In this document: positions 1 to 64,000 of the stretch, piece by piece | Position numbering within the stretch: position 1 is the stretch's first letter | Layout of the letters: each line of letters starts with the position of its first letter | DNA from: Sandaracinaceae bacterium | GTDB taxonomy: Bacteria; Myxococcota_A; Polyangia; Polyangiales; Sandaracinaceae | DNA length: 64,000 nt | Reading direction: 5' to 3' | NCBI GenBank assembly: GCA_019694315.1 | Contig: JAIBCE010000003.1 | Location: forward strand, 1 to 64,000 | Notes under the pieces: generated by a model | What the model was told of the DNA's origin: nothing | The model's database searches: none | The model's input: the letters and a program-made list of their open reading frames with translations, nothing else | Program-made: the position numbers and the translations under genes

Positions 1-1
1 C

Positions 2-1078
2 GTGGTGATCGAGCTCGGCGAGCGGGCGCTCGATCGCATCGGCACACCGCGCGATCGGGCGACGCTCCTCGCCATGATCGGCAACGCGCATCGGCGCCTC
101 GGCCCCACGCACGACGCGCGCGCGGTCGAGCGTCTGGAGGCGGCGGTGAAGCTCGCGCCTCACGAGGGCCAGCACTTCTTCGATCTCGGCCTCTGTCACA
201 AGTGGGCCGGCCGCTTTCGCGCCGCCATGGTCGCCTTCACGCGGGCCGAAGAGCGCCTCGGCCCCAAGCGCGGCGTGCTCTTCAACCGCGGCACGATCGC
301 GACGGCCTGTGGCGACGTGACCGACGCGGCCGACGTGTGGCGGCGCCTGGGCTTCCGTGTGTCGGTGTCGCCCGGCAGCCTGCCGCTCGTGCACGGCGAG
401 GACGGCGCGCTGCTCGACGAGATCCTCGTTCGCGTGCCCACGCGTGGCACCGGACACGATGCCAACGCCGCAGTGCCCGATGCCTCGGTCGCCTTCGAGG
501 TGGTGGGCGTGGCCCCCCTCTCGCCCTGTCACGGCGTCGTCCGAACGCCGACCGCGCGCGCCGCGATCGTGGACTTCGGCGACGTCGTGCTCTTCGATCC
601 GGCGCCCGTGGCCAAGATCGATCGCGACGGGACGGCCCGCCCGGTGCTGCCGCTGCTCCACGTGCTGTCGCGTGGTGACGAGAAGCGCTTTCCGTTCCTC
701 GCGCTGGAGCAAGAGGCAGGCAGCGTCGCGCGGCTGGCGAGCGCCCTGCCGGATGGCTGCATCTGGTATCCGCACGACACGCGGGTCGACCGCGTCTGTC
801 CGCGCTGCGCCGCGGGGGAGACCTTCCTGCCGCACACGCACGAGGCCCCCACCGAGCGGCGCGTCGTCCGAGGCAAGCTCGTCTGCCCCGCGGCGGTGTC
901 GCTTCCCGAGGTGCGCGCGGCGCTCGAGAAGGCGAAGGGCGCCGACGTTCTCCTCGCGATTCCGTCCCTCTACGAGGCCATCGGGGATACCGCCACCGCG
1001 GGCAAGAGCCACAAGAGCTGGGGCGTGATCGAGCGCGGGCTCCTGGCGCCCTCGACGACCACGCCCGCTCGCGCATAG
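2..1078 (+). CDS. TPR-containing protein, 5' end outside window
   Basis: The reading frame is open to the left edge, so the GTG at base 2 is probably internal and the N-terminus is missing. The first 110 visible residues look like tetratricopeptide helices (pairs such as 'FDLGLCHKWAGRF' and 'LFNRGTIATACGDV' fit the TPR spacing of small and aromatic residues), which usually mediate protein contacts. The remaining 250 residues match no family I recognise. They contain a CPRC motif (near residue 263) and further Cys and His residues that could bind a metal. There is no signal peptide in the visible part. The gene ends about 80 bases before the next start and could be monocistronic. Function unknown; the TPR call is moderately sure. 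Confidence 0.6.
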   Translation: MVIELGERALDRIGTPRDRATLLAMIGNAHRRLGPTHDARAVERLEAAVKLAPHEGQHFFDLGLCHKWAGRFRAAMVAFTRAEERLGPKRGVLFNRGTIATACGDVTDAADVWRRLGFRVSVSPGSLPLVHGEDGALLDEILVRVPTRGTGHDANAAVPDASVAFEVVGVAPLSPCHGVVRTPTARAAIVDFGDVVLFDPAPVAKIDRDGTARPVLPLLHVLSRGDEKRFPFLALEQEAGSVARLASALPDGCIWYPHDTRVDRVCPRCAAGETFLPHTHEAPTERRVVRGKLVCPAAVSLPEVRAALEKAKGADVLLAIPSLYEAIGDTATAGKSHKSWGVIERGLLAPSTTTPARA

Positions 1079-1158
1079 ATTCCTGGCTCCGCGTCGATCG
1101 GTCGGTCGACGCTCTTACTTGCGTGTGTGTCGTCGGGACTCGGACTCGGGAGGATGCG

Positions 1159-1821
1159 ATGATCTCGTGGCTGGCTGAGACGCGCAGGGCGCGCGTCGAC
1201 GGAGACAATCGTGGTGAAGGCATGGGCCGTCGGCGTGCGTTCACGCTCGCGTCGGTCGCGCTGGGCGCCTTCGGGCTCGCCACGCTCGGGCTGGGCGACG
1301 TGGCGCACGCGACTGTGATGGTCGAGGTGCCCTTCGATAGGCTCGCGCGCGAGTCGGACGCCATCGTGCATGGTCGGGTGCTCCGCACGGGCTCGCGGCT
1401 CGTGCTCGACGCGGGCAGTGCACGCCCCCACACGCTCACCGAGATCGAGGTCTTCGAGCCAATCAAGGGTGCGGTGGGCGATCGCCTCGTCGTCGACGAG
1501 ATCGGCGGCACGGTGCAGGACCGCGGCATGTGGATCGAAGGGACGCCTCGCTTCCGGCGCGGCGAGGAGTGCGTGCTCTTTCTCCGCGCGCTGCCGGACG
1601 GCCACTTCCGCACGTACGCGATGGCGCAGGGGCACTTCGAGGTTCGCCCTGGCGTGCCGGGCGTCGCGCCGACGGTCGTGCGCGACACGAGCGCCGTGGG
1701 CTTCGCGAGCTGGGCCCAGGGCACCATGCAGATCCAGCCGGGCACGATCGCCTCGATGCCGCTCGATGCGTTCCTCGACTACGTGCGTGACCTCGCCGAG
1801 ACGACGGGAGGTGCGCGATGA
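1159..1821 (+). CDS. exported protein of unknown function, coupled to the metalloprotease gene
   Basis: A 220-residue protein with an export signal: an Arg-rich stretch (GRRR), a hydrophobic core (roughly residues 27-44) and a likely cleavage after AHA. The ATG at 1159 has a good ribosome site (GGGAGG at 1148-1153). An ATG at 1222 would give a shorter, more typical signal peptide but has a poor ribosome site, so the start is uncertain. The mature part is a compact beta-rich domain beginning 'VMVEVPFDRLARESDAIVHG', a pattern common in small exported proteins that myxobacteria encode next to secreted metalloproteases. Its stop overlaps the start of the protease gene (ATGA), so the two are probably translated together. 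A chaperone, inhibitor or partner of the protease is an inference from position only. Confidence 0.62.
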   Translation: MISWLAETRRARVDGDNRGEGMGRRRAFTLASVALGAFGLATLGLGDVAHATVMVEVPFDRLARESDAIVHGRVLRTGSRLVLDAGSARPHTLTEIEVFEPIKGAVGDRLVVDEIGGTVQDRGMWIEGTPRFRRGEECVLFLRALPDGHFRTYAMAQGHFEVRPGVPGVAPTVVRDTSAVGFASWAQGTMQIQPGTIASMPLDAFLDYVRDLAETTGGAR

Positions 1822-1898
1822 GCCGCCGCACACAGCGTCTCGCGATGAGCCGCCGCACACAGCGTCTCGCGATGAGCCGCCGCACACAGCGTCTCGCC
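1818..1898 (+). repeat. 27-bp tandem triplication at the protease start
   Basis: Three head-to-tail copies at 1818-1844, 1845-1871 and 1872-1898, identical except for the last base. Each encodes MSRRTQRLA and carries its own in-frame ATG. The unit is a multiple of three, so copy changes keep the frame and alter only the positively charged n-region of the signal peptide. Confidence 0.97.
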
Positions 1899-3659
1899 GC
1901 GCTCGTGATCGCGAGCGGCCTGGTCGGTGCCAGCTCGCTGGCAGAGGCGTGGGCGCCGCTCGACTCGTCGCGTCCGGTGTGGAGCGGCACGGTGCCGTAT
2001 CGCCTGAATTCGGCCGGTTCCGTCGATCTCGGGGGCTTCTCGCCCACCGAGGCCGAGGTGCGTCGCGCGATGGACGACTGGACGCTCGTCGCCTGCACCG
2101 ACCTCGCGAACAGCTACGGAGGTTCGAGCAGCCGCACGCCGACCAACGGGGATCGCGAGTCGACGATCGGCTGGGTCGAGAGCGGCTGGGCCTACGACTC
2201 CAACGCGATCGGCGTCACCACGCCGCAGTACCTCCGCAACATCACCGAAGCGGACATGGAGCTGAACGGGGAGAACTTCACGTGGACCACGGCCGCGGGC
2301 CGCGGCAGCAGCGTGAACACCTACTCGATCGTGTTGCACGAGGGTGGCCACTACTACGGCCTCGGCCACTCGTCGGACGCGAGCGCGACGATGTACTACG
2401 CGTACAGCGGCGGCATCTCCACGCTCAACACCGACGATGAGAACGGCATCTGCGCGCTCTATCCCGGATCGGGAAGCGACTGCACGACGACCGGTTGTCC
2501 CACGGGCTACACGTGCACCGCGGGCTCGTGTGCTCGGATGATGGGCGATGGCGACACCTGCTCGCCGTGCTCCTCACCGGCGGCGTGCACGAGCGGCGTC
2601 TGCCTCGGCTACCCCGACGGCAACAGCTACTGCAGTCGCGCCTGCACGACGAGCGCCGACTGCGGCGGAGACACCTGCGTCGCGATTGACGGCGCGGGCA
2701 ACCAGTGTGTGCGTGTGCGCGGCACGACGCCCGACTGCAGCGGCACGCCGGGCTGCCGGACCGATGCCGACTGCCCGTCGACGGAGCGCTGCAACGCGTT
2801 CAGCGGCATGTGCATCGCGCGCGCGGCCGGAGGTGCGATCGGGACCGCGTGCGCCGCGGGCAGCGACTGCAGCTCGGGCGTGTGCTTCAACGGCGCGTGC
2901 TCGCAGAGCTGCGACTGGCTCGACACGAGCTCGTGCCCCGCGGGCTTCTACTGCAACGGTCAGGCGACGGGCACGTGTGGCTCGGGCCTCTGTCTGGCCG
3001 GCACGGCGGGCGGCGGGGCGCTGGGCGACCCTTGCGGGTCGGCGACGGACTGCCAGTCGCTCTTCTGCGCCGAGGGCGTGTGCTCGGTGCCGTGCATCCC
3101 GGGTGGCGCGACGAGCTGTCCGGCGGGCACCGCGTGCCAGACCGGCGTGACGGCAGACTGCGGCTCGTGCCAGCAGGCGGGCGCGCTCGGTGACGCCTGC
3201 ATGACGAACGAGGACTGCAGCTCGCGCATGTGCGCGGCGCAGGCGGGCAGCTCGTTCTGCACCTCGTTCTGCGACACGGGCCGCCCGTGCCCCGACGGCT
3301 TCGCCTGCGTCTCGGCGGATCCGACCTCGTCGGTGTGTGTGCCCTCGCGCGGCGGCCTCGGCGCGCCGTGCACGGCCAACGCGGACTGCGCCGGCAACAT
3401 CTGCGCTTCGCAGAACGGCTCCTCCACCTGCACCCGCACGTGCGATGCGACCAACACCTGCCCGCGCGACTACGAGTGCGTCGTCACCTCGGATGGCGTG
3501 ACCTCCGTGTGCCAGGAGCGTCCGCGCACGAGCGTCACGGGCAGCGGCTGTGGTCGTTGCGCTGCGGCCGCTGGCAGCCCGCGGCCCTTGGCCTGGGCGT
3601 CGCTGTCGGTGCTCGGCCTCCTCCTCGCGGCGCGCAGACGCGCACGCCGCGCGCACTGA
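1818..3659 (+). CDS. secreted matrixin-like zinc metalloprotease with Cys-rich modules and MYXO-CTERM-like tail
   Basis: A 613-residue exported protease. The zinc site HEGGHYYGLGH (residues 174-184) fits the metzincin pattern HExxHxxGxxH, with the Met-turn at M192, so hydrolysis of peptide bonds by a matrixin-type (M10-like) domain is expected. After about residue 215 come some five or six Cys-rich modules (pattern C-x-S/D-x-C-x-S-x-x-C followed by CDxxxxCPxGxxC), probably disulfide-linked and used for binding. The C-terminus (a GCGRC motif, a hydrophobic helix, then an Arg-rich end) resembles MYXO-CTERM sorting tails, so the protein is probably displayed on or released from the surface. The first 27 residues are three copies of MSRRTQRLA. 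A strong ribosome site (GGGAGG, 1806-1811) favours the first ATG, while the third copy alone would already make a normal signal peptide ending at AEA. Confidence 0.85.
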   Translation: MSRRTQRLAMSRRTQRLAMSRRTQRLAALVIASGLVGASSLAEAWAPLDSSRPVWSGTVPYRLNSAGSVDLGGFSPTEAEVRRAMDDWTLVACTDLANSYGGSSSRTPTNGDRESTIGWVESGWAYDSNAIGVTTPQYLRNITEADMELNGENFTWTTAAGRGSSVNTYSIVLHEGGHYYGLGHSSDASATMYYAYSGGISTLNTDDENGICALYPGSGSDCTTTGCPTGYTCTAGSCARMMGDGDTCSPCSSPAACTSGVCLGYPDGNSYCSRACTTSADCGGDTCVAIDGAGNQCVRVRGTTPDCSGTPGCRTDADCPSTERCNAFSGMCIARAAGGAIGTACAAGSDCSSGVCFNGACSQSCDWLDTSSCPAGFYCNGQATGTCGSGLCLAGTAGGGALGDPCGSATDCQSLFCAEGVCSVPCIPGGATSCPAGTACQTGVTADCGSCQQAGALGDACMTNEDCSSRMCAAQAGSSFCTSFCDTGRPCPDGFACVSADPTSSVCVPSRGGLGAPCTANADCAGNICASQNGSSTCTRTCDATNTCPRDYECVVTSDGVTSVCQERPRTSVTGSGCGRCAAAAGSPRPLAWASLSVLGLLLAARRRARRAH

Positions 3660-3724
3660 TCGGGGCCGCACGATTCCACCGCTCCGTTCCGCTTCCGACG
3701 ATGCGCGCCGGATCCCCTCCCTCT

Positions 3725-3738
3725 GGAGCTGGATCTTG
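3725..3738 (+). promoter_or_regulatory. ribosome binding site deciding a TTG start
   Basis: GGAG at 3725-3728 lies 7 bases before TTG at 3736. No ATG or GTG lies in this frame between the end of the protease gene and the first membrane helix of the exporter, so this TTG is the best supported start. Confidence 0.55.
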
Positions 3739-5499
3739 CCGCATCGTCGCGCCCTGTCGCTCGGCATCCTGTGGCTGCTGCTCACGCAGGCCGCCGAGAA
3801 GGCCATTCCGTGGATCTTCCGCGAGGGCATCGACGCGCTCCTCGCGGGCGATCTCGACGCGGTCAGTCACGCGGCCCTGTGGGTCATCGTGCTCGCGCTC
3901 GGCGCGTGGGCCGTGCGCACGGCGAGCCGCATCCTGATCTTCAACGTGGGCCGCGACGTGGAGTTCGATCTCCGCAACGCGCTCCTCGCGAAGCTCCACC
4001 AGCTCGGCCCCTCGTTCTTCCGCACGCTCTCGACCGGCGAGATCATGAGCCGGGCCACGAACGACCTCACGCAGGTGCGCCTGCTCGTGGGCTTCGGCGC
4101 GCTGAACCTCGTGAATTCCACGCTCGCGTTCGCCTCCGCGATCGCGCTGATGGTCGTCGTGTCGCCTCGGCTCACGATGCTGGCGCTCTTGCCGTATCCG
4201 CTGCTCGCGCTGTCGGCGATGGGCTTCTCGCGGGCGATGTTCAAGCGTTCGAACCAGGCGCAGGGCGCGCTCGCGAAGCTCGCGGAGCGCGTGCAGGAAG
4301 ACGTCGCGGGCGTGCGGGTGGTGCGCTCGCTCGGGCTCGAGGCGCGGCAGGCCGAGCGCTTCGAGCAGGCCAACGCGGAGGCCGTCGAGCACAACCTCGC
4401 GCTCGTCGCGATCCGCGGGCTCATGTTCCCCGTGCTGATGGGCTTCTCGTCGATCGGCACGCTGATCGTCATCTACCAGGGCGGGCTCATGGTGCTCGAG
4501 GGAAGCATGACGGTGGGCGAGCTGGCCGCGTTCAACGCGTACCTCGCGCAGCTCGTGTGGCCCACGCTCGCGCTCGGCTACCTGCTCGCCGTGATCACGC
4601 GGGGCCGCGCGTCGTATGGCCGCGTGGCCGACGTGCTCGTGCGGACGCCGCTCGTGGTGGAAGCGCCCGATGCTCGCCCCGCGCCCGACGGCGGCGCGCT
4701 CCACGTGGCGGGGCTCTCGTACACGATCGAGGGCCGCGAGATCCTGAGCGACGTCTCGTTCGACGTGCCCGCTGGAGGCTCGCTCGCGATCGTCGGTGCC
4801 ACCGGCAGCGGCAAGTCGACCGTGGCTGCGCTGCTCGCGCGGCTCCTCCCGACGCCCGAGGGCGCCGTGTTCCTCGACGGCCTCGACATCACCACGCTCA
4901 CGCTCCGCTCGCTTCGACACACCGTCGGCTACGCGCAGCAGGAGCCCTTCCTCTTCTCGACCACCGTGGAGCGGAACCTCGAGCTGGCCCTCGCCCGCTC
5001 GCTCGACCCGAGCTCGGACGACGCGGCTGCACGCCTCCGCGCCGCCGCCGACGAGGCCGCCGTGCTCGAGGAGATCCAGGGCATGCCCGAGGGCTTCCAG
5101 ACGATCGTGGGCGAGCGCGGCGTGCAGCTCTCCGGCGGCCAGAAGCAGCGCCTCGCGCTGGCGCGCGCGCTCCTCGACGCCCCGCGCGTGCTCGTGCTCG
5201 ACGACCCGCTCAGCGCCGTGGACGCGCGCACCGAGGAGCGCATCCTCGCGGCGATCGATCGCGCCGCCGAGGGGCGCACGCTCGTGCTCGTCACGCACCG
5301 CATCGCCGCCGCACGGCGCGCCGATCGCACGCTGGTCCTCGACAAGGGTCGCGTCGTGGAGTCGGGCACGCACGACGAGCTCGTCGCGCTCGGAGGGCAC
5401 TACGCGAAGCTCGCCGAGCGTCAGCGTCTCGAGCGCGAGCTCGACGGCGACGAGGCCGCGGCTCCGGTGGGCAGCCCGCCGTTGGAGGCGCGCGCATGA
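3736..5499 (+). CDS. ABC exporter half-transporter, degenerate-site subunit (MdlA-like)
   Basis: A 587-residue membrane protein with six transmembrane helices (residues 5-300) followed by a nucleotide-binding domain. Visible motifs are Walker A GATGSGKST (354-362), Q-loop QQEPF, signature LSGGQ (465-469), Walker B VLVLDD (485-490) and H-loop His521. The usual catalytic Glu after Walker B is Asp (D490), as in the degenerate site of heterodimeric exporters such as TM287/288. The next gene starts inside this stop codon and supplies the complementary half, so the two surely form one transporter in the inner membrane, exporting an unknown lipid, drug or peptide. It begins with TTG, backed by GGAG 7 bases upstream, which leaves only a short cytoplasmic N-terminus. 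Confidence 0.9.
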   Translation: MPHRRALSLGILWLLLTQAAEKAIPWIFREGIDALLAGDLDAVSHAALWVIVLALGAWAVRTASRILIFNVGRDVEFDLRNALLAKLHQLGPSFFRTLSTGEIMSRATNDLTQVRLLVGFGALNLVNSTLAFASAIALMVVVSPRLTMLALLPYPLLALSAMGFSRAMFKRSNQAQGALAKLAERVQEDVAGVRVVRSLGLEARQAERFEQANAEAVEHNLALVAIRGLMFPVLMGFSSIGTLIVIYQGGLMVLEGSMTVGELAAFNAYLAQLVWPTLALGYLLAVITRGRASYGRVADVLVRTPLVVEAPDARPAPDGGALHVAGLSYTIEGREILSDVSFDVPAGGSLAIVGATGSGKSTVAALLARLLPTPEGAVFLDGLDITTLTLRSLRHTVGYAQQEPFLFSTTVERNLELALARSLDPSSDDAAARLRAAADEAAVLEEIQGMPEGFQTIVGERGVQLSGGQKQRLALARALLDAPRVLVLDDPLSAVDARTEERILAAIDRAAEGRTLVLVTHRIAAARRADRTLVLDKGRVVESGTHDELVALGGHYAKLAERQRLERELDGDEAAAPVGSPPLEARA

Positions 5500-7376
5500 G
5501 CGAACGAGCGCCGATCCGCGCCGCGAACGTGCGCCCGCCGCTCGAGACCTCGAGCGACGACAAGAGCTACGACGTGGCGCTCCTGCGTCGGCTCGCGCCC
5601 TTCGCGCGCCCCTCCCTCGCGCTCTTCGTGGTGGCAGGCGTGCTCACGCCCATCACCTCGCTCTCGGGCCTCGTGCAGCCGCTCCTCCAGCGCGCCGCCG
5701 TGCGCGCCGCGATCGTCGACCACTCGGCCACCGATCTCGTGCACGTCGCGGGTCTCTTCGCGGTGGCGATCACGATCGAATTCGTCACGCGTTTCGCGCA
5801 GACGTACACGCTCCAGCTGGGCGGGCAGCGGACGATCGCGGCGCTCCGCCGCGCCACGTACGCCAAGGTGCAGCGCCTGCCGCTCTCCTACCTCGACCGC
5901 ACGCCCGTGGGCCGCGTGGTCACGCGCGTCACGAACGACGCCGACGCCATCGGTGAGCTCTTCGCGTCGGGCGCGGTGCTGGGCATCGCGGACTTGCTGA
6001 CGTTGCTCGCGATCCTCGGCTTCCTGCTCTACCTCGACGTGCGGCTCACGCTCGTCACGCTCCTCGCGGTGCCGCCGCTCGTGTTCACCGTGCAGTGGAT
6101 CCGCGTTCGCGCGCGCGAGGCCTTCCGGCTGATCCGCGCGAGCATCGCGCAGCTCAACGCGTACGTGGCCGAGCAGGTGCAGGGCATGGCGGTGGTGCAG
6201 GCCTTCGGCCGCGAGGCCGAGTGCCTCGAGGAGTACCGCGACATCAACGCGCTCCACCGCGACGCGAACTACCGTTCGATCCGCTACGACGCGCTGCTCT
6301 ACTCGGTCGTCGAGTCGATCGCCGCGATCACGGTCGCGATCGTGCTCTGGTACGGGTCGGTGCGCGCGGGCCTGCTCGAGGCCGAGAGCTCCGCGCTGTA
6401 CGTCGGCACCGTCATCGCGTTCTACGAGTACGTCCAGCGCTTCTTCACGCCCATCCGCGACCTCTCGCAGAAGTACACCATCCTCCAGAGCTCACTGGCC
6501 GCGGCCGAGCGCGTCTTCGCGCTGCTCGATCACGCCGAGTCCGACGCGCCCACCGGCCTCGAGGTCTCGCCCTACACGCGTCCTGCCGACGACGTCGCGC
6601 TCGAGCTCCGCGACGTGTCCTTCGGCTACCGCGCCAACCACCTCGTCCTGCGCGACATCGATCTCGTCGTGCGCCGCGGCGAGCGCATCGCCATCGTCGG
6701 CCCCACGGGCTCGGGCAAGACCACCATCACCGCCCTCGCGGTGCGCCTCTACGACGTGACCGCGGGCCACGTGCTCGTCGATGGCAAGGACGTGCGCGAG
6801 CTCCCGTCGCGCGAGCTCCGTGGCCATTTCGCCTTCGTGCCGCAGGACGTGTTCCTCTTCGCCGGCACGGTCGCGGAGAACGTCGCCGCGTTCGCCGCGC
6901 AGCGCGACGACGCGCGGATCCGCGCTTGCCTCGAGCGCGTCGCGGTGTGGGATCTCGTGGACTCTCGCGGCGGCCTCGAGGCCCGCGTGGACGAGCGCGG
7001 CGCGAACTTCTCCGTGGGCGAGCGGCAGCTCCTCGCGTTCGCGCGCGCTCTCTACCTCGATCGCTCGATCCTCGTGCTCGACGAGGCCACCGCGAACGTC
7101 GACTCGGCCACCGAGGCTCGCCTCGAGCGCGCGGTGGGGACGCTCCTCGAGGGCCGCACCGCCATCGTGATCGCCCACCGCCTGAGCACGATCCGCAGCG
7201 CCGACCGCATCGTCGTGATCTCGAAGGGCCGCATCGCCGAGGAGGGCACCCACGCCGAGCTCCTCGCCAAGAACGGCCTCTACGCGCGCCTGCACGCGCT
7301 GCAATTCGCGGAGGCCTCGGCCGAGTCAGCCGCTGCGCCGAGCGATTCGGGCGCCTCCCCGCCAGAGAGCGCGTGA
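5496..7376 (+). CDS. ABC exporter half-transporter, catalytic-site subunit (MdlB-like)
   Basis: A 626-residue partner of the preceding gene, whose stop it overlaps (ATGA). It has six membrane helices (about residues 40-330) and an ATPase domain: Walker A GPTGSGKT (402-409), Walker B ILVLDE with catalytic Glu530, and H-loop His561. Its signature reads FSVGE (505-509) instead of LSGGQ. In a heterodimer this gives one consensus ATP site (this Walker A/B with the partner's LSGGQ) and one degenerate site (partner's Walker B Asp with this FSVGE), a pairing known for MdlAB- and TM287/288-type exporters. The last 25 residues are an Ala/Ser/Pro-rich tail. Substrate unknown; the neighbouring protease is a separate, different type of gene and does not identify it. 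Confidence 0.9.
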
Positions 7377-7440
7377 GCCGAGGGCCGCGCACACACGATC
7401 GACTGGCCCGAGCGCCCGGTCCGTGCTCTCACACGGCCCC

Positions 7441-7926
7441 ATGCCGCTGACCCAGCTCGAAGGCACCTACGAGACGCCCGCCGGCGCGCGCTTCGCGATC
7501 GTCGTCGGCCGCTTCAACCACTTCATCGTCGATCGACTGCTCGAGGGCGCGCTCGACGGCCTGCGCCGTCACGGCGTCAAGGACGAGCAGATCACCATCG
7601 CCCGCGCGCCGGGCAGCTACGAGCTGCCGCTGGCCGTGCGCCGCTTCGCGCAGAGCGGCAAGGTCGACGCGGTGATCGCGCTCGGCGCGGTGATCCGCGG
7701 CTCGACGCCCCACTTCGACTACGTGGCGGGCGAGGTCGCCAAGGGCTGCGCGCAGGTGATGCTCTCGACGGGCGTGCCGGTGATCTTCGGCGTCCTCACC
7801 ACCGACACCATCGAGCAGGCGATCGAGCGCGCAGGCACCAAGGCCGGCAACAAGGGCTGGGAGGCCGCTCTGTCGGCCATCGAGATGGTGCAGCTCGCCC
7901 AAGCGATGAAGGACGCGGGCTTCTGA
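7441..7926 (+). CDS. ribH: 6,7-dimethyl-8-ribityllumazine synthase
   Basis: A 161-residue enzyme of riboflavin synthesis. It condenses 5-amino-6-ribitylamino-uracil with 3,4-dihydroxy-2-butanone 4-phosphate. The family signatures are present: [16 protein letters not shown] near the N-terminus, [10 protein letters not shown] (about 57-66), [16 protein letters not shown] with the catalytic His, and [12 protein letters not shown], followed by the Ala/Lys-rich C-terminal helix. Length is typical. It is followed by nusB, a pairing conserved in many bacteria. ATG at 7441 was preferred to the in-frame GTG at 7423 because homologues start just before this MPLTQLEG segment. No clear ribosome site and no FMN riboswitch-sized leader lie upstream. 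Confidence 0.95.
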
Positions 7927-7993
7927 GCCGCACGGTCGAGGGTCGCGTCGCGCGGCTCGGCCATCACACAACCCCGACGAGGAGTGAACGAGC

Positions 7994-8461
7994 GTGGGTG
8001 CGAGGCGACGAGGGCGCGAGGCGGCGCTCCAGATGCTGTACCAGATGGAGGCCTCCGGCGTGTCGGCCGAGGAGGCGATCCGTCTGTTCTGGGGGAGCTT
8101 TCCTCCGAACCCGGGTGAGGCCGCCGCGGCCCTCGATGGAAGCGACGAGACCATCGACCCGGCCGAGCGCGACGGCGCCGAGTTCGCGAACGCGATCGTG
8201 CGCGGCTTCGCGTCCGAGCGCGCGCGCATCGACGACCTGATCCGCCACGTGAGCCAGCACTGGCGCCTCGAGCGCATGACGCGCGTCGATCGCAACGTGC
8301 TGCGGCTCGGCACGTGGGAGCTCGTCGCGTGCGACGACATCCCGCGCAAGGTGACGCTCAACGAGTCGATCGAGCTCGCCAAGCGCTTCGGCACGGAGAC
8401 GAGCGCGTCGTTCGTGAACGGCGTGCTCGATCGCATCGCCTCCGACCTCAAGAAGGAGTGA
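7994..8461 (+). CDS. nusB: transcription antitermination factor NusB
   Basis: A 155-residue all-helical RNA-binding protein which, with NusE (S10), binds boxA in rRNA leaders and helps RNA polymerase resist termination. It begins GARRRGREAALQMLYQ, the typical first helix. The C-terminal signature is intact: RNVLRLGTWEL, then IPRKVTLNESIELAKRFGTE and SFVNGVLDRI. A modest insertion (around residues 35-55, 'PPNPGEAAAALDGSDE') lies between the first helices. The GTG start is backed by AGGAG 9 bases upstream. It lies 67 bases after ribH and directly before the M17-domain gene, so a three-gene transcript is likely. Confidence 0.95.
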   Translation: MGARRRGREAALQMLYQMEASGVSAEEAIRLFWGSFPPNPGEAAAALDGSDETIDPAERDGAEFANAIVRGFASERARIDDLIRHVSQHWRLERMTRVDRNVLRLGTWELVACDDIPRKVTLNESIELAKRFGTETSASFVNGVLDRIASDLKKE

Positions 8462-8467
8462 CGCCAC

Positions 8468-8992
8468 GTGGACGTGCGCTTCGTCGCGCCCGATCTCCGC
8501 AAGCTCGACCTCCTCGACGCGGAGGCGATGGCGGTGCCGGTGCACACCGACGAGCGCCCGCTGCGCGGCGCGACGGGGCTGCTGGACTGGAGGCTCTGCG
8601 GTCGCTTCTCGCAGCTCGTCGTGCGCGGTCGCGTGACGGGACGTGAGGGCGAGCGCGTGCTCGTGCCGACGGCAGGTCGCCTCTCGTTCGACAAGGTGCT
8701 GCTCGTGGGCGCGGGGCCGAGCGCTGGGCTCGACGCCGCGCAGGCCCGGCGGACGGTTCGCGCGATGCTCGAGGTGCTCGATGGGCTCCGTATCCGTCGC
8801 GCCGCGATCGCGCTCCCTGGCCGCACCTGGGAGCTCCTCGAGGCGGGCACCGCGATGGACGTGCTCGCGCCCATGATCCTCGAGCCGCACGAGCAGGACG
8901 CGATCACGGTCATCGAGCAGGCCGACGAGCATCGCGCGATGCAGCGCGCGCTCGAGTCCGCGCGCCGCCAGCGCCGCGCCGACGCGAGCTGA
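8468..8992 (+). CDS. stand-alone protein resembling the N-terminal domain of M17 leucyl aminopeptidases
   Basis: A 174-residue protein resembling the non-catalytic, macro-like N-terminal domain of M17 peptidases: 'DALAVPV' and 'FDKVLLVGAG'-type strands, a helix with ARRTVRAML, and 'RRAAIALPG'. The catalytic metal-binding half (NTDAEGR, K and D ligands) is absent and does not follow downstream, so this is not a truncated aminopeptidase in the ordinary sense. It starts with GTG six bases after the nusB stop and is probably co-transcribed with it. Such domains can bind nucleotides or DNA (as PepA does), but the role here is unknown. The family assignment rests on pattern and is moderate. Confidence 0.55.
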   Translation: MDVRFVAPDLRKLDLLDAEAMAVPVHTDERPLRGATGLLDWRLCGRFSQLVVRGRVTGREGERVLVPTAGRLSFDKVLLVGAGPSAGLDAAQARRTVRAMLEVLDGLRIRRAAIALPGRTWELLEAGTAMDVLAPMILEPHEQDAITVIEQADEHRAMQRALESARRQRRADAS

Positions 8993-9029
8993 TCCCGGAC
9001 GCTCGCGCCGTTGGCGCCGGAGCCGTGCG

Positions 9030-11909
<2,880 letters not shown>

Positions 11910-11982
11910 GCACCTGACCACGACACGGGGACGCGATCGGCCTCACTGGCGTCCACGTCGAACGGCGACTAGCGTCGCGACC

Positions 11983-12798
<816 letters not shown>

Positions 12799-12811
12799 GC
12801 TGCGCTGCCGC

Positions 12812-13213
12812 TCAGAGCGACGCGAGCGCGAGCATGCGGAGACGCTCCTTCGGCGAGCGCTGCGCACCGACGCGCGGGTGCTCGCGGAGGTCGACGCCGA
12901 GGGCCAGACGCGCCTCGCGATCGAAGTCGCGGAAGGCGAGGCCCGCGCAGTAGCCCGGGTCGCCCTCGCGCTGTCCCTGCACCACGCGCACGACCTCGGC
13001 CTCCACGTCGAACCAGAGGCCGGTGGCGGGCACCTCGAACGACATGAGCAAGCGCTGGCCGCGCGCCACCTCGCGATCGCACGCGAGCAGACATCCGGTC
13101 GACGACGCGTCGATCACGCGCTCACCGACGAGGCGGAAGGAGTCGTCCACCGCCTGACCGCGGGCCTTCACGATGTAGCGGGTGGTCTTGCGAACGGGCG
13201 GCTGGCTCGACAT
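12812..13213 (-). CDS. PilZ-domain protein
   Basis: A 133-residue protein built almost wholly of one PilZ-like domain. The start MSSQPPVRKTTRYIVK and the later IDASSTGCLLACD and FDVEAEVVRV follow the PilZ pattern. The usual c-di-GMP motifs are RxxxR and (D/N)xSxxG; the second is seen as DASSTG, and the first is only partly kept (RKTTRY), so nucleotide binding is possible but unproved. ATG at 13213 was chosen over an upstream extension because AGGAG lies about 6 bases before it. The gene converges on dapD and is separate from the peroxidase gene that follows on the same strand. Confidence 0.75.
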   Translation of the reverse strand: MSSQPPVRKTTRYIVKARGQAVDDSFRLVGERVIDASSTGCLLACDREVARGQRLLMSFEVPATGLWFDVEAEVVRVVQGQREGDPGYCAGLAFRDFDREARLALGVDLREHPRVGAQRSPKERLRMLALASL

Positions 13214-13291
13214 GCGTGGCTCCTGGAAGAGCCCGAATCGTAGGCAGCGAGATCGCCGCCCCGCCAATAACGTGCAAGGCGCTCGTACGTG

Positions 13292-14518
13292 TCAGGGCGC
13301 CGACGCCCACTCGGCGGGTGGCGCCTCGCCCACGAGCGCCTCGAAGAATGCGCCGATCACACGCTCGTCGCCCTCGCGGTAGAGGAGGCTCCGCGCCTCG
13401 AGGATCTGCGCGAGCGTGCGCGAGCCATCGTGCTCGTAGGGCGCCGTCAGCGTCACGTTGCGGAGCGACGGCGTGCGGAACGCGTGCTCGTCGCTCGCTT
13501 CGGGCCCGAGCGGCAGCTCGAGCGCCTCGCCCGCGTCGGCGTCGAAGTACGGGCCCGCAGCGTTGAACGGGCTCGCGAGCAGCGTCTCGATGCCCTGCGC
13601 CCGCCCGCGATCGTGCATCTCGCGCCCGGCATGAAAGCTCTGATCCGTCAGCATCGGTCCCACGTGGCAGCCCGTACAGCCCGTCTCGACGAAGCGCGCG
13701 AGGCCGCGCCGCGCATCGGGGCTCATCGCGTCGCGATCGCCGTCGAGGTAGCGATCGAGCGCTGAAGGCCCGCTCACGATGCGGCGCATGTACGCCTCGA
13801 GGGCCTTGCCCACGTTGGCCACCACGCGGTTCACCGCGTCGCGATCCGGCTCGCTCATGCCCTCCCAGCTCGGCTGCCCTGGCATGCCCACCGGAGGAAA
13901 CCGCGCCTCGTCCTCGAGCGACGGTAGCGCGCCGAAGATCGCCTCGTAAGGCTCGCGGTACGTCGGCACGTCGGCGACGCGGTGCGCGATCTCGAGCCGC
14001 GTCGTGCCCATCTCGATCGGGTTCTCGAGCGCGCCGAGGGGCTGAGACCAAAGGCTGTCGGCGCGTCCATCCCAGAGGAAGAAGCCACTGAGACGGCCCG
14101 ACACGAGGAGGCTCGGGCTGTTTCGAGCCCCTGGCATGCCCGCGATCACCTCCGAGACGGCCATGCCGTCGGTGAACGCGCGCTCGGGCGCATGGCAGCG
14201 CGCGCAGCTCACGTCGGGCACGTTCGCGAAGCCCTCGTCGTAGAAGATTGCGCGGCCGAGGCGGGCGGCGCGCTCGTCGTCGGCGTAGCGATTGCCGCGC
14301 GCGACCGGGAGCGCCTCCGGCAAGCGGAAGCGCGCCACGGTCTGGCAGTCGCGCGCGTTCAGGTGGAGGTCGTCGCGGCACAGATCCCAGAGCTCCTGGC
14401 TCACGCCATCGGGCGGCGGCGGTGCACAGCCCGACGTGTGCGAGACGACGCCGAGCACCGCGAGGCTCCGCACGAGCGCGCTCGAGAGCCGAGACGACGA
14501 GGATCCACGCGCGATCAT
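13292..14518 (-). CDS. di-haem cytochrome c peroxidase family lipoprotein (MauG/CcpA-like)
   Basis: A 408-residue exported protein with a lipobox-like TSGC near residue 30. It has two haem c motifs, CARCH (about 110) and CTGCH (about 270), the mark of bacterial cytochrome c peroxidases, which reduce hydrogen peroxide with electrons from small cytochromes in the periplasm. Some relatives (MauG-like) instead oxidise protein side chains. Supporting segments are RLGRAIFYDEGF before the first haem and HAFRTPSLRNVTLTAPYEHDG near the end, containing the conserved RTPxLRN stretch. ATG at 14518 was chosen because it opens the signal sequence; the longer open frame upstream is a shadow of the opposite strand. 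Partners are not evident nearby. Confidence 0.85.
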   Translation of the reverse strand: MIARGSSSSRLSSALVRSLAVLGVVSHTSGCAPPPPDGVSQELWDLCRDDLHLNARDCQTVARFRLPEALPVARGNRYADDERAARLGRAIFYDEGFANVPDVSCARCHAPERAFTDGMAVSEVIAGMPGARNSPSLLVSGRLSGFFLWDGRADSLWSQPLGALENPIEMGTTRLEIAHRVADVPTYREPYEAIFGALPSLEDEARFPPVGMPGQPSWEGMSEPDRDAVNRVVANVGKALEAYMRRIVSGPSALDRYLDGDRDAMSPDARRGLARFVETGCTGCHVGPMLTDQSFHAGREMHDRGRAQGIETLLASPFNAAGPYFDADAGEALELPLGPEASDEHAFRTPSLRNVTLTAPYEHDGSRTLAQILEARSLLYREGDERVIGAFFEALVGEAPPAEWASAP

Positions 14519-14640
14519 GCGCTCAGGATGACACGCTCGGACCCGAGGCCCACGCAGCGATGGCCAACCGCTCGAGCGATCGCGAATTCGCCCTTGTTCG
14601 TGAGCCAATTCGCCTGCTCGCGTGTGCGCTCCACGTCGCC

Positions 14641-15603
14641 TCATCGCGCGAGGCGGAGCGAGAGTCGGAGGAAGCCGTAGGCTCGCGCGTGCGCGGCCAC
14701 GAGCGGCGTCGTCCACGAGAGATCCGGCGCGGCAAAGGGCTCCAGCGTGGCCGCGATCAGGACAGGATCGGGGCGTCGCAGCGCGTCCTGATCGAGCAAC
14801 GCGTGCACGCACGCCGCGAGATCGAGGGGCACGTCGGGCACGGCGCGCGTGAGCGTCGGCGGCAGGCCCTTGCGGATCGCGACCACCGTCTCGAGCGGTG
14901 TCTCCCGCGCGTAGAGCGCGGTCCCCGTGAGCAACTCGTAGAGCACGACCCCCAGACCATGGCGCGCCGCAGCGTTCGACGGTGCGATCCCGACACCGTT
15001 GCTCCGACGCAGCACCTCCGGCGCCAGGTAGCCGATCCATGGCGGCGTGCCGCGGTGCGCGCCCTGCTCGCTCGCGCTCGGGCGCATCAGCTCGTCGAGC
15101 GTGGGATCGAGGATCGAGACGCCCTCGGCGTCGAGCACGACGGAAAACGGGTCGAGCCTCTGCACCGGTGTTCGCTGCATCGCTCTCGCGAGGTCGACGC
15201 CGAGCCGGGCGACGACGGGGACGGGCCACGGCGTCCTCGCGCGCGGCGAGATCATGCGGAAGAGCAGCGTGGTGTCGTGCGACGCGAACAGCGCGCAGTG
15301 GGTCGTGCCGACGTCGCGACGCACGGCCGCGTCGCGATAGCCCACGAGCGCGTCCTCGCTCCGGCACACGCGCGCCGAGGCGTCGGCGCCCCAGCGCCCC
15401 TCGGTCCGCGACTGGATCGCCCGGAGCGGAAGCGGTCCCTCCGGCGAGGACGCCCGATCCTCGAACAACGCGAGGCAGGTCGCGCCGAGCTGCGTCTCGA
15501 CCTCGCTGCCCACCACACCGGGCGCGATCGTCTCACCATGCGAGCGCACCTCGAGACGAGCACCGTCGTCGAGGTCCACGACCATGCGCGGCACGAGCTC
15601 CAC
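14641..15603 (-). CDS. pseudokinase-like protein (Ser/Thr kinase C-lobe remnant)
   Basis: A 320-residue cytoplasmic protein whose second half resembles the C-lobe of Hanks-type Ser/Thr kinases: GYLAPEVLR (about 195) matches the APE motif and HGLGVVLYELLTGTALYA matches the conserved helix F region. The catalytic residues are not kept: the HRDLxPxN loop is replaced by QRLDPFSVVLD and DFG by LDP, and no Gly-rich loop or VAIK lysine is seen in the N-terminal half. It is therefore likely an inactive kinase that works as a scaffold or sensor, a class numerous in myxobacteria. It starts with GTG; an ATG at 15585 is an alternative. Neighbours give no partner. Confidence 0.6.
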   Translation of the reverse strand: MELVPRMVVDLDDGARLEVRSHGETIAPGVVGSEVETQLGATCLALFEDRASSPEGPLPLRAIQSRTEGRWGADASARVCRSEDALVGYRDAAVRRDVGTTHCALFASHDTTLLFRMISPRARTPWPVPVVARLGVDLARAMQRTPVQRLDPFSVVLDAEGVSILDPTLDELMRPSASEQGAHRGTPPWIGYLAPEVLRRSNGVGIAPSNAAARHGLGVVLYELLTGTALYARETPLETVVAIRKGLPPTLTRAVPDVPLDLAACVHALLDQDALRRPDPVLIAATLEPFAAPDLSWTTPLVAAHARAYGFLRLSLRLAR

Positions 15604-15663
15604 GCGAGGAGCGTGCGTTGGACGACGGACGCTCGTCCAGACGTCTCGTCCGCGGCGATCGGA

Positions 15664-16587
15664 TCACACGCGTTCGACGAAGTGAACCGCGAGATCGGCT
15701 GCGTGTGCGGGGCGCTTGGGCCACCGGACGTGCGGGTGATCGAGGCCCGACGACCACGTGCAGCGCTCGATCGCGTGCGATCCGATCTTGGACAGCAGAT
15801 GCTCCGTGGCAGCGGAGGGCGCCCAGTCGTCGCCCTCGAGACCCACGGCGAGCACGGGGCTCTCGCACGCGCGGAGGTGCGCTTCGAGGTCCGCGCCCTC
15901 GACCTTCCAGACGCCGTGGCGTGTGAGGTGCGACCACTCCTTCATCAGTGTCCTGGCCTCGCGTCCGCCGAAGCCGAGGCGACCGTCGTGGTAGCCGAGC
16001 ACCCGACCCGCCACGGGAAAGATCTGGCTCGCCACGAAGAGCTGGAGACGCATTCGCCCATCCCACGAGCGGAGGTAGGGCGTGCCGCTCGCGACGAGGA
16101 TCACGGCGTCCACGACACGTGAGCGCCCAGCGTCCCCCGCACGTGAGCGCCCAGCGTCCCCCGCACGTGAGCGCCCAGCGTCCCCCGCGCGTGAGCGCCC
16201 CGCGTCCCCCGCGCGTGAGCGCCCCGCGTCCATGAGCGCGATCGTGCCGCCGATCGAGTGACCCAGCCACGCGAAGCGCGACGCGCGAGGCAACGCGGTC
16301 CGCGCCGCCGTGCGCGCAGCGGCCAGATGATCGAGCAGCGCCGCATAGCCCCAGTCGCGACCGCGGCCCGGACGGATCGGGCTCGTCCCGAGGCCAGGCC
16401 ACTCCACCAGCGCCGCATGCGCCCCGCGCGCCACGAGCGCCGCCGCGAGCTCCTCGTACCAGCTCGCGCGCATCCCGAGCGCAGGGGCCACAGCGACGAT
16501 GGGTGCGTCCTCACGCGGCGCCTCGGCCACGCGCAGCGTCTGCGCGCCACCCAGGCCCTCGAAGGTCACATCGCGCAGCGCCGCCAT
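15664..16587 (-). CDS. alpha/beta hydrolase with an internal repeat expansion
   Basis: A 307-residue hydrolase-fold protein. The nucleophile elbow is GHSIGG (about residue 112). A likely catalytic Asp lies in LEGDDWAPS and the His in GLDHPHVRW near the end. Family members cleave esters or similar bonds; the substrate is unknown. Directly after the elbow helix the chain holds five copies of an Ala/Gly/Asp/Arg/Ser octapeptide (units of the type GDAGRSRA), encoded by a 24-bp tandem repeat, before the fold resumes at VVDAVILVASG. This adds roughly 30 residues at a place where relatives have a short turn, so folding or activity may be affected. ATG at 16587 follows a GAGG ribosome site; a GTG lies one codon earlier. 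The next gene on the strand upstream is the ParE-like subunit. Confidence 0.72.
   Translation of the reverse strand: MAALRDVTFEGLGGAQTLRVAEAPREDAPIVAVAPALGMRASWYEELAAALVARGAHAALVEWPGLGTSPIRPGRGRDWGYAALLDHLAAARTAARTALPRASRFAWLGHSIGGTIALMDAGRSRAGDAGRSRAGDAGRSRAGDAGRSRAGDAGRSRVVDAVILVASGTPYLRSWDGRMRLQLFVASQIFPVAGRVLGYHDGRLGFGGREARTLMKEWSHLTRHGVWKVEGADLEAHLRACESPVLAVGLEGDDWAPSAATEHLLSKIGSHAIERCTWSSGLDHPHVRWPKRPAHAADLAVHFVERV
16117..16230 (-). repeat. 24-bp tandem repeat inside the alpha/beta hydrolase gene
   Basis: Copies at 16117-16140, 16141-16164 and 16165-16188 are identical. A fourth (16189-16212) differs at two positions, and a fifth, partial copy runs to about 16230. The unit is in frame and encodes an octapeptide of Ala, Gly, Asp, Arg and Ser. 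Confidence 0.96.
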
Positions 16588-16612
16588 CACACCTCATCAC
16601 TTCGTCACGCGA

Positions 16613-18625
<2,013 letters not shown>

Positions 18626-21241
18626 TCAGTTGGAGCTCGGCGGACGTGACGCGCGCTTCTTCGCGTCGTCTTCGTTGCCGGGCAGCACGGGCAGGACGGG
18701 CGCCCGGTCGTGCGCGCGGACGGCCTTGCCCCGCTTGAAGAGCTCACTGCCCTTGCCGCCGCGGCCCACGACCTGGCGCTTGGTGCCGTAGATCTCGTAG
18801 GTCTTGCCGTTCTCGTGCTCGATCACGAGCGGCTCGACGTTGCCCTCGGTCAGCGCGCCCGCGACGAGGCGCGCGCCGAGCACGGCGTCGTCCTTGTCCT
18901 CGAGCTTGATGAGCTTCACGCCCTTGCCCGCGCCCGCGAGGACGGGCACCTCGTCGACCGTGGTCACGAGCCCATGCCCCTGCGCCGTGCCGCACGCGAT
19001 CCGGTCTCCGTCCTCGCAGACGTCGACCATGATCACCTCGTCCCCGGCGAAGTCCGCGCTCAGGCGCGCGTACTTGCGCCCCGCCCGTGTCGAGGGCTCG
19101 CGGTGCGGCCGCAGCGAGAAGCGAGCGACGAGCCCCGCCCGCGTGACGGCGACGGCATACGGCGGCTCCGGCTCGCCAGACTTCCCGTCGATGAGCGGCC
19201 CGTCGCCCTCGGGCGAGGCCGGCGGTACCTCGAGCATGCGCGGATCGAACGACAGCACCCGCACGATGCGCTCACCATCGGCCATCTTGAAGAGGGTCTG
19301 CACGGGCTCGCCGTAGCCCGTCGTTTGCGGCAGATCGACGATGCGGCACACGTAGCAGGCGCCCTGGCTCGAGAAGAGCGCGACGCACGCCTTGGTCGAG
19401 CCCGCGGCCACGTCGAGGATGGCGTCTCCCTCGCGCACGCGGGTGGTCGTGAGATCCACGCGTCCCTGCCGCTTGATCCAGCCCTGCCTCGAGAGGAGCA
19501 CGAACTGGTCTTCGTCGACGATGAAGGCCTCCGCGTCGTACTCGACCTCCTCGCCGCCGAGCTTGGTGACGCGCTTGTCGCCGTACGTGGTGCGCAGCTC
19601 GTGCAGCTCGGCCCGGATGAGCTTCCAGCGCGACGCCTCGCTCGAGAGCAGCTGCGCCAGACGCTTCTCTTCCTTCTTCTTCTCGTCGAGCTCGCTGCGG
19701 ATGATGTTGATCTCGAGCTGTGCGAGTCGATAGAGGCGGAGCTCGAGGATCGCGTCGGTCTGCTCCGGGGACAGCTCGAAGCGCGCGATGAGCTTCTGCG
19801 CGGCGTCGGCCTTGCCCTGGCTCTTGCGGATGATCCGGATCGTCTCGTCGAGCGCGTCGAAGATCGTGACGAAGCCCTCGAGGATGTGGATCCGCTTGCG
19901 GATCTGGGCGAGATCGAAGCCGAGGCGGCGGACCACCACCTCCATCCGGAACTCGAGGAAGTGCCTGAGGATGTCCCGCAGCCCGAGGCGCGCGGGCGTC
20001 GGCATCGTCTGTCCGCCGGCCTTCACGGGCACGAGGCACGTCAGGTTCACCGGCACGTTCGACTGAAACGGCGTGTGCTTGAAGAGGTACGCGATCACGA
20101 GCGAGGGGTCGGTGCCCTTCTTGATCTCGCAGACGATGCGCGTCTCGTCGGTGGACTCGTCGCGCACGTCGAGGAGCTGCGGGAGCTTCTTCTCGATGAT
20201 GATCTCGGCGATCTTCTCGACGATCGTCTTGCGCTCGATCGCATACGGGATCGACGTCAGCACGATCTGCGGGTTCGTCGCGCCCTTGCCGCTGGGCTCC
20301 TCGACCTTCCACGTGCCTTGGAGCTTGAGGGTGCCGTTGCCGGTCTCGTAGACCTCTTCGAGCTCCCTCTTCGTCGCCACGAGCTGACCGCCCGTGGGGA
20401 AGTCGGGGCCGCGCACGTGCTTGAGGAGCTGCTTGGTCGTCGTCTCCGGCTCGTCGATCATCGCGATGGTGGCGTCGACGATCTCGCCGAGGTTGTGCGG
20501 CGGGATCGACGTCGCCATGCCGACCGCGATCCCGGCGCTGCCGTTGACCAGCAGGTTCGGGTAGCGGGCCGGCAGCACGACCGGCTCCGTCTCGGTGCCG
20601 TCGTAGTTCTCTCGGAAGTCGACGGTGTCCTTGTGGAGCTCGGACAGGAGCTCCTGTGCAGCCTTCGTGAGACGGGCCTCCGTGTAGCGCATGGCCGCGG
20701 GCGCATCGCCGTCGGGCGAGCCGAAATTGCCCTGGCCGTCCACGAGCGGAACGCGCAGCGTGAAGCTCTGCGCCATGCGCACGAGCGCCTCGTAGATCGC
20801 CGAGTCGCCGTGCGGGTGATACTTACCCATCACGTCACCGACGATGCGCGCGCACTTCACGTGCTTCTCGTCGTGCTTGTGACCGCTCGCCTGCATCCCG
20901 TAGAGGATGCGGCGCTGCACGGGCTTCATCCCGTCACGCACGTCCGGCAGGGCGCGCGAGGTGACGACGCTGAGCGCGTAGTTCAGGTATCGCTTCTGGG
21001 TCTCCTCGGCGAGCGAGGCATCACGGATCTGCATCGAAGGGGGGTCTCCTGAGCCACCAGCACCACCGCCTCCCTTCTTCGGGGGACGCGGGGGCGTGGG
21101 GGGGACGGCCGAAGCCGGGGTCGGACTGACACCGGGCACACTGGCGTTCGAAGCACCGGGCCCTGCGGCCACTGGGCTCACGATCGCGCCGGGGCTGGTC
21201 TTGTTCTTCTTGTCGAACAACGAGAGCTGCTGACGGGTCAT
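18626..21241 (-). CDS. parC: type IIA DNA topoisomerase subunit A (ParC/GyrA-like)
   Basis: An 871-residue DNA cleavage subunit. The active-site Tyr lies in AAMRYTE (about residue 186) and the quinolone-determining stretch reads [16 protein letters not shown], with Ser and Glu at the positions linked to drug resistance. After the breakage-reunion core and coiled coil comes a C-terminal beta-pinwheel. A degenerate Gly-rich box (QVVGRGGKG) sits near the very end rather than at the start of the pinwheel, so true gyrase wrapping activity is doubtful. The first 70 residues are an unusual Pro/Gly/Ala-rich linker absent from most homologues. ATG at 21241 was taken as start; a GTG three codons earlier is possible. 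It is the first gene of the operon with the B subunit. Confidence 0.88.
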
Positions 21242-21250
21242 GCTCGACAC

Positions 21251-21410
21251 GCCTCCGTCGCTCGCCCGACCACCGCTGGAAGCGCGTTCAGTCTCGCGAG
21301 CCGGCCGCTTCTAGCAGGGCCCGCGCGGGGCACGCAAGAACGGGCGGTCCCTCACGGTCCCGTACAGCGCCCTCGCCGGAACCGGCGCGGCGACCTACAC
21401 ATGCTCGGCC
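21251..21410. other. intergenic divergent region between topoisomerase operon and DUF4833 gene
   Basis: These 160 bases separate two divergent starts and must carry the promoter of the topoisomerase operon and that of the small exported protein. I see no convincing palindrome or consensus promoter in it. Confidence 0.4.
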
Positions 21411-21959
21411 GTGACCCGCCGCCCGCTCTTCGCTCTGCTCGCGCTCGGAGCGCTGCTCGTCGCGGCCGTGGCCCACGCGAGCCCGAGCTTCGGCGTCCAC
21501 GACATCGCGACGCTCTTCTTCATCGCGAAGTCCGACGATCACAACCGCGTCGACTACGGGATCCACCTCGACGCACAGTGCCGCCCCGTCGGTCGCGACC
21601 CGGTCTTCGCCTACTGGCGTCGCTTCGAGCCACGACAGGAGCCGCTCGGCGATCTCAACCTGCTCGACCAGACCATCTACAGCGTCGCGCACCAGGAAGT
21701 CCGCGACGATCCAGCCGACGGGAGCTGGATCGATCTCACGCTGCGGGCGCTGCCATCACGCCCCGTGCAGGTCCACGTACGACACGTCGCAGCGCGCTGC
21801 GTGGGCGCAGCGCTGACGAGCATCCGAGGCGAAGAGGCGATCCTCGATCACGTCTTCGTCCAGCTCGGCCGCGCGCCGGGGCAGATCGATCACGTGCTCA
21901 TCCGCGGCGAGGATCGAGAGAGCGGACACCCCGTCTCCGAGCGCGTCACGCAGCGCTGA
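21411..21959 (+). CDS. exported DUF4833-like protein
   Basis: A 182-residue protein with a signal peptide (RRPLFALLALGALLVAAVAHA, given here as RRPLFALLALGALL plus VAAVAHA, cleavage after AHA). The mature part contains LFFIAKSDDHNRVDYGIHLD, then CRPVGRDPVFAYWRRFE, the pattern of the DUF4833 family, whose function is not known. It ends in a beta-rich segment with one further Cys (AARCVGAAL). The start is GTG at 21411; no clear ribosome site. It stands alone, between the divergent topoisomerase operon and a convergent gene. Confidence 0.65.
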   Translation: MTRRPLFALLALGALLVAAVAHASPSFGVHDIATLFFIAKSDDHNRVDYGIHLDAQCRPVGRDPVFAYWRRFEPRQEPLGDLNLLDQTIYSVAHQEVRDDPADGSWIDLTLRALPSRPVQVHVRHVAARCVGAALTSIRGEEAILDHVFVQLGRAPGQIDHVLIRGEDRESGHPVSERVTQR

Positions 21960-21995
21960 TCGCTCGCGGAGACGCCGTTCCGCCCTCCATGGCCC

Positions 21996-23249
21996 TCAGT
22001 GGCCCTCGTTGAGGCCTCGTCGGAGGCCTCGAAAGGCCATGAGCAGACCGCTCGCGACGAGGCCCGGACGAAACGCCGGATCGGTCGACTCGATCGCCGC
22101 GACGATCGGCACGCCGTCGGCGGCGTCGAGGCGCGCCGCGAGCGTGGCGAACGTGTTCGTGCCGTCGGCGGGGCGCGTGCCGAGCACGATGCGACCACCC
22201 TGCATGGCGCCCGAGGTGGCCTCGAGCTCGACCTCGTCCGTCGTCACGTCGCGGATGAGCAGCTCCCCGCTCGAGCCGAGGAACGGCACCTCCACGTTCC
22301 AGCCGTAGCGCGCGCGCCCTTCCTCGCGCGAGAGCTCGGTGAGGCTCGCGCCATGGAGGAGGCCCACGCAAAAGCTCACCGGATCGAAGAAGGCGTGGCG
22401 CACGCGATCGGCCGGGAACAGGAGCCGCGTGACGCCCACGATCGCGCCGAGATCCGAGCCATCCGTCGTCTCGAGCACGAAGAGCTCGCCACGCGAGACG
22501 AGGAGCGACAGCGCGCTCGGATCGACCGACAGCGAGCGGGGATCGCCCAGCGGAGAGGCGATCCGCGGGCGCGACACCCCCGCCCTGCGCTCGGCCTCGC
22601 CGCGCAGGCGCGCGACGGTCGCGATGGAGAGCACGAGGCTCAGCGAGCGGCTGATCGTGAGGGCCGAGCCCGCGGACTCGCGCGCGATGTAGTTCGCGTC
22701 GCGCACGTCGTGTCGCCCCGCGAGCACGAGCTGACACCGGCTCGGATCGCCCACCACGGGTGTGCCTCGGAGCACACGCCGCGCGCGGCCGAGATCGCCG
22801 GTGTGCGTCTCGTAGACCATGCGGAAGCCGCTCGCGCCGTCGCCGTCCGCGACGGTCGTGATCACCGAGTGGCCCCGAAACGAGAGCACCGAGGCCTGCC
22901 ACGTCCACTCGTAGGACGTGACGTCGGCGGCGCTCGACTCGATCGCGACCGTGTCGATCGCGGGCATGAACGAGGGATACGCGGCCACGTCGCGCGCGAC
23001 CGCGAGCACGGCGTCACAGCTGACGTTGGCGCGGCCCACCACGGTCACCTGCGGCAGCTCGACGAATTCCGTCGACTCGATGTGCGTCACCACCGCGCGA
23101 TCGAGCAGAGGCTCCACCGACGCGAGCTCGACCGGCGAGAGCGTGCGCGTGGGGAGGGTGAGGGCGTTCTCCTGGGCGTGCGCGAGCGGCGCGGCCACGG
23201 AGGCGAGCCCGACGAGGAACGTGAAGGGAGCCCAGGCGAAGCGTGTCAC
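21996..23249 (-). CDS. exported protein with two SRPBCC (START-like) domains
   Basis: A 417-residue exported protein: signal peptide ending AHA (about residue 24), then two copies of a helix-grip (SRPBCC) domain. The first (about 55-215) shows the family pattern of a beta strand VTVVGRANVSCDAVLAVARD, a kink YPSFMPAID and later VTTVADGDG. The second (about 245-390) repeats it with FFDPVSFCVGL and VEVPFLGSSGELLIRDV. Such domains bind hydrophobic ligands such as lipids or quinones. A periplasmic lipid carrier is a reasonable but unproved guess. GTG was chosen as start because it opens the signal peptide. It is divergent from the lipid kinase-like gene 73 bases away, a hint of related lipid functions. 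Confidence 0.68.
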   Translation of the reverse strand: MTRFAWAPFTFLVGLASVAAPLAHAQENALTLPTRTLSPVELASVEPLLDRAVVTHIESTEFVELPQVTVVGRANVSCDAVLAVARDVAAYPSFMPAIDTVAIESSAADVTSYEWTWQASVLSFRGHSVITTVADGDGASGFRMVYETHTGDLGRARRVLRGTPVVGDPSRCQLVLAGRHDVRDANYIARESAGSALTISRSLSLVLSIATVARLRGEAERRAGVSRPRIASPLGDPRSLSVDPSALSLLVSRGELFVLETTDGSDLGAIVGVTRLLFPADRVRHAFFDPVSFCVGLLHGASLTELSREEGRARYGWNVEVPFLGSSGELLIRDVTTDEVELEATSGAMQGGRIVLGTRPADGTNTFATLAARLDAADGVPIVAAIESTDPAFRPGLVASGLLMAFRGLRRGLNEGH

Positions 23250-23322
23250 GAGCCCGATCGACGCAGGCGGGGCGCGCGCATTCACCGTGCCCCCCAGCGC
23301 ACGGGCTCGTACGCTCGCCCCC

Positions 23323-24288
23323 ATGCGCGTCCTCTGCCTGGTGAATCCACGCGCGCGACGCCTCCGACGCGGGCGCCTCGCGGCCGACCAGGTGCAAGCG
23401 ATCCTCGGACGCGCGGGCGACGTGGTGAACACCAAGGATCTGGAACACGTGCGCCAGGTCCTCGAGCGGGAGCTCGGCTCCGATCTCGCGTGCGTCGTCA
23501 CGGTGGGCGGCGATGGCGCGCTCCACTGGGCGCTCAACCTCGCGCTCCCCATCGCCGAGGCTCGCGGCATCGAGCTCCCCCCATTCCTCCCTGCGCGCAG
23601 CGGCACGATCGACTTCGTCGCGCGCAAGGTCGGGCTCGAGGGGAGCCCCGCCGACATCCTCGAGCGCGTGGCGGCGCGCGTGAGGGCGGGCGACGCGATC
23701 GAGTCACGCGTGCTCCCGAGCGCGCGCTTCGAGCTCGAAGGCGCCAACGGCGCGCGCAGAACCGTCATCGCGTTCGCCGCCGCGGTCGGCGGCATCGGCG
23801 TGCGCTTCTTCGATCAGTACTACGCGCACCCCGATCCTTCGCCGGCCACCATCGTCTCGGTGATCGCGCGTGCGGTGGCGGGCTTTCCCTTCGGCACCGC
23901 CCACGCGCGCGAGATGTTCCGGCCCCAGGAGGCGGAGGTGCACATCGATGGCGCGCGCGTCCCGAGCACCGTGCACAGCGGTCTCCACGTGGGCGCGATC
24001 GATCTCGACCTCGGCGGCGTTCTCAAGGTGTTCCCGCTGGCCAAGGACGGTCTGCTCCACCTCCACGCAGGAGAGCTCGAGCCCAAGGCTGCGATCGCCT
24101 CGCTCCCGGCGCTCGCGAGCGGAGGCCTCATCCGCGGCGAGCGATTCGTCGAGTGTGCGGGATCGAGCCTCGACGTGGAGGCGCGAGGCGAGGAGCTCCT
24201 GCGCCCCGTCCTCGACGGAGAGCGCTACCCCGACATGCGAAGAGTGCGTGTGACGCGCGGCCCCGAGATCCGCGTCGCCGTGGTGTGA
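23323..24288 (+). CDS. diacylglycerol/sphingosine kinase-family protein
   Basis: A 321-residue protein of the lipid kinase family (YegS/DgkB/LCB5 type), which phosphorylates a lipid hydroxyl with ATP. It opens RVLCLVNPRARR, and the nucleotide loop reads GGDGALHWALN where GGDGTxNEV is usual, so the Thr is replaced by Ala. The next conserved segment reads RSGTIDFVARK (normally GTxNDFAR). The C-terminal half has the beta-sandwich typical of the family. These substitutions allow either altered specificity or loss of activity. No ribosome site is seen; TACGCT lies 7 bases before the ATG, fitting a leaderless transcript. It probably stands alone, divergent from the SRPBCC gene and 50 bases before thiD. 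Confidence 0.75.
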   Translation: MRVLCLVNPRARRLRRGRLAADQVQAILGRAGDVVNTKDLEHVRQVLERELGSDLACVVTVGGDGALHWALNLALPIAEARGIELPPFLPARSGTIDFVARKVGLEGSPADILERVAARVRAGDAIESRVLPSARFELEGANGARRTVIAFAAAVGGIGVRFFDQYYAHPDPSPATIVSVIARAVAGFPFGTAHAREMFRPQEAEVHIDGARVPSTVHSGLHVGAIDLDLGGVLKVFPLAKDGLLHLHAGELEPKAAIASLPALASGGLIRGERFVECAGSSLDVEARGEELLRPVLDGERYPDMRRVRVTRGPEIRVAVV

Positions 24289-24338
24289 TCCCGCGTGGTC
24301 GCGCCGTGCGGTGACGGCGCGGCTATGCTCTCGCCACC

Positions 24339-25166
24339 ATGACCGACGTGCGTCGCGCGCTCCCGATCGCGCTCACCATCGCGGGCTCCGATCCGTCCGG
24401 TGGCGCCGGCCTGCAGGCCGATCTCAAGACCTTCCACCAGCACCGGATCTACGGCGCGAGCGTGGTCACCCTCGTCACGGTGCAGAGCACCGTGCGGGTC
24501 TCGCGCGTCGAGGTCCTCTCGCCCGAGCTCGTGCGTGAGCAGCTCATCGCGGTGCTCGACGATCTCGGGCCTCTCGCGATCAAGACGGGCGCGCTCGGCT
24601 CTGCGGAGGTCGTGCGCGAGGTCGCCGCTACGCTGGAGCCGCGCCTCACCCGCGAGGGACCAGCGCTCGTCGTGGATCCCGTCATGATCAGCAAGCACGG
24701 CCACGCGCTCCTCGCCCCGAGCGCAGTCGACGCCTGCATCGAGCACCTCTTTCCGCTCGCCTCGCTGATCACCCCGAACGTACCCGAGGCCGCGCACCTC
24801 CTCGGTCTGTCGGATCCGACCTCGATCACGCACGAGCACGAGGCCGCCGAGGCAGCGCTCACGCTCGCGCGAAGGACGGGCGTGCCGGTGCTCCTCAAGG
24901 GCGGACACCTCGCGGGCGACAAGAGCGTCGATCTCCTCGCGGTCGGCGGCGAGATCGAGCGCTTCGAGGCCCCCCGCGTCGACTCTCCCCACACCCACGG
25001 CACGGGCTGCACCTACGCCGCCGCGATCACGGCGCGGCTCGCGCGCGGCGAGGCGCTGAGGGACGCCATCCGTCACGCCAAGGGGTGGGTCACGCGCGCG
25101 ATCGCGAGCGCGCCGGCGATCGGCAAGGGCATCGGCCCCGTCGATCACCTCGTCGCGCTCGACTGA
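24339..25166 (+). CDS. thiD: hydroxymethylpyrimidine/phosphomethylpyrimidine kinase
   Basis: A 275-residue ribokinase-fold enzyme of thiamine synthesis that phosphorylates HMP and then HMP-phosphate with ATP. Conserved segments are TIAGSDPSGGAGLQADLKTF at the N-terminus, VVDPVMISKHGHALL, ITPNVPEAAHLLG and the anion hole and catalytic Asp in HTHGTGCTYAAAI. Length is standard. No other thiamine gene is nearby and the short leader leaves no room for a TPP riboswitch. TATGCT lies 9 bases before the ATG. It converges on the AgmX-like gene, with a 13-bp tandem repeat in between. Confidence 0.95.
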   Translation: MTDVRRALPIALTIAGSDPSGGAGLQADLKTFHQHRIYGASVVTLVTVQSTVRVSRVEVLSPELVREQLIAVLDDLGPLAIKTGALGSAEVVREVAATLEPRLTREGPALVVDPVMISKHGHALLAPSAVDACIEHLFPLASLITPNVPEAAHLLGLSDPTSITHEHEAAEAALTLARRTGVPVLLKGGHLAGDKSVDLLAVGGEIERFEAPRVDSPHTHGTGCTYAAAITARLARGEALRDAIRHAKGWVTRAIASAPAIGKGIGPVDHLVALD

Positions 25167-25184
25167 TTCGCGTCAGCGCCCCCC

Positions 25185-25235
25185 CTCAGCGGCCCCTCTC
25201 AGCGACCCCTCTCAGCGACCCCTCTCAGCGACCCA
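25185..25235. repeat. 13-bp tandem repeat at the thiD 3' boundary
   Basis: Almost four head-to-tail copies of a 13-bp unit (CTCAGCGACCCCT; the first has one G for A) at 25185, 25198, 25211 and 25224. The last copy contains the stop codon of the leftward gene, so most of the array lies in the short convergent spacer. Confidence 0.95.
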
Positions 25236-26031
25236 GCGTGACCACGTGCGTCACGGAGCGCGACGCCGGCGGGGCCGGCACCCGCGAGCTGCCTACGATG
25301 CCCGCGAGGCAGCTGAGCACTGGGCCAGCCCCGACCCCCGAAGGGAGCGTCGCGCCTTCGAGGGCCATCGAGCCATCCGGGCGCACCTCGAGGCGGAGCG
25401 TGATGTCACCGGGCGTGCTGGTGGAGGCCACGGGGAGGCAGCGCAAGATCGCGTCGCGCTGGTGATCGAGCGACGCGTGCACGAGCCCCTCGTCGTAGCG
25501 GTTGCTCGGCGGGCCCGGAGGCGTGGGGGGCGTCGGAGGCGGCGGCGGCTGCGTGGGGGTGCGGAGCTGGATCGAGGCGCTCACGGTCCGTCGGATCGGC
25601 CGCGCCTCGAGGCGCACGAGCCAGCGACGCGCGGCGGTGTCGAGGCACTGACGAACGGCCGCATCGGCCGGCGTGGTGCGCACCCGGAGCGAGAGGCCCC
25701 CGCGCGCCGAGAGGCTCGCCTGCACCGTGGCCCGGAACGCAGCGCCTGCAGGAAAACAAGCCATCATGTCGCCGCGCGACTGCGTGAGGGTCGCGCGAAC
25801 CTCGGCCACGGTGAGGGGCGGTGGCGGAGGACGGGGGACCATGACCGGCGCTCCCGCCGCCAAGCCGCTGCCAGGCGCGATTTCGGCCTCCACGGCCGCG
25901 TCTCCCGAGGCCCCGAGATCCGGGGGAGGGCGCCGCACCGCGCGCGCGAGCGCGAGCGAGGGCACGAGCGCGACGACCAGCACGAGGCCCAGCACATGAC
26001 GAAGGGTGCGCGAGAAGACGAGGGCTGCCAT
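25225..26031 (-). CDS. exported protein with two AgmX/PglI-like C-terminal domains
   Basis: A 268-residue exported protein. ATG at 26031 has a strong ribosome site (GGAGG, 6 bases upstream) and opens a signal peptide ending in LALA; an upstream ATG at 26100 overlaps the previous stop but gives no good signal peptide. After a Pro-rich linker come two similar beta-rich units of about 75 residues, each with one Cys near its start and one near its end (ACFPAG ... RQCLDT, and RCLPVA ... LSCLAG), separated by a Pro-rich linker. This spacing is that of the AgmX/PglI C-terminal domain of myxobacterial surface and motility proteins, related to energy-transducing TonB-like regions. The family call is moderate. 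It lies directly downstream of the radical SAM gene and is probably co-transcribed with it. Confidence 0.6.
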   Translation of the reverse strand: MAALVFSRTLRHVLGLVLVVALVPSLALARAVRRPPPDLGASGDAAVEAEIAPGSGLAAGAPVMVPRPPPPPLTVAEVRATLTQSRGDMMACFPAGAAFRATVQASLSARGGLSLRVRTTPADAAVRQCLDTAARRWLVRLEARPIRRTVSASIQLRTPTQPPPPPTPPTPPGPPSNRYDEGLVHASLDHQRDAILRCLPVASTSTPGDITLRLEVRPDGSMALEGATLPSGVGAGPVLSCLAGIVGSSRVPAPPASRSVTHVVTLGR

Positions 26032-26096
26032 CGACGACCTCCACGTGGCCAGGTGCGTTGCGTTTGTGACCGAGACGTCCTCGGTGGCTTGGCTCT

Positions 26097-27932
26097 TCAT
26101 CGCACGGCCTCCACGATCCACTGGTTGCTGGTCCCCGCGGCCACCTCGAGCTGCGTCGTGACCGTGAGGCCTCCAGCCGCCAGCCTGCGCGCGCAGGCCT
26201 CGGCGTCGTCGAGGCGATGGTGCTCGAACGCCAGCGTCTGGGCGGCGTGCGCACGACGAGCGCGCGGCCTCGATCGCAGGAGGGCGAACGCCTGATCGTC
26301 CACCACGATCAGCCTTCCTCCCACACGGAGCGCGCGTCTCGCGCGCCGCACGAGGTCCTCGGGATCGCGAACGTGGTTCCACGCATGGAGCACGAGCACC
26401 ACGTCGAACGCGGCGTCGTCCTCGATCCCGTCGGCCGTCCCGAGACGGCTCTCGGCACGTGGCATCCGTGATCGCAACGTCGCGAGCCTCGCCTCGTCCG
26501 GATCGAGGCCGACGTAGCGCACGTCCTCGCGATCGAGCTCCGCGGCGTAGCGCAGCTCGCCGCACCCCACGTCGAGCACATCACCGGTGATCCGCGAGAG
26601 GCGCTCGCGCACCCGCGCGTCGTCGCGCGAGAACACATCCTCGCTCGAGACCTCGAAGAGCCCGCTGCATCGCGGACGATCCTCGCAGGCGGCGCAGATC
26701 GGCGAGCGCGTGACCGCCCGCAGATCCTTCGAGAAGTCGCTCGACGCGAGGGTCTCCGACACGTCGAGGTAGAGCTGACCGCTCCTCGTGCGCAGCGCCG
26801 TGAGCTCCGCGTCCGACGCGTCGCGCCCTTCGGCGCGGAACCGCACGAGGCGAGGACCGTGACGCACGTGGAGGTCGCGCGCGTGATCCCACGGCGTGAT
26901 CCCGAGCGGTCGCACGGGACAGGTCTCGGTCGTGATCGCCTCGGGCAGGTCCTTGCGCACGATCCTCTCCGCGACGAAGTCGAAGGAGTTGCCGCGCGTC
27001 CCGTCGCGTCGCGGCTGGAGCTCGTCGGCGCCGAAGCTCGCCTCGTAGGCCCGATAGAGGCCCGGACAGGGCCCCCGGAGCGTGCAGCCTTCACAGGCGC
27101 TCGGCTGCACCTTGTTGAGATCGTCCACGGGGAAGAAGTCCGCCTCTCCGATCTCCACCATGCTCCGGAACCCATGGGTCCGGAGATCGTCGAAGGCGTC
27201 CTCCCAGCCCGGCACGAGGCAGAGCGGCACGCCCCCGTGGAGCAACCGTGATCGTCCGTCGAGGGTGCGCGCGCCCTCGGCCACGAGGGCTCGTCCGTGA
27301 TCCAGTGCCTCGGCCACGCGCCGGCCCACGTGCGCCACGCGCGGTACGAGGTGCTCGAAGCTGCGATCGGCGCCGCCCTTGGGCTCGACCATCGAGAGCT
27401 TGAGCTTGGCCTCCGTGATTGGCACCACGAGCTCGACGAGCGCTCGAAGGTGCTCGACGTTGTGGCGTGTGATCACGCAGTTCACCGTCAGATCGAAGGG
27501 CTGCCCGCGGGCGCGCTGACGGGCCGCATGGGCCGCGACGTTGCGGAGCCCGGCCACCGTCTCGTCGAACGCCTCGGAGCGAACCATGAGGTTGTGCGTC
27601 TTGGCGCTCCCGCCATGGAGCGAGAGGTACACGTACTCGAGCCGCGCCGCGCCGAGCCGCTCGACCAGCTCGGGGTAGCGCAGCATGCGGCCGTTGGTGA
27701 CGAGCCCGAAGCCCAGGCCGAGGCTGCGCACGTGCTCGGCCCAGCGCACGAGCTCGGGCCGGATCGTGGGCTCGCCGCCCGAGAGCACGACCATCGTGTG
27801 CCCGAGCGCCGCCGCGCGCTCGATCTTGGCGTGGACCTCGGCCGCCTCTCCCTCGACGTGCCGGACATCGAGCGTGTGACAGAAGGTGCAGTGATCGTTA
27901 CAGCCGTAGCCGACCTTGATCAGCGCCTTCAC
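26097..27932 (-). CDS. radical SAM protein fused to a class I methyltransferase
   Basis: A 611-residue fusion. Residues 1-230 are a radical SAM barrel with the cluster motif CX3CX2C (C11, C15, C18 in GCNDHCTFC) and the GGEP motif of SAM binding. Residues about 280-425 hold two further Cys groups (CEGCTLRGPC near 281-291, CAACEDRPRC near 412-421) able to bind extra FeS clusters, like SPASM/twitch domains. From about 445 a Rossmann methyltransferase follows, with VLDVGCGE as motif I and DVVLVLHAWNHV as the later acidic motif. Such fusions are uncommon. Together the halves could activate a substrate by a radical step and also methylate it from SAM; the substrate is unknown. GTG start; TACCAT lies 6 bases upstream, suggesting a leaderless mRNA. 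Confidence 0.85.
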   Translation of the reverse strand: MKALIKVGYGCNDHCTFCHTLDVRHVEGEAAEVHAKIERAAALGHTMVVLSGGEPTIRPELVRWAEHVRSLGLGFGLVTNGRMLRYPELVERLGAARLEYVYLSLHGGSAKTHNLMVRSEAFDETVAGLRNVAAHAARQRARGQPFDLTVNCVITRHNVEHLRALVELVVPITEAKLKLSMVEPKGGADRSFEHLVPRVAHVGRRVAEALDHGRALVAEGARTLDGRSRLLHGGVPLCLVPGWEDAFDDLRTHGFRSMVEIGEADFFPVDDLNKVQPSACEGCTLRGPCPGLYRAYEASFGADELQPRRDGTRGNSFDFVAERIVRKDLPEAITTETCPVRPLGITPWDHARDLHVRHGPRLVRFRAEGRDASDAELTALRTRSGQLYLDVSETLASSDFSKDLRAVTRSPICAACEDRPRCSGLFEVSSEDVFSRDDARVRERLSRITGDVLDVGCGELRYAAELDREDVRYVGLDPDEARLATLRSRMPRAESRLGTADGIEDDAAFDVVLVLHAWNHVRDPEDLVRRARRALRVGGRLIVVDDQAFALLRSRPRARRAHAAQTLAFEHHRLDDAEACARRLAAGGLTVTTQLEVAAGTSNQWIVEAVR

Positions 27933-27974
27933 GCCGCGATGGTACCCGAGCCCTCGTCGTCGCTCATGCGAGCC

Positions 27975-28403
27975 TCACGCGGGCGGGAGGGCTTTGTCGT
28001 CACTCACGAGGTGCCTCTCGAAGATCGCTCGGTACTTCGCGGGGATCTCCCGCGCGCGATACGTGCTCATGTCGAGACACGCGACGACGACCTTGCCGCG
28101 CACGGCGGGGCGCCCCCCCACGCTGCCCGCGTAGACAAACGTCGCCGACGTCCGCCCGAGCCGCTCCACGTCCACCGCGACCTCGAGCTCGTCACCGAAG
28201 CGAACGGGCGACTGGAAGTCCGCCTCGGCGTGCACGGCGGGCCAGCCCACGCCCTCGTCGAGGCACGCGCGATACGGCACCCCCTCGCTGTCGAAGAAGT
28301 CCTCGAACGCCACGTGGAAGAAGTGGAAGAAGCGGGGGTAGTAGACGATGCGCGCGTGATCCTCGTCCGAGAAGCGCACCTTGATGCTCGAGCGGAACGT
28401 CAT
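27975..28403 (-). CDS. hotdog acyl-CoA thioesterase (YbgC/4HBT type)
   Basis: A 142-residue single-hotdog enzyme that cleaves acyl-CoA thioesters. The active-site segment reads VRFSDEDHARIVYYPRFF, with the catalytic Asp in the position of the 4-hydroxybenzoyl-CoA thioesterase family, and the rest (VGRPAV... and REIPAKYRA) follows the usual pattern. Which acyl group it acts on cannot be told. It is the second gene of a leftward pair with another thioesterase (57 bases upstream) and is followed after 42 bases by the radical SAM gene. Confidence 0.88.
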   Translation of the reverse strand: MTFRSSIKVRFSDEDHARIVYYPRFFHFFHVAFEDFFDSEGVPYRACLDEGVGWPAVHAEADFQSPVRFGDELEVAVDVERLGRTSATFVYAGSVGGRPAVRGKVVVACLDMSTYRAREIPAKYRAIFERHLVSDDKALPPA

Positions 28404-28460
28404 GCGCGAGACCTTGCGATCAACGTCGGAGTCGCGCGAGCCGATCCTCGGGGCCGCCGA

Positions 28461-29285
28461 TCAACGGTGGAGCCGCGCGAGCTGCCGGCTCATCGCGACG
28501 AGCGCGCCCGTCTCGTCGAAGATCTCACCGTCCTCTTCGAGGTAGCCGCCCACGAGCGCCCGCGTGCGAAACACGGCCTGCACCCAGCCAGGCGCCGGCC
28601 GCGCACGGAGGTGGATGGTGAGCTCGAGGGTCGGCACCCACCGCGCATGCGCGACCTCGAGGTTGAGCACCGGGGGTGGAAACGCGTCGGCGAAGAAGAG
28701 GAGCGAGAGCGCATCGGTCGGCCGCCCGTCACGCAGGCGAGCCCAGCCCGCGAGCGTCGCGTCGTCGTTCTTGATCCCGCTCGGCCACGAGACCGTGCCC
28801 GGCGCCATGCGCATCTCGACGCGGTCCGCGATCGAGAGATCCGTCGTGGGGCCGGCGCGCCCCTCGTCGCAGGCCTCGCGGGGCGGCAGCCTCGGGGCCA
28901 CCGCTCGAACGAGCGTCGGCCCCGACAGCGACGCGAAGTCGCCGAACGTCGCCAGCGTCCTCGAGACCTCGCCGCCGGCCTGCACCAAGCGCCCCATCGC
29001 GGTCGCGTGGCCGCGCCCCTGCCGCACGATCTCGATCTCGATACGCGCCGGGCCCGGCACCGCGACGCGGAGAAAGTGTGTGGTGATCGTGAACGGGTCC
29101 GGCACGGCCAGCACGCTCGCCATCGCCCGTGCGACCAGCACCGTGAGGTAGCCACCATTGGGCGCGCTCCCGATGCTCCAGGCCCCAGAAACGTGGGTGT
29201 CGAAGGCGATCTGCGTCCCCTCCCGCGAGACCTCCTGCGAGGCGGTGTCCCGGTCGAGCTCGTGCGACATCTCGGTCATACCCAT
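28461..29285 (-). CDS. double-hotdog thioesterase-like protein (TesB family)
   Basis: A 274-residue protein with two hotdog halves as in acyl-CoA thioesterase II: the N-terminal half contains SIGSAPNGGYLTVLVARAM, and the C-terminal half ends VGGYLEEDGEIFDETGALVAMSRQLARL, a conserved final strand pair of the family. It should act on an acyl-CoA in the cytoplasm. Start uncertain: ATGs lie at 29285, 29279 and 29270; the first is used. It is followed by the YbgC-type gene, so the pair suggests acyl-CoA turnover, but no fatty acid or polyketide gene is near. Confidence 0.8.
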   Translation of the reverse strand: MGMTEMSHELDRDTASQEVSREGTQIAFDTHVSGAWSIGSAPNGGYLTVLVARAMASVLAVPDPFTITTHFLRVAVPGPARIEIEIVRQGRGHATAMGRLVQAGGEVSRTLATFGDFASLSGPTLVRAVAPRLPPREACDEGRAGPTTDLSIADRVEMRMAPGTVSWPSGIKNDDATLAGWARLRDGRPTDALSLLFFADAFPPPVLNLEVAHARWVPTLELTIHLRARPAPGWVQAVFRTRALVGGYLEEDGEIFDETGALVAMSRQLARLHR

Positions 29286-29591
29286 GACATATCTCGTCCT
29301 GTCTCCGACGTTGACCGTACGTCACGCCCCGAATACCATGGGGCCCCGCGTCGTTGACCACGACGCCCCAGGTTTCGTCGGTTCCGCCCCGGTGCCTCGC
29401 GTGTCTCGCGCGGTCCCGCGTTTCTACCTCACGAGAGTCCTCCACGACGAGGCCGCGTGAGGTCTCCCACCGTCTGGCGCGCCCTCGGGCGTTCCCGGCG
29501 AGGGCGAGCATCGCACGCGCTGCTCGAGAGACGTCTCGCTGGTCGAGAGAAGCAACGAGCCGACACTTCGATCGAATCGAAGAGGAGTTGG
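29286..29591. other. 306-bp divergent region upstream of the CarD-like gene
   Basis: No gene is supported here. It separates the divergent starts of the thioesterase and the CarD-like gene and holds one near-consensus promoter (29311-29339) and a second TTGACC (29354) without a good -10 partner. An open frame from a GTG at 29457 would extend the CarD-like protein by 45 Arg-rich residues, but the ribosome site favours the ATG at 29592. Confidence 0.5.
29311..29339 (+). promoter_or_regulatory. sigma-70-like promoter of the CarD-like gene
   Basis: TTGACC (29311-29316), a 17-bp spacer and TACCAT (29334-29339) match the consensus at 5 of 6 and 4 of 6 positions. A start near 29346 gives a 5' leader of about 245 bases. 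Confidence 0.5.
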
Positions 29592-30539
29592 ATGCAAGCG
29601 CGCAAGGAAGACGGTCGGTCCAAGAAGACCACCAAGGCGACGCCGCAGAAGCCCACCAAGACCAAGGCCACCGCGAGCAAGACGAGCGCGAGGCTCGCGG
29701 CGGTCAAGGCGGTCAAGGCGCCCACCACGGCGGCGAAGAAGAAGAACGGCTCGAACGGACACGAGGACAAGAAGAAGCTCGACGCGAAGACGGAGATCAA
29801 GGGCAAGCCCGTCGCGAAAGCCAAGGTCGACGCCAAGCCCGAGGCCAAGGCGGCCAAGGCCGAGAAGCCCGAGGCCAAGCCCAAGCTCGTACAGAAGGTC
29901 GCCGCCGCCCCTGTCGCGCAGCCCGCCGAGGCGGCCGGCGCGAGCGAGCCCGCCAAGACGAATTCGTCGTTCGCGCGGCCCTCGCCCTGGAGCGCGCCCG
30001 TGCTGCCCCCCGTCAAGGTCGACGCGACGAAGACCGAGCAGCGCGCCGACGAGGGCGAGATCAAGGTCGGCGAGACCGTCGTCTATCCGGCGCGTGGCGT
30101 GGCTGACATCGTCGCGGTGGAGGACAAGGAGATCGGCGGCCGCCGCCAGAGCTTCTACGTGCTGCGGGTCCACGACACCGAGCAGAAGATCCTCGTGCCG
30201 GTGAACAACGCCGCGCAGATCGGGCTGCGACGCCCGATCAGCGAGGCGCAGGTTCGCGAGATCTTCCGCATCCTCAAGGTGACGGACGTCCCGCTCGACA
30301 CGCAGACCTGGAACCGTCGCTACCGCGGCTTCGTCGAGAAGCTGGCGACGGGAAGCGTCTTCGCCGTGGCCGAGGTGCTCCGTGACCTCTCGCGCGTGAA
30401 GATCGTGAAGGACGGCCTCTCGTTCAGCGAGCGGCAGATGCTGGAGCGGGCCCGCGGTCTCATCGTGAAGGAGATCGCCGTGGCCCGCGCCAAGCCCGAG
30501 GACGCCGTCCGCCAGCAGATCGAGGCGATCTTCGCCTGA
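29592..30539 (+). CDS. CarD-like transcription regulator with N-terminal Lys/Ala/Pro-rich domain
   Basis: A 315-residue protein in two parts. Residues 1-150 are almost wholly Lys, Ala, Pro, Thr and Glu (repeats such as KAKVDAKPEAK), resembling histone H1 tails and suited to DNA contact. Residues about 155-315 are a CarD/CdnL domain: the RNA polymerase-interacting part starts IKVGETVVYPARGVADI, and the helical part contains WNRRYR and the conserved LSFSERQMLERAR. CarD proteins bind the polymerase beta subunit and stabilise open promoters. In Myxococcus CarD the basic HMGA-like part follows this domain; here it precedes it, and no RGRP AT-hook is seen. ATG at 29592 has AGGAG 4 bases upstream. 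It is followed by RNase G after 223 bases. Confidence 0.88.
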   Translation: MQARKEDGRSKKTTKATPQKPTKTKATASKTSARLAAVKAVKAPTTAAKKKNGSNGHEDKKKLDAKTEIKGKPVAKAKVDAKPEAKAAKAEKPEAKPKLVQKVAAAPVAQPAEAAGASEPAKTNSSFARPSPWSAPVLPPVKVDATKTEQRADEGEIKVGETVVYPARGVADIVAVEDKEIGGRRQSFYVLRVHDTEQKILVPVNNAAQIGLRRPISEAQVREIFRILKVTDVPLDTQTWNRRYRGFVEKLATGSVFAVAEVLRDLSRVKIVKDGLSFSERQMLERARGLIVKEIAVARAKPEDAVRQQIEAIFA

Positions 30540-30762
30540 GCCCTCCACGGAGGGAGCGTTCGGTCCGTGGGCACACGTCGTCGCTCGTCGACGATGGGGG
30601 ACGCCCGCGGACCTCCGACCAGACCCCGTGCGCGCGATCGCAGCCAGCTGCGTCGCCCACGGCGCGAGCGGCCCGGCGTCGCTCGCGTAGCCAGAGCGGC
30701 CGTGGCCGCCCCGCGAGAGCAGACCGCGAGGTCACCGGCACGGCCGCCATCGAGGAATCAGC
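30540..30762. other. intergenic region upstream of RNase G
   Basis: These 223 bases hold a small CCCTC/GAGGG hairpin just after the CarD-like gene (about 30542-30555) and otherwise no recognisable gene or motif. The promoter of the RNase G gene is presumably inside. Confidence 0.35.
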
Positions 30763-32316
<1,554 letters not shown>

Positions 32317-32378
32317 GCGGGGTGCCTCGAGCTCGCTTGAGCGTCGAGGCGCCTTCGCAGTACAAGGGACGTCGAGCC

Positions 32379-32702
32379 ATGTCGAACCAGGGTCAGCGGC
32401 GGGACGAGCGCGTCACCATCAACAAGGAGTTCGAGTCCTTCGACGCGTTCATCCAGGAGTACGTCACGAACATCTCGAGGACGGGTGTGTTCGTGAAGTC
32501 CAAGCAGCCGCTGCCGATCGGCACGCGCGTGAACCTGAAGTTCACGGTGATCATGGACGACATCGAGACGATCGAGGGCATCGGCGAGGTCGTGCGCGTC
32601 CAGCAGGATCCGCCCGGCATGGGCGTCGTGTTCCGCGAGCTCTCGGCGTACTCGCAGTCGCTGCTCGAGCGGCTCCTCACGGCGCCCGTCTCCAAGGGCT
32701 GA
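32379..32702 (+). CDS. PilZ-type domain protein (TIGR02266-like)
   Basis: A 107-residue single-domain protein of the PilZ superfamily as expanded in Myxococcus (TIGR02266). It begins RRDERVTINKEF and contains NISRTGVFVKSKQPLPIGTRV, the typical (N/D)xSxxG turn followed by a strand pair, then GIGEVVRVQ and GMGVVFREL. Whether it binds c-di-GMP is open; the RxxxR motif upstream of the domain is not clear. AAGGGA lies 9 bases before this ATG; an earlier ATG overlapping the rng stop is less likely. It sits between rng and the J-domain gene. Confidence 0.72.
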   Translation: MSNQGQRRDERVTINKEFESFDAFIQEYVTNISRTGVFVKSKQPLPIGTRVNLKFTVIMDDIETIEGIGEVVRVQQDPPGMGVVFRELSAYSQSLLERLLTAPVSKG

Positions 32703-32718
32703 GCGCAGGGAGCACACG

Positions 32719-33093
32719 GTGGCGCTGAGCAAGCCAGTGCACGAGCTGAGCGATGCCGAGCTCGAGGCGGAGCTCGAGCGTCGTCGACGCGCGCGCGCCG
32801 GACAGGCGGGGAGCGTCGCCAGCGTCCAGGCCAGCGGCGCCGAGGTGTCGCCCCGAGTCCAGCGCGCCCTCGACGCGATCGAGAAGGATCGCGAGGTGCT
32901 CCAGGCTTACGCGAACCTCGAGCTCTCCAAGGGCGCCAGCTGGAGCGAGATCGAGACCCGCTACCGCGAACTCCTGGCGCGCTTCCATCCCGACAAGCAC
33001 CGCGCCGATCCGGAGCGCTACCGCGCCGCGCTCGACGTCGTGGCGGGCCTCACCCGCGCCTACCAGGTGCTCTACGAGCGCGTGAAGCGGTAG
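32719..33093 (+). CDS. small J-domain protein
   Basis: A 124-residue protein with a C-terminal J domain (about residues 58-122) containing the HPDKH motif that stimulates the ATPase of Hsp70 (DnaK). The first half is a charged helix (LSDAELEAELERRRRAR) and an Ala/Ser-rich linker. There is no Gly/Phe-rich region or zinc domain, so it is not DnaJ itself but a specialised co-chaperone. It starts with GTG 16 bases after the PilZ-type gene. Its 3' end overlaps the 3' end of the convergent MarR gene by 44 bases. Confidence 0.82.
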   Translation: MALSKPVHELSDAELEAELERRRRARAGQAGSVASVQASGAEVSPRVQRALDAIEKDREVLQAYANLELSKGASWSEIETRYRELLARFHPDKHRADPERYRAALDVVAGLTRAYQVLYERVKR

Positions 33094-33601
33094 CGGCGGG
33101 TCGCGCGGCGCGGGGCCTGGTCGCGGGCGAGGTCGGGCGCTCGAGGATGGGGAGCAGCTTGCCGAGCAGACGCTTGAGCTGAGCCAGCTCGCGAGCGGTG
33201 AGCTGCGGCGCGACCTCGGCCTCCACGCGGAGAAGGACGCCGGTCCCGTGGACCATCGCGGCGAGGCCGTGGTCGGTGAGATGCACGCGGCGCGCGCGCG
33301 CGTCGAGGGGATCGGTCTCGATGCGCACCATGCCGAGCTCCGTGAGCTCGGCGACGAGGGGCTGCACGGCCTGCTTCGTCACGCCCAGCGCGTGCGCGAG
33401 GTCGGTGATGCGGATGCCCCCCTCGACGAGGAGGTGCGGGAAGAGCCGCGTGTGCGCTTCGCGCACGACCGAGGCGCCTGCCTCGGCGTGGACGGCGGCG
33501 AGCACGCGCTCGCTCCAGCGCTGTCCTGCGCGCACGAGGAGGAAGCCGAGGCTCTCTGCCTGGAGGGCCTGGAGGTGCTGGATCGAGCGTCGGCGGGGCA
33601 C
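33050..33601 (-). CDS. MarR-family transcription regulator
   Basis: A 183-residue winged-helix regulator: after a short N-terminal stretch it has ITDLAHALGVTKQAVQPLVAELTELGMV (cited in parts ITDLAHALGVTKQAV and QPLVAELTELG), the recognition helix, then DARARRVHLTDHG for the wing. Such proteins bind as dimers to palindromes and respond to small ligands. The GTG start at 33601 places two 16-bp palindromes directly upstream, between it and the divergent methyltransferase-like gene, so it very probably controls both genes. Its last 30 residues are Arg/Ala/Pro-rich and overlap the J-domain gene by 44 bases. Ligand unknown. Confidence 0.82.
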   Translation of the reverse strand: MPRRRSIQHLQALQAESLGFLLVRAGQRWSERVLAAVHAEAGASVVREAHTRLFPHLLVEGGIRITDLAHALGVTKQAVQPLVAELTELGMVRIETDPLDARARRVHLTDHGLAAMVHGTGVLLRVEAEVAPQLTARELAQLKRLLGKLLPILERPTSPATRPRAARPAATASRARRAPGRRG

Positions 33602-33605
33602 GACG

Positions 33606-33645
33606 GTCAATCGTACTTGACGAACGATGGTCAAGCGTGCTTGAC
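33606..33645. promoter_or_regulatory. pair of MarR-type operators
   Basis: Two 16-bp inverted repeats, GTCAATCGTACTTGAC (33606-33621) and GTCAAGCGTGCTTGAC (33630-33645), lie 24 bases apart centre to centre in the divergent promoter region. They share the half-site GTCAA/TTGAC and a CGT core. Two sites on one face roughly 2.3 turns apart suggest dimer pairs of the MarR protein encoded beside them. Confidence 0.75.
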
Positions 33646-33662
33646 TTTGTGGGAGGTCACGG

Positions 33663-34460
33663 ATGAAGCGGGTGCATCTCTTCGAGCTCGAGGACTTCGA
33701 CTGGATGCCGCGCTCGATCCGCGACGGGGGCACCGACCTGCTCGACCTCGCGTTCGACCGGCTCGGCTTCTACGCGGGGGTCGCGCCGCGGCTCGCGGAG
33801 GTGCTCGCAGAGACGGGCCAGACGGAGGTGCTCGACCTGTGCTCCGGCGGCGGCGGAGGGACGCTCTCCGCGTGGCGGCTCCTTCCGGAGGCGCGACGCG
33901 CGCGAACGTCGTTGACGCTCACGGATCGCCACCCCAACGCGGCGGGCATCGCGCGCGTGGAGGCGCTCTCCGACCCGCGCATCCGCTACGCGGCCGAGGA
34001 GGTCGACGCGATGACGGGCGGTGGGGATCGCGGTGGGGTGCGCACGATGTCGGGCGCGCTGCACCACTTCACGCCCGACTCGGTGCAGGAGTTGCTCACT
34101 GGCATCGTCGGACGACGCGCGGCGCTGGTGTTCTTCGACGTCGCCGCTTCCCCCGCGCTCCGCAGGACGCCGCTCGTCTTGGCGCCGATCGCGATGCTGC
34201 TGAACATGACGATGCTCTTCGTGGCGTCTCTGCTTCTCGTGCCGCTCGCGCGTCCGTTCCGCCTCTCGCGGGTTCTCCTCACGTACCTCGTGCCCGCGAT
34301 CCCCACGCTCGTCGCGTGGGACGGGACCGTCTCGGCGCTCCGCGCGTACAGCCCCGACGAGCTGCTCGCCATCGCGCGCTCGGTGCCCGGGAGCGACGGG
34401 TACGTGTGGCGCGCCGGGGTGGAGGGCAACGCCCTCTACCTCGCAGGCATCCCTCGCTGA
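33663..34460 (+). CDS. SAM-dependent methyltransferase-like protein with membrane helix
   Basis: A 265-residue protein. The N-terminal half resembles a class I methyltransferase, with EVLDLCSGGGGGTL as motif I (SAM binding) and a following Asp in LTLTDRHPNA. Residues about 160-200 form one or two hydrophobic helices (LVLAPIAMLLNMTMLFVASL), an unusual feature that could attach it to the membrane. The C-terminal part is not recognised. GGGAGG lies 6 bases before the ATG. It is divergent from the MarR gene and downstream of the twin palindromes, so it is probably the regulated target. Substrate unknown. Confidence 0.65.
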   Translation: MKRVHLFELEDFDWMPRSIRDGGTDLLDLAFDRLGFYAGVAPRLAEVLAETGQTEVLDLCSGGGGGTLSAWRLLPEARRARTSLTLTDRHPNAAGIARVEALSDPRIRYAAEEVDAMTGGGDRGGVRTMSGALHHFTPDSVQELLTGIVGRRAALVFFDVAASPALRRTPLVLAPIAMLLNMTMLFVASLLLVPLARPFRLSRVLLTYLVPAIPTLVAWDGTVSALRAYSPDELLAIARSVPGSDGYVWRAGVEGNALYLAGIPR

Positions 34461-34466
34461 TCCACG

Positions 34467-34510
34467 ACTTCCGAGACTCTTCGGAAGTTCGGGCTGCGGG
34501 CTTCGCCCGC
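34467..34510. terminator. two hairpins between convergent genes, likely bidirectional terminator
   Basis: An 8-bp stem ACTTCCGA/TCGGAAGT with a 6-base loop (34467-34488), then a GCGGGC/GCCCGC stem around TTC (34496-34510). Both lie between the ends of the methyltransferase-like and lipase genes. There is no T-tract. Confidence 0.5.
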
Positions 34511-34538
34511 GCTGGGAGCACGTGTCGCCGTGGCTCCT

Positions 34539-35615
34539 TCAGAGCCCCTGCGCCCGCAGGAACGCGACGAGGTCACGGTAGAAGGCGAGGTGATCGAAGT
34601 CGTTGAAGAGGCCTGGCGAGTCGCCGAGGAGCTGCCCGATCTCGTCCAGGTGATCGGCAGGGATGCAGCCGAGGAAGCGGCCCCGGCGCGCGCTCTCGAC
34701 GGGCACGAGGCCGTCGTTGGGCGTCGGGTCGAGCACGTCGTTGTCGATGATCGCCTCGGGCACCGAGAGGAGGATGTCGACCGGATCGGTCACGTCGTCG
34801 TAGCGACGGAGGAAGTCGGGACGATCGCTCACGCGGCAGAGCGACGCGGCGAGGGCGCGATCCGATCGGCCTGCGATCGAGAAGTACTGCACGGTGGGCT
34901 CGTCGGGGTGCATGGCCTCGAAGGCCGCGATTCCGTCGCGCGAGAAGAGCCGGAGCGGCGCGAACACGCTCGTCTCCGCGCCCGCCGCGTCCCAGAGCGG
35001 CGCGGCGACGAGGCGCACGACCGCGTCGACGAGATCCTGCAGGCGCTCGTCCGACACGATGCGCAGGATCACGTCCGAGACGGGCGTGCCCTCGTGTGGC
35101 GTCGAGATGGTCGTGATGGAGGCGATGAGATCGGGCCGCAGGTTCGCGGCGACGCGCGCATCGAGGCCGCCCTGCGAGTGGGCGATGATGTTCACGCGCG
35201 CATGCCCGGTCTCGGCGATCACGTTCTCGATGTGCGCGAGCAGCGCGCGCCCTCGCGTCTCGGAGTCGTTGAACGGATCGACCGCGGGCGTGAAGACCTG
35301 CGACTCGCCGTGCGCCGCGAGGTCGGCGCGCACGCCGTAGTAGTAGGTGACGAAGTCGATGCCTGCGAAGTCCTCGAAGCCGAAGAAGCCGTGTGCGAAG
35401 ACGATGGGATAGGGCGCGCCCAGACGCGCCGCGTCACGTCCTCCGTCGGGCGGCGCATCGCGGGGGATCGAAGCGTCGGCGACCTCGGCCGCGTCGGGCT
35501 GGGCGCGCGCATCCACGCGGGCATCGCGCACCGAGGCGTCGGTCGATCCGCTGCCTCCATCGCACGCGCAGCCCGCGACCGAGAACCACAACGACAGCGC
35601 GATCCAGCGACGCAT
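34539..35615 (-). CDS. lipoprotein triacylglycerol lipase-like
   Basis: A 358-residue lipoprotein. A signal peptide ends at the lipobox VAGC (about residue 15), followed by an Asp/Ala-rich linker and an alpha/beta hydrolase domain. It starts PIVFAHGFFGFEDF, the HG oxyanion region typical of bacterial family I lipases, and the nucleophile elbow is AHSQGG (about 165). Later Asp and His (DPTPNDGLVP, DFDHLAFY) complete a plausible triad. The expected reaction is ester hydrolysis at the cell surface. No ribosome site is visible; TTGACC, a 17-bp spacer and GACCCT end 6 bases before the ATG, fitting a leaderless transcript. It is divergent from icd. Confidence 0.8.
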   Translation of the reverse strand: MRRWIALSLWFSVAGCACDGGSGSTDASVRDARVDARAQPDAAEVADASIPRDAPPDGGRDAARLGAPYPIVFAHGFFGFEDFAGIDFVTYYYGVRADLAAHGESQVFTPAVDPFNDSETRGRALLAHIENVIAETGHARVNIIAHSQGGLDARVAANLRPDLIASITTISTPHEGTPVSDVILRIVSDERLQDLVDAVVRLVAAPLWDAAGAETSVFAPLRLFSRDGIAAFEAMHPDEPTVQYFSIAGRSDRALAASLCRVSDRPDFLRRYDDVTDPVDILLSVPEAIIDNDVLDPTPNDGLVPVESARRGRFLGCIPADHLDEIGQLLGDSPGLFNDFDHLAFYRDLVAFLRAQGL

Positions 35616-35776
35616 CGAGGGAGGGTCGGCGAGGTCGTGCCCAAGGTCAACGCACCCCCTCGAACCCGCCGCGAGCGTTGTGGTAGACAGTCCGACCGGC
35701 CTCACGCCGCGAACGGCTGCGCCCTTGTGAGACGCGCCGTCCCCGCACGCTCCCGCGTGCACAGGAGAACACCCGC

Positions 35777-37180
35777 ATGACGACCCCGCTCTTTGCCCCG
35801 CCCAGCTCGGGCACCGCGATCACGATGTCCGCCGATGGGAAGCTCCAGGTTCCCAGCGATCCCATCATCCCGTTCATCGAGGGCGACGGCACGGGACGCG
35901 ACATCTGGAAGGCGTCGGTCCGCGTGCTCGACGCGGCCGTCGAGAAGGCCTATGGCGGCAAGCGCAAGATCCACTGGTGGGAGGTCTACGCGGGCGAGAA
36001 GGCGTTCCTCACGTACAACAACTGGCTCCCCGACGAGACGGTCGAGGGCTTCAAGAAGTACCTCGTCGGCATCAAGGGGCCGCTCACGACGCCGATCGGT
36101 GGAGGCATCCGGTCGCTGAACGTCGCGCTGCGCCAGATGCTCGATCTCTACGTGTGCCTGCGCCCCGTGCGCTGGTTCAAGGGCGTTCCTTCGCCCGTGA
36201 AGTCGCCCGAGAAGTGCGACATGGTGATCTTCCGCGAGAACTGCGAGGACATCTATGCGGGCATCGAGTGGGAGGCGGGCTCGGAGAACGTGAAGAAGGT
36301 GCTCGCTTTCATGAAGGAGAACTTCCCGAAGGAGTACGGGAAGATCCGCTTCCCCGAGTCGAGCGGCATCGGCGTCAAGCCGGTCTCGAAGGACGGCACC
36401 GAGCGTCTCGTGAAGGCGGCGATCGAGCACGCGCTCCGCTACAAGAAGAAGAGCGTCACGCTCGTGCACAAGGGCAACATCATGAAGTTCACCGAGGGTG
36501 GCTTCCGGAGCTGGGGCTACGACCTCGCGGTGAAGGCCTTCCGCAACGACGTGGTGACCGAGCGCGAGAGCTGGATCCTCGGCAACAAGGAGGGCGACGC
36601 GAGCCTCACCGTCGAGGCGAACGCGCGCATGGTGGAGCCGGGCTACGACATGCTCCCGCCCAAGCAGAAGGCAGAGCTCCACGCCGAGGTCGAGGCGGCC
36701 CTGGCGCTCTGGGAGACGCACGGCGGCGGCAAGTGGAAGAGCAAGCTCCGCATCAAGGACTCCATCGCGGACATCACGCTCCAGCAGGTGCTCACGCGCC
36801 CCGCGGACTTCGACGTGATCGCGACGCTCAACCTCAACGGCGACTACCTCTCCGACGCGCTCGCGGCGCAGGTGGGCGGCATCGGCATCGCGCCGGGCGG
36901 CAACATCAACTACGTGACCGGCCACGCGATCTTCGAGGCCACGCACGGCACGGCCCCCAAGTACGCCGACAAGGACCAGGTCAACCCCGGATCCGTCGTG
37001 CTCTCGGGCGAGATGATGCTCCGTCACATGGGCTGGGACGAGGCCGCCGACCTCATCATCAAGGGCATGGACGGCGCGATCGGCGCCAAGACCGTGACCT
37101 ACGACTTCGCCCGCATGATGGACGGCGCCAAGCAGGTGAAGTGCAGCGAGTTCGCGACGGCGGTCATCAGCCACATGTGA
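35777..37180 (+). CDS. icd: isocitrate dehydrogenase, NADP-type
   Basis: A 467-residue TCA-cycle enzyme converting isocitrate and NADP+ to 2-oxoglutarate, CO2 and NADPH. It has [14 protein letters not shown] near the N-terminus, the isocitrate-binding [10 protein letters not shown] (Ser and Asn), [14 protein letters not shown], metal-binding Asp residues around [12 protein letters not shown] and the THGTAPKYA segment whose Lys-Tyr favours NADP. Length is that of the bacterial type I enzyme with a modest N-terminal extension. AGGAG lies upstream of the ATG. It is the first gene of the TCA block that continues with mdh, sucC and sucD. Confidence 0.95.
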
Positions 37181-37206
37181 GGAGCCGAACGAACGCACGC
37201 TGGTGA

Positions 37207-38235
<1,029 letters not shown>

Positions 38236-38280
38236 GCACGTCTTCTGCTGTCCAACGCTGCCTGGCGCAGACTGCGAGAC

Positions 38281-39939
38281 GTGCAGACGACGAACGAGCC
38301 CCGAGCCCGGGGAACGCGAGCCGACGGGAGGATCGCGAAGGCGAGCCCCGTCGGCTTCGTCGTGTCCGCGTGTGTGCGCGCGTGGCGTGACGTCGTCGTA
38401 CGCAGCGCGTGCGCGGGTGTGATCGGGCTCGCGGGCTGTCGCTGTGAGGACCCCGCGCCACCGAGCACGTACGGCCGCCCGAGCGAGTCGATCGCGGAGC
38501 CCCCCTCCGAGCTCGTGCTCCCTCCACTGGTGGCGCCCGCGCCGCCTGCGCCCGATGGGGTCGAGATCCCACCGACGTTGACGCGTCAGCTGCGGTCGGT
38601 GGCGGCCACGACGCACGCGAGCGCACCTGCCGCCGATCCGCTCGCCGACTGCGCCAGTGGTTGCGCGCTGCTCGACGAGCGCGGGCGCCTCGTGCTCGTC
38701 GTCCCCGACCTGGATGCGCGCGGCGTGCCCGAGGAGATCGCCCTCGTTCGGGTGATCGACCACGAGCTCGAGCGCGAGCCCATCTCGCTCGACGGTCTCG
38801 AGGATGCGATCGCACGCTTCGCAGCCGAGGGCGGGAGCCCGCCGTGGGACGAGCGTGTTCGCCGTGCCCTCGGCGCGGGCCCCTACCGCAGCGCCGAGCC
38901 CTTGATCGCGGCGCGGGCGAGGACCCTCTTCGCGATCGAGGAGTACGCGCCGCTCGTGGCGCTCGGCGGCCCCTTCTCCGAGCGGTGGCTCTATGCGGAA
39001 GTGGGTCGGAGCGCGTATCGCGTGCACCTCCTGCGCAGTGATCGCAGCGTCGATCGGCTGCTCGCCACGAAGCCGCTCGTGGCCGCAGCGTGCACCGACG
39101 CGGACGCGGAGCGCGCGTGCATCGCGCCGCTCGCGATCGACGAGGTCTTCTCGAGCGACGATCACGGCGTGCTCGTCGCGCTCGTGCATCATCCGATGCC
39201 CGACGACACGAACAGCGAGGTCGTGCTCTTGCGGCTCGACGACGCGAGCGTCCTTCCGAGCGCCGAGGACGAGGGCACACGCCGCAGCGATCTCGAGCGA
39301 TCGCTCGAGGCGCCAGGCGCACACATGACCGTGCTCGCCCCCGCCGCCGGCCTCGAGGATCGAGACGCGCGATGCGCCCGGGGGTGTGCGCTCTTTCGCG
39401 AGGACGCAAGCGCCTGGATCGTTCGGCCCACCCGCATCGAGCACGGCGCGCCGACGGCGGTGTCGCTCTTTTCTCCCGATGGCGATGAGCTCGAGCTCTT
39501 GCCGACGGGCAGCCAGCTCGTGACGGCGCCCGCGCTCGTGGCCCAGGCCCTGGCGACGGCCGGCGCGCCGGATCGCGAGGGAAGAGCGCTCGTCGCGAGG
39601 CAGGCGCTCGAGTCGGATCACGGCCTCGCCGCAGCGCCGCTCGTCGAGCTCCGCACCCCCCACGTGGGCGCGCAGGTCTCCGTCTCGTTCGACGACCGCG
39701 AGTACGTGGTGCGCTGGACGCAGTCGGGCACGACCTACGAGGTGGGGCGCGTACCTGCGATCCGTCGCGGTGACGCCTTCGCCGCACCGACCGTGAGCGA
39801 GATCTTCGCACCACCGGACGCGGGCTTTCCGGTCGTGGTGATCGGCGTGGCGGCGGTGCGCGACGCGAGCGACCCCCACGGTGTCGCGTATCAGGTCTTC
39901 CACGTGGTGATCCCGGGGCCGCCGCGCGCAGAACGCTGA
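38281..39939 (+). CDS. lipoprotein of unknown function
   Basis: A 552-residue protein I do not recognise. The N-terminus carries a lipobox (IGLAGCRC, Cys about residue 53 from this start), followed by a Pro/Ala-rich linker and a large domain rich in beta strands and acidic turns, with several Cys pairs (DCASGCALL, CARGCALF repeated at both ends of the domain, suggesting an internal duplication). The start is uncertain: GTG at 38281 leaves a long n-region, and GTGs at 38362 or 38374 would give normal lipoprotein signals. It sits between mdh and sucC on the same strand, but nothing in it suggests a metabolic role. Confidence 0.6.
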   Translation: MQTTNEPRARGTRADGRIAKASPVGFVVSACVRAWRDVVVRSACAGVIGLAGCRCEDPAPPSTYGRPSESIAEPPSELVLPPLVAPAPPAPDGVEIPPTLTRQLRSVAATTHASAPAADPLADCASGCALLDERGRLVLVVPDLDARGVPEEIALVRVIDHELEREPISLDGLEDAIARFAAEGGSPPWDERVRRALGAGPYRSAEPLIAARARTLFAIEEYAPLVALGGPFSERWLYAEVGRSAYRVHLLRSDRSVDRLLATKPLVAAACTDADAERACIAPLAIDEVFSSDDHGVLVALVHHPMPDDTNSEVVLLRLDDASVLPSAEDEGTRRSDLERSLEAPGAHMTVLAPAAGLEDRDARCARGCALFREDASAWIVRPTRIEHGAPTAVSLFSPDGDELELLPTGSQLVTAPALVAQALATAGAPDREGRALVARQALESDHGLAAAPLVELRTPHVGAQVSVSFDDREYVVRWTQSGTTYEVGRVPAIRRGDAFAAPTVSEIFAPPDAGFPVVVIGVAAVRDASDPHGVAYQVFHVVIPGPPRAER

Positions 39940-40008
39940 GCACGGATCCAGGGGACCGCGACGCCCGCGAGCGGAGTCACAGGCGCGGCCTCGATGGCGC
40001 GAAACGCA

Positions 40009-40037
40009 TTGTCTCGCGTCGCGCGCACCGCTAGCCT
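40009..40037 (+). promoter_or_regulatory. possible sigma-70-like promoter of sucCD
   Basis: TTGTCT (40009-40014), 17-bp spacer and TAGCCT (40032-40037), then a ribosome site GGAGAG (40051-40056) five bases before the sucC ATG. The -10 match is only 3 of 6. Confidence 0.35.
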
Positions 40038-40061
40038 CCGGCCCCCTCCCGGAGAGCGTCG

Positions 40062-41246
<1,185 letters not shown>

Positions 41247-41257
41247 GGAAAGAAACC

Positions 41258-41314
41258 ATGTCGCTTCTCGTCGGTAAGGACACCAAGGTTCTCTTCCAGG
41301 GCTTTGCTTCCTGA
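41258..41314 (+). pseudogene. duplicated sucD 5' fragment, 18-codon frame
   Basis: ATG at 41258 with a good ribosome site (GAGGA, 41245-41249) opens a frame of 18 codons ending in TGA. Its first 45 bases match the start of sucD (41459-41503) except for one base (C for A at position 7), so the peptide begins [15 protein letters not shown] like SucD. After the match it runs into FAS and stops in the first base pairs of a hairpin. It is either a remnant of the ancestral sucD start split by an insertion or a short coupling frame. Confidence 0.85.
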
Positions 41315-41378
41315 GGGGCCGAGCGGCCCCTCCCCCACGAGAGTGGGGCCCCCTCCCGCTCCGGCCGCCGAAGCGGCC
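41313..41378 (+). repeat. three consecutive GC-rich hairpins between sucC and sucD
   Basis: Perfect stems: GAGGGGCC/GGCCCCTC (41313-41332, loop GAGC), CCCCAC/GTGGGG (41333-41348, loop GAGA) and GGCCGC/GCGGCC (41363-41378, loop CGAA), the last two separated by CCCCCTCCCGCTCC. They follow the short frame directly; the first stem overlaps its stop codon. Confidence 0.8.
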
Positions 41379-41458
41379 GCTCACGCGCGGGGCCCCAACC
41401 CCACTTGCCGGGCTCGCCGAGCTCGCCCGTTCCAACACGAACAACGTGAGAGACAACG

Positions 41459-42361
<903 letters not shown>

Positions 42362-42396
42362 TCGCGAGCGTCGGCTGACCGCTGACGAGCGCGGCA

Positions 42397-42443
42397 GACG
42401 AAGGCCCCGTGCTGCGGAGCGATCCGCGTCACGGGGCTTCGTC
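42397..42443 (+). terminator. long hairpin after sucD
   Basis: GACGAAGGCCCCGTG (42397-42411) pairs with CACGGGGCTTCGTC (42430-42443) with a single bulge, and the loop itself contains a GCGG/CCGC stem. It lies 36 bases after the sucD stop, the expected place for its terminator. Confidence 0.65.
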
Positions 42444-42459
42444 GTCTCCCCTCGGAGCT

Positions 42460-42599
42460 TGAGTCACTTGCATTGACTCACGCTCTTCGTTTCTTCCCGG
42501 AGGGTCTGGCCGCAGACCCTCCCTCTCGCCGAGTGAATCGGCGAGAGCCTCCCTCCCGCCGATTCGAGCCCGCGCCACTCGCACCGATCCATGCGAGTG
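42460..42599. repeat. cluster of four palindromes between sucD and the FkbM gene
   Basis: In order: TGAGTCA/TGACTCA (42460-42480, 7-base gap), GGAGGGTCTG/CAGACCCTCC (42499-42522, loop GCCG), CTCTCGCCGA/TCGGCGAGAG (42523-42547, loop GTGAA), and CACTCGCA/TGCGAGTG (42576-42599). The middle two abut and are perfect 10-bp stems followed by a CCTCCCTCCCGC linker. The last one is 9 bases from the stop of the leftward FkbM gene and may be its terminator. Confidence 0.75.
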
Positions 42600-42608
42600 A
42601 CACGTGCC

Positions 42609-43475
42609 CTAGACGCGCGTGAAGCCGAGCTCGATGGGAGGCGCGCTCCGACAGCGCTCTCGCACCGCGGCGAGCGCGCCTCGGCGCACGAAGAGGATGT
42701 TGTGCACGCTGCCCTCGACGGTGGCGACGAGCTCGCGCGCGAACGGATCGTAGCGGTGAGCCTCGAAGCCGTGGCTCGCGAGGGTCGCACGGACGAAGTC
42801 CACCTCGGATCCGCCGGGCTCGAGGACGATCGCCTCGAGGCCTTCGCTCGCCAGCGTGCGGCTCGCGCCACGGAGCACGGCGGCCTCGTGACCTTCCACG
42901 TCGACCTTGAGCACGCGCGGAACCTCGCCTGCGAGCAGCGTGTCGAGCGTGCGCGCAGGCACCTCGACGCCACCTTCGAGCGCGACGGTGTTCATCGTGT
43001 CGCGGTCGCTCGTCATCGAGACCGTTCCGTCGTGATCCGAGACGGCGACGGCCTCCACGCGCGTGCGCGCCTGGAGCTGGTTCACGGCCACGTTCCGCTC
43101 GAGGCGGGCGCGCGTGGCAGCGATCGGCTCGCACGCGATCACCCGCGCGCCGGACACTCCACCGGCGAGCACCGTGTACGAGCCCACGTTCGCGCCCACG
43201 TCCACGAAGAGGTCGCTCGCCCGCAGCGCGTGTGTGACGAACGCCATGTCCTCCACCTCGTGGAGTCCGAAGTAGACATTGCCCGTCGCGCCCGTCATCC
43301 CGCGCTCGACGACGAGCTTGGTGCCGGAGGCGAAAGGAACGACGACGGGGCACGCGAGCAGACGGCTGCCGAGCTGCCAGCGCGCGATGCGCACGGCGGT
43401 GCCGAGCGGCGCGCGCCGCGCGAGGGGGTGCCCCAGCGAGACGCGCGCGAGTCGAGCGAGATCGACCAGGATCAT
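42609..43475 (-). CDS. FkbM-family methyltransferase (1 of 3)
   Basis: A 288-residue SAM-dependent O-methyltransferase of the FkbM type. It has LFVDVGANVGSYTVLAG for SAM binding, VIACEPIAATRARLERNVAVN, and KVDVEGHEAAVLRGA, the family's hallmark Asp-x-Glu-Gly. Members methylate sugar or polyketide hydroxyls. ATG at 43475 has GAGGA about 6 bases upstream. It is the last gene of the leftward polysaccharide operon. Confidence 0.88.
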   Translation of the reverse strand: MILVDLARLARVSLGHPLARRAPLGTAVRIARWQLGSRLLACPVVVPFASGTKLVVERGMTGATGNVYFGLHEVEDMAFVTHALRASDLFVDVGANVGSYTVLAGGVSGARVIACEPIAATRARLERNVAVNQLQARTRVEAVAVSDHDGTVSMTSDRDTMNTVALEGGVEVPARTLDTLLAGEVPRVLKVDVEGHEAAVLRGASRTLASEGLEAIVLEPGGSEVDFVRATLASHGFEAHRYDPFARELVATVEGSVHNILFVRRGALAAVRERCRSAPPIELGFTRV

Positions 43476-43494
43476 GGGCGTTCCTCGAGGGCCC

Positions 43495-44406
43495 TCAGGC
43501 CCCACGCGAGGGATGGAGCGCGAGACAGTTGAAGGGCGGGCGCTCGTGCGGAGCGCTCTCGGCGTCGTCACCGTCGAACATGCGGTAGCCGTGCTCGCGG
43601 AGGATCGCACCGACCGCGTCGGCCGACTCGCTGCCCACCTCGACGAAGAGCGTGGGGCGATGACGCGCGAGCAGCGTCTTGGCGCCAGCGAGGACGGACT
43701 CTTCGTGTCCCTCGACGTCGATCTTCACGAGCGCGGGCGCGCGCTCGGTGCTCGCGAGCAGGCCGTCGAGCGTGATGCCTGGCACGAGGCGCTCCTCGAC
43801 GACGCCGCCCATCTGCGTGGAGCTCGCGCCCACGATCGCGTTCGCCGCGCGCGCACGCTTGGCGATGCGGAAGCGGACGATCGCGGCCTCGGGGCCGGTC
43901 ACCGCCGCCTGCACGAGGGAGACGTGCGCGCAGCGACGCGGATCGAGCGCGCCGAAGCTCTGGCGAAGGAGCAGGCTGACGTCGGCGTCGGCCTCGACCG
44001 CGAGCACCGAGCCCGTCGGCCCTGCGATGCCTGCGGCGGCCGCCGAGAAGAGGCCGACGTTCGCGCCGATGTCCCACACGACGTCCCCCGGACGCACGTG
44101 TCGTCGCGCGAGGCGGAACAGCGACGGGTCGATGCGCTCGATCAGCGGGTTCCAGTACTTGAGGCCCCCTGCGCGCGCCGTGACGGTGAGCGCACCGCCG
44201 CCGAGATCGCGAGGCAGACGCCGACGCAGACGCACGGGCCCGAGCACGCGCTCGAGCACGGTTCGCGTGAACGTCGAGGCGCTCACGTCGACCTCGCGTC
44301 GAGACGAGCGCGCGTTCGCGTCGAGGAAGGAGCGAGCGCGAGAGGGCAGGTGGGCCGCATGGTCATTCCGCGGAGATGGGTAGGCGGACTGGTGGCCCGC
44401 ATTCAT
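43495..44406 (-). CDS. FkbM-family methyltransferase (2 of 3)
   Basis: A 303-residue FkbM-type O-methyltransferase: VVWDIGANVGLFSAAAAGIAG, VLAVEADADVSLLLRQS, and KIDVEGHEESVLAGAK. The first 40 residues (Ser/Arg/His-rich) are not conserved, and a GTG within them could be the real start. It lies 16 bases after the third FkbM gene and 19 before the first, so all three are co-transcribed. The three differ clearly in sequence outside the motifs, which suggests different target positions or sugars rather than a recent duplication. Confidence 0.87.
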   Translation of the reverse strand: MNAGHQSAYPSPRNDHAAHLPSRARSFLDANARSSRREVDVSASTFTRTVLERVLGPVRLRRRLPRDLGGGALTVTARAGGLKYWNPLIERIDPSLFRLARRHVRPGDVVWDIGANVGLFSAAAAGIAGPTGSVLAVEADADVSLLLRQSFGALDPRRCAHVSLVQAAVTGPEAAIVRFRIAKRARAANAIVGASSTQMGGVVEERLVPGITLDGLLASTERAPALVKIDVEGHEESVLAGAKTLLARHRPTLFVEVGSESADAVGAILREHGYRMFDGDDAESAPHERPPFNCLALHPSRGA

Positions 44407-44422
44407 GGCGTTGTGCGCGCGC

Positions 44423-45304
44423 TCAGCTCGCGGGTCGGAAGAGGAAGTTGTACGAGGGCGGCTCGGCGCCAGCGCACACGCGTGCGACGTCGTCGAGGCT
44501 CCAGGGCGTCGTGCCGGCGCTCGAGATCGCGAAGGCCTGATAGCCCGCCGCGGCGAAGCGTTCGAACGTGGGCGCGTAGGTGGGGTTCACGGAGGTGCCC
44601 TCGGGCTGGTGCACGCGCGCGGCGACCTCGAGGAGCCAGAGGGGGCGCGGGGTCGATCGCAGCGTGGCGGTCGCGCCGTCGAGCAGCATGAGCTCTGCGC
44701 CCTCGACGTCCGCGATGATCAGCGCCTTCTGGCGCTTCCGCCCCTCGAGGATGCGATCGAGCGGCAGCACGGGGACGAGGCTCGCATAGCTCCGAGGCGT
44801 GCCTGCCCAGCCCGCCACGAGCGAGGCGCCCGTGCCTCCGCCGTAGAGCTCGAGCACGCCGGGGCTCGCGCCCACCGCGACGGGGAAGACCTCGACGCGC
44901 TCGCCCCAGCCGTTGTCGCGCACGTTCGCGAGGAGGTAGTGGACGTTGCGCGGGTGGGGCTCGATCGCCACGACCGACTTCCCGAGGCTCGCAGCGTGAC
45001 AGGCGTAGTAGCCCACGTTCGCGCCGACGTTGATCAGCGCGTCGACCTCGCCGAGGAGCGTGCGCACGAGGGCCGTCTCGACGGGCTCGTAGGTGCCGTC
45101 GGCCATCGCGGGATGACCCGCGAGCACGAAGCCCCACGGCGTACGACTCGGAGGCTGGTGTCGGTCCAGACCGTCTCGGACCTCTCGGACCACCCGCGCC
45201 ACCGATGGTGCCCGCTCGAGAGAGCGCCGGACCAGCGAACGGAGCATGGGGCCCGCGATAGCGCGCTGTCCTCGGGAGTCAAGCATGGGGGCCGTCCGCG
45301 ACAT
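44423..45304 (-). CDS. FkbM-family methyltransferase (3 of 3)
   Basis: A 293-residue protein of the same family: LINVGANVGYYACHAASLG, VVAIEPHPRNVHYLLANV and IIADVEGAELMLLDGA, where the usual Gly-His is Gly-Ala, so the pattern is slightly off. The C-terminal part contains LLEVAARVHQP. The start is uncertain: ATGs at 45304 and 45247 have no clear ribosome site. It follows the TylF-type gene after 20 bases. A methyl transfer to a glycan hydroxyl is the likely role. Confidence 0.82.
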   Translation of the reverse strand: MSRTAPMLDSRGQRAIAGPMLRSLVRRSLERAPSVARVVREVRDGLDRHQPPSRTPWGFVLAGHPAMADGTYEPVETALVRTLLGEVDALINVGANVGYYACHAASLGKSVVAIEPHPRNVHYLLANVRDNGWGERVEVFPVAVGASPGVLELYGGGTGASLVAGWAGTPRSYASLVPVLPLDRILEGRKRQKALIIADVEGAELMLLDGATATLRSTPRPLWLLEVAARVHQPEGTSVNPTYAPTFERFAAAGYQAFAISSAGTTPWSLDDVARVCAGAEPPSYNFLFRPAS

Positions 45305-45324
45305 CCATCGAATTCACCATGGCA

Positions 45325-46080
45325 TCAGGGCTTGAGGAGGATCCCTTGGCCCGTCGGCATCGGCAGGACGACGACGTCCCGTGCGCGCGCGAACGCGTCG
45401 AACGCGACGCGCTGCGGCTGGTGCTCGACGAAGTTGTAGTCGTCGAGGAGGACGACCGCGCCCCGGACGAGGCGTGGCCAGAACGCCTCCGCGGCCGCGA
45501 TCTCGGGCGGGACGCAGTTCATGTCGATCGAGAGGAACGAGATGCGCTCGGAGGTCACGCGCGGCAGCGTGTCGGGCACGGTGCCCCGCACGACCTCGAC
45601 GAACGGAAATGGTCGGAAGGTGTCGACGACCGCGTCGTAGCACTCCTCGTAGCCGCCTTCGCGACGCCCCATCGCTCGATCTTCGTCGGAGATCTGGGCC
45701 TCGACGAGGCCATGGAAGGTGTCGAGGAGATAGAAGCGCCGCGACCGGAACGCCTCGGCGCCGACGAACTCGATGATCGCGCGCGCGAGCCCGCCACGGT
45801 TGACCCCACACTCGACGAAGTCGCCCTCGAGGCGCGCCGCGTGCGCGCCCGCCCAGCACGCGACCTGCGCGCGCCAGTGGATGTCGGCGCCGCCCCACGA
45901 GCCCGTGGCCTTGCCTGCCGCGTAGGCGCGGACGAACCGCGGATCCTCGAGGAACGCCGTGCTGTGCTGCGTCGCCAGGCCGTCTTCGGCGAACGTGAGC
46001 GGGCCATCGACCAGGCGCTTGCGCGAGAGCCGCCGCGCGCCGTGACGCAGGCGCCGGAGGACGTCGAGCGGTGTGATCAT
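45325..46080 (-). CDS. TylF/MycF-type O-methyltransferase
   Basis: A 251-residue protein of the family of macrocin O-methyltransferase (TylF), which methylates hydroxyls on deoxysugars. It has GDFVECGVNRGGLARAI as the SAM loop, FYLLDTFHGL, and the metal-binding acidic motif LLDDYNFVEHQPQR. It starts inside the stop of the acyltransferase gene (ATGA). Together with the FkbM genes it indicates a methylated deoxysugar as product. Confidence 0.85.
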   Translation of the reverse strand: MITPLDVLRRLRHGARRLSRKRLVDGPLTFAEDGLATQHSTAFLEDPRFVRAYAAGKATGSWGGADIHWRAQVACWAGAHAARLEGDFVECGVNRGGLARAIIEFVGAEAFRSRRFYLLDTFHGLVEAQISDEDRAMGRREGGYEECYDAVVDTFRPFPFVEVVRGTVPDTLPRVTSERISFLSIDMNCVPPEIAAAEAFWPRLVRGAVVLLDDYNFVEHQPQRVAFDAFARARDVVVLPMPTGQGILLKP

Positions 46081-46580
46081 GTTCGCTCTCCGAGCTTGCG
46101 AAGGGGGTTGCCCCCGTAGATGCCGTAGGGCTCGAGCGTGCCGCGCACCACGGAGAGGGCCGCGACGACGCAGCCCTTCGCGATGCGGGCGCCGTCGAGC
46201 ACCACGACGTTCGCGCCGAGCCAGACGTCGTCCTCGATGACGATCCCGCCCTTCGAGGGCGCGAAGCGCTGCTCGAGGATCGTCTGGTCGCGACGCGTGT
46301 AGGCGTGGTTGGTCGGCGCGATCGTGCAGTTGGCCGCGACGAGGACGCCCTCGCCGATGTCGACGCCATTGCCGGAGTAGATGACCGTGCCCGCGTTCAG
46401 GTACGAGCGACGCCCGATGCGCACGTCACCGCTGCCGCCCACCGCGCGGATGCGCACGAACGAGTCGATGTAGACCTCGTCCTCGATGACGATCTTCGTG
46501 CCCCGCACGGAGGGCTCGATGTCGGCGAGCTTCGAGATCCGTGCGGTCGGCGCGATCTGCAGGGCGTCGGAGGTCACCAT
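46077..46580 (-). CDS. hexapeptide-repeat acyltransferase
   Basis: A 167-residue left-handed beta-helix protein: repeated hexapeptides (VYIDSFVRIRA, VRIGRRSYLNAGTVIYSG, VDIGEGVLVAANC, IVIEDDVWLGANVVVLDG) and the catalytic His in PTNHAYT. Such enzymes move acetyl or similar groups from CoA to sugars. Members of this size often act on polysaccharide sugars. It sits between the CmcI-type and TylF-type genes. Confidence 0.85.
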   Translation of the reverse strand: MVTSDALQIAPTARISKLADIEPSVRGTKIVIEDEVYIDSFVRIRAVGGSGDVRIGRRSYLNAGTVIYSGNGVDIGEGVLVAANCTIAPTNHAYTRRDQTILEQRFAPSKGGIVIEDDVWLGANVVVLDGARIAKGCVVAALSVVRGTLEPYGIYGGNPLRKLGERT

Positions 46581-46589
46581 GGCGCCGCC

Positions 46590-47330
46590 TCAGCGAACGC
46601 GGCGCAGGTAGCCGTCGAAGGCCTCGGTGATCATGAGCTTGTCCATGCGCGCATGATCGATCTCGAATTCGGGGTGCTGCGGCAGCCAGGCGCGGAGCGC
46701 CGTCATCGGGTTGTTGCCGACGTCCCAGGGGCGATTCGCGGAGTAGTAGCCCCGCGGGAAGTACTCGATGAACGTGTCGGGCAGGACGAGGTAGCTGCCC
46801 ACCGAGACCAGCGGCGCGTAGAGCTCGAGCTCCCTGAGCACGTGGTCGTGCGTGTGGAGCGAGTCGAGGAAGACCATCACGTTCTTCTTCTTCGACGCGG
46901 CCTCGCGCACCTTCGCCATCGTCTCCTCCGACACGCTCGATCCCTCGATCATGCGGATGCGCTTGGACATCGGGTGCTTCTCGATCTCCGCACGATTGTG
47001 CTTGCGAATGTCGATGTCGATCGCGAGCACCTCGCCCTCGCCGCCGAGGAGCTCGAGCATCGAGGCCGAGAAGATGATGCTGCCGCCGTGGGCAATGCCC
47101 GTCTCGATCACGAGGTCAGGCTTCACGTCCCAGAGCAGCTCCTGCATGAGCAGGATGTCGCTCGGGAACTTGATGATCGGGCGCCCGAGCCAGCGGTAGT
47201 TGTACGTGTACTTGTACTTGTCCGCGTGGAGCATCCACTCGAGCGACTTCTGCTTCAGCTCTTCGTCCTTCGCCATGGCCGCGATGGCCTCGGCGCGCTC
47301 GAGCTCGAATTCCTTGATCGGGTCACTCAT
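46590..47330 (-). CDS. CmcI-type (cephalosporin hydroxylase family) protein
   Basis: A 246-residue Rossmann protein of the CmcI family, whose members include rhamnosyl O-methyltransferases of glycolipids. It has DLVIETGIAHGGSIIFSASML as the SAM loop, VLAIDIDIRKHNRAEIE and MVFLDSLHTHDHVLRELELY with the metal-binding Asp and His. It starts within the stop of the SDR gene (ATGA). Methyl transfer to a sugar is more likely than hydroxylation. Confidence 0.85.
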   Translation of the reverse strand: MSDPIKEFELERAEAIAAMAKDEELKQKSLEWMLHADKYKYTYNYRWLGRPIIKFPSDILLMQELLWDVKPDLVIETGIAHGGSIIFSASMLELLGGEGEVLAIDIDIRKHNRAEIEKHPMSKRIRMIEGSSVSEETMAKVREAASKKKNVMVFLDSLHTHDHVLRELELYAPLVSVGSYLVLPDTFIEYFPRGYYSANRPWDVGNNPMTALRAWLPQHPEFEIDHARMDKLMITEAFDGYLRRVR

Positions 47331-48259
47331 GAAGCCTCCAATACCGCGAACGTCTTGTCGATCTCGTCATCCATGTCCTCGTGGCGATCGAGGACGAATC
47401 CCAGGCGCTCTCGGAGCGCGGTCGGCATCGACAGCGCACCGCTCTCGGCCGGCGCGCTCGATCGGACGTCGATCGCGCAGGCGCGACCGGTGCGTAGCGC
47501 GAAGCGAGCCGCCACGCGCTCCGCGACGCTGCGAACCGTCACCGACCTTCCAGAGGTCAGGTTCAGCGTGACGCCCTCGAGCTCGTCGAAGCGCTGTGTC
47601 ATGGCCGCGAGGAGCCTCGCCACGTCGCCCGCGCCGAGGAAGTCGCGCAGCTGGAGGCCAGAGCTCATCAGCGTGATGCGACCGTGATCGTGCGCCTCGA
47701 GGCAGAAGCAGCTCGGCACCAGGGTCCAGCGCTCCTGTGCGCGCGACGACGGCGTGCCGAAGATGTTGCCCGGTCGCGCGATCGCCCAGCGGATCCTGCT
47801 CGCCCGCACGTAGTGCTCGGCGAAGAGGTGAGTGAGCGCGTAGTCGTTCCTCGGGGCCGGCGGCGTGCTCTCGTCGACGACGCCCGCGTCCGCGCCGTAC
47901 ACCTGCGTGGTCGACACGTAGAGCACGCGGGGGATGCCGTGCGCTGCGCAGAGATCGAGGACGTGCCGCGTGCCGAGCGTCGTCACGCGGAGCGCCGTCT
48001 CCGGGTCACGGGAGGCCACGTCGTTCGCCGCGGCGAGGTGTACGAGGACATCGAAGGGGCCGCGCGGGCGCTCGGCGATGGGTCGCGTGATGTCGGCGAC
48101 CACCACCTCGGACGCGAAGGCCGGGGCCGGTGTCGGTCGACGAACGAGCGCGCCGACGTCCAGACCGCGCGCCGAGAGCTCGCGCCCGAGCCGCTCGCCG
48201 AGGTAGCCGTGGGCGCCCGTGATCAACACACGCATGGGAGGAGCCGCCGCCTGGGGCAT
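47327..48259 (-). CDS. NAD(P)-dependent sugar epimerase/reductase (extended SDR)
   Basis: A 310-residue short-chain dehydrogenase of the extended type, acting on nucleotide sugars. It has MRVLITGAHGYLGERLG, the Rossmann loop GxxGxxG, LAAANDVAS, STTQVYG and the YxxxH-like YALTHLF at the place of YxxxK. The Lys of the catalytic pair is thus replaced by His, so activity is uncertain or altered. ATG at 48259 is joined to the stop of rfbC by a TGATG overlap and has GAGGA at a good distance. The likely step is reduction or epimerisation of the 4-keto-6-deoxy sugar. Confidence 0.78.
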   Translation of the reverse strand: MPQAAAPPMRVLITGAHGYLGERLGRELSARGLDVGALVRRPTPAPAFASEVVVADITRPIAERPRGPFDVLVHLAAANDVASRDPETALRVTTLGTRHVLDLCAAHGIPRVLYVSTTQVYGADAGVVDESTPPAPRNDYALTHLFAEHYVRASRIRWAIARPGNIFGTPSSRAQERWTLVPSCFCLEAHDHGRITLMSSGLQLRDFLGAGDVARLLAAMTQRFDELEGVTLNLTSGRSVTVRSVAERVAARFALRTGRACAIDVRSSAPAESGALSMPTALRERLGFVLDRHEDMDDEIDKTFAVLEAS

Positions 48260-48825
48260 CACGCCGGGTCCTCGAAGGGCGGCCACGCAGGTGGGCCGTC
48301 GTCGAGCAGCGGCGCGGCCTGATCCTTCGGCGACACGAGCGTGGGAGCGAAGGGCCAGCGGATGCCCACGCGTGGGTCGTCCCAGCGCACGGTGCGCTCG
48401 GCGCCGGGCGCGTAGGGCGTCGAGACGAAGTACTGCACGAGCGTGTCATCGGCGAGCGTGAGGAAGCCGTGCGCGAAGCCTGCAGGCAGGTGGAGCGCAC
48501 GGTCGTTGTCCGCGGTGAGCTCCGCCGCCGTCCACCGGAGGAAGGTCGGAGAGCCGGGGCGCACGTCGACGGCCACGTCGAAGATGGCGCCGCGCGCCAC
48601 GAGGACGGTCTTGGCCTCGCCGTGCGGATGCACCTGGAAGTGCAGGCCGCGCAGTGTTCCGCGCGCGTGATTGAACGACAGGTTGGCCTGCGCCACGTGG
48701 TGGGCGAGGCCGGCCTCACGGAGCTCGCTCCCGCAGAAGGCTCGTGCGAACGAGCCCCGATCGTCTCGGCGTGGCTCGCGCTCGATGAGTGTCACGCCCT
48801 CGAGCTCGGTCGGATGAAAGCGCAT
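48259..48825 (-). CDS. rfbC: dTDP-4-dehydrorhamnose 3,5-epimerase family protein
   Basis: A 188-residue cupin enzyme of the RmlC family: DDRGSFARAFC, RGTLRGLHFQ, with the active His, and HLPAGFAHGFL. The classic substrate is dTDP-4-keto-6-deoxyglucose, epimerised at C3 and C5, but relatives work on CDP sugars. No dTDP-glucose synthase or dehydratase is in the window, whereas CDP-glucose genes are divergent from it, so a CDP-linked substrate is likely. It is the first gene of the leftward operon. Confidence 0.85.
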   Translation of the reverse strand: MRFHPTELEGVTLIEREPRRDDRGSFARAFCGSELREAGLAHHVAQANLSFNHARGTLRGLHFQVHPHGEAKTVLVARGAIFDVAVDVRPGSPTFLRWTAAELTADNDRALHLPAGFAHGFLTLADDTLVQYFVSTPYAPGAERTVRWDDPRVGIRWPFAPTLVSPKDQAAPLLDDGPPAWPPFEDPA

Positions 48826-49055
48826 GCGGTTGCTTGAGTTGCGCGGCGTGGGAGAGCGTTCAGGCGAGCGTGGCGGCCGCGGCGCGGCAGACGTGGCGAG
48901 CGCGGCGCGAGGTGCGAAGCCTGCGGCGCGAGGCCGCGCTCGTCGTGCCAACGCCCTCTCGCGTCGCGGCGAGATAGCAGAGCGGATCCGCGGCTGCAAC
49001 GACGCTTGAACATCGCGAGCGGATGCGGCAACCCTCCCTGCGACTCGGAGGAAAC
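48826..49055. other. divergent promoter region of the polysaccharide locus
   Basis: These 230 bases lie between rfbC (leftward) and rfbF (rightward) and must carry both promoters. They are very GC-rich with a GCGCGG/CGCG repeat-like composition. I find no consensus promoter; a TTGAAC near 49009 has no good -10. Confidence 0.4.
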
Positions 49056-49823
49056 ATGAAAGTCGTGATCCTTGCCGGTGGCCGCGGCACCCGGCTGGCC
49101 GAGGAGACGGATGTCCGTCCCAAGCCCATGGTGGAGATCGGTGGGCTGCCCATCGTCTGGCACATCATGAAGGGCTTCTCGCACCACGGCTTCGACGAGT
49201 TCGCGCTCGCGCTCGGCTACAAGGGCGACTTCATCAAGCGCTGGTTCCTCGATCGTCGCGCGCTCGCCGGCGACATCTCCCTCGACATGCACACGGGCCA
49301 GGTCGATCGACGAGAGCGCGTCGACGAGGCGTGGCGCGTGCACCTCGTCGACACCGGGCTCGACACGCTGACCGGCGGTCGCGTGAAGCGTCTGGCACCG
49401 ATGCTGAAGGAGACGTTCGTCGTCACCTACGGCGACGGCGTGGCCGACGTCGATGTGAAGGAGCTCGTGGCGTTCCACAAGCGCGAAGGGCGCCTCGCCA
49501 CCATCACCGCGGTGCGCCCGCCAGCGCGCTTCGGCGCCATCGAATTCGACGGGAATCGCGTGGAGCGGTTCTCGGAGAAGCCGCAGGCCGGAGAGGGCTG
49601 GATCAACGGCGGCTTCATGGTGCTCGAGCCCGCAGTGCTCGATCTGATCCCGGGCGACGACACGAGCCTCGAGGTCGAGACGCTCGAGATCCTCGCCAAG
49701 TCCGGACAGCTCTCGGCGTTTCGGCACCCGGGCTTCTGGCAGTGCATGGACACGCTGCGCGACAAGCTCTTGCTCCAGTCGCTGTGGGAGCACGGACAGG
49801 CGCCTTGGAAGCAGTGGGCATGA
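49056..49823 (+). CDS. rfbF: glucose-1-phosphate cytidylyltransferase
   Basis: A 255-residue nucleotidyltransferase making CDP-glucose from CTP and glucose 1-phosphate. It begins MKVVILAGGRGTRLAEET, the sugar nucleotidyltransferase signature, then RPKPMVEIGGLPIVWHIMK, the cytidylyl-type sequence, VTYGDGVADVD with the metal-binding Asp, and INGGFMVLEP and FWQCMDTLRD near the end. GGAGG lies just before the ATG. It opens the rightward operon and overlaps rfbG (ATGA). Confidence 0.95.
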   Translation: MKVVILAGGRGTRLAEETDVRPKPMVEIGGLPIVWHIMKGFSHHGFDEFALALGYKGDFIKRWFLDRRALAGDISLDMHTGQVDRRERVDEAWRVHLVDTGLDTLTGGRVKRLAPMLKETFVVTYGDGVADVDVKELVAFHKREGRLATITAVRPPARFGAIEFDGNRVERFSEKPQAGEGWINGGFMVLEPAVLDLIPGDDTSLEVETLEILAKSGQLSAFRHPGFWQCMDTLRDKLLLQSLWEHGQAPWKQWA

Positions 49824-50899
49824 CGCAGTCCCCCTCGGCCGACGCCTGGCGCGGCAAGCGCGTGCTCGTCACGGGCCACACGGGCTTCAAGGGCGCGTGG
49901 CTCTCGCTGTGGCTACGACGCCTGGGCGCGGAGGTGACGGGGATCTCGCTGCCGCCGCCCACGCGGCCGAGCCTCTTCGAGCTCGCGAAGCTCGATACCC
50001 TGATCGACTCGCACGTCTGTGATGTGCGTGACGCGAGCGCGGTCGCGTCCGCGGTGCGCGCGGCGCGGCCCGACGTCGTCTTCCATCTCGCGGCCCAGGC
50101 CCTCGTGCGGGAGAGCTATCGGACGCCGCTCGACACCTTCGCGACCAACGTCCAGGGCACCGCGAACCTGCTCGAGGCTGTGCGCGACGTCCCCTCGGTG
50201 CGCGCGGTCGTGGTGATCACCACCGACAAGGTCTACCAGAACGCGGAGGCGGGCTTTCCGTTCCGCGAGACGGATCCGCTCGGAGGCCACGACCCGTACA
50301 GCGCGAGCAAGGCCGCGTGCGAGCTGGTCGTCGAGAGCTACCGCAAGTCGTTCCTCGCGGAGCGAGGTGTCGCGGTCGCGACCGCCCGCGCCGGCAACGT
50401 GATCGGGGGCGGCGACTGGGCCGCGGATCGCCTCATTCCCGATGCGATCCGCGCGTTCGGAGCCGGACAGACGCTGCTCGTACGGCGTCCCGCCGCCGTG
50501 CGTCCGTGGCAGCACGTGCTCGAGCCCCTCGCAGGCTATCTCCTCCTCGCGGAGCGCCTCGAACGTGAGCCGGTGCTCGCTGGCGCGTTCAACTTCGGTC
50601 CGCCGACCGACGAGGCCGCGACGGTGCGGGAGGTCGTGGAGCTCGCGCGACGCTGCTATGGGCGCGGCGAGGTCTCGTGGGGCGAAGGAGACGCAGGCCC
50701 GCACGAGGCGGGGTGGCTCGCGCTCGAGGTGATGCGTGCGCGTTCGGTGCTCGGCGTTCGCGCACGCTGGAACCTCGCGGAGGGCGTGGCCCGAACGGTC
50801 GAGTGGTACCGGAAGTGCGACCAAGGCCTCGACGCTCGCGTCCTCTGCGAGACCGACCTCGACGCCTTCGACGAGCGCGTGTCGAGAACGAGCGCATGA
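49820..50899 (+). CDS. rfbG: CDP-glucose 4,6-dehydratase
   Basis: A 359-residue SDR enzyme turning CDP-glucose into CDP-4-keto-6-deoxyglucose. It has RVLVTGHTGFKGAWLSLWL, the NAD loop, HLAAQALVRESYRTP, ITTDKVYQN and DPYSASKAACELV with the YxxxK pair, and ARAGNVIGGGDW, all typical of this enzyme. It overlaps rfbF and the flippase gene by 4 bases each. This step commits the sugar to the CDP-6-deoxyhexose branch. Confidence 0.95.
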   Translation: MTQSPSADAWRGKRVLVTGHTGFKGAWLSLWLRRLGAEVTGISLPPPTRPSLFELAKLDTLIDSHVCDVRDASAVASAVRAARPDVVFHLAAQALVRESYRTPLDTFATNVQGTANLLEAVRDVPSVRAVVVITTDKVYQNAEAGFPFRETDPLGGHDPYSASKAACELVVESYRKSFLAERGVAVATARAGNVIGGGDWAADRLIPDAIRAFGAGQTLLVRRPAAVRPWQHVLEPLAGYLLLAERLEREPVLAGAFNFGPPTDEAATVREVVELARRCYGRGEVSWGEGDAGPHEAGWLALEVMRARSVLGVRARWNLAEGVARTVEWYRKCDQGLDARVLCETDLDAFDERVSRTSA

Positions 50900-52431
50900 G
50901 CGAGACGGGCCAGCCCGCCACGACGCGTCCGTCGCTGCCGCTGAACGTCCTCACCAACGTCGGTAGTCAGGTGTGGAACGCAGCGATGAGCATGCTCTTC
51001 GTGCCCGTCTACGTGCGCTACATGGGCGTGGAGTCCTACGGTCTCATCGGCGTCTTCGGCATCCTCCACGCGTGGCTCAGCCTGCTCGACATGGGCATGA
51101 AGCCCGCGCTGAGCCGCGAGATGGCGCGCTTCGGCGCGGGCGCCGTGACGCCACAAGGCATCCGCGATCTGCTGCGCACGGTCGAGACGGTGACCGGCGT
51201 GTTCGGCCTCGTGAGCGCGTGCTCGGTCGCGCTCGCCTCGCACTGGCTCGCCACGCACTGGCTGCGCGCGGAGGCCCTGCCGATCGAGGCCGTCGCTCGG
51301 GCCTTCACCGTCATGGGCACGGTGACGGGGATCCGCTTCGTCGAGAGCGTGTACGCGAGCTCGCTGACGGGCCTCCAGCGCCAGGTGATCCTCAACGCTG
51401 TGAGCAGCGCGAGCGCGACGCTCCGTGGCCTCGGCGCGATCGCGATCCTCGAGTGGGTGTCGCCGACGATCGAGGCCTTCTTCGTCTGGCAAGCGCTGGT
51501 GGCGCTGCTCTCGCTCGTGGTGATGGCGAGCGTCACCTACGGCTCGATCCCGCGCGCCCCTCGCCCCGCGCGCGCTTCGCTCGAGTCGCTGCGTGAGGTC
51601 GGCAAATTCGCCGGCGGCATGCTCAGCATCACGGTGCTCGCGTCGGCCCTCACGCAGCTCGACAAGGCCATCCTCGCGAACCTCCTGCCGCTCTCGGAGT
51701 ACGCGCACTACAGCCTCGCCGTGACCGCGGCGTCACTCGTCCTCTTCGTGGGCGCGCCGATCTCGCAGGCCTGGGCACCGCGGCTCAGCGCGCTCCAGGC
51801 AGAGGGCAACGAGGCGGGCTTCTCGGACGTCTACCATCGCGGCGCGCAGCTCGTCGCCGTCGCGATCGGCAGCCCCGTGGTGGTGCTCATCGTGTACGCC
51901 GAGCCGCTCGTCACGGCGTGGACCCGTGATCCCGAGCTCGCCGGTCACCTCGCCCCGCTGATCCAGCTGCTGGCTGTGGGCAACTTGCTCAACAGCTTGA
52001 TGTGGATGCCCTCGCAGGCGCAGTTCGCGCATGGCTGGACGGGGCTCTCGAACATCGTGAACCTCACCGCGGTCGCGCTCATCGTGCCGACCCTCTTCGT
52101 CGTCGCGCCGCGCTACGGGCCGATCGGCGCGGCCTGCGTGTGGATCTCGGTGAACGTCTACTACTCGATCGTCTACGTGACGATCATGCATCGACGCATC
52201 CTCAAGGGTGAGATGATGCGCTTCTACATCCAGGACTCCGCGCTGCCCATCTTCGCCTCGGCGACCGCCGGATGGCTCGCGTCACGGGTGGTGCCGTCGT
52301 TCTCGGGGCCGCTCGTGCTCGTGACCGCGAGCCTCGTGGGCATCGCCGCGCTGTGCGCGGGTGCAGCGATCACGCCCACGATCCGCGCACGGATCGTGGA
52401 GCGCCTCGGGCGGCGCGCGGCAGGAGCCTGA
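50896..52431 (+). CDS. polysaccharide flippase (Wzx/MATE-type)
   Basis: A 511-residue membrane protein with about 12-14 helices throughout. It opens PLNVLTNVGSQVWNAAMSM and has LLDMGMKPALSREMARFG in the first loop, the pattern of oligosaccharide-unit flippases of the Wzx/RfbX type. It would move undecaprenyl-linked repeat units across the inner membrane. It starts in the stop of rfbG. The presence of a Wzy-like gene further on supports a Wzx/Wzy route. Confidence 0.88.
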   Translation: MSETGQPATTRPSLPLNVLTNVGSQVWNAAMSMLFVPVYVRYMGVESYGLIGVFGILHAWLSLLDMGMKPALSREMARFGAGAVTPQGIRDLLRTVETVTGVFGLVSACSVALASHWLATHWLRAEALPIEAVARAFTVMGTVTGIRFVESVYASSLTGLQRQVILNAVSSASATLRGLGAIAILEWVSPTIEAFFVWQALVALLSLVVMASVTYGSIPRAPRPARASLESLREVGKFAGGMLSITVLASALTQLDKAILANLLPLSEYAHYSLAVTAASLVLFVGAPISQAWAPRLSALQAEGNEAGFSDVYHRGAQLVAVAIGSPVVVLIVYAEPLVTAWTRDPELAGHLAPLIQLLAVGNLLNSLMWMPSQAQFAHGWTGLSNIVNLTAVALIVPTLFVVAPRYGPIGAACVWISVNVYYSIVYVTIMHRRILKGEMMRFYIQDSALPIFASATAGWLASRVVPSFSGPLVLVTASLVGIAALCAGAAITPTIRARIVERLGRRAAGA

Positions 52432-52467
52432 CGCTGCGTGGATCGTCGACCCCAGTCTGGAGGCTGC

Positions 52468-53481
52468 ATGAGCACTGAGCTGCCTACGTTGGTGATGATG
52501 TCCAAGGATCGGCCGCGCGCCCTCGAGCAGATGGCGCTGCACTACGTCGAGCAAGGCTTCGAGGTGGTGGCCGTGGACGGAAGCGCGCAGGCTTCGAGCA
52601 CTCTGTCGGCGAGCGCACGCCTGACCTACCTCCATCGTCCGGGCGTGCCGTACTGGATCCGACTCGGCGAAGCGATGGAGCGGGTACGCGGACGCTCGTG
52701 CGCCCTGGCCGCCGACGACGACGCGATGATCCGCCCAGCGATGCACGAGGCCGCCGCGCTGCTCGCCGAGCCGGGCAACCTGGTGCGGGTGTGCGGCACC
52801 GTCGTGCACGCGTGCCAAGAGCGACGGCGCATGGACTACTCGTTCCCCGATCTCAAGAACGAGTGCCTCCTCGACGTCACCTCGAGCCCCGACCCGGTCA
52901 CGCGCTTCGACACGATGCTGCGGGTGATGCCGCAGGTGTACTACGGCGTCGTCCGCAGCGACGTCGCCAAGGCCATGGCGAGGGCGCTCTCGATGATCCC
53001 CGACGACGCGCTGCGCCTCGCGGAGTACCTCTGGATCAGCCTGCCCGCGCTGGTGGGCGAGCAGATGCTCCTGCCGCGGCTCCAGGTGGTGCGCTCCGTG
53101 GGGCGCCCCAACTACGCGGCGTTCGTGGCGGCGTTCGCGGACGGAAAGCGCCTCTCGCAGTGGGATCGCTATCCCGAGCTCGAGGCACGTCTGCGCGCGT
53201 TCATGACCGAGCTCGGGATGGACGCCACCGCCGCGTCGGCGGCGCTGCGGGTCCTCGAGCAGCACTTCGGGCAGGTGCTCACCACGCGCCCGATCCCGCT
53301 CCATCGACGCGCCCTCAACTGGGCCCGATACGCCAAGAATCCGCGTGTCGTCTTCGATGCGCGCGAGCGCGAGTTCTTCCACCTCGTGCCCTCGCAGAAG
53401 AACGCGCGCGTCGGCGCCTACCCGTGGAAGTGCGAGGTCGCGCGACGCGAATTCGAGACGGCCGTGCAGCTGCTCGTGTGA
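52468..53481 (+). CDS. glycosyltransferase, GT-A-like
   Basis: A 337-residue protein that opens [22 protein letters not shown] and contains [10 protein letters not shown] (about residues 80-90), a DDD motif for metal and sugar nucleotide, matching the glycosyltransferase domain family TIGR00180. Residues about 180-260 form a helical part. No membrane helix. CTGGAGG precedes the ATG. The donor and acceptor are unknown; it lies between the flippase and ndk. Confidence 0.68.
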
Positions 53482-53504
53482 GCGATCCCGTCACCCGTTC
53501 AGTC

Positions 53505-53532
53505 GTGACAAACGGGCGTTCCGCGCTACATC
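53505..53532 (+). promoter_or_regulatory. possible promoter of ndk
   Basis: GTGACA (53505-53510), 16-bp spacer and TACATC (53527-53532) upstream of ndk, overlapping a CCCGTT/AACGGG hairpin (53494-53516). The -35 matches 5 of 6, the -10 only 3 of 6. Confidence 0.3.
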
Positions 53533-53558
53533 CGCGCCCCCACCTGGGAGTAACAGAC

Positions 53559-53978
53559 ATGGCCATCGAGAAGACGTTCGCGATCTGCAAGCCCGACGCC
53601 GTCGAGAAGAACCACATCGGCGGGATCCTCAGCCTCATCGAGAAGAATGGCCTCAAGATCAAGGCGCTTCGCATGATGCACATGAGCCGCCCGATCGCAG
53701 AGGGGTTCTACGCGGTCCACAAGGAGCGCCCGTTCTTCGGCGAGCTCGTCGACTTCATGACGCGCAGCGCGTGCGTGGTGATGGTCCTCGAGGGTGAGGG
53801 CGCGATCTCCAAGTGGCGTGAGATCATGGGCGCGACCAACCCCGAGAAGGCGGCCGAGGGGACGGTTCGCAAGCTCTACGGCGCGAGCGTCGGTGAGAAC
53901 GCGGTCCACGGCTCGGACGGCCCGGAGACGGCGCGGTTCGAGATCGGCTGGTTCTTCCCCGGCTACGATGTCGGCTGA
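53559..53978 (+). CDS. ndk: nucleoside diphosphate kinase
   Basis: A 139-residue housekeeping enzyme moving the gamma phosphate between nucleoside triphosphates. It has the start [20 protein letters not shown] and the active-site His in [12 protein letters not shown]. Length is standard. GGGAG lies 8 bases before the ATG. It is unexpected inside a polysaccharide cluster, though it could supply CTP for CDP-glucose. It has its own 77-base upstream gap and its 3' end overlaps the DUF268 gene by 11 bases. Confidence 0.96.
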
Positions 53979-54750
53979 GCCCGGCGCGGTTCGACGGGTC
54001 GCGCGGTTCGCTGCGCGGCTCGTCGGTCCGTTCCTCGACGCACGCTCCGCGGCGCGCGTGGCGCTGGAGGTGCCTTGGTATGCGCGCACGCTCCGCGACT
54101 ACGCGCGCCGTTCGCACGAGGAGATCCCCGCGCTCGACCTGCACCCGGCGTGGCTCGACCGCGCGCAGGCCGCCGGGACCGCGAGCGGACACTATTTCCA
54201 CCAGGATCTCTGGGCGGCGCGGCAGGTGTTCCGGAGCGGCGTCGACGATCACGTGGACGTGGGCTCGCGGGTCGATGGGTTCGTGGCGCACTGCGCATCG
54301 TTCGCCCCCGTCACCTATGTGGACATCCGACCGTTCGGCACGCCCGTCGAGGGGATCCAGTGCGTGTCCGGGTCGGTGCTGGCGCTACCCTTCGCCGACC
54401 GCACGCTGCGCTCCCTCTCGTGCCTCCACGTGATCGAGCACGTCGGCCTCGGACGCTATGGCGACCCTCTCGAGCCCGAAGGATCGCGGCTCGCGATGAA
54501 GGAGCTTGCGCGCGTCGTGGCTCCGGGCGGGAGCCTGTACCTCGGTGTGCCGATCGGCCGTGAGCGAGTGTGCTTCAACGCCCATCGCGTGCTGGCGCCG
54601 GCCACGGTGCTTCGCGAGCTCTCGCAGCTCGAGCTCGTGGCCTTCGCCGCGGTGAACGACCGAGGGCACCTGGTCGATCCCGCACGCCCCGACGACTTCG
54701 TGACCGCGGACTACGCCTGCGGCCTGTTCCACTTCCGTCGTCCCCGCTGA
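53968..54750 (+). CDS. DUF268-like protein
   Basis: A 260-residue protein of the DUF268 family, a methyltransferase-like Rossmann fold: [29 protein letters not shown] (seen in parts [16 protein letters not shown] and [10 protein letters not shown]), [23 protein letters not shown] and [19 protein letters not shown]268 proteins are found in polysaccharide clusters. Its ATG lies within ndk, 11 bases before the ndk stop. Confidence 0.78.
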
Positions 54751-54889
54751 TCGACTCCTTCCGAGAATCGCGGCGCAGATTGGGAAGTTTGGGCCGGCTG
54801 GGCGTCGAACGTCTCGCCACCTCCGAACCACGAAAGCACAGGAACTGGTCGAGCGCGAAGCTCTGGTCTCGGCCTCGAGAAGGAACGCG
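54751..54889. other. short intergenic gap before the GT11 gene
   Basis: 139 bases with no gene. A ribosome site AGAAGGA (54878-54884) belongs to the fucosyltransferase gene. A TTCCGAGAATC/GATTGGGAAG-like imperfect repeat is present; I do not regard it as a terminator. Confidence 0.3.
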
Positions 54890-55729
54890 ATGGCATCACC
54901 TCTCGTCGTGCGGATCCGTGGAGGGCTCGGCAACCAGCTGTTCCAGTACGCGAGCGCGCTCGGCATCGCGGCCGCGACCGGACGACCGCTCCGCGTGGAC
55001 GTGACGACGGGCTTCGCGCGCGACATCTATCGCCGGAGCTACCGCCTCGATCGCCTCGCCGAGCCACCGGTCGCCGCCAATCGCCTCCAGATCGGCTGGG
55101 CCATCGCGCGTTCCTACCGACGCTGGAAGGCGTTCCGCGTGACGGAGCCCGAGCAGATGCATGGGCGTGGGATCTCGTATCACCCCGCGCTGCTCGCGGG
55201 CGGAGCGCCGCGATACCTCGAGGCCTACCTCCAGAGCCCCCGCTACTTCGAGGCGGTGACCGAGAAGGTCCGCGCAGCGCTGACACCGAACGTGCGCGCG
55301 AGCGCCGAGGTCACGGCCGCGTCGGAGGCTCCCCACTCCGTGGCCCTGCACGTGCGGCGCAAGGACTACGAGCCCGTCCTGCCCGTGTCGTACTACCGCG
55401 CGGCCGTCGAGCGAGTTCGCGCCCAGGCCCCGAGCGCCCAGTTCTTCGTGCTCGGCGACGATCCCGACTTCGTCGCGCGCGAGCTCGCGTGGCTCGAGCC
55501 CAAGCGCGTGATCGCGAGCGAAGGGGAGGATGCCGATCTGCTCGACCTCGCGCTGATCGCGGCGTGCCGTCACCGCATCGTCGCGAACAGCTCGTTCTCG
55601 TGGTGGGGGGCGTGGCTGTCTTCGCGCGACGGGATGGTCGTCGCCCCCGCGCTCTGGTGGAAGGGCGCGCCTCGTCCGCGGGATCTGTTCCCGACCGCGT
55701 GGTACGTGCTCGACGGAGAGGCCGCGTGA
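54890..55729 (+). CDS. alpha-1,2-fucosyltransferase family enzyme (GT11)
   Basis: A 279-residue GT11 enzyme: IRGGLGNQLFQYASALGIA at the N-terminus, HVRRKDYEPVLPVSYY with the GDP-binding HxRRxDY, FVLGDDPDF, and NSSFSWWGAWLS near the C-terminus. GT11 members usually add L-fucose or a related 6-deoxysugar to galactose at the 2-position. No GDP-fucose genes are in the window, so the donor may be made elsewhere. AGAAGGA lies just before the ATG. Confidence 0.9.
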   Translation: MASPLVVRIRGGLGNQLFQYASALGIAAATGRPLRVDVTTGFARDIYRRSYRLDRLAEPPVAANRLQIGWAIARSYRRWKAFRVTEPEQMHGRGISYHPALLAGGAPRYLEAYLQSPRYFEAVTEKVRAALTPNVRASAEVTAASEAPHSVALHVRRKDYEPVLPVSYYRAAVERVRAQAPSAQFFVLGDDPDFVARELAWLEPKRVIASEGEDADLLDLALIAACRHRIVANSSFSWWGAWLSSRDGMVVAPALWWKGAPRPRDLFPTAWYVLDGEAA

Positions 55730-56754
55730 GCGAGCTGGACGAACACGGGGCAGGGTCTGGCACAGCCACTCGGCAGGAGACGGCGAAGACCGTTCTCGAG
55801 ACGGCCGAGCAAGCAACGCGCTCGCGTCCCGCGGCCCGCGTGACCATCGTGATGCCGACGTACAACGGCGACGCGGCCTACCTGGGCGAGGCGTTCGAGA
55901 GTGCGATCCGCACGGGCGCGCCGGTGCTGGTCGTCGACGACTGCTCGACCAAGCCCGCCGTGCGCGCGCTGCTCGACGCGTGGGAGGCGCGCGGCGCGAC
56001 GATCGTGAGGCGGGCGCGGAACCTCGGCCTGTTCGGCAACCTGAACGATGGGCTCGCGCGCGTGACGACCAGTCACGCCGTGATCCTCTGCGGCGACGAT
56101 CGCCTGCGCGAAGACGCCCTCGAGATCATGGAGCGCCACATCGACGCGTGGCCCGACGTCGACCTCGTCGTGAACGAGTTCGTGAGCATCGATCCACAGA
56201 GTCGCATCGTGGGTCGATCGCACGGCGCAGGCCTCGACGCGATCAGCACCGAGTCGCGCGTGCTCACCCACGACGAGGCGCTGCGCGCCGTGGTGCAGCA
56301 CGGCAGCTTCAACGGGAACATCACAGGGATGCTCTTCCGCGTCGCGGGCTTTCTGCGCTTGCCGCGGTTTCGCGAGGGCTGGCGGCACGCCGCCGACTGG
56401 GCCTATCTCGTCGAGGTCGCGCGGCACGGCAAGCTCGCGCTCGGTCGAGCACCCATCGCCGACGTGCGCTGGCACGACGCGAACCTCTCGGGCGCGAACC
56501 ACCGATCGGGCCGGAGCGTGGAAGAAGTCGCGGCCGTCATCGGAGAGCTGTCGCGGGACCCGCAGCTGAGCGACGAGCTACGCGATGCGCTCTACGAGCG
56601 CGCGACGTACGTGATCCGCATGAGCTGGGCGCGTCCACCCGCTTTGCTCTCGGCGCTGCGGACGCTGCGCCGAGAGCGGATCGGTCTCGTGGGCTCGGCC
56701 AAGGCCGTGGCGCGCATGATCGTGCGCGAGAATCGACGACGGTGGCTCCCATGA
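55726..56754 (+). CDS. GT2-family glycosyltransferase
   Basis: A 342-residue GT-A enzyme: VTIVMPTYNGDAAYLGEAFES, VLVVDDCSTKP with the first Asp pair, and HAVILCGDDRLREDALEIM with the second. The remainder has a helical C-terminal part. GTG start overlaps the stop of the fucosyltransferase gene, so the pair is coupled. It adds an unknown sugar to the growing repeat unit. Confidence 0.87.
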   Translation: MSELDEHGAGSGTATRQETAKTVLETAEQATRSRPAARVTIVMPTYNGDAAYLGEAFESAIRTGAPVLVVDDCSTKPAVRALLDAWEARGATIVRRARNLGLFGNLNDGLARVTTSHAVILCGDDRLREDALEIMERHIDAWPDVDLVVNEFVSIDPQSRIVGRSHGAGLDAISTESRVLTHDEALRAVVQHGSFNGNITGMLFRVAGFLRLPRFREGWRHAADWAYLVEVARHGKLALGRAPIADVRWHDANLSGANHRSGRSVEEVAAVIGELSRDPQLSDELRDALYERATYVIRMSWARPPALLSALRTLRRERIGLVGSAKAVARMIVRENRRRWLP

Positions 56755-57818
56755 ACGAACGCGTGGGTGGCGAGGGCCGTCGCCCGGGCCAGCCCAAGGT
56801 GCTGGTGTTCGGGCGCTCGCACCGCGACACGGCCGAGCGCAACGCGTGCGATGCGCTCGCGTCGATGGGGTGCTCGGTCACGCGGTGCGACCCGGACGAG
56901 GGCCCGTCGTGGCTCCAGCGCCTGCGATGGCATCCGACCTATGGTCGCTTCGTGCGGAGGGCGCTCGCGATCCCTGGGGCAGGCACGCTCGTCGAGCGCC
57001 GCCTCGTCGCGCAGGCGGGGGCAGAGCGGCCCGAGCTCGTCCTCGTGCTGAGCATCAACGACGTCTCCCCGGCGACGGTCCAGGCCCTGCGTGATCTGGG
57101 GATCGCGGTGGCGGGGTGGTTCCAGGATCACGTCGCGAATTTCGGCGCGCACCGCTTCATGCTCGCGCCCTACACGGGGCTCTTCTTCAAGGATCCGTTC
57201 ATCGTCGACAAGATGCGTGGCACGGCGGGGATGAAGCACGTCCACTACCTGCCGGAGGCCTGCGAGCCGAGCCGCCATCGACCCGCGACGCCGACCGACG
57301 ACGATCGACGACGCTTCGGCTGCGACGTGCTCGTGTACGGCAACCTCTACCCATACCGCATGCACGTGCTCGAGCCGTTGCTCGGGATGGACGTGCGGCT
57401 CTTCGGACCACGCCCCGCGATGGAGAACCCGCATCCGACGCAGGCCTGGTGGCAGGGCTTCGATCTCGCCTTCGAGGAGAAGGCCCGCGCCCTCGCGTGT
57501 GCGCGGGTGGTGGTCTCGACGAGCCACTTCGCCGAGGTGCAGAGCGCCAACGCGCGCATCTTCGAGACCGCGGGCATCGGCGCGTTCCAGATCTCCGACG
57601 CCCCCGGCCTGAAGGAGTTCTTCGTCCCCGGCGTGGAGATCGCCACGTTCGAGGGCGCGCACGATCTTCGCGCGCGTGTGGAGCACTACCTGGCGAGGCC
57701 CGAAGAGCGCGACGCCATCGCGCGCGCGGGGCAGGTCCGCGCCCACGCCGACCACACGTACGCGCGACGGCTCTCGCGCCTCTTCGAGCTCTGCGAGATC
57801 GAGGCGCCGAGCCGCTGA
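56751..57818 (+). CDS. CgeB-like glycosyltransferase
   Basis: A 355-residue GT-B protein of the CgeB/Glyco_trans_1_2 type: VLVFGRSHRDTAERNACDALASMG, LVLSINDVSPATVQAL, WFQDHVANF, YLPEACEPSRH and in the second half ARIFETAGIGAFQISDAPGLKEFF, the typical acceptor-side and nucleotide-binding stretches of this family. It overlaps the GT2 gene (ATGA). It is the last rightward gene; the convergent GT4 gene ends 15 bases further on. Confidence 0.83.
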   Translation: MNERVGGEGRRPGQPKVLVFGRSHRDTAERNACDALASMGCSVTRCDPDEGPSWLQRLRWHPTYGRFVRRALAIPGAGTLVERRLVAQAGAERPELVLVLSINDVSPATVQALRDLGIAVAGWFQDHVANFGAHRFMLAPYTGLFFKDPFIVDKMRGTAGMKHVHYLPEACEPSRHRPATPTDDDRRRFGCDVLVYGNLYPYRMHVLEPLLGMDVRLFGPRPAMENPHPTQAWWQGFDLAFEEKARALACARVVVSTSHFAEVQSANARIFETAGIGAFQISDAPGLKEFFVPGVEIATFEGAHDLRARVEHYLARPEERDAIARAGQVRAHADHTYARRLSRLFELCEIEAPSR

Positions 57819-57832
57819 CCGCCGCGCCGTCC

Positions 57833-58990
57833 TCAGCGCTGCGCGAGCGAGGCGATCGCCGCGTCGTCCACGCCGCGCGCGGCGTGGATCGGGCGGTGGG
57901 CCTCGATGAGCGCACGAGCGGCGCGCCCCATCTCCGCCACGCGCGCTGGGTCCGCGAGCGCCGCGCGCAGCGCGGTCGCCAGCTCGTCCGGACGCTCCAC
58001 CACCCATCCGGTGCCGCGTCCACGCACGAGGTCGTCCGAACAGCCCGCCTCGCTCGACACGATGATGGCGTTGCCGAGCGACATGGCCTCGTTGACGACC
58101 AGGCCCCAGGTCTCGGTGGCGCGTGAGGGGAGGGCGAGCACGTCGCTCGCCGCGTAGTAGGCGGGGAGCTCGGTCTGGTTCTTGAAGCCCGCGAAGTGGA
58201 CGCGAGGGCTCCGCCCTGCGACCGCACGGAGCGTGGGCTCGAGCTCTCCGCTGCCCACGTACACGAGGTGCCCTCGCTCGAGAGAGAGGAACGCACGAAG
58301 CAGCTCGAGCGGGCGCTTCTTCTCGACCAGCTTGCCGACGAAGAGGAAGACGAACGCATCGTCGGGGATGCCCAGCGAGTCGCGACAACGAGCGCGCGTC
58401 TGCTCGCGCTCCAGGTACGCGTGATCGAGGCGCGCCGGATCCACGCAGTAGGGATAGGGATGGACGTGCTCGGGACGCACGCCGAGCGACTCGAGGTAGC
58501 GACGCGCGCGCTGTCCAGGAGCGAGCGCCCATTGGCCGTGGAGCAGCGCGCCGAGCACGCCGCGCTTCACGCGCTGCACCGAGCTGCGGGCCTCCGAGCT
58601 CTCGAGCGTGCTCTCGGACAGAAGCGCGACGGGGCGCCGGAGGAGCCTCGCCGTGGCGAGCGCGACGCGTAGCCCGTGTGCGTGGTAGCCCGAGACCACG
58701 GTGAGCGTCGCGGGATGGGTCGCGAGGAAGCGCACCACCGCCGACGCCGCAACGGGCGCGTCGATGTGCCGCGCGTTCGTGATGAACGAGGAGGTGTAGC
58801 CGTCGAGCAGCGGGATGTCCCACGCGAACTCGGCGCCGAAGCCGGGATCGAAGGTCGACTCGACGCCGTGTCGGGTCAGGAACGCCGCTTCGAACGTGAC
58901 GCGCGACGAGGCCGCGAGGTGCCGGAAGACGGGCGCCTGGTACTGGATGGGGTGCGTCGCGATCCAGAGGACGTGGGGTCGAGCGTTCAT
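57833..58990 (-). CDS. GT4-family glycosyltransferase
   Basis: A 385-residue GT-B enzyme with HVLWIATHPIQYQAPVFRHLA at the N-terminus, the second-half FLFVGKLVEKKRPLELLRAF, and the donor-binding DVLALPSRATETWGLVVNEAMSLG, where the E-x7-E motif lies. It starts in the stop of the Wzy-like gene. It completes a leftward set of five genes with asnB, the polymerase and two other GT4 genes. Confidence 0.88.
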   Translation of the reverse strand: MNARPHVLWIATHPIQYQAPVFRHLAASSRVTFEAAFLTRHGVESTFDPGFGAEFAWDIPLLDGYTSSFITNARHIDAPVAASAVVRFLATHPATLTVVSGYHAHGLRVALATARLLRRPVALLSESTLESSEARSSVQRVKRGVLGALLHGQWALAPGQRARRYLESLGVRPEHVHPYPYCVDPARLDHAYLEREQTRARCRDSLGIPDDAFVFLFVGKLVEKKRPLELLRAFLSLERGHLVYVGSGELEPTLRAVAGRSPRVHFAGFKNQTELPAYYAASDVLALPSRATETWGLVVNEAMSLGNAIIVSSEAGCSDDLVRGRGTGWVVERPDELATALRAALADPARVAEMGRAARALIEAHRPIHAARGVDDAAIASLAQR

Positions 58991-60564
58991 GTCGCGTGCG
59001 TCCGGCGGCGTGACGTGGGCGCCGTGGCGCGCGCCACCACGACGAAGACGAACAGCACCAGGACGTGCAGGAGCACGCCCGTGAACGCGCCCTCGAAGGA
59101 GCTGGCGATGAGACCTGGCAGCGTGCGGCTCATGTAGGTGGTGAGGCCTATCTCGATGTCCGTCGCTCGGGTGTTGAAGCGAACGCCACAGAACAGCACG
59201 GCCGTCACGAAGCCCACGAGGGCCGTGAGGAGCACGCCCCAAGGTCCTAAGTAGACATATTGCTCGGCCACGCTCGTGGTCACGACGGCCGTGGTGGTGT
59301 TCGACTGCGACAGGCGTCGGCTCTCGCGACCGATCCAGTTGCTGTCGAGCATCATGGGCTTCCCAGGCCAGAGAAAGCGGGGGATCCAGAACAGGAACAA
59401 GCGCTGCGGCAGCTCCTCGGCCGAGGTCCGCACGTCGAACTCGATCGCGCTGGTGATCGCGAGCGACTGCTCCGCGAGCACGCTGCCGACCAGCGGCGTC
59501 ATGACCTTGTCGTAGTAGGAGTCGGTGCTGCGCGCGTTGGCAGTGGCCATCGCGGCGACCGGATCGCTGTCGGCGTCCTGCTCGAGGAGCAGGCGGTACT
59601 CGATCAGGGTCGGGTACACGACGAGCCAGGAGACGAGGCCGAGCGTCACGAGGAGCGATGTCGCGACGTAGTGCGTCCTCTTGCGCGTCACGACGTAGAC
59701 GAACGCCGCTGGCAAGAGGATGTAGCCGGCGAAGCGTCCTTTGCTCCCGGAGATGAGCTCGTAGGCGAGCGCGAGCAGACACCACCCGATGACGAACGCG
59801 ACGTTGCGCTGGCGTCGGATCGCCGCCGCGATCGCTGCGTAGATGGCCACGTAGTAGAGGAACTCCATGTTCCCGAGGAGACCTGCGACCGATGTCGGCA
59901 GGAGCGGCGCGAGGTAGCCCACGCCACGGATACTCAGGATCAGCCCGAAGATCGCGAGCCCCACCACGATCATCGCTTGCAGGGCGTACTCACTGCGCGC
60001 CAGGTCGTCCATGGCGCGTCGGAACGACGACGCGACGCTGCTCGTGGCGCCCGTCGACCAGGCGAGCCAGCGCCCTGCTTCGTACGCGAGCAGCGCGCCG
60101 AGGATCATCCACTGAGCCGTCTCGAGCGTGGCGGCGGTACACAGCGACCAGAGCGGCGGGAACTCGCCCGGGTACGTGTCCATGATCCACACGTACATCC
60201 CGATGCTCATGAGCTGCGCGGTCGGCAGAGACACCAACATGCTCGGGTGCTGGTTGTTCGGGCGATGATCGAGCGCCATGGCGAGCACGCCGCACGCGAC
60301 CGTCAGGAGCGCCCTCGCGCCGATCACCTGATCCTGCGACGCGAGGACGACGGCAGCGCCTGTCGTGGCCACCGCGGCGACGCCCGTGGCGTCGCGAGCG
60401 GTGCGCGAGGAGCCTGCGATCAGCCACACGAGCACCCACGGCGCGATGAAGATCTGGAGCGCCGCGATGATGATCTGACCGGACGCGGCGTAGTCGTGGC
60501 CGCGAGGCTCTGCTTCGCTCTGCAGCTCGCCGCCCGGCGCGGTGGGGGTTGCGGGAGAGCTCAT
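58987..60564 (-). CDS. Wzy-like polysaccharide polymerase, multi-pass membrane protein
   Basis: A 525-residue membrane protein with about 11-12 hydrophobic helices and one large periplasmic loop (about residues 345-415) holding many charged residues, the architecture of Wzy O-antigen polymerases and O-antigen ligases. Sequence is not conserved enough to name. Near the end TFLVWPGKPM-like residues (RFLWPGKPMMLDSNWIGRE) recall O-antigen polymerase-type proteins. It would join repeat units on the periplasmic side. It overlaps asnB at its start and the GT4 gene at its end. Confidence 0.75.
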   Translation of the reverse strand: MSSPATPTAPGGELQSEAEPRGHDYAASGQIIIAALQIFIAPWVLVWLIAGSSRTARDATGVAAVATTGAAVVLASQDQVIGARALLTVACGVLAMALDHRPNNQHPSMLVSLPTAQLMSIGMYVWIMDTYPGEFPPLWSLCTAATLETAQWMILGALLAYEAGRWLAWSTGATSSVASSFRRAMDDLARSEYALQAMIVVGLAIFGLILSIRGVGYLAPLLPTSVAGLLGNMEFLYYVAIYAAIAAAIRRQRNVAFVIGWCLLALAYELISGSKGRFAGYILLPAAFVYVVTRKRTHYVATSLLVTLGLVSWLVVYPTLIEYRLLLEQDADSDPVAAMATANARSTDSYYDKVMTPLVGSVLAEQSLAITSAIEFDVRTSAEELPQRLFLFWIPRFLWPGKPMMLDSNWIGRESRRLSQSNTTTAVVTTSVAEQYVYLGPWGVLLTALVGFVTAVLFCGVRFNTRATDIEIGLTTYMSRTLPGLIASSFEGAFTGVLLHVLVLFVFVVVARATAPTSRRRTHAT

Positions 60565-62426
60565 GCGTTCCCCCAGCGCTGGCGCGGCCGGACGTAGCGA
60601 TCGAGCACGGTGAGAGACCATGCGCGCGACCAGTGGAGCTCGCCGCGCTCGACCTGATCTGCCAGCGCCATCGAGTCTCGGCGCGGCTCGCCCAGGGCGA
60701 GGAACGACGGCATCTGCAGCAGACCGTTGCGGATGGCGCGGACCGTCCACGACGACATGGGCAGAGAGAAGCCCGTCTTGGGGCGCCGAGCGACGGCGGT
60801 CGGGAGCGCCGGGCTCGGAGCCTCGGCCAGCAGGCGCTTTCCTCCCGCGCCGCGCGCGGCGACGACGTTCGCAGCACACGCCTCGAGGAAGGTTCGATCG
60901 ACGTACGGCACCCTCAGCTCGACGCCGTGCCACATCGAGGCCCAGTCGCTGTCGCGGAGGAGCTGGTTGCGCAGGTACAGGGCGAACTCGGCGGTCACCA
61001 CTCGAACCCAGGGATGCTCCGGAACCCCCTGCCAGACGGTGCGAACTGGCTGGAGGATCGCCTCGAGTCCCCCTGCCGCACGGAAGCGATCCTGCCCCAT
61101 CCGCCCGGCGACCTCGTCCGGAGTCCGCACGCCGCGCAGCAGGTGGTAGAGCGACTCCGGTGCGCGCATGGCGTCGGCCACGTAGCGGACCTTCTCACGA
61201 CGCCACGCCGCCGAAGGCGCGGCCACGGCCGAGGCGAGCCTCCACGCAGCCCGCGGCACGCGCGCCCTCACGCGCTCCATCGTCGCGAAGCGATGCATCA
61301 CCGGATAGCCGCCGAAGAGCTCGTCGCCCCCCATGCCGCTGAGCGTGCACTTGAGGCCCAGGCGTCGCGCCGCACGCGTCACGAGGAAGCTGTTGAGCCC
61401 GTCGGTGGAGGGTGAGTCCATCGCCTCGACGAACTCCGGGATGAGCTGCTCCACGTCGTCCAGCGTGATGCGACTGACGTGGTGCTCGGCCCCGAACTGC
61501 GCGGCGATGCGCGTGGCCAGCGGCACCTCGTCCGAGTGCGTGCCGGCGAACTCGTCGAAGCCGAGCGTGATGGCCGTCTGCGCGCGCCCCTGCACCTCGG
61601 TCGCGAGGCCGAGGAGCGCAGAGGAGTCGATGCCCGCCGAGAGGAACACGCCCACCTTCACGTCGCCCACGAGGTGGGCCGAGACGGTGCCGAGGGCGGC
61701 CTCACGGAACGAATGCGGGGTCGCCGCAGGCATGGGTGATCGCCAGAGATCGCCGACGCGCCAGAACCGCTGGGGCGAGCCCACCCGCTGGGCCCTCACG
61801 GTCAAGGTGCTGCCGGCAGGGAGCATGGTGATGCCGCGGAAGAGCGTGGCCGGCTCGGGCACGTGCCCCCACGCGAGGTACGACGAGAGGGCCGCATCGT
61901 CGATCTGCGCATCGACGTCGCTCGCAAGCAAGAGGGCCCGCGCCGAGGAGGCGAAGCGCAGGTGTTCACGCGTGCGCGCGATGCAGAGCGGCTTGATGCC
62001 GAGCGGATCGCGGGCGAGGAAGAGCGACTGCTCGTGCGTGTCCCAGATGCCGAAGGCGAACATGCCTCGGAGCCGGCCGACGCAGCCCTCGCCGAAGTGT
62101 CGATAGGCCTCGACGATCACCTCGGTGTCGCCCTTGGAGGAGAAGCGCGAGCCGCGCGCGAGCAACTCCTCGCGCAGGGCCTGGTAGTTGTAGATCTCGC
62201 CATTGAAGGCGATGACGAAGCGACCGTCGTGCGAGCGCAGCGGCTGCGAGGAGAAGTCGGTGAGGTCGACGATCGCGAGGCGTCGGTGACCGAGTTGCAC
62301 GGAGCCGAGATCGACGAACCCCTCGCCATCGGGCCCGCGCCGCGCCATCGCGGCCGTGATCGCCTTGGTCTCGCTGGCGTCGATCGGAGCGCCGCTGAGG
62401 CTGACGATGCCGTTGATGCCGCACAT
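60561..62426 (-). CDS. asnB: asparagine synthase-type glutamine amidotransferase
   Basis: A 621-residue enzyme. The N-terminal class II amidotransferase domain starts MCGINGIVSLSG, with Cys2 as nucleophile after Met removal, so ATG at 62426 is preferred to the GTG a codon earlier. RRGPDGEG and NGEIYNYQALREEL follow. The C-terminal synthetase has VGVFLSAGIDSSALLGLA (normally SGGxDS, here SAGIDS). It moves the amide nitrogen of glutamine to a carboxyl group. In polysaccharide clusters such enzymes amidate uronic acids or modify aminosugars rather than make asparagine. It overlaps the GT4 gene upstream (TGATG) and the polymerase downstream (ATGA). Confidence 0.88.
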   Translation of the reverse strand: MCGINGIVSLSGAPIDASETKAITAAMARRGPDGEGFVDLGSVQLGHRRLAIVDLTDFSSQPLRSHDGRFVIAFNGEIYNYQALREELLARGSRFSSKGDTEVIVEAYRHFGEGCVGRLRGMFAFGIWDTHEQSLFLARDPLGIKPLCIARTREHLRFASSARALLLASDVDAQIDDAALSSYLAWGHVPEPATLFRGITMLPAGSTLTVRAQRVGSPQRFWRVGDLWRSPMPAATPHSFREAALGTVSAHLVGDVKVGVFLSAGIDSSALLGLATEVQGRAQTAITLGFDEFAGTHSDEVPLATRIAAQFGAEHHVSRITLDDVEQLIPEFVEAMDSPSTDGLNSFLVTRAARRLGLKCTLSGMGGDELFGGYPVMHRFATMERVRARVPRAAWRLASAVAAPSAAWRREKVRYVADAMRAPESLYHLLRGVRTPDEVAGRMGQDRFRAAGGLEAILQPVRTVWQGVPEHPWVRVVTAEFALYLRNQLLRDSDWASMWHGVELRVPYVDRTFLEACAANVVAARGAGGKRLLAEAPSPALPTAVARRPKTGFSLPMSSWTVRAIRNGLLQMPSFLALGEPRRDSMALADQVERGELHWSRAWSLTVLDRYVRPRQRWGNA

Positions 62427-63529
62427 CACAGACCTCGCAGGAAATCGAGCTCGGCGTGGACCTCGCGCTCGTAGTGCGCGTAGCTGAACGACGTCTCCAC
62501 CGCCCGTCGACCGCGTGCGCCCAGCTCCCGTCGCCAGGCCCCGTCACGAGAGAGTCGGCTCATGGCTGCGGCGATCGCGCCCACGTCGCCATACGGCACG
62601 ATGAGACCCGTCTCTTCGTTCGACACCACCTCGGGCGCGGCGCCTGCTGCTGCGGCGATGACGGCCTTGCCGTTCGCCATCGCCTCGAGGAACACGAGGC
62701 CGAAGCCCTCCTTGCCCGATGGTAGAACGAAGAGCTGGCAGCGTGCGTACTCGCGCTGGAGGGTCGCGTCGTCGACGCGACCGAGGAAGCGGATCCGCGC
62801 CCCGTGCCTCGTCCGGCGCGCCTCACCCTCGTAGCTCTGCCGCTGCGGGCCATCCCCCACGATGTGCAGCTCCGCGTTGGCCGGGATCCAGCCCCGATCC
62901 GCCGCGAGCGCGAACGCGTGGATCGTGTGGCCCACGCCTTTCTGCTCCTCGAAATTGCCGAGCCTCGAGACGAGGAGGAAATACGGCGGACCGTCGTCGA
63001 CCACGCTCGCATCCACCGAGCTCGACCAGAGTGGATCGATGCAATTCACCAGCGTGCGTCCGCGGCTGGGCACCACACCGTGGAGCGCACGCACGATGCG
63101 GCCCGTGTAGTCCGACACGCTCCACACCCTCGAGGCGCGTCGAAGTGCCGCCGTCCTCGTGGCCGAGAGCGGGGACCACACCTCGATCCCGTGCGCGATG
63201 ATGGCGTATGGCACGCGAGGGAAGGGGAGCGCGAGCGTGGCGAGGTTCACGTGCGAGAACACGAAGAACGGCATCGCCTCCGCGAGGCGGGCCTGGAGAA
63301 TCCCGCGTCCGAGCGCCACACGGCTGCGGCCATAGCCGTGGAACGTCGCGTCGTCCGGCACGTGCGGGGTGCGGGGCGCGTCGGGCGCGTCGTAGAGCAC
63401 GTGGACGTGCAGGTGATGGTCCCGAGAACGCGCCCATGACGCCATCGCGTGGCTCGTCGCGCGACTGATCCGCGCGATCCCGCCCGGCCGCTCGAAGAGA
63501 TCCGGAGAGACGAGGTGGATGTTCCTCAT
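62426..63529 (-). CDS. GT4-family glycosyltransferase
   Basis: A 367-residue GT-B enzyme: IHLVSPDLFERPGGIARISRAT at the N-terminus, AIIAHGIEVWSPLSA, and the donor site VLPSGKEGFGLVFLEAMANGKAV with the E-x7-E motif. It overlaps the next upstream GT4 gene (ATGA) and asnB. Its ATG at 63529 was chosen over the longer frame, which runs into the neighbouring gene. Confidence 0.88.
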   Translation of the reverse strand: MRNIHLVSPDLFERPGGIARISRATSHAMASWARSRDHHLHVHVLYDAPDAPRTPHVPDDATFHGYGRSRVALGRGILQARLAEAMPFFVFSHVNLATLALPFPRVPYAIIAHGIEVWSPLSATRTAALRRASRVWSVSDYTGRIVRALHGVVPSRGRTLVNCIDPLWSSSVDASVVDDGPPYFLLVSRLGNFEEQKGVGHTIHAFALAADRGWIPANAELHIVGDGPQRQSYEGEARRTRHGARIRFLGRVDDATLQREYARCQLFVLPSGKEGFGLVFLEAMANGKAVIAAAAGAAPEVVSNEETGLIVPYGDVGAIAAAMSRLSRDGAWRRELGARGRRAVETSFSYAHYEREVHAELDFLRGL

Positions 63530-64000
63530 GCCTCGCCCGCCGCGCGCACGAGCGCCTCGTAGTGGCCGAGCATCTCCTGCCCCGTATGACGCCACGAGTA
63601 GAGGCGCTCCGCGAGAGCACGCGCCCGCTGCGACATGGCACCGAGATCCGCCGTCCGTGCCTCGCGCAGCGCTGCCGCGAGCGCCGGCGGCTCGTTGCTC
63701 ACGAACCAGCCCGCGCCCTCCTGCGGCAACGACGACCAAGGCGTACGATCGCTCGCGATCACGGGCACGCCGTACGAGAGGGCCTCGACCACCACGAGGC
63801 CGAAATTCTCGGTGTGCGACGGGAGCACCAGCACGTCGATGCCCGCGAAGAACGCCGCCTTCGACGCGCCGTCGACCTCCCCGAGGAATCGAACGCGCGA
63901 CGACACGCGCGCGGTCGCGGCCTGCGCCTCGAGCAGCCGCTGGTACTCCGGGTTGCCGCCCCCCGCGATCGAGAGGCTCGCGCCCTCCACCAGCGCGAGC
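63526..64000 (-). CDS. GT4-family glycosyltransferase, 5' end outside window
   Basis: The C-terminal 158 residues of a GT-B enzyme, cut by the right edge. It has SLSIAGGGNPEYQRLLEAQ, VRFLGEVDGASKAAFF and the donor-binding VLVLPSHTENFGLVVVEALSYGVPVI, with the E-x7-E motif. It is the first gene seen of the leftward half of the polysaccharide locus, which continues beyond the window. Confidence 0.87.
   Translation of the reverse strand, partial: LALVEGASLSIAGGGNPEYQRLLEAQAATARVSSRVRFLGEVDGASKAAFFAGIDVLVLPSHTENFGLVVVEALSYGVPVIASDRTPWSSLPQEGAGWFVSNEPPALAAALREARTADLGAMSQRARALAERLYSWRHTGQEMLGHYEALVRAAGEA

Follow-up and report, generated by a model that had tools for sequence, protein, structure and literature searches.

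A probable in-frame expansion of a 24-bp minisatellite within a predicted alpha/beta hydrolase of a Sandaracinaceae bacterium

Introduction

Tandem repeats that change the length of a protein without shifting its reading frame are known from Escherichia coli, where ahpC carries a TCT repeat whose change from 4 to 5 copies alters the activity of the enzyme (PMC3477136). The array described here resembles this repeat and the 15-bp repeat of E. coli tolA in consisting of near-identical in-frame units for which slippage or recombination is the likely source; it differs in that copy-number change and an accompanying phenotype were shown for the two E. coli genes, whereas our array is known from one assembly (PMC3477136).

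A second group of relevant systems is provided by the alpha/beta hydrolases themselves. In this fold, the nucleophile lies between strand beta5 and the next helix, the acid follows beta7, and the histidine follows beta8, while the lid sites reported in the same source lie after beta6, beta4, beta1, and beta8, and before beta2 (PMC11878206). Lids and caps, like the insert studied here, are inserted into the alpha/beta-hydrolase core; the present insert, however, is repetitive and lies between the nucleophile helix and beta6, away from those five reported sites (PMC11878206). The solved structures that best match the profile of the family are monoglyceride-lipase-like hydrolases (PDB 5zun and 3pe6; E 5e-11, profile positions 38-150), a match that takes in only about the N-terminal half and in which the aligned part contains no repeat. 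Among the papers listed for myxobacterial minisatellites and for Sandaracinus tandem repeats, none appeared to deal with this topic.

Here, we analyze an array of 24-bp units found in the window, by which we mean the whole 64-kb stretch of DNA under study. An in-frame minisatellite is an event of an already known kind; among the arrays that we checked in this genome, the present one is unusual in lying within a catalytic domain. From comparisons at the sequence level we consider it likely that the array represents a tolerated expansion in a surface loop of a working alpha/beta hydrolase. If so, the locus shows cleanly how slippage can lengthen a catalytic domain at a defined site, and the ancestral length, the seed, and much of the history of the units can still be read.

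Results and discussion

A predicted hydrolase gene behind a topoisomerase gene

The array lies in one of two neighboring genes with the following features:

15664-16590, minus strand: alpha/beta hydrolase gene, 308 amino acids, GTG start (open reading frame, frame unbroken; three Pfam matches)
16613-18565, minus strand: gyrB/parE-type topoisomerase subunit B gene, directly upstream of the hydrolase gene (open reading frame; NCBIfam NF004189, 793.2 bits, cut-off 740)
16246-16263, minus strand: nucleophile elbow GHSIGG of the hydrolase, residues 110-115, with S112 (alignment and unit listing)

Membership of the alpha/beta hydrolase superfamily is indicated by three Pfam families, all scoring above their own curated cut-offs (Hydrolase_4, 34.3 bits; Abhydrolase_1, 27.6 bits; Abhydrolase_6, 27.7 bits). 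The Hydrolase_4 and Abhydrolase_1 matches stop at residues 119-120, just ahead of the array, while the Abhydrolase_6 match (residues 41-275) runs across it. A GxSxG nucleophile motif is accompanied by conserved acid and histidine positions: an alignment of 11 sequences has 23 invariant columns, which include G110, H111, S112, G114, and G115 as well as D254 and H287. We take G110, S112, G114, D254, and H287 to be the likely catalytic positions and, because the triad positions are kept and the frame is open, the enzyme would be expected to be folded and active. The hydrolase gene starts 22 bp past the end of the gyrB/parE-type gene, a spacing which suggests that the two are probably co-transcribed. 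Searches of phage records gave no match, and plasmid records gave three, at 20-29% identity.

Five full units in the coding frame

Within the hydrolase gene, the array and its parts are as follows:

16111-16230, minus strand: five 24-bp units, residues 121-160, four of DAGRSRAG and one of DAGRSRVV (TRF and in-frame unit listing)
16207-16230, 16183-16206, 16159-16182, and 16135-16158, minus strand: DAGRSRAG units 1 to 4, in that order
16135-16230, minus strand: the four extra units, 32 residues, without counterpart in the relatives examined
16111-16134, minus strand: fifth unit, DAGRSRVV, taken as ancestral and running into strand beta6 (VVDAVILVASG; alignment with 14 relatives)

TRF reports a period of 24, 4.8 copies, 97% matches, and a score of 204 at 16116-16231. 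The array is not a product of chance, since the best score obtained from 60 order-3 Markov copies of the window was 78 (median 61). Its units are arranged in tandem, are nearly identical, have a period that is a multiple of three, and lie in the coding frame, all of which are properties of an intragenic in-frame minisatellite. The 24-bp in-frame repeat of the original prediction is therefore real; its count of four and a half units gives way to five full ones, and the low edge of the array moves to 16111, 6 bp beyond the boundary first assigned.

Units 1 and 2 are identical to each other, as are units 3 and 4. Between the pairs there are two differences, both synonymous and at third codon positions, a number too small to prove selection on the protein. 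Three changes, all of them in the final two codons, set unit 5 apart from units 3 and 4. This ordered structure bears on whether the number of units could be an artifact of a short-read assembler. Tandem repeats have been described among the causes of assembly errors (PMC6868369), and the source assembly is fragmented into 630 contigs, so that the array could be mis-sized. At only 120 bp, however, with two ordered unit types and a variant last unit, the array can be spanned by ordinary reads, and we regard a miscount of this origin as scarcely credible.

Hardly more plausible is a role of the array at the level of DNA, as a protein-binding array or a mobile repeat whose position in a gene is incidental. 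The palindrome CACGTG, which might be read in this way, is found in three of the five units (units 3, 4, and 5) but is absent from units 1 and 2, and such a reading is at odds with the synonymous character of the differences among the four extra units within the gene. Outside the array, the pattern of the unit has no match within 2 mismatches in its own genome and one at 3 mismatches; we rejected a DNA-level element on the lack of dispersed copies within 2 mismatches.

A short connection in relatives

The relatives used for comparison were supplied by a genome search in which they reached E values of about 1e-21, although two contig scans for relatives of the hydrolase had returned none. Fourteen of them, from 14 genomes, were aligned together with the window protein, and the connection was measured from the final Gly of GHSxGG (or of the corresponding motif) to the Ala that ends strand beta6. 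It spans 18-22 residues in all 14 relatives, most commonly 20, against 51 in the window protein. A second test made use of the 22 genomes with separate matches flanking the array on each side. All 22 lack 29-31 residues exactly at the array, the window protein having 31 extra residues relative to 18 genomes, 30 relative to two, and 29 relative to two. The two sets have 10 genomes in common and comprise 26 in all; L007, L009, L010, L011, L015, and L016, with weak or partial matches, stand outside the 14, while G043, G066, G290, and G373, with a one-sided match, stand outside the 22, G043 and G066 belonging to the 14. At locus L007, which comes from the same-genus genome, a short connection passes through the site, as judged by eye.

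The difference in length from relatives that is characteristic of a minisatellite is thus seen in 14/14 aligned and 22/22 two-sided genomes, and the claim of the original prediction that relatives have a short turn where the array sits holds in both sets. A conserved, non-repetitive insert of equal length, which would have spoken against the original prediction, was looked for in the 26 genomes and found in none. An alignment with homologues had been suggested as a way to the ancestral length, and it provides one: subtracting the 32 residues of four units from 51 leaves 19, within the 18-22 residues of relatives and one below their commonest length. For this reason one unit is taken as the ancestral state, and by the same comparison the insertion is derived. 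No close ortholog was found (best segment, residues 18-118, 47% identity; whole-protein identity 31-36%), which limits how precisely the array can be dated and the original unit sequence reconstructed.

Position of the array in the fold

As the nucleophile, the acid, and the histidine are positioned after beta5, beta7, and beta8, fold topology and the alignment together imply that the connection leaving the nucleophile helix would join the N-terminal end of beta6, opposite the active site. The array had been placed in the buried core of the enzyme, which is probably wrong, for by this topology the insert would lie on the side opposite the active site. It had also been placed immediately after the nucleophile elbow; the first unit begins nearby, at residue 121, yet this is nine residues past S112, in or at the end of the following helix rather than at the elbow itself. 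Given that starting point, the array would replace the final part of the nucleophile helix and the turn that follows. AlphaFold2, run on the window protein without an alignment, gave a model of low confidence (mean pLDDT 34.4), and the placement draws on topology and alignment.

The alignment sets the insert between the nucleophile helix and beta6, and because the lid sites reported in the source cited above exclude this connection, the insert corresponds to none of them. The array bears on how far the nucleophile helix-beta6 connection tolerates insertion.

A possible route to the present array

When the array is collapsed to the DAGRSRVV unit, giving an 84-bp site, only one run of at least 5 bp is repeated at a distance of 24, namely the 7-mer TGGACGC at the unit boundary. 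This direct repeat would be a suitable seed for slippage; elsewhere in the window, 41 of 63,829 places show a 7-mer repeated at 24 bp.

We propose that the ancestral gene carried a single DAGRSRVV copy between the nucleophile helix and beta6, with the TGGACGC repeat 24 bp apart, and that the 24-bp stretch was duplicated via strand slippage or unequal recombination. Three changes would then have turned the final VV of the new copy into AG, after which the AG-type copy would have been amplified to four, and two synonymous changes together with further copying could have produced the A-A-B-B pattern across the four units. One element of this order of events sits less easily with the rest, as the three VV to AG changes are clustered in six bases, which does not fit pure slippage combined with scattered substitution. 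The 32 added residues, rich in Ala, Gly, and Arg, would most likely make up a loop at the surface, flexible or helical, on the side opposite the active site. Owing to a period divisible by three and an exposed site, their insertion may well have been tolerated, and the expansion could have been nearly neutral.

Activity, decay, or tuning of the enzyme

Simple inactivation of the enzyme, though possible, is argued against by the kept triad and the unbroken frame. A more gradual process could also be envisaged, in which the expansion harms the enzyme and the gene is heading for loss, its frame kept by the 24-bp steps and its function covered by other hydrolases. Redundancy of this kind is plausible, since, at E up to 0.001, the genome contains 52 matches to Abhydrolase_6 (the hydrolase included). 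The gene also seems dispensable in the lineage, given that an order-wide search at E 1e-8 gave no match in the same-genus genome or in eight other same-family genomes listed, some of whose assemblies are incomplete; at E 0.001 the same-genus genome gave one weak match (3.3e-5). The addition itself, at 32 residues, is large. Against an impending loss stand the unbroken frame, the kept triad and other invariant positions, and the fact that the four extra units differ from one another only synonymously, and on balance we hold such a loss to be unlikely.

Copy number might, on the other hand, serve as a tuning knob, with slippage altering the length of the loop and, through it, how active or stable the enzyme is or how it binds its partners. 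With a period divisible by three and units that are 97% alike, copy number may be unstable, and precedents exist in the in-frame repeats of E. coli tolA and ahpC (PMC3477136). Yet the array has been seen in one assembly, none of the relatives examined carries it, and the site that we assign to it faces away from the active site; we therefore consider tuning very improbable. There is likewise only a slim chance that the array is a length-variable non-lid module whose unit count determines activity, stability, or the binding of partners, and that minisatellite expansion is a general source of protein change in this lineage. A tolerated expansion in a working enzyme is the reading that we prefer over these.

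Arrays elsewhere in the genome

The filter used for counting arrays set minima of 9 for the period, 2.8 for the copy number, and 85% for matches, and a maximum of 3% for indels. The sample of the own genome (G000) amounted to 524 kb, made up of the 64-kb window and 40 contig pieces (L037-L056 and L117-L136), and contained 51 arrays, of which 41 have a period divisible by three. The same filter gave 7 arrays in 400 kb of the same-genus genome, 5 in 400 kb of one same-order genome, and 48, or about 41 per Mb, in the 1.17 Mb sampled from three same-family genomes; an order-3 simulation produced 1 passing array in 3,840 kb. The excess in the own genome corresponds to p = 4e-7 against the same-genus genome and p = 3e-5 against the three family genomes. 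If the seven arrays located no more than 200 bp from the end of a piece are set aside, leaving 44, the values become p = 1e-5 and 9e-4, respectively. The window alone, with 3 arrays in 64 kb (about 47 per Mb), has no more than the family genomes. Because sampling was non-random, with many short contigs in the own-genome sample and, in that of the same-genus genome, the initial 20 kb of contigs longer than 20 kb, the excess is a lead rather than a result. Should this array load hold genome-wide, the lineage could serve studies of repeat-driven protein evolution.

A Pfam scan covered 30 proteins with 31 of the 51 arrays, that is, the hydrolase and 29 chosen proteins carrying 30 arrays; outside the scan were ten arrays with periods that are multiples of three but with less coding-like frames (two of them borderline) and ten with other periods. 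The array falls inside a matched enzyme domain in one of the 30 array-bearing proteins, the hydrolase, in agreement with the unusual place ascribed to it at the outset. In two others, described below, the array matches a repeat-like model; for the rest, either there is no Pfam match or the array falls beyond the best matched stretches. Domain placement is a visual judgement based on the best stretch per family, and does not take in additional stretches that a family may have, such as those in L121:3148-4008, L129, and L131:1275-2942. The tolA repeat of E. coli is not known to lie inside an enzyme domain.

Several other arrays of this genome are described here in their own right. Two genes of one contig piece (L047, 284-441 and 1285-1406) have DUF4351 matches and long EGRQ-type repeats; the Yae1_N model that the array matches in both proteins is repeat-like and was not counted as an enzyme domain. 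In the window, a 27-bp repeat at 1814-1897 (3.1 copies, 100% identity) multiplies an in-frame ATG and the peptide MSRRTQRLA at the N-terminal end of an open reading frame with a matrixin (Peptidase_M10) match. At 25173-25234 of the window, just past an apparent gene end as judged by eye, is a 13-bp repeat, TCAGCGACCCCTC, with 4.8 copies and a period that is not a multiple of three; a second 13-bp array of the own genome (L055, 2411-2636) has 17.4 copies at 97%. In E. coli mutL, the gain or loss of a 6-bp repeat unit has been reported to raise the mutation rate (PMC3477136), and the mutL gene of the present genome (L136, 9479-11425) has a 9-bp repeat of 4.1 copies between the conserved domains of MutL.

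Follow-up and report, generated by a model that had tools for sequence, protein, structure and literature searches.

The window, by which we mean the whole 64,000-nt stretch of Sandaracinaceae DNA that was analysed, very probably carries at its sucC-sucD junction a copy of a mobile, non-coding palindromic repeat that belongs to one uncultured genus of the Sandaracinaceae, gained together with a duplication of the start of sucD. Comparison of the junction with that of the sister genome indicates that at least 49 bp of the gene start were duplicated when the repeat was gained. We read the repeat as a genus-specific element, MIRU- or REP-like in behaviour, whose surviving insertions have been selected for an intact downstream gene. 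The features of the junction are collected in Table 1.

Table 1. Features of the sucC-sucD junction (positions in the window)
Feature	Coordinates	Strand	Basis
sucC, succinate-CoA ligase subunit beta	40062..41246	+	ORF; NCBIfam NF001913, 572 bits; stop TGA 41244-41246
GGAAAG, purine-rich, ribosome-site-like	41247..41252	+	Sequence; position is that of the native site GGAGAG of the sister genome
Upstream (left-over) sucD-start copy, 49 nt	41254..41302	+	Two mismatches with the downstream copy
Truncated mini-frame, 18 codons	41258..41314	+	TGA 41312-41314 inside the repeat
Inserted dispersed-repeat copy: short 5' extension, core and 3' tail	41303..~41438	+	Missing at the G001 junction
Repeat core	41309..41407	+	Model R1, 97 positions, 89 bits
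Hairpin 1, GAGGGGCC-GAGC-GGCCCCTC	41313..41332	+	Covariation
Hairpin 2, CCCCAC-GAGA-GTGGGG	41333..41348	+	Covariation
Hairpin 3, CGGCCGC-CGAA-GCGGCCG	41362..41379	+	Covariation
Hairpin 4, GCGGGG-CCCCAA-CCCCAC, one mismatch in the sucD copy	41387..41404	+	Covariation
TGA and GAGACAACG, probably the duplicated sucC stop and ribosome site	41447..41458	+	9-nt TGA-ATG gap as in the sister genome
Downstream, functional sucD-start copy	41455..41503	+	Alignment to the upstream copy
sucD, succinate-CoA ligase subunit alpha, intact	41459..42361	+	ORF; NCBIfam NF004230, 451 bits

The two copies of the sucD start are identical at 47 of 49 positions (96%), in register throughout, and lie 201 nt apart, start to start. 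As the initial annotation had described, the first 45 bases of sucD (41459-41503) occur again at 41258-41302 with a single mismatch, CTT for ATT at codon 3, and the upstream frame runs for 18 codons before it meets a TGA at the first bases of hairpin 1. The longest exact repeat between the copies is 38 nt, while no more than 14 nt was reached in 300 mononucleotide shuffles of 41001-41700. The upstream copy is found directly 3' of the sucC stop and its GGAAAG and is followed by the four hairpins; the hairpin-bearing, G+C-rich block had been correctly placed between the copies, its length being 152 nt rather than the 156 bases proposed. The 201-nt unit leaves the mini-frame in the same frame as sucD, and both genes, sucC and sucD, are intact and match their NCBIfam families. 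The duplication probably also included the sucC stop and ribosome site, since TGA GAGACAACG ATG at 41447-41461 resembles the TGA GGAGAGAAC ATG junction of the sister genome, with a gap of 9 nt between TGA and ATG in both, although the two are too diverged for certainty.

The state without the insert could be found in relatives, in which a comparison of this junction had been proposed. The sister genome G001 (MAG UWPOB_DELTA5, Sandaracinaceae, from a photosynthetic bioreactor) has sucC and sucD joined, with a single sucD start (locus L021), and this empty site supports the earlier proposal that a hairpin insert entered sucD after codon 15 with duplication of the gene start. In eight further relatives (G002, G003, G004, G006, G007, G008, G014 and G020), the stretches that match the sucC end and the sucD start overlap, and the junction is therefore empty there as well. 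Because the sister genome and these eight more distant relatives all have an uninterrupted junction, the comparison indicates that the insertion and the duplication are derived and arose after the split of the two sister species, that of the window (G000) and G001. At codon 9 both copies in the window read ACC, and G001 has the synonymous ACG, which is most simply explained if the copying followed the divergence of these lineages, in line with the recent event that had been suspected. The CTT at codon 3 (I to L) would then most simply have arisen later, in the upstream copy.

The inserted block is one of many. A search with positions 41230-41520 returned at least 55 matches in the window's own genome, nearly all of them over the part between the two copies. 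An alignment of 32 copies gave a covariance model of 97 positions with four hairpins, which detects at least 71 copies in G000 and at least 36 in G001, the only genome of the same genus (lower bounds, the copies having been gathered by a search that scored limited candidates), together with a single weak match in each of two genomes from another genus of the family. The suggested search for the insert elsewhere in the genome was thus richly answered. An exact-pattern scan of 84,980 species genomes, which may not have included the window's own, returned only G001. The repeat folds into a conserved palindrome: among 853 cells, there are 68 two-sided changes versus 2 one-sided ones, and the covariation score of 0.209 compares with 0.066 in shuffles and is above all slid versions of the structure (0.036 at most). 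Nearly all shuffles are beaten on the structure measures, the sole exception being the number of further pair types. That G-U steps are nearly absent would be more easily explained if selection or correction acted on the hairpin as DNA than if it acted on an RNA form. Beyond the core, the insert has a 3' tail in common with the copies at sdhA-sdhB (similarity to L063 and L029). The copy most similar to the sucD insert, among those found in its own genome, shares 88% identity with it, and a fresh donor is therefore not apparent.

Many copies are in tandem, with a period of about 95-205 nt. At L025, L028, L038, L060, L078, L081 and other loci, the whole repeat or its 3' half forms head-to-tail arrays with a period of about 90-205 nt. 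Dozens of short matches to hairpin 4 and the tail only (GCGGGGCCCCAGCCCCGCTTG) are present in G002 and G007, members of another genus of the family, and perhaps represent a distant relative of the repeat. No Rfam family matched above its gathering score, nor was any match credible, and a literature search for such elements in myxobacteria found nothing relevant. Since no stem followed by a T-run was found on the + strand of 41100-41700, a reading of the hairpin block as an intrinsic terminator was dropped.

The same event can be recognized at three other genes. When the flanks of 86 repeat sites were compared, four showed long duplications, with scores of 31.5-63 against 12.5 (95%) and 16 (99th percentile) for mismatched flanks; none was found at the gene-end copies. 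The four sites are sucC|sucD in the window and sdhA|sdhB, gatA|gatB and nuoM|nuoN in G001, where sdhB, gatB and nuoN were named from our own analysis and sdhA, gatA and nuoM from their position. The duplications measure 49 bp at sucD, 78 bp at sdhB, 34 bp at gatB and 41 bp at nuoN. In all four cases, the repeat is found 10-25 codons into the downstream gene; the left copy adjoins the 5' edge of the repeat and ends 5-8 nt before the start of the model, and the duplication begins no more than about 14 nt upstream of the start codon. The right copy provides a complete gene together with a ribosome site. The left copies have changed at conserved residues (I to L in sucD, I to F in gatB). The gatB and nuoN junctions are empty in G000. 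At its sdhA|sdhB junction, the sdhA stop is followed immediately by a related repeat that shares the tail, and the duplication is absent; one lineage may have lost the left-over copy there. On the minus strand at this junction (L141, G000:C123), tandem copies of the 3' tail (CCTCGCTCGCCTAGCTCGCGAGCTCGTTCCAAGACTCCTACGAGATG) are accompanied by a degenerate second core, possibly making it a VNTR-like locus. A non-coding repeat can thus enter genes of central metabolism (sucD, sdhB and nuoN) and the amidotransferase gene gatB without destroying them, the genes being preserved by copying of their starts in the same event.

The usual position of the repeat is behind a stop codon. At 66 of the 86 sites, a gene-like frame (third-position G+C of at least 78%) that runs in the direction of the repeat ends in a stop codon between 12 nt upstream and 4 nt downstream of the model start; most of these stops are at -5 to -7 relative to it. 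As a control, a second, unrelated repeat family of the same genome was near a stop in 6 of 31 alignments, so that a position at stop codons is not a general property of the repeats in this genome. In 14 of the 15 genes compared, the C terminus falls at the same residue as in the other genome, and the repeat therefore lies behind native stops; in four, the stop codon itself differs between the genomes (comparison read by eye). So exact a placement raises a clear question of targeting versus selection, and could reflect either, between which two genomes cannot tell.

How the repeat reached sucD can be pictured as follows. The hairpin repeat would be copied to a new place by a joining process able to duplicate a variable length of target, most likely by way of a single-stranded DNA hairpin and either repair synthesis or template switching, which we prefer to a classical staggered cut because the duplication length varies and the gene-end copies have none. 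Insertions inside genes would be seen only with a duplication that spans from ribosome site or start codon to the insertion point, as any others would disrupt the gene and be lost. The upstream sucD copy would then be debris, on which initiating ribosomes end at 41312, SucD being made from 41459. Against this explanation count the left edges of the duplications, which lie nearer to the start codon than random target duplication needs, as well as the lack of a linked enzyme, of a fresh donor and of long duplications at gene-end copies.

A dedicated transposase making staggered cuts, with a long, proper target-site duplication and the repeat as its non-autonomous passenger (MITE), is a rather unlikely alternative source of the duplications. 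Most transposases produce a fixed short duplication, and a few insertion sequences produce long variable ones. Like MITEs or insertion sequences with long direct repeats, the four insertions are non-coding and flanked by direct repeats of their target, and the gatB and nuoN units are of equal length (161 nt). The duplications, however, are unequal (34-78 bp) and absent at gene-end copies, the aligned copies showed no terminal inverted repeats, and a parent element was not found. That the mini-frame and hairpins form a selected switch balancing SucC and SucD, as the initial annotation had offered as an alternative, has in its favor a good ribosome site, a strong predicted RNA fold (z = -2.4) and a two-gene operon in which stoichiometry matters. 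Yet the arrangement occurs in no other genome, the only coding change of the upstream copy is non-synonymous, the same repeat follows dozens of unrelated genes, and no T-run follows a stem on the + strand; on conservation we rejected the switch, which is highly improbable. An error in the assembly of this draft genome is a negligible concern. In its favor, the two genomes of the genus are in many pieces (630 and 540 contigs) and the repeat occurs in multiple copies; against it, the two gene-start copies differ, the insert has a sequence of its own, the site is within a 74-kb contig, and the pattern recurs at three other genes, in a genome that was assembled independently.

Two known systems invite comparison with a repeat of this kind. 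The mycobacterial interspersed repetitive units, MIRUs (Supply et al. 1997, cited through PMC12548453 and PMC2734929), integrate in such a way that a frame of their own is coupled to the following gene at a spacing of -4 (PMC12548453). The repeat resembles them as a short (about 40-100 bp; here a core of 97 positions), dispersed and apparently mobile intergenic element that often occurs in tandem and is found where the genes of an operon are only a few bases apart. At gatB and nuoN, moreover, the start of the gene overlaps the upstream stop, and a mini-frame open through the whole repeat ends in a TGA that overlaps the true ATG (ATGA), giving the same -4 spacing. This overlap is absent at sucD and sdhB, gene-end copies falling outside the comparison. 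Without the TGA at 41312, the sucD mini-frame would continue to a TGA located 12 nt upstream of the true start; that of sdhB does not fit the coupling frame. Three of four units with a fitting frame are not significant (about 0.11 by chance, by our estimate), and we therefore offer coupling only as a hypothesis. Whatever their role, such left-over mini-frames mislead gene prediction at operon junctions. Unlike MIRUs, the repeat is from the phylum Myxococcota and has four covarying hairpins, most of its copies follow a gene-end stop rather than adjoin a start, and its in-gene copies carry gene-start duplications; a literature search for papers on a DTGA target site of MIRUs found none. That it is a MIRU-like element, which would take stop/start junctions as its target and keep downstream translation coupled through its own frame, is conceivable though not the likelier case: the stops in gene orientation at most sites, the conserved C termini and the open gatB and nuoN mini-frames argue for it, and the early stops of the sucD and sdhB mini-frames argue against. 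We would regard as doubtful the bolder idea of a new class of mobile hairpin element, steered to translation stops, duplicating the downstream start and carrying ribosomes through on a chimeric mini-frame, which would make it a myxobacterial counterpart of MIRUs with a mechanism of its own, acting where genes overlap or nearly touch.

REP sequences and BIMEs, which are mobilised by RAYTs (PMC2817692), are likewise abundant extragenic hairpins with compensatory changes, and the genomes here do have genes for IS200/IS605-type (Y1) transposases, with 6 Y1_Tnp matches in G000 and 11 in G001 (17 in total). The present unit differs from REPs in its length of about 100 nt, four stems and single orientation. 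REPs are reported to flank the genes of their RAYTs invariably, and IS200/IS605 elements are reportedly without larger target duplications (PMC2817692). No copy of the repeat, and thus no transposase gene flanked by it in inverted orientation, was found at the eight of the 17 Y1 loci that were examined, and a link to a RAYT was rejected on these grounds. We file the repeat under neither name, since the REP/RAYT comparison failed at the eight loci examined and the likeness to MIRUs is one of arrangement.

The family used above as a control is itself G+C-rich and multi-hairpin. It is represented in G000 by L132:690-822 (G000:C295) and 45 further matches (GCTTCCCGCGCCTCCGGCGC...), many of them 92% identical, dispersed and mostly away from stop codons. 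At one junction, which we take to be that of 2-oxoacid dehydrogenase E1 beta and E2, this second family occupies the post-stop site at which G001 has the first repeat (L076). Two non-stop copies of the first repeat in G001 (L092 and L100) lie directly on the T-run of an apparent intrinsic terminator, that is, at the 3' end of a transcript.
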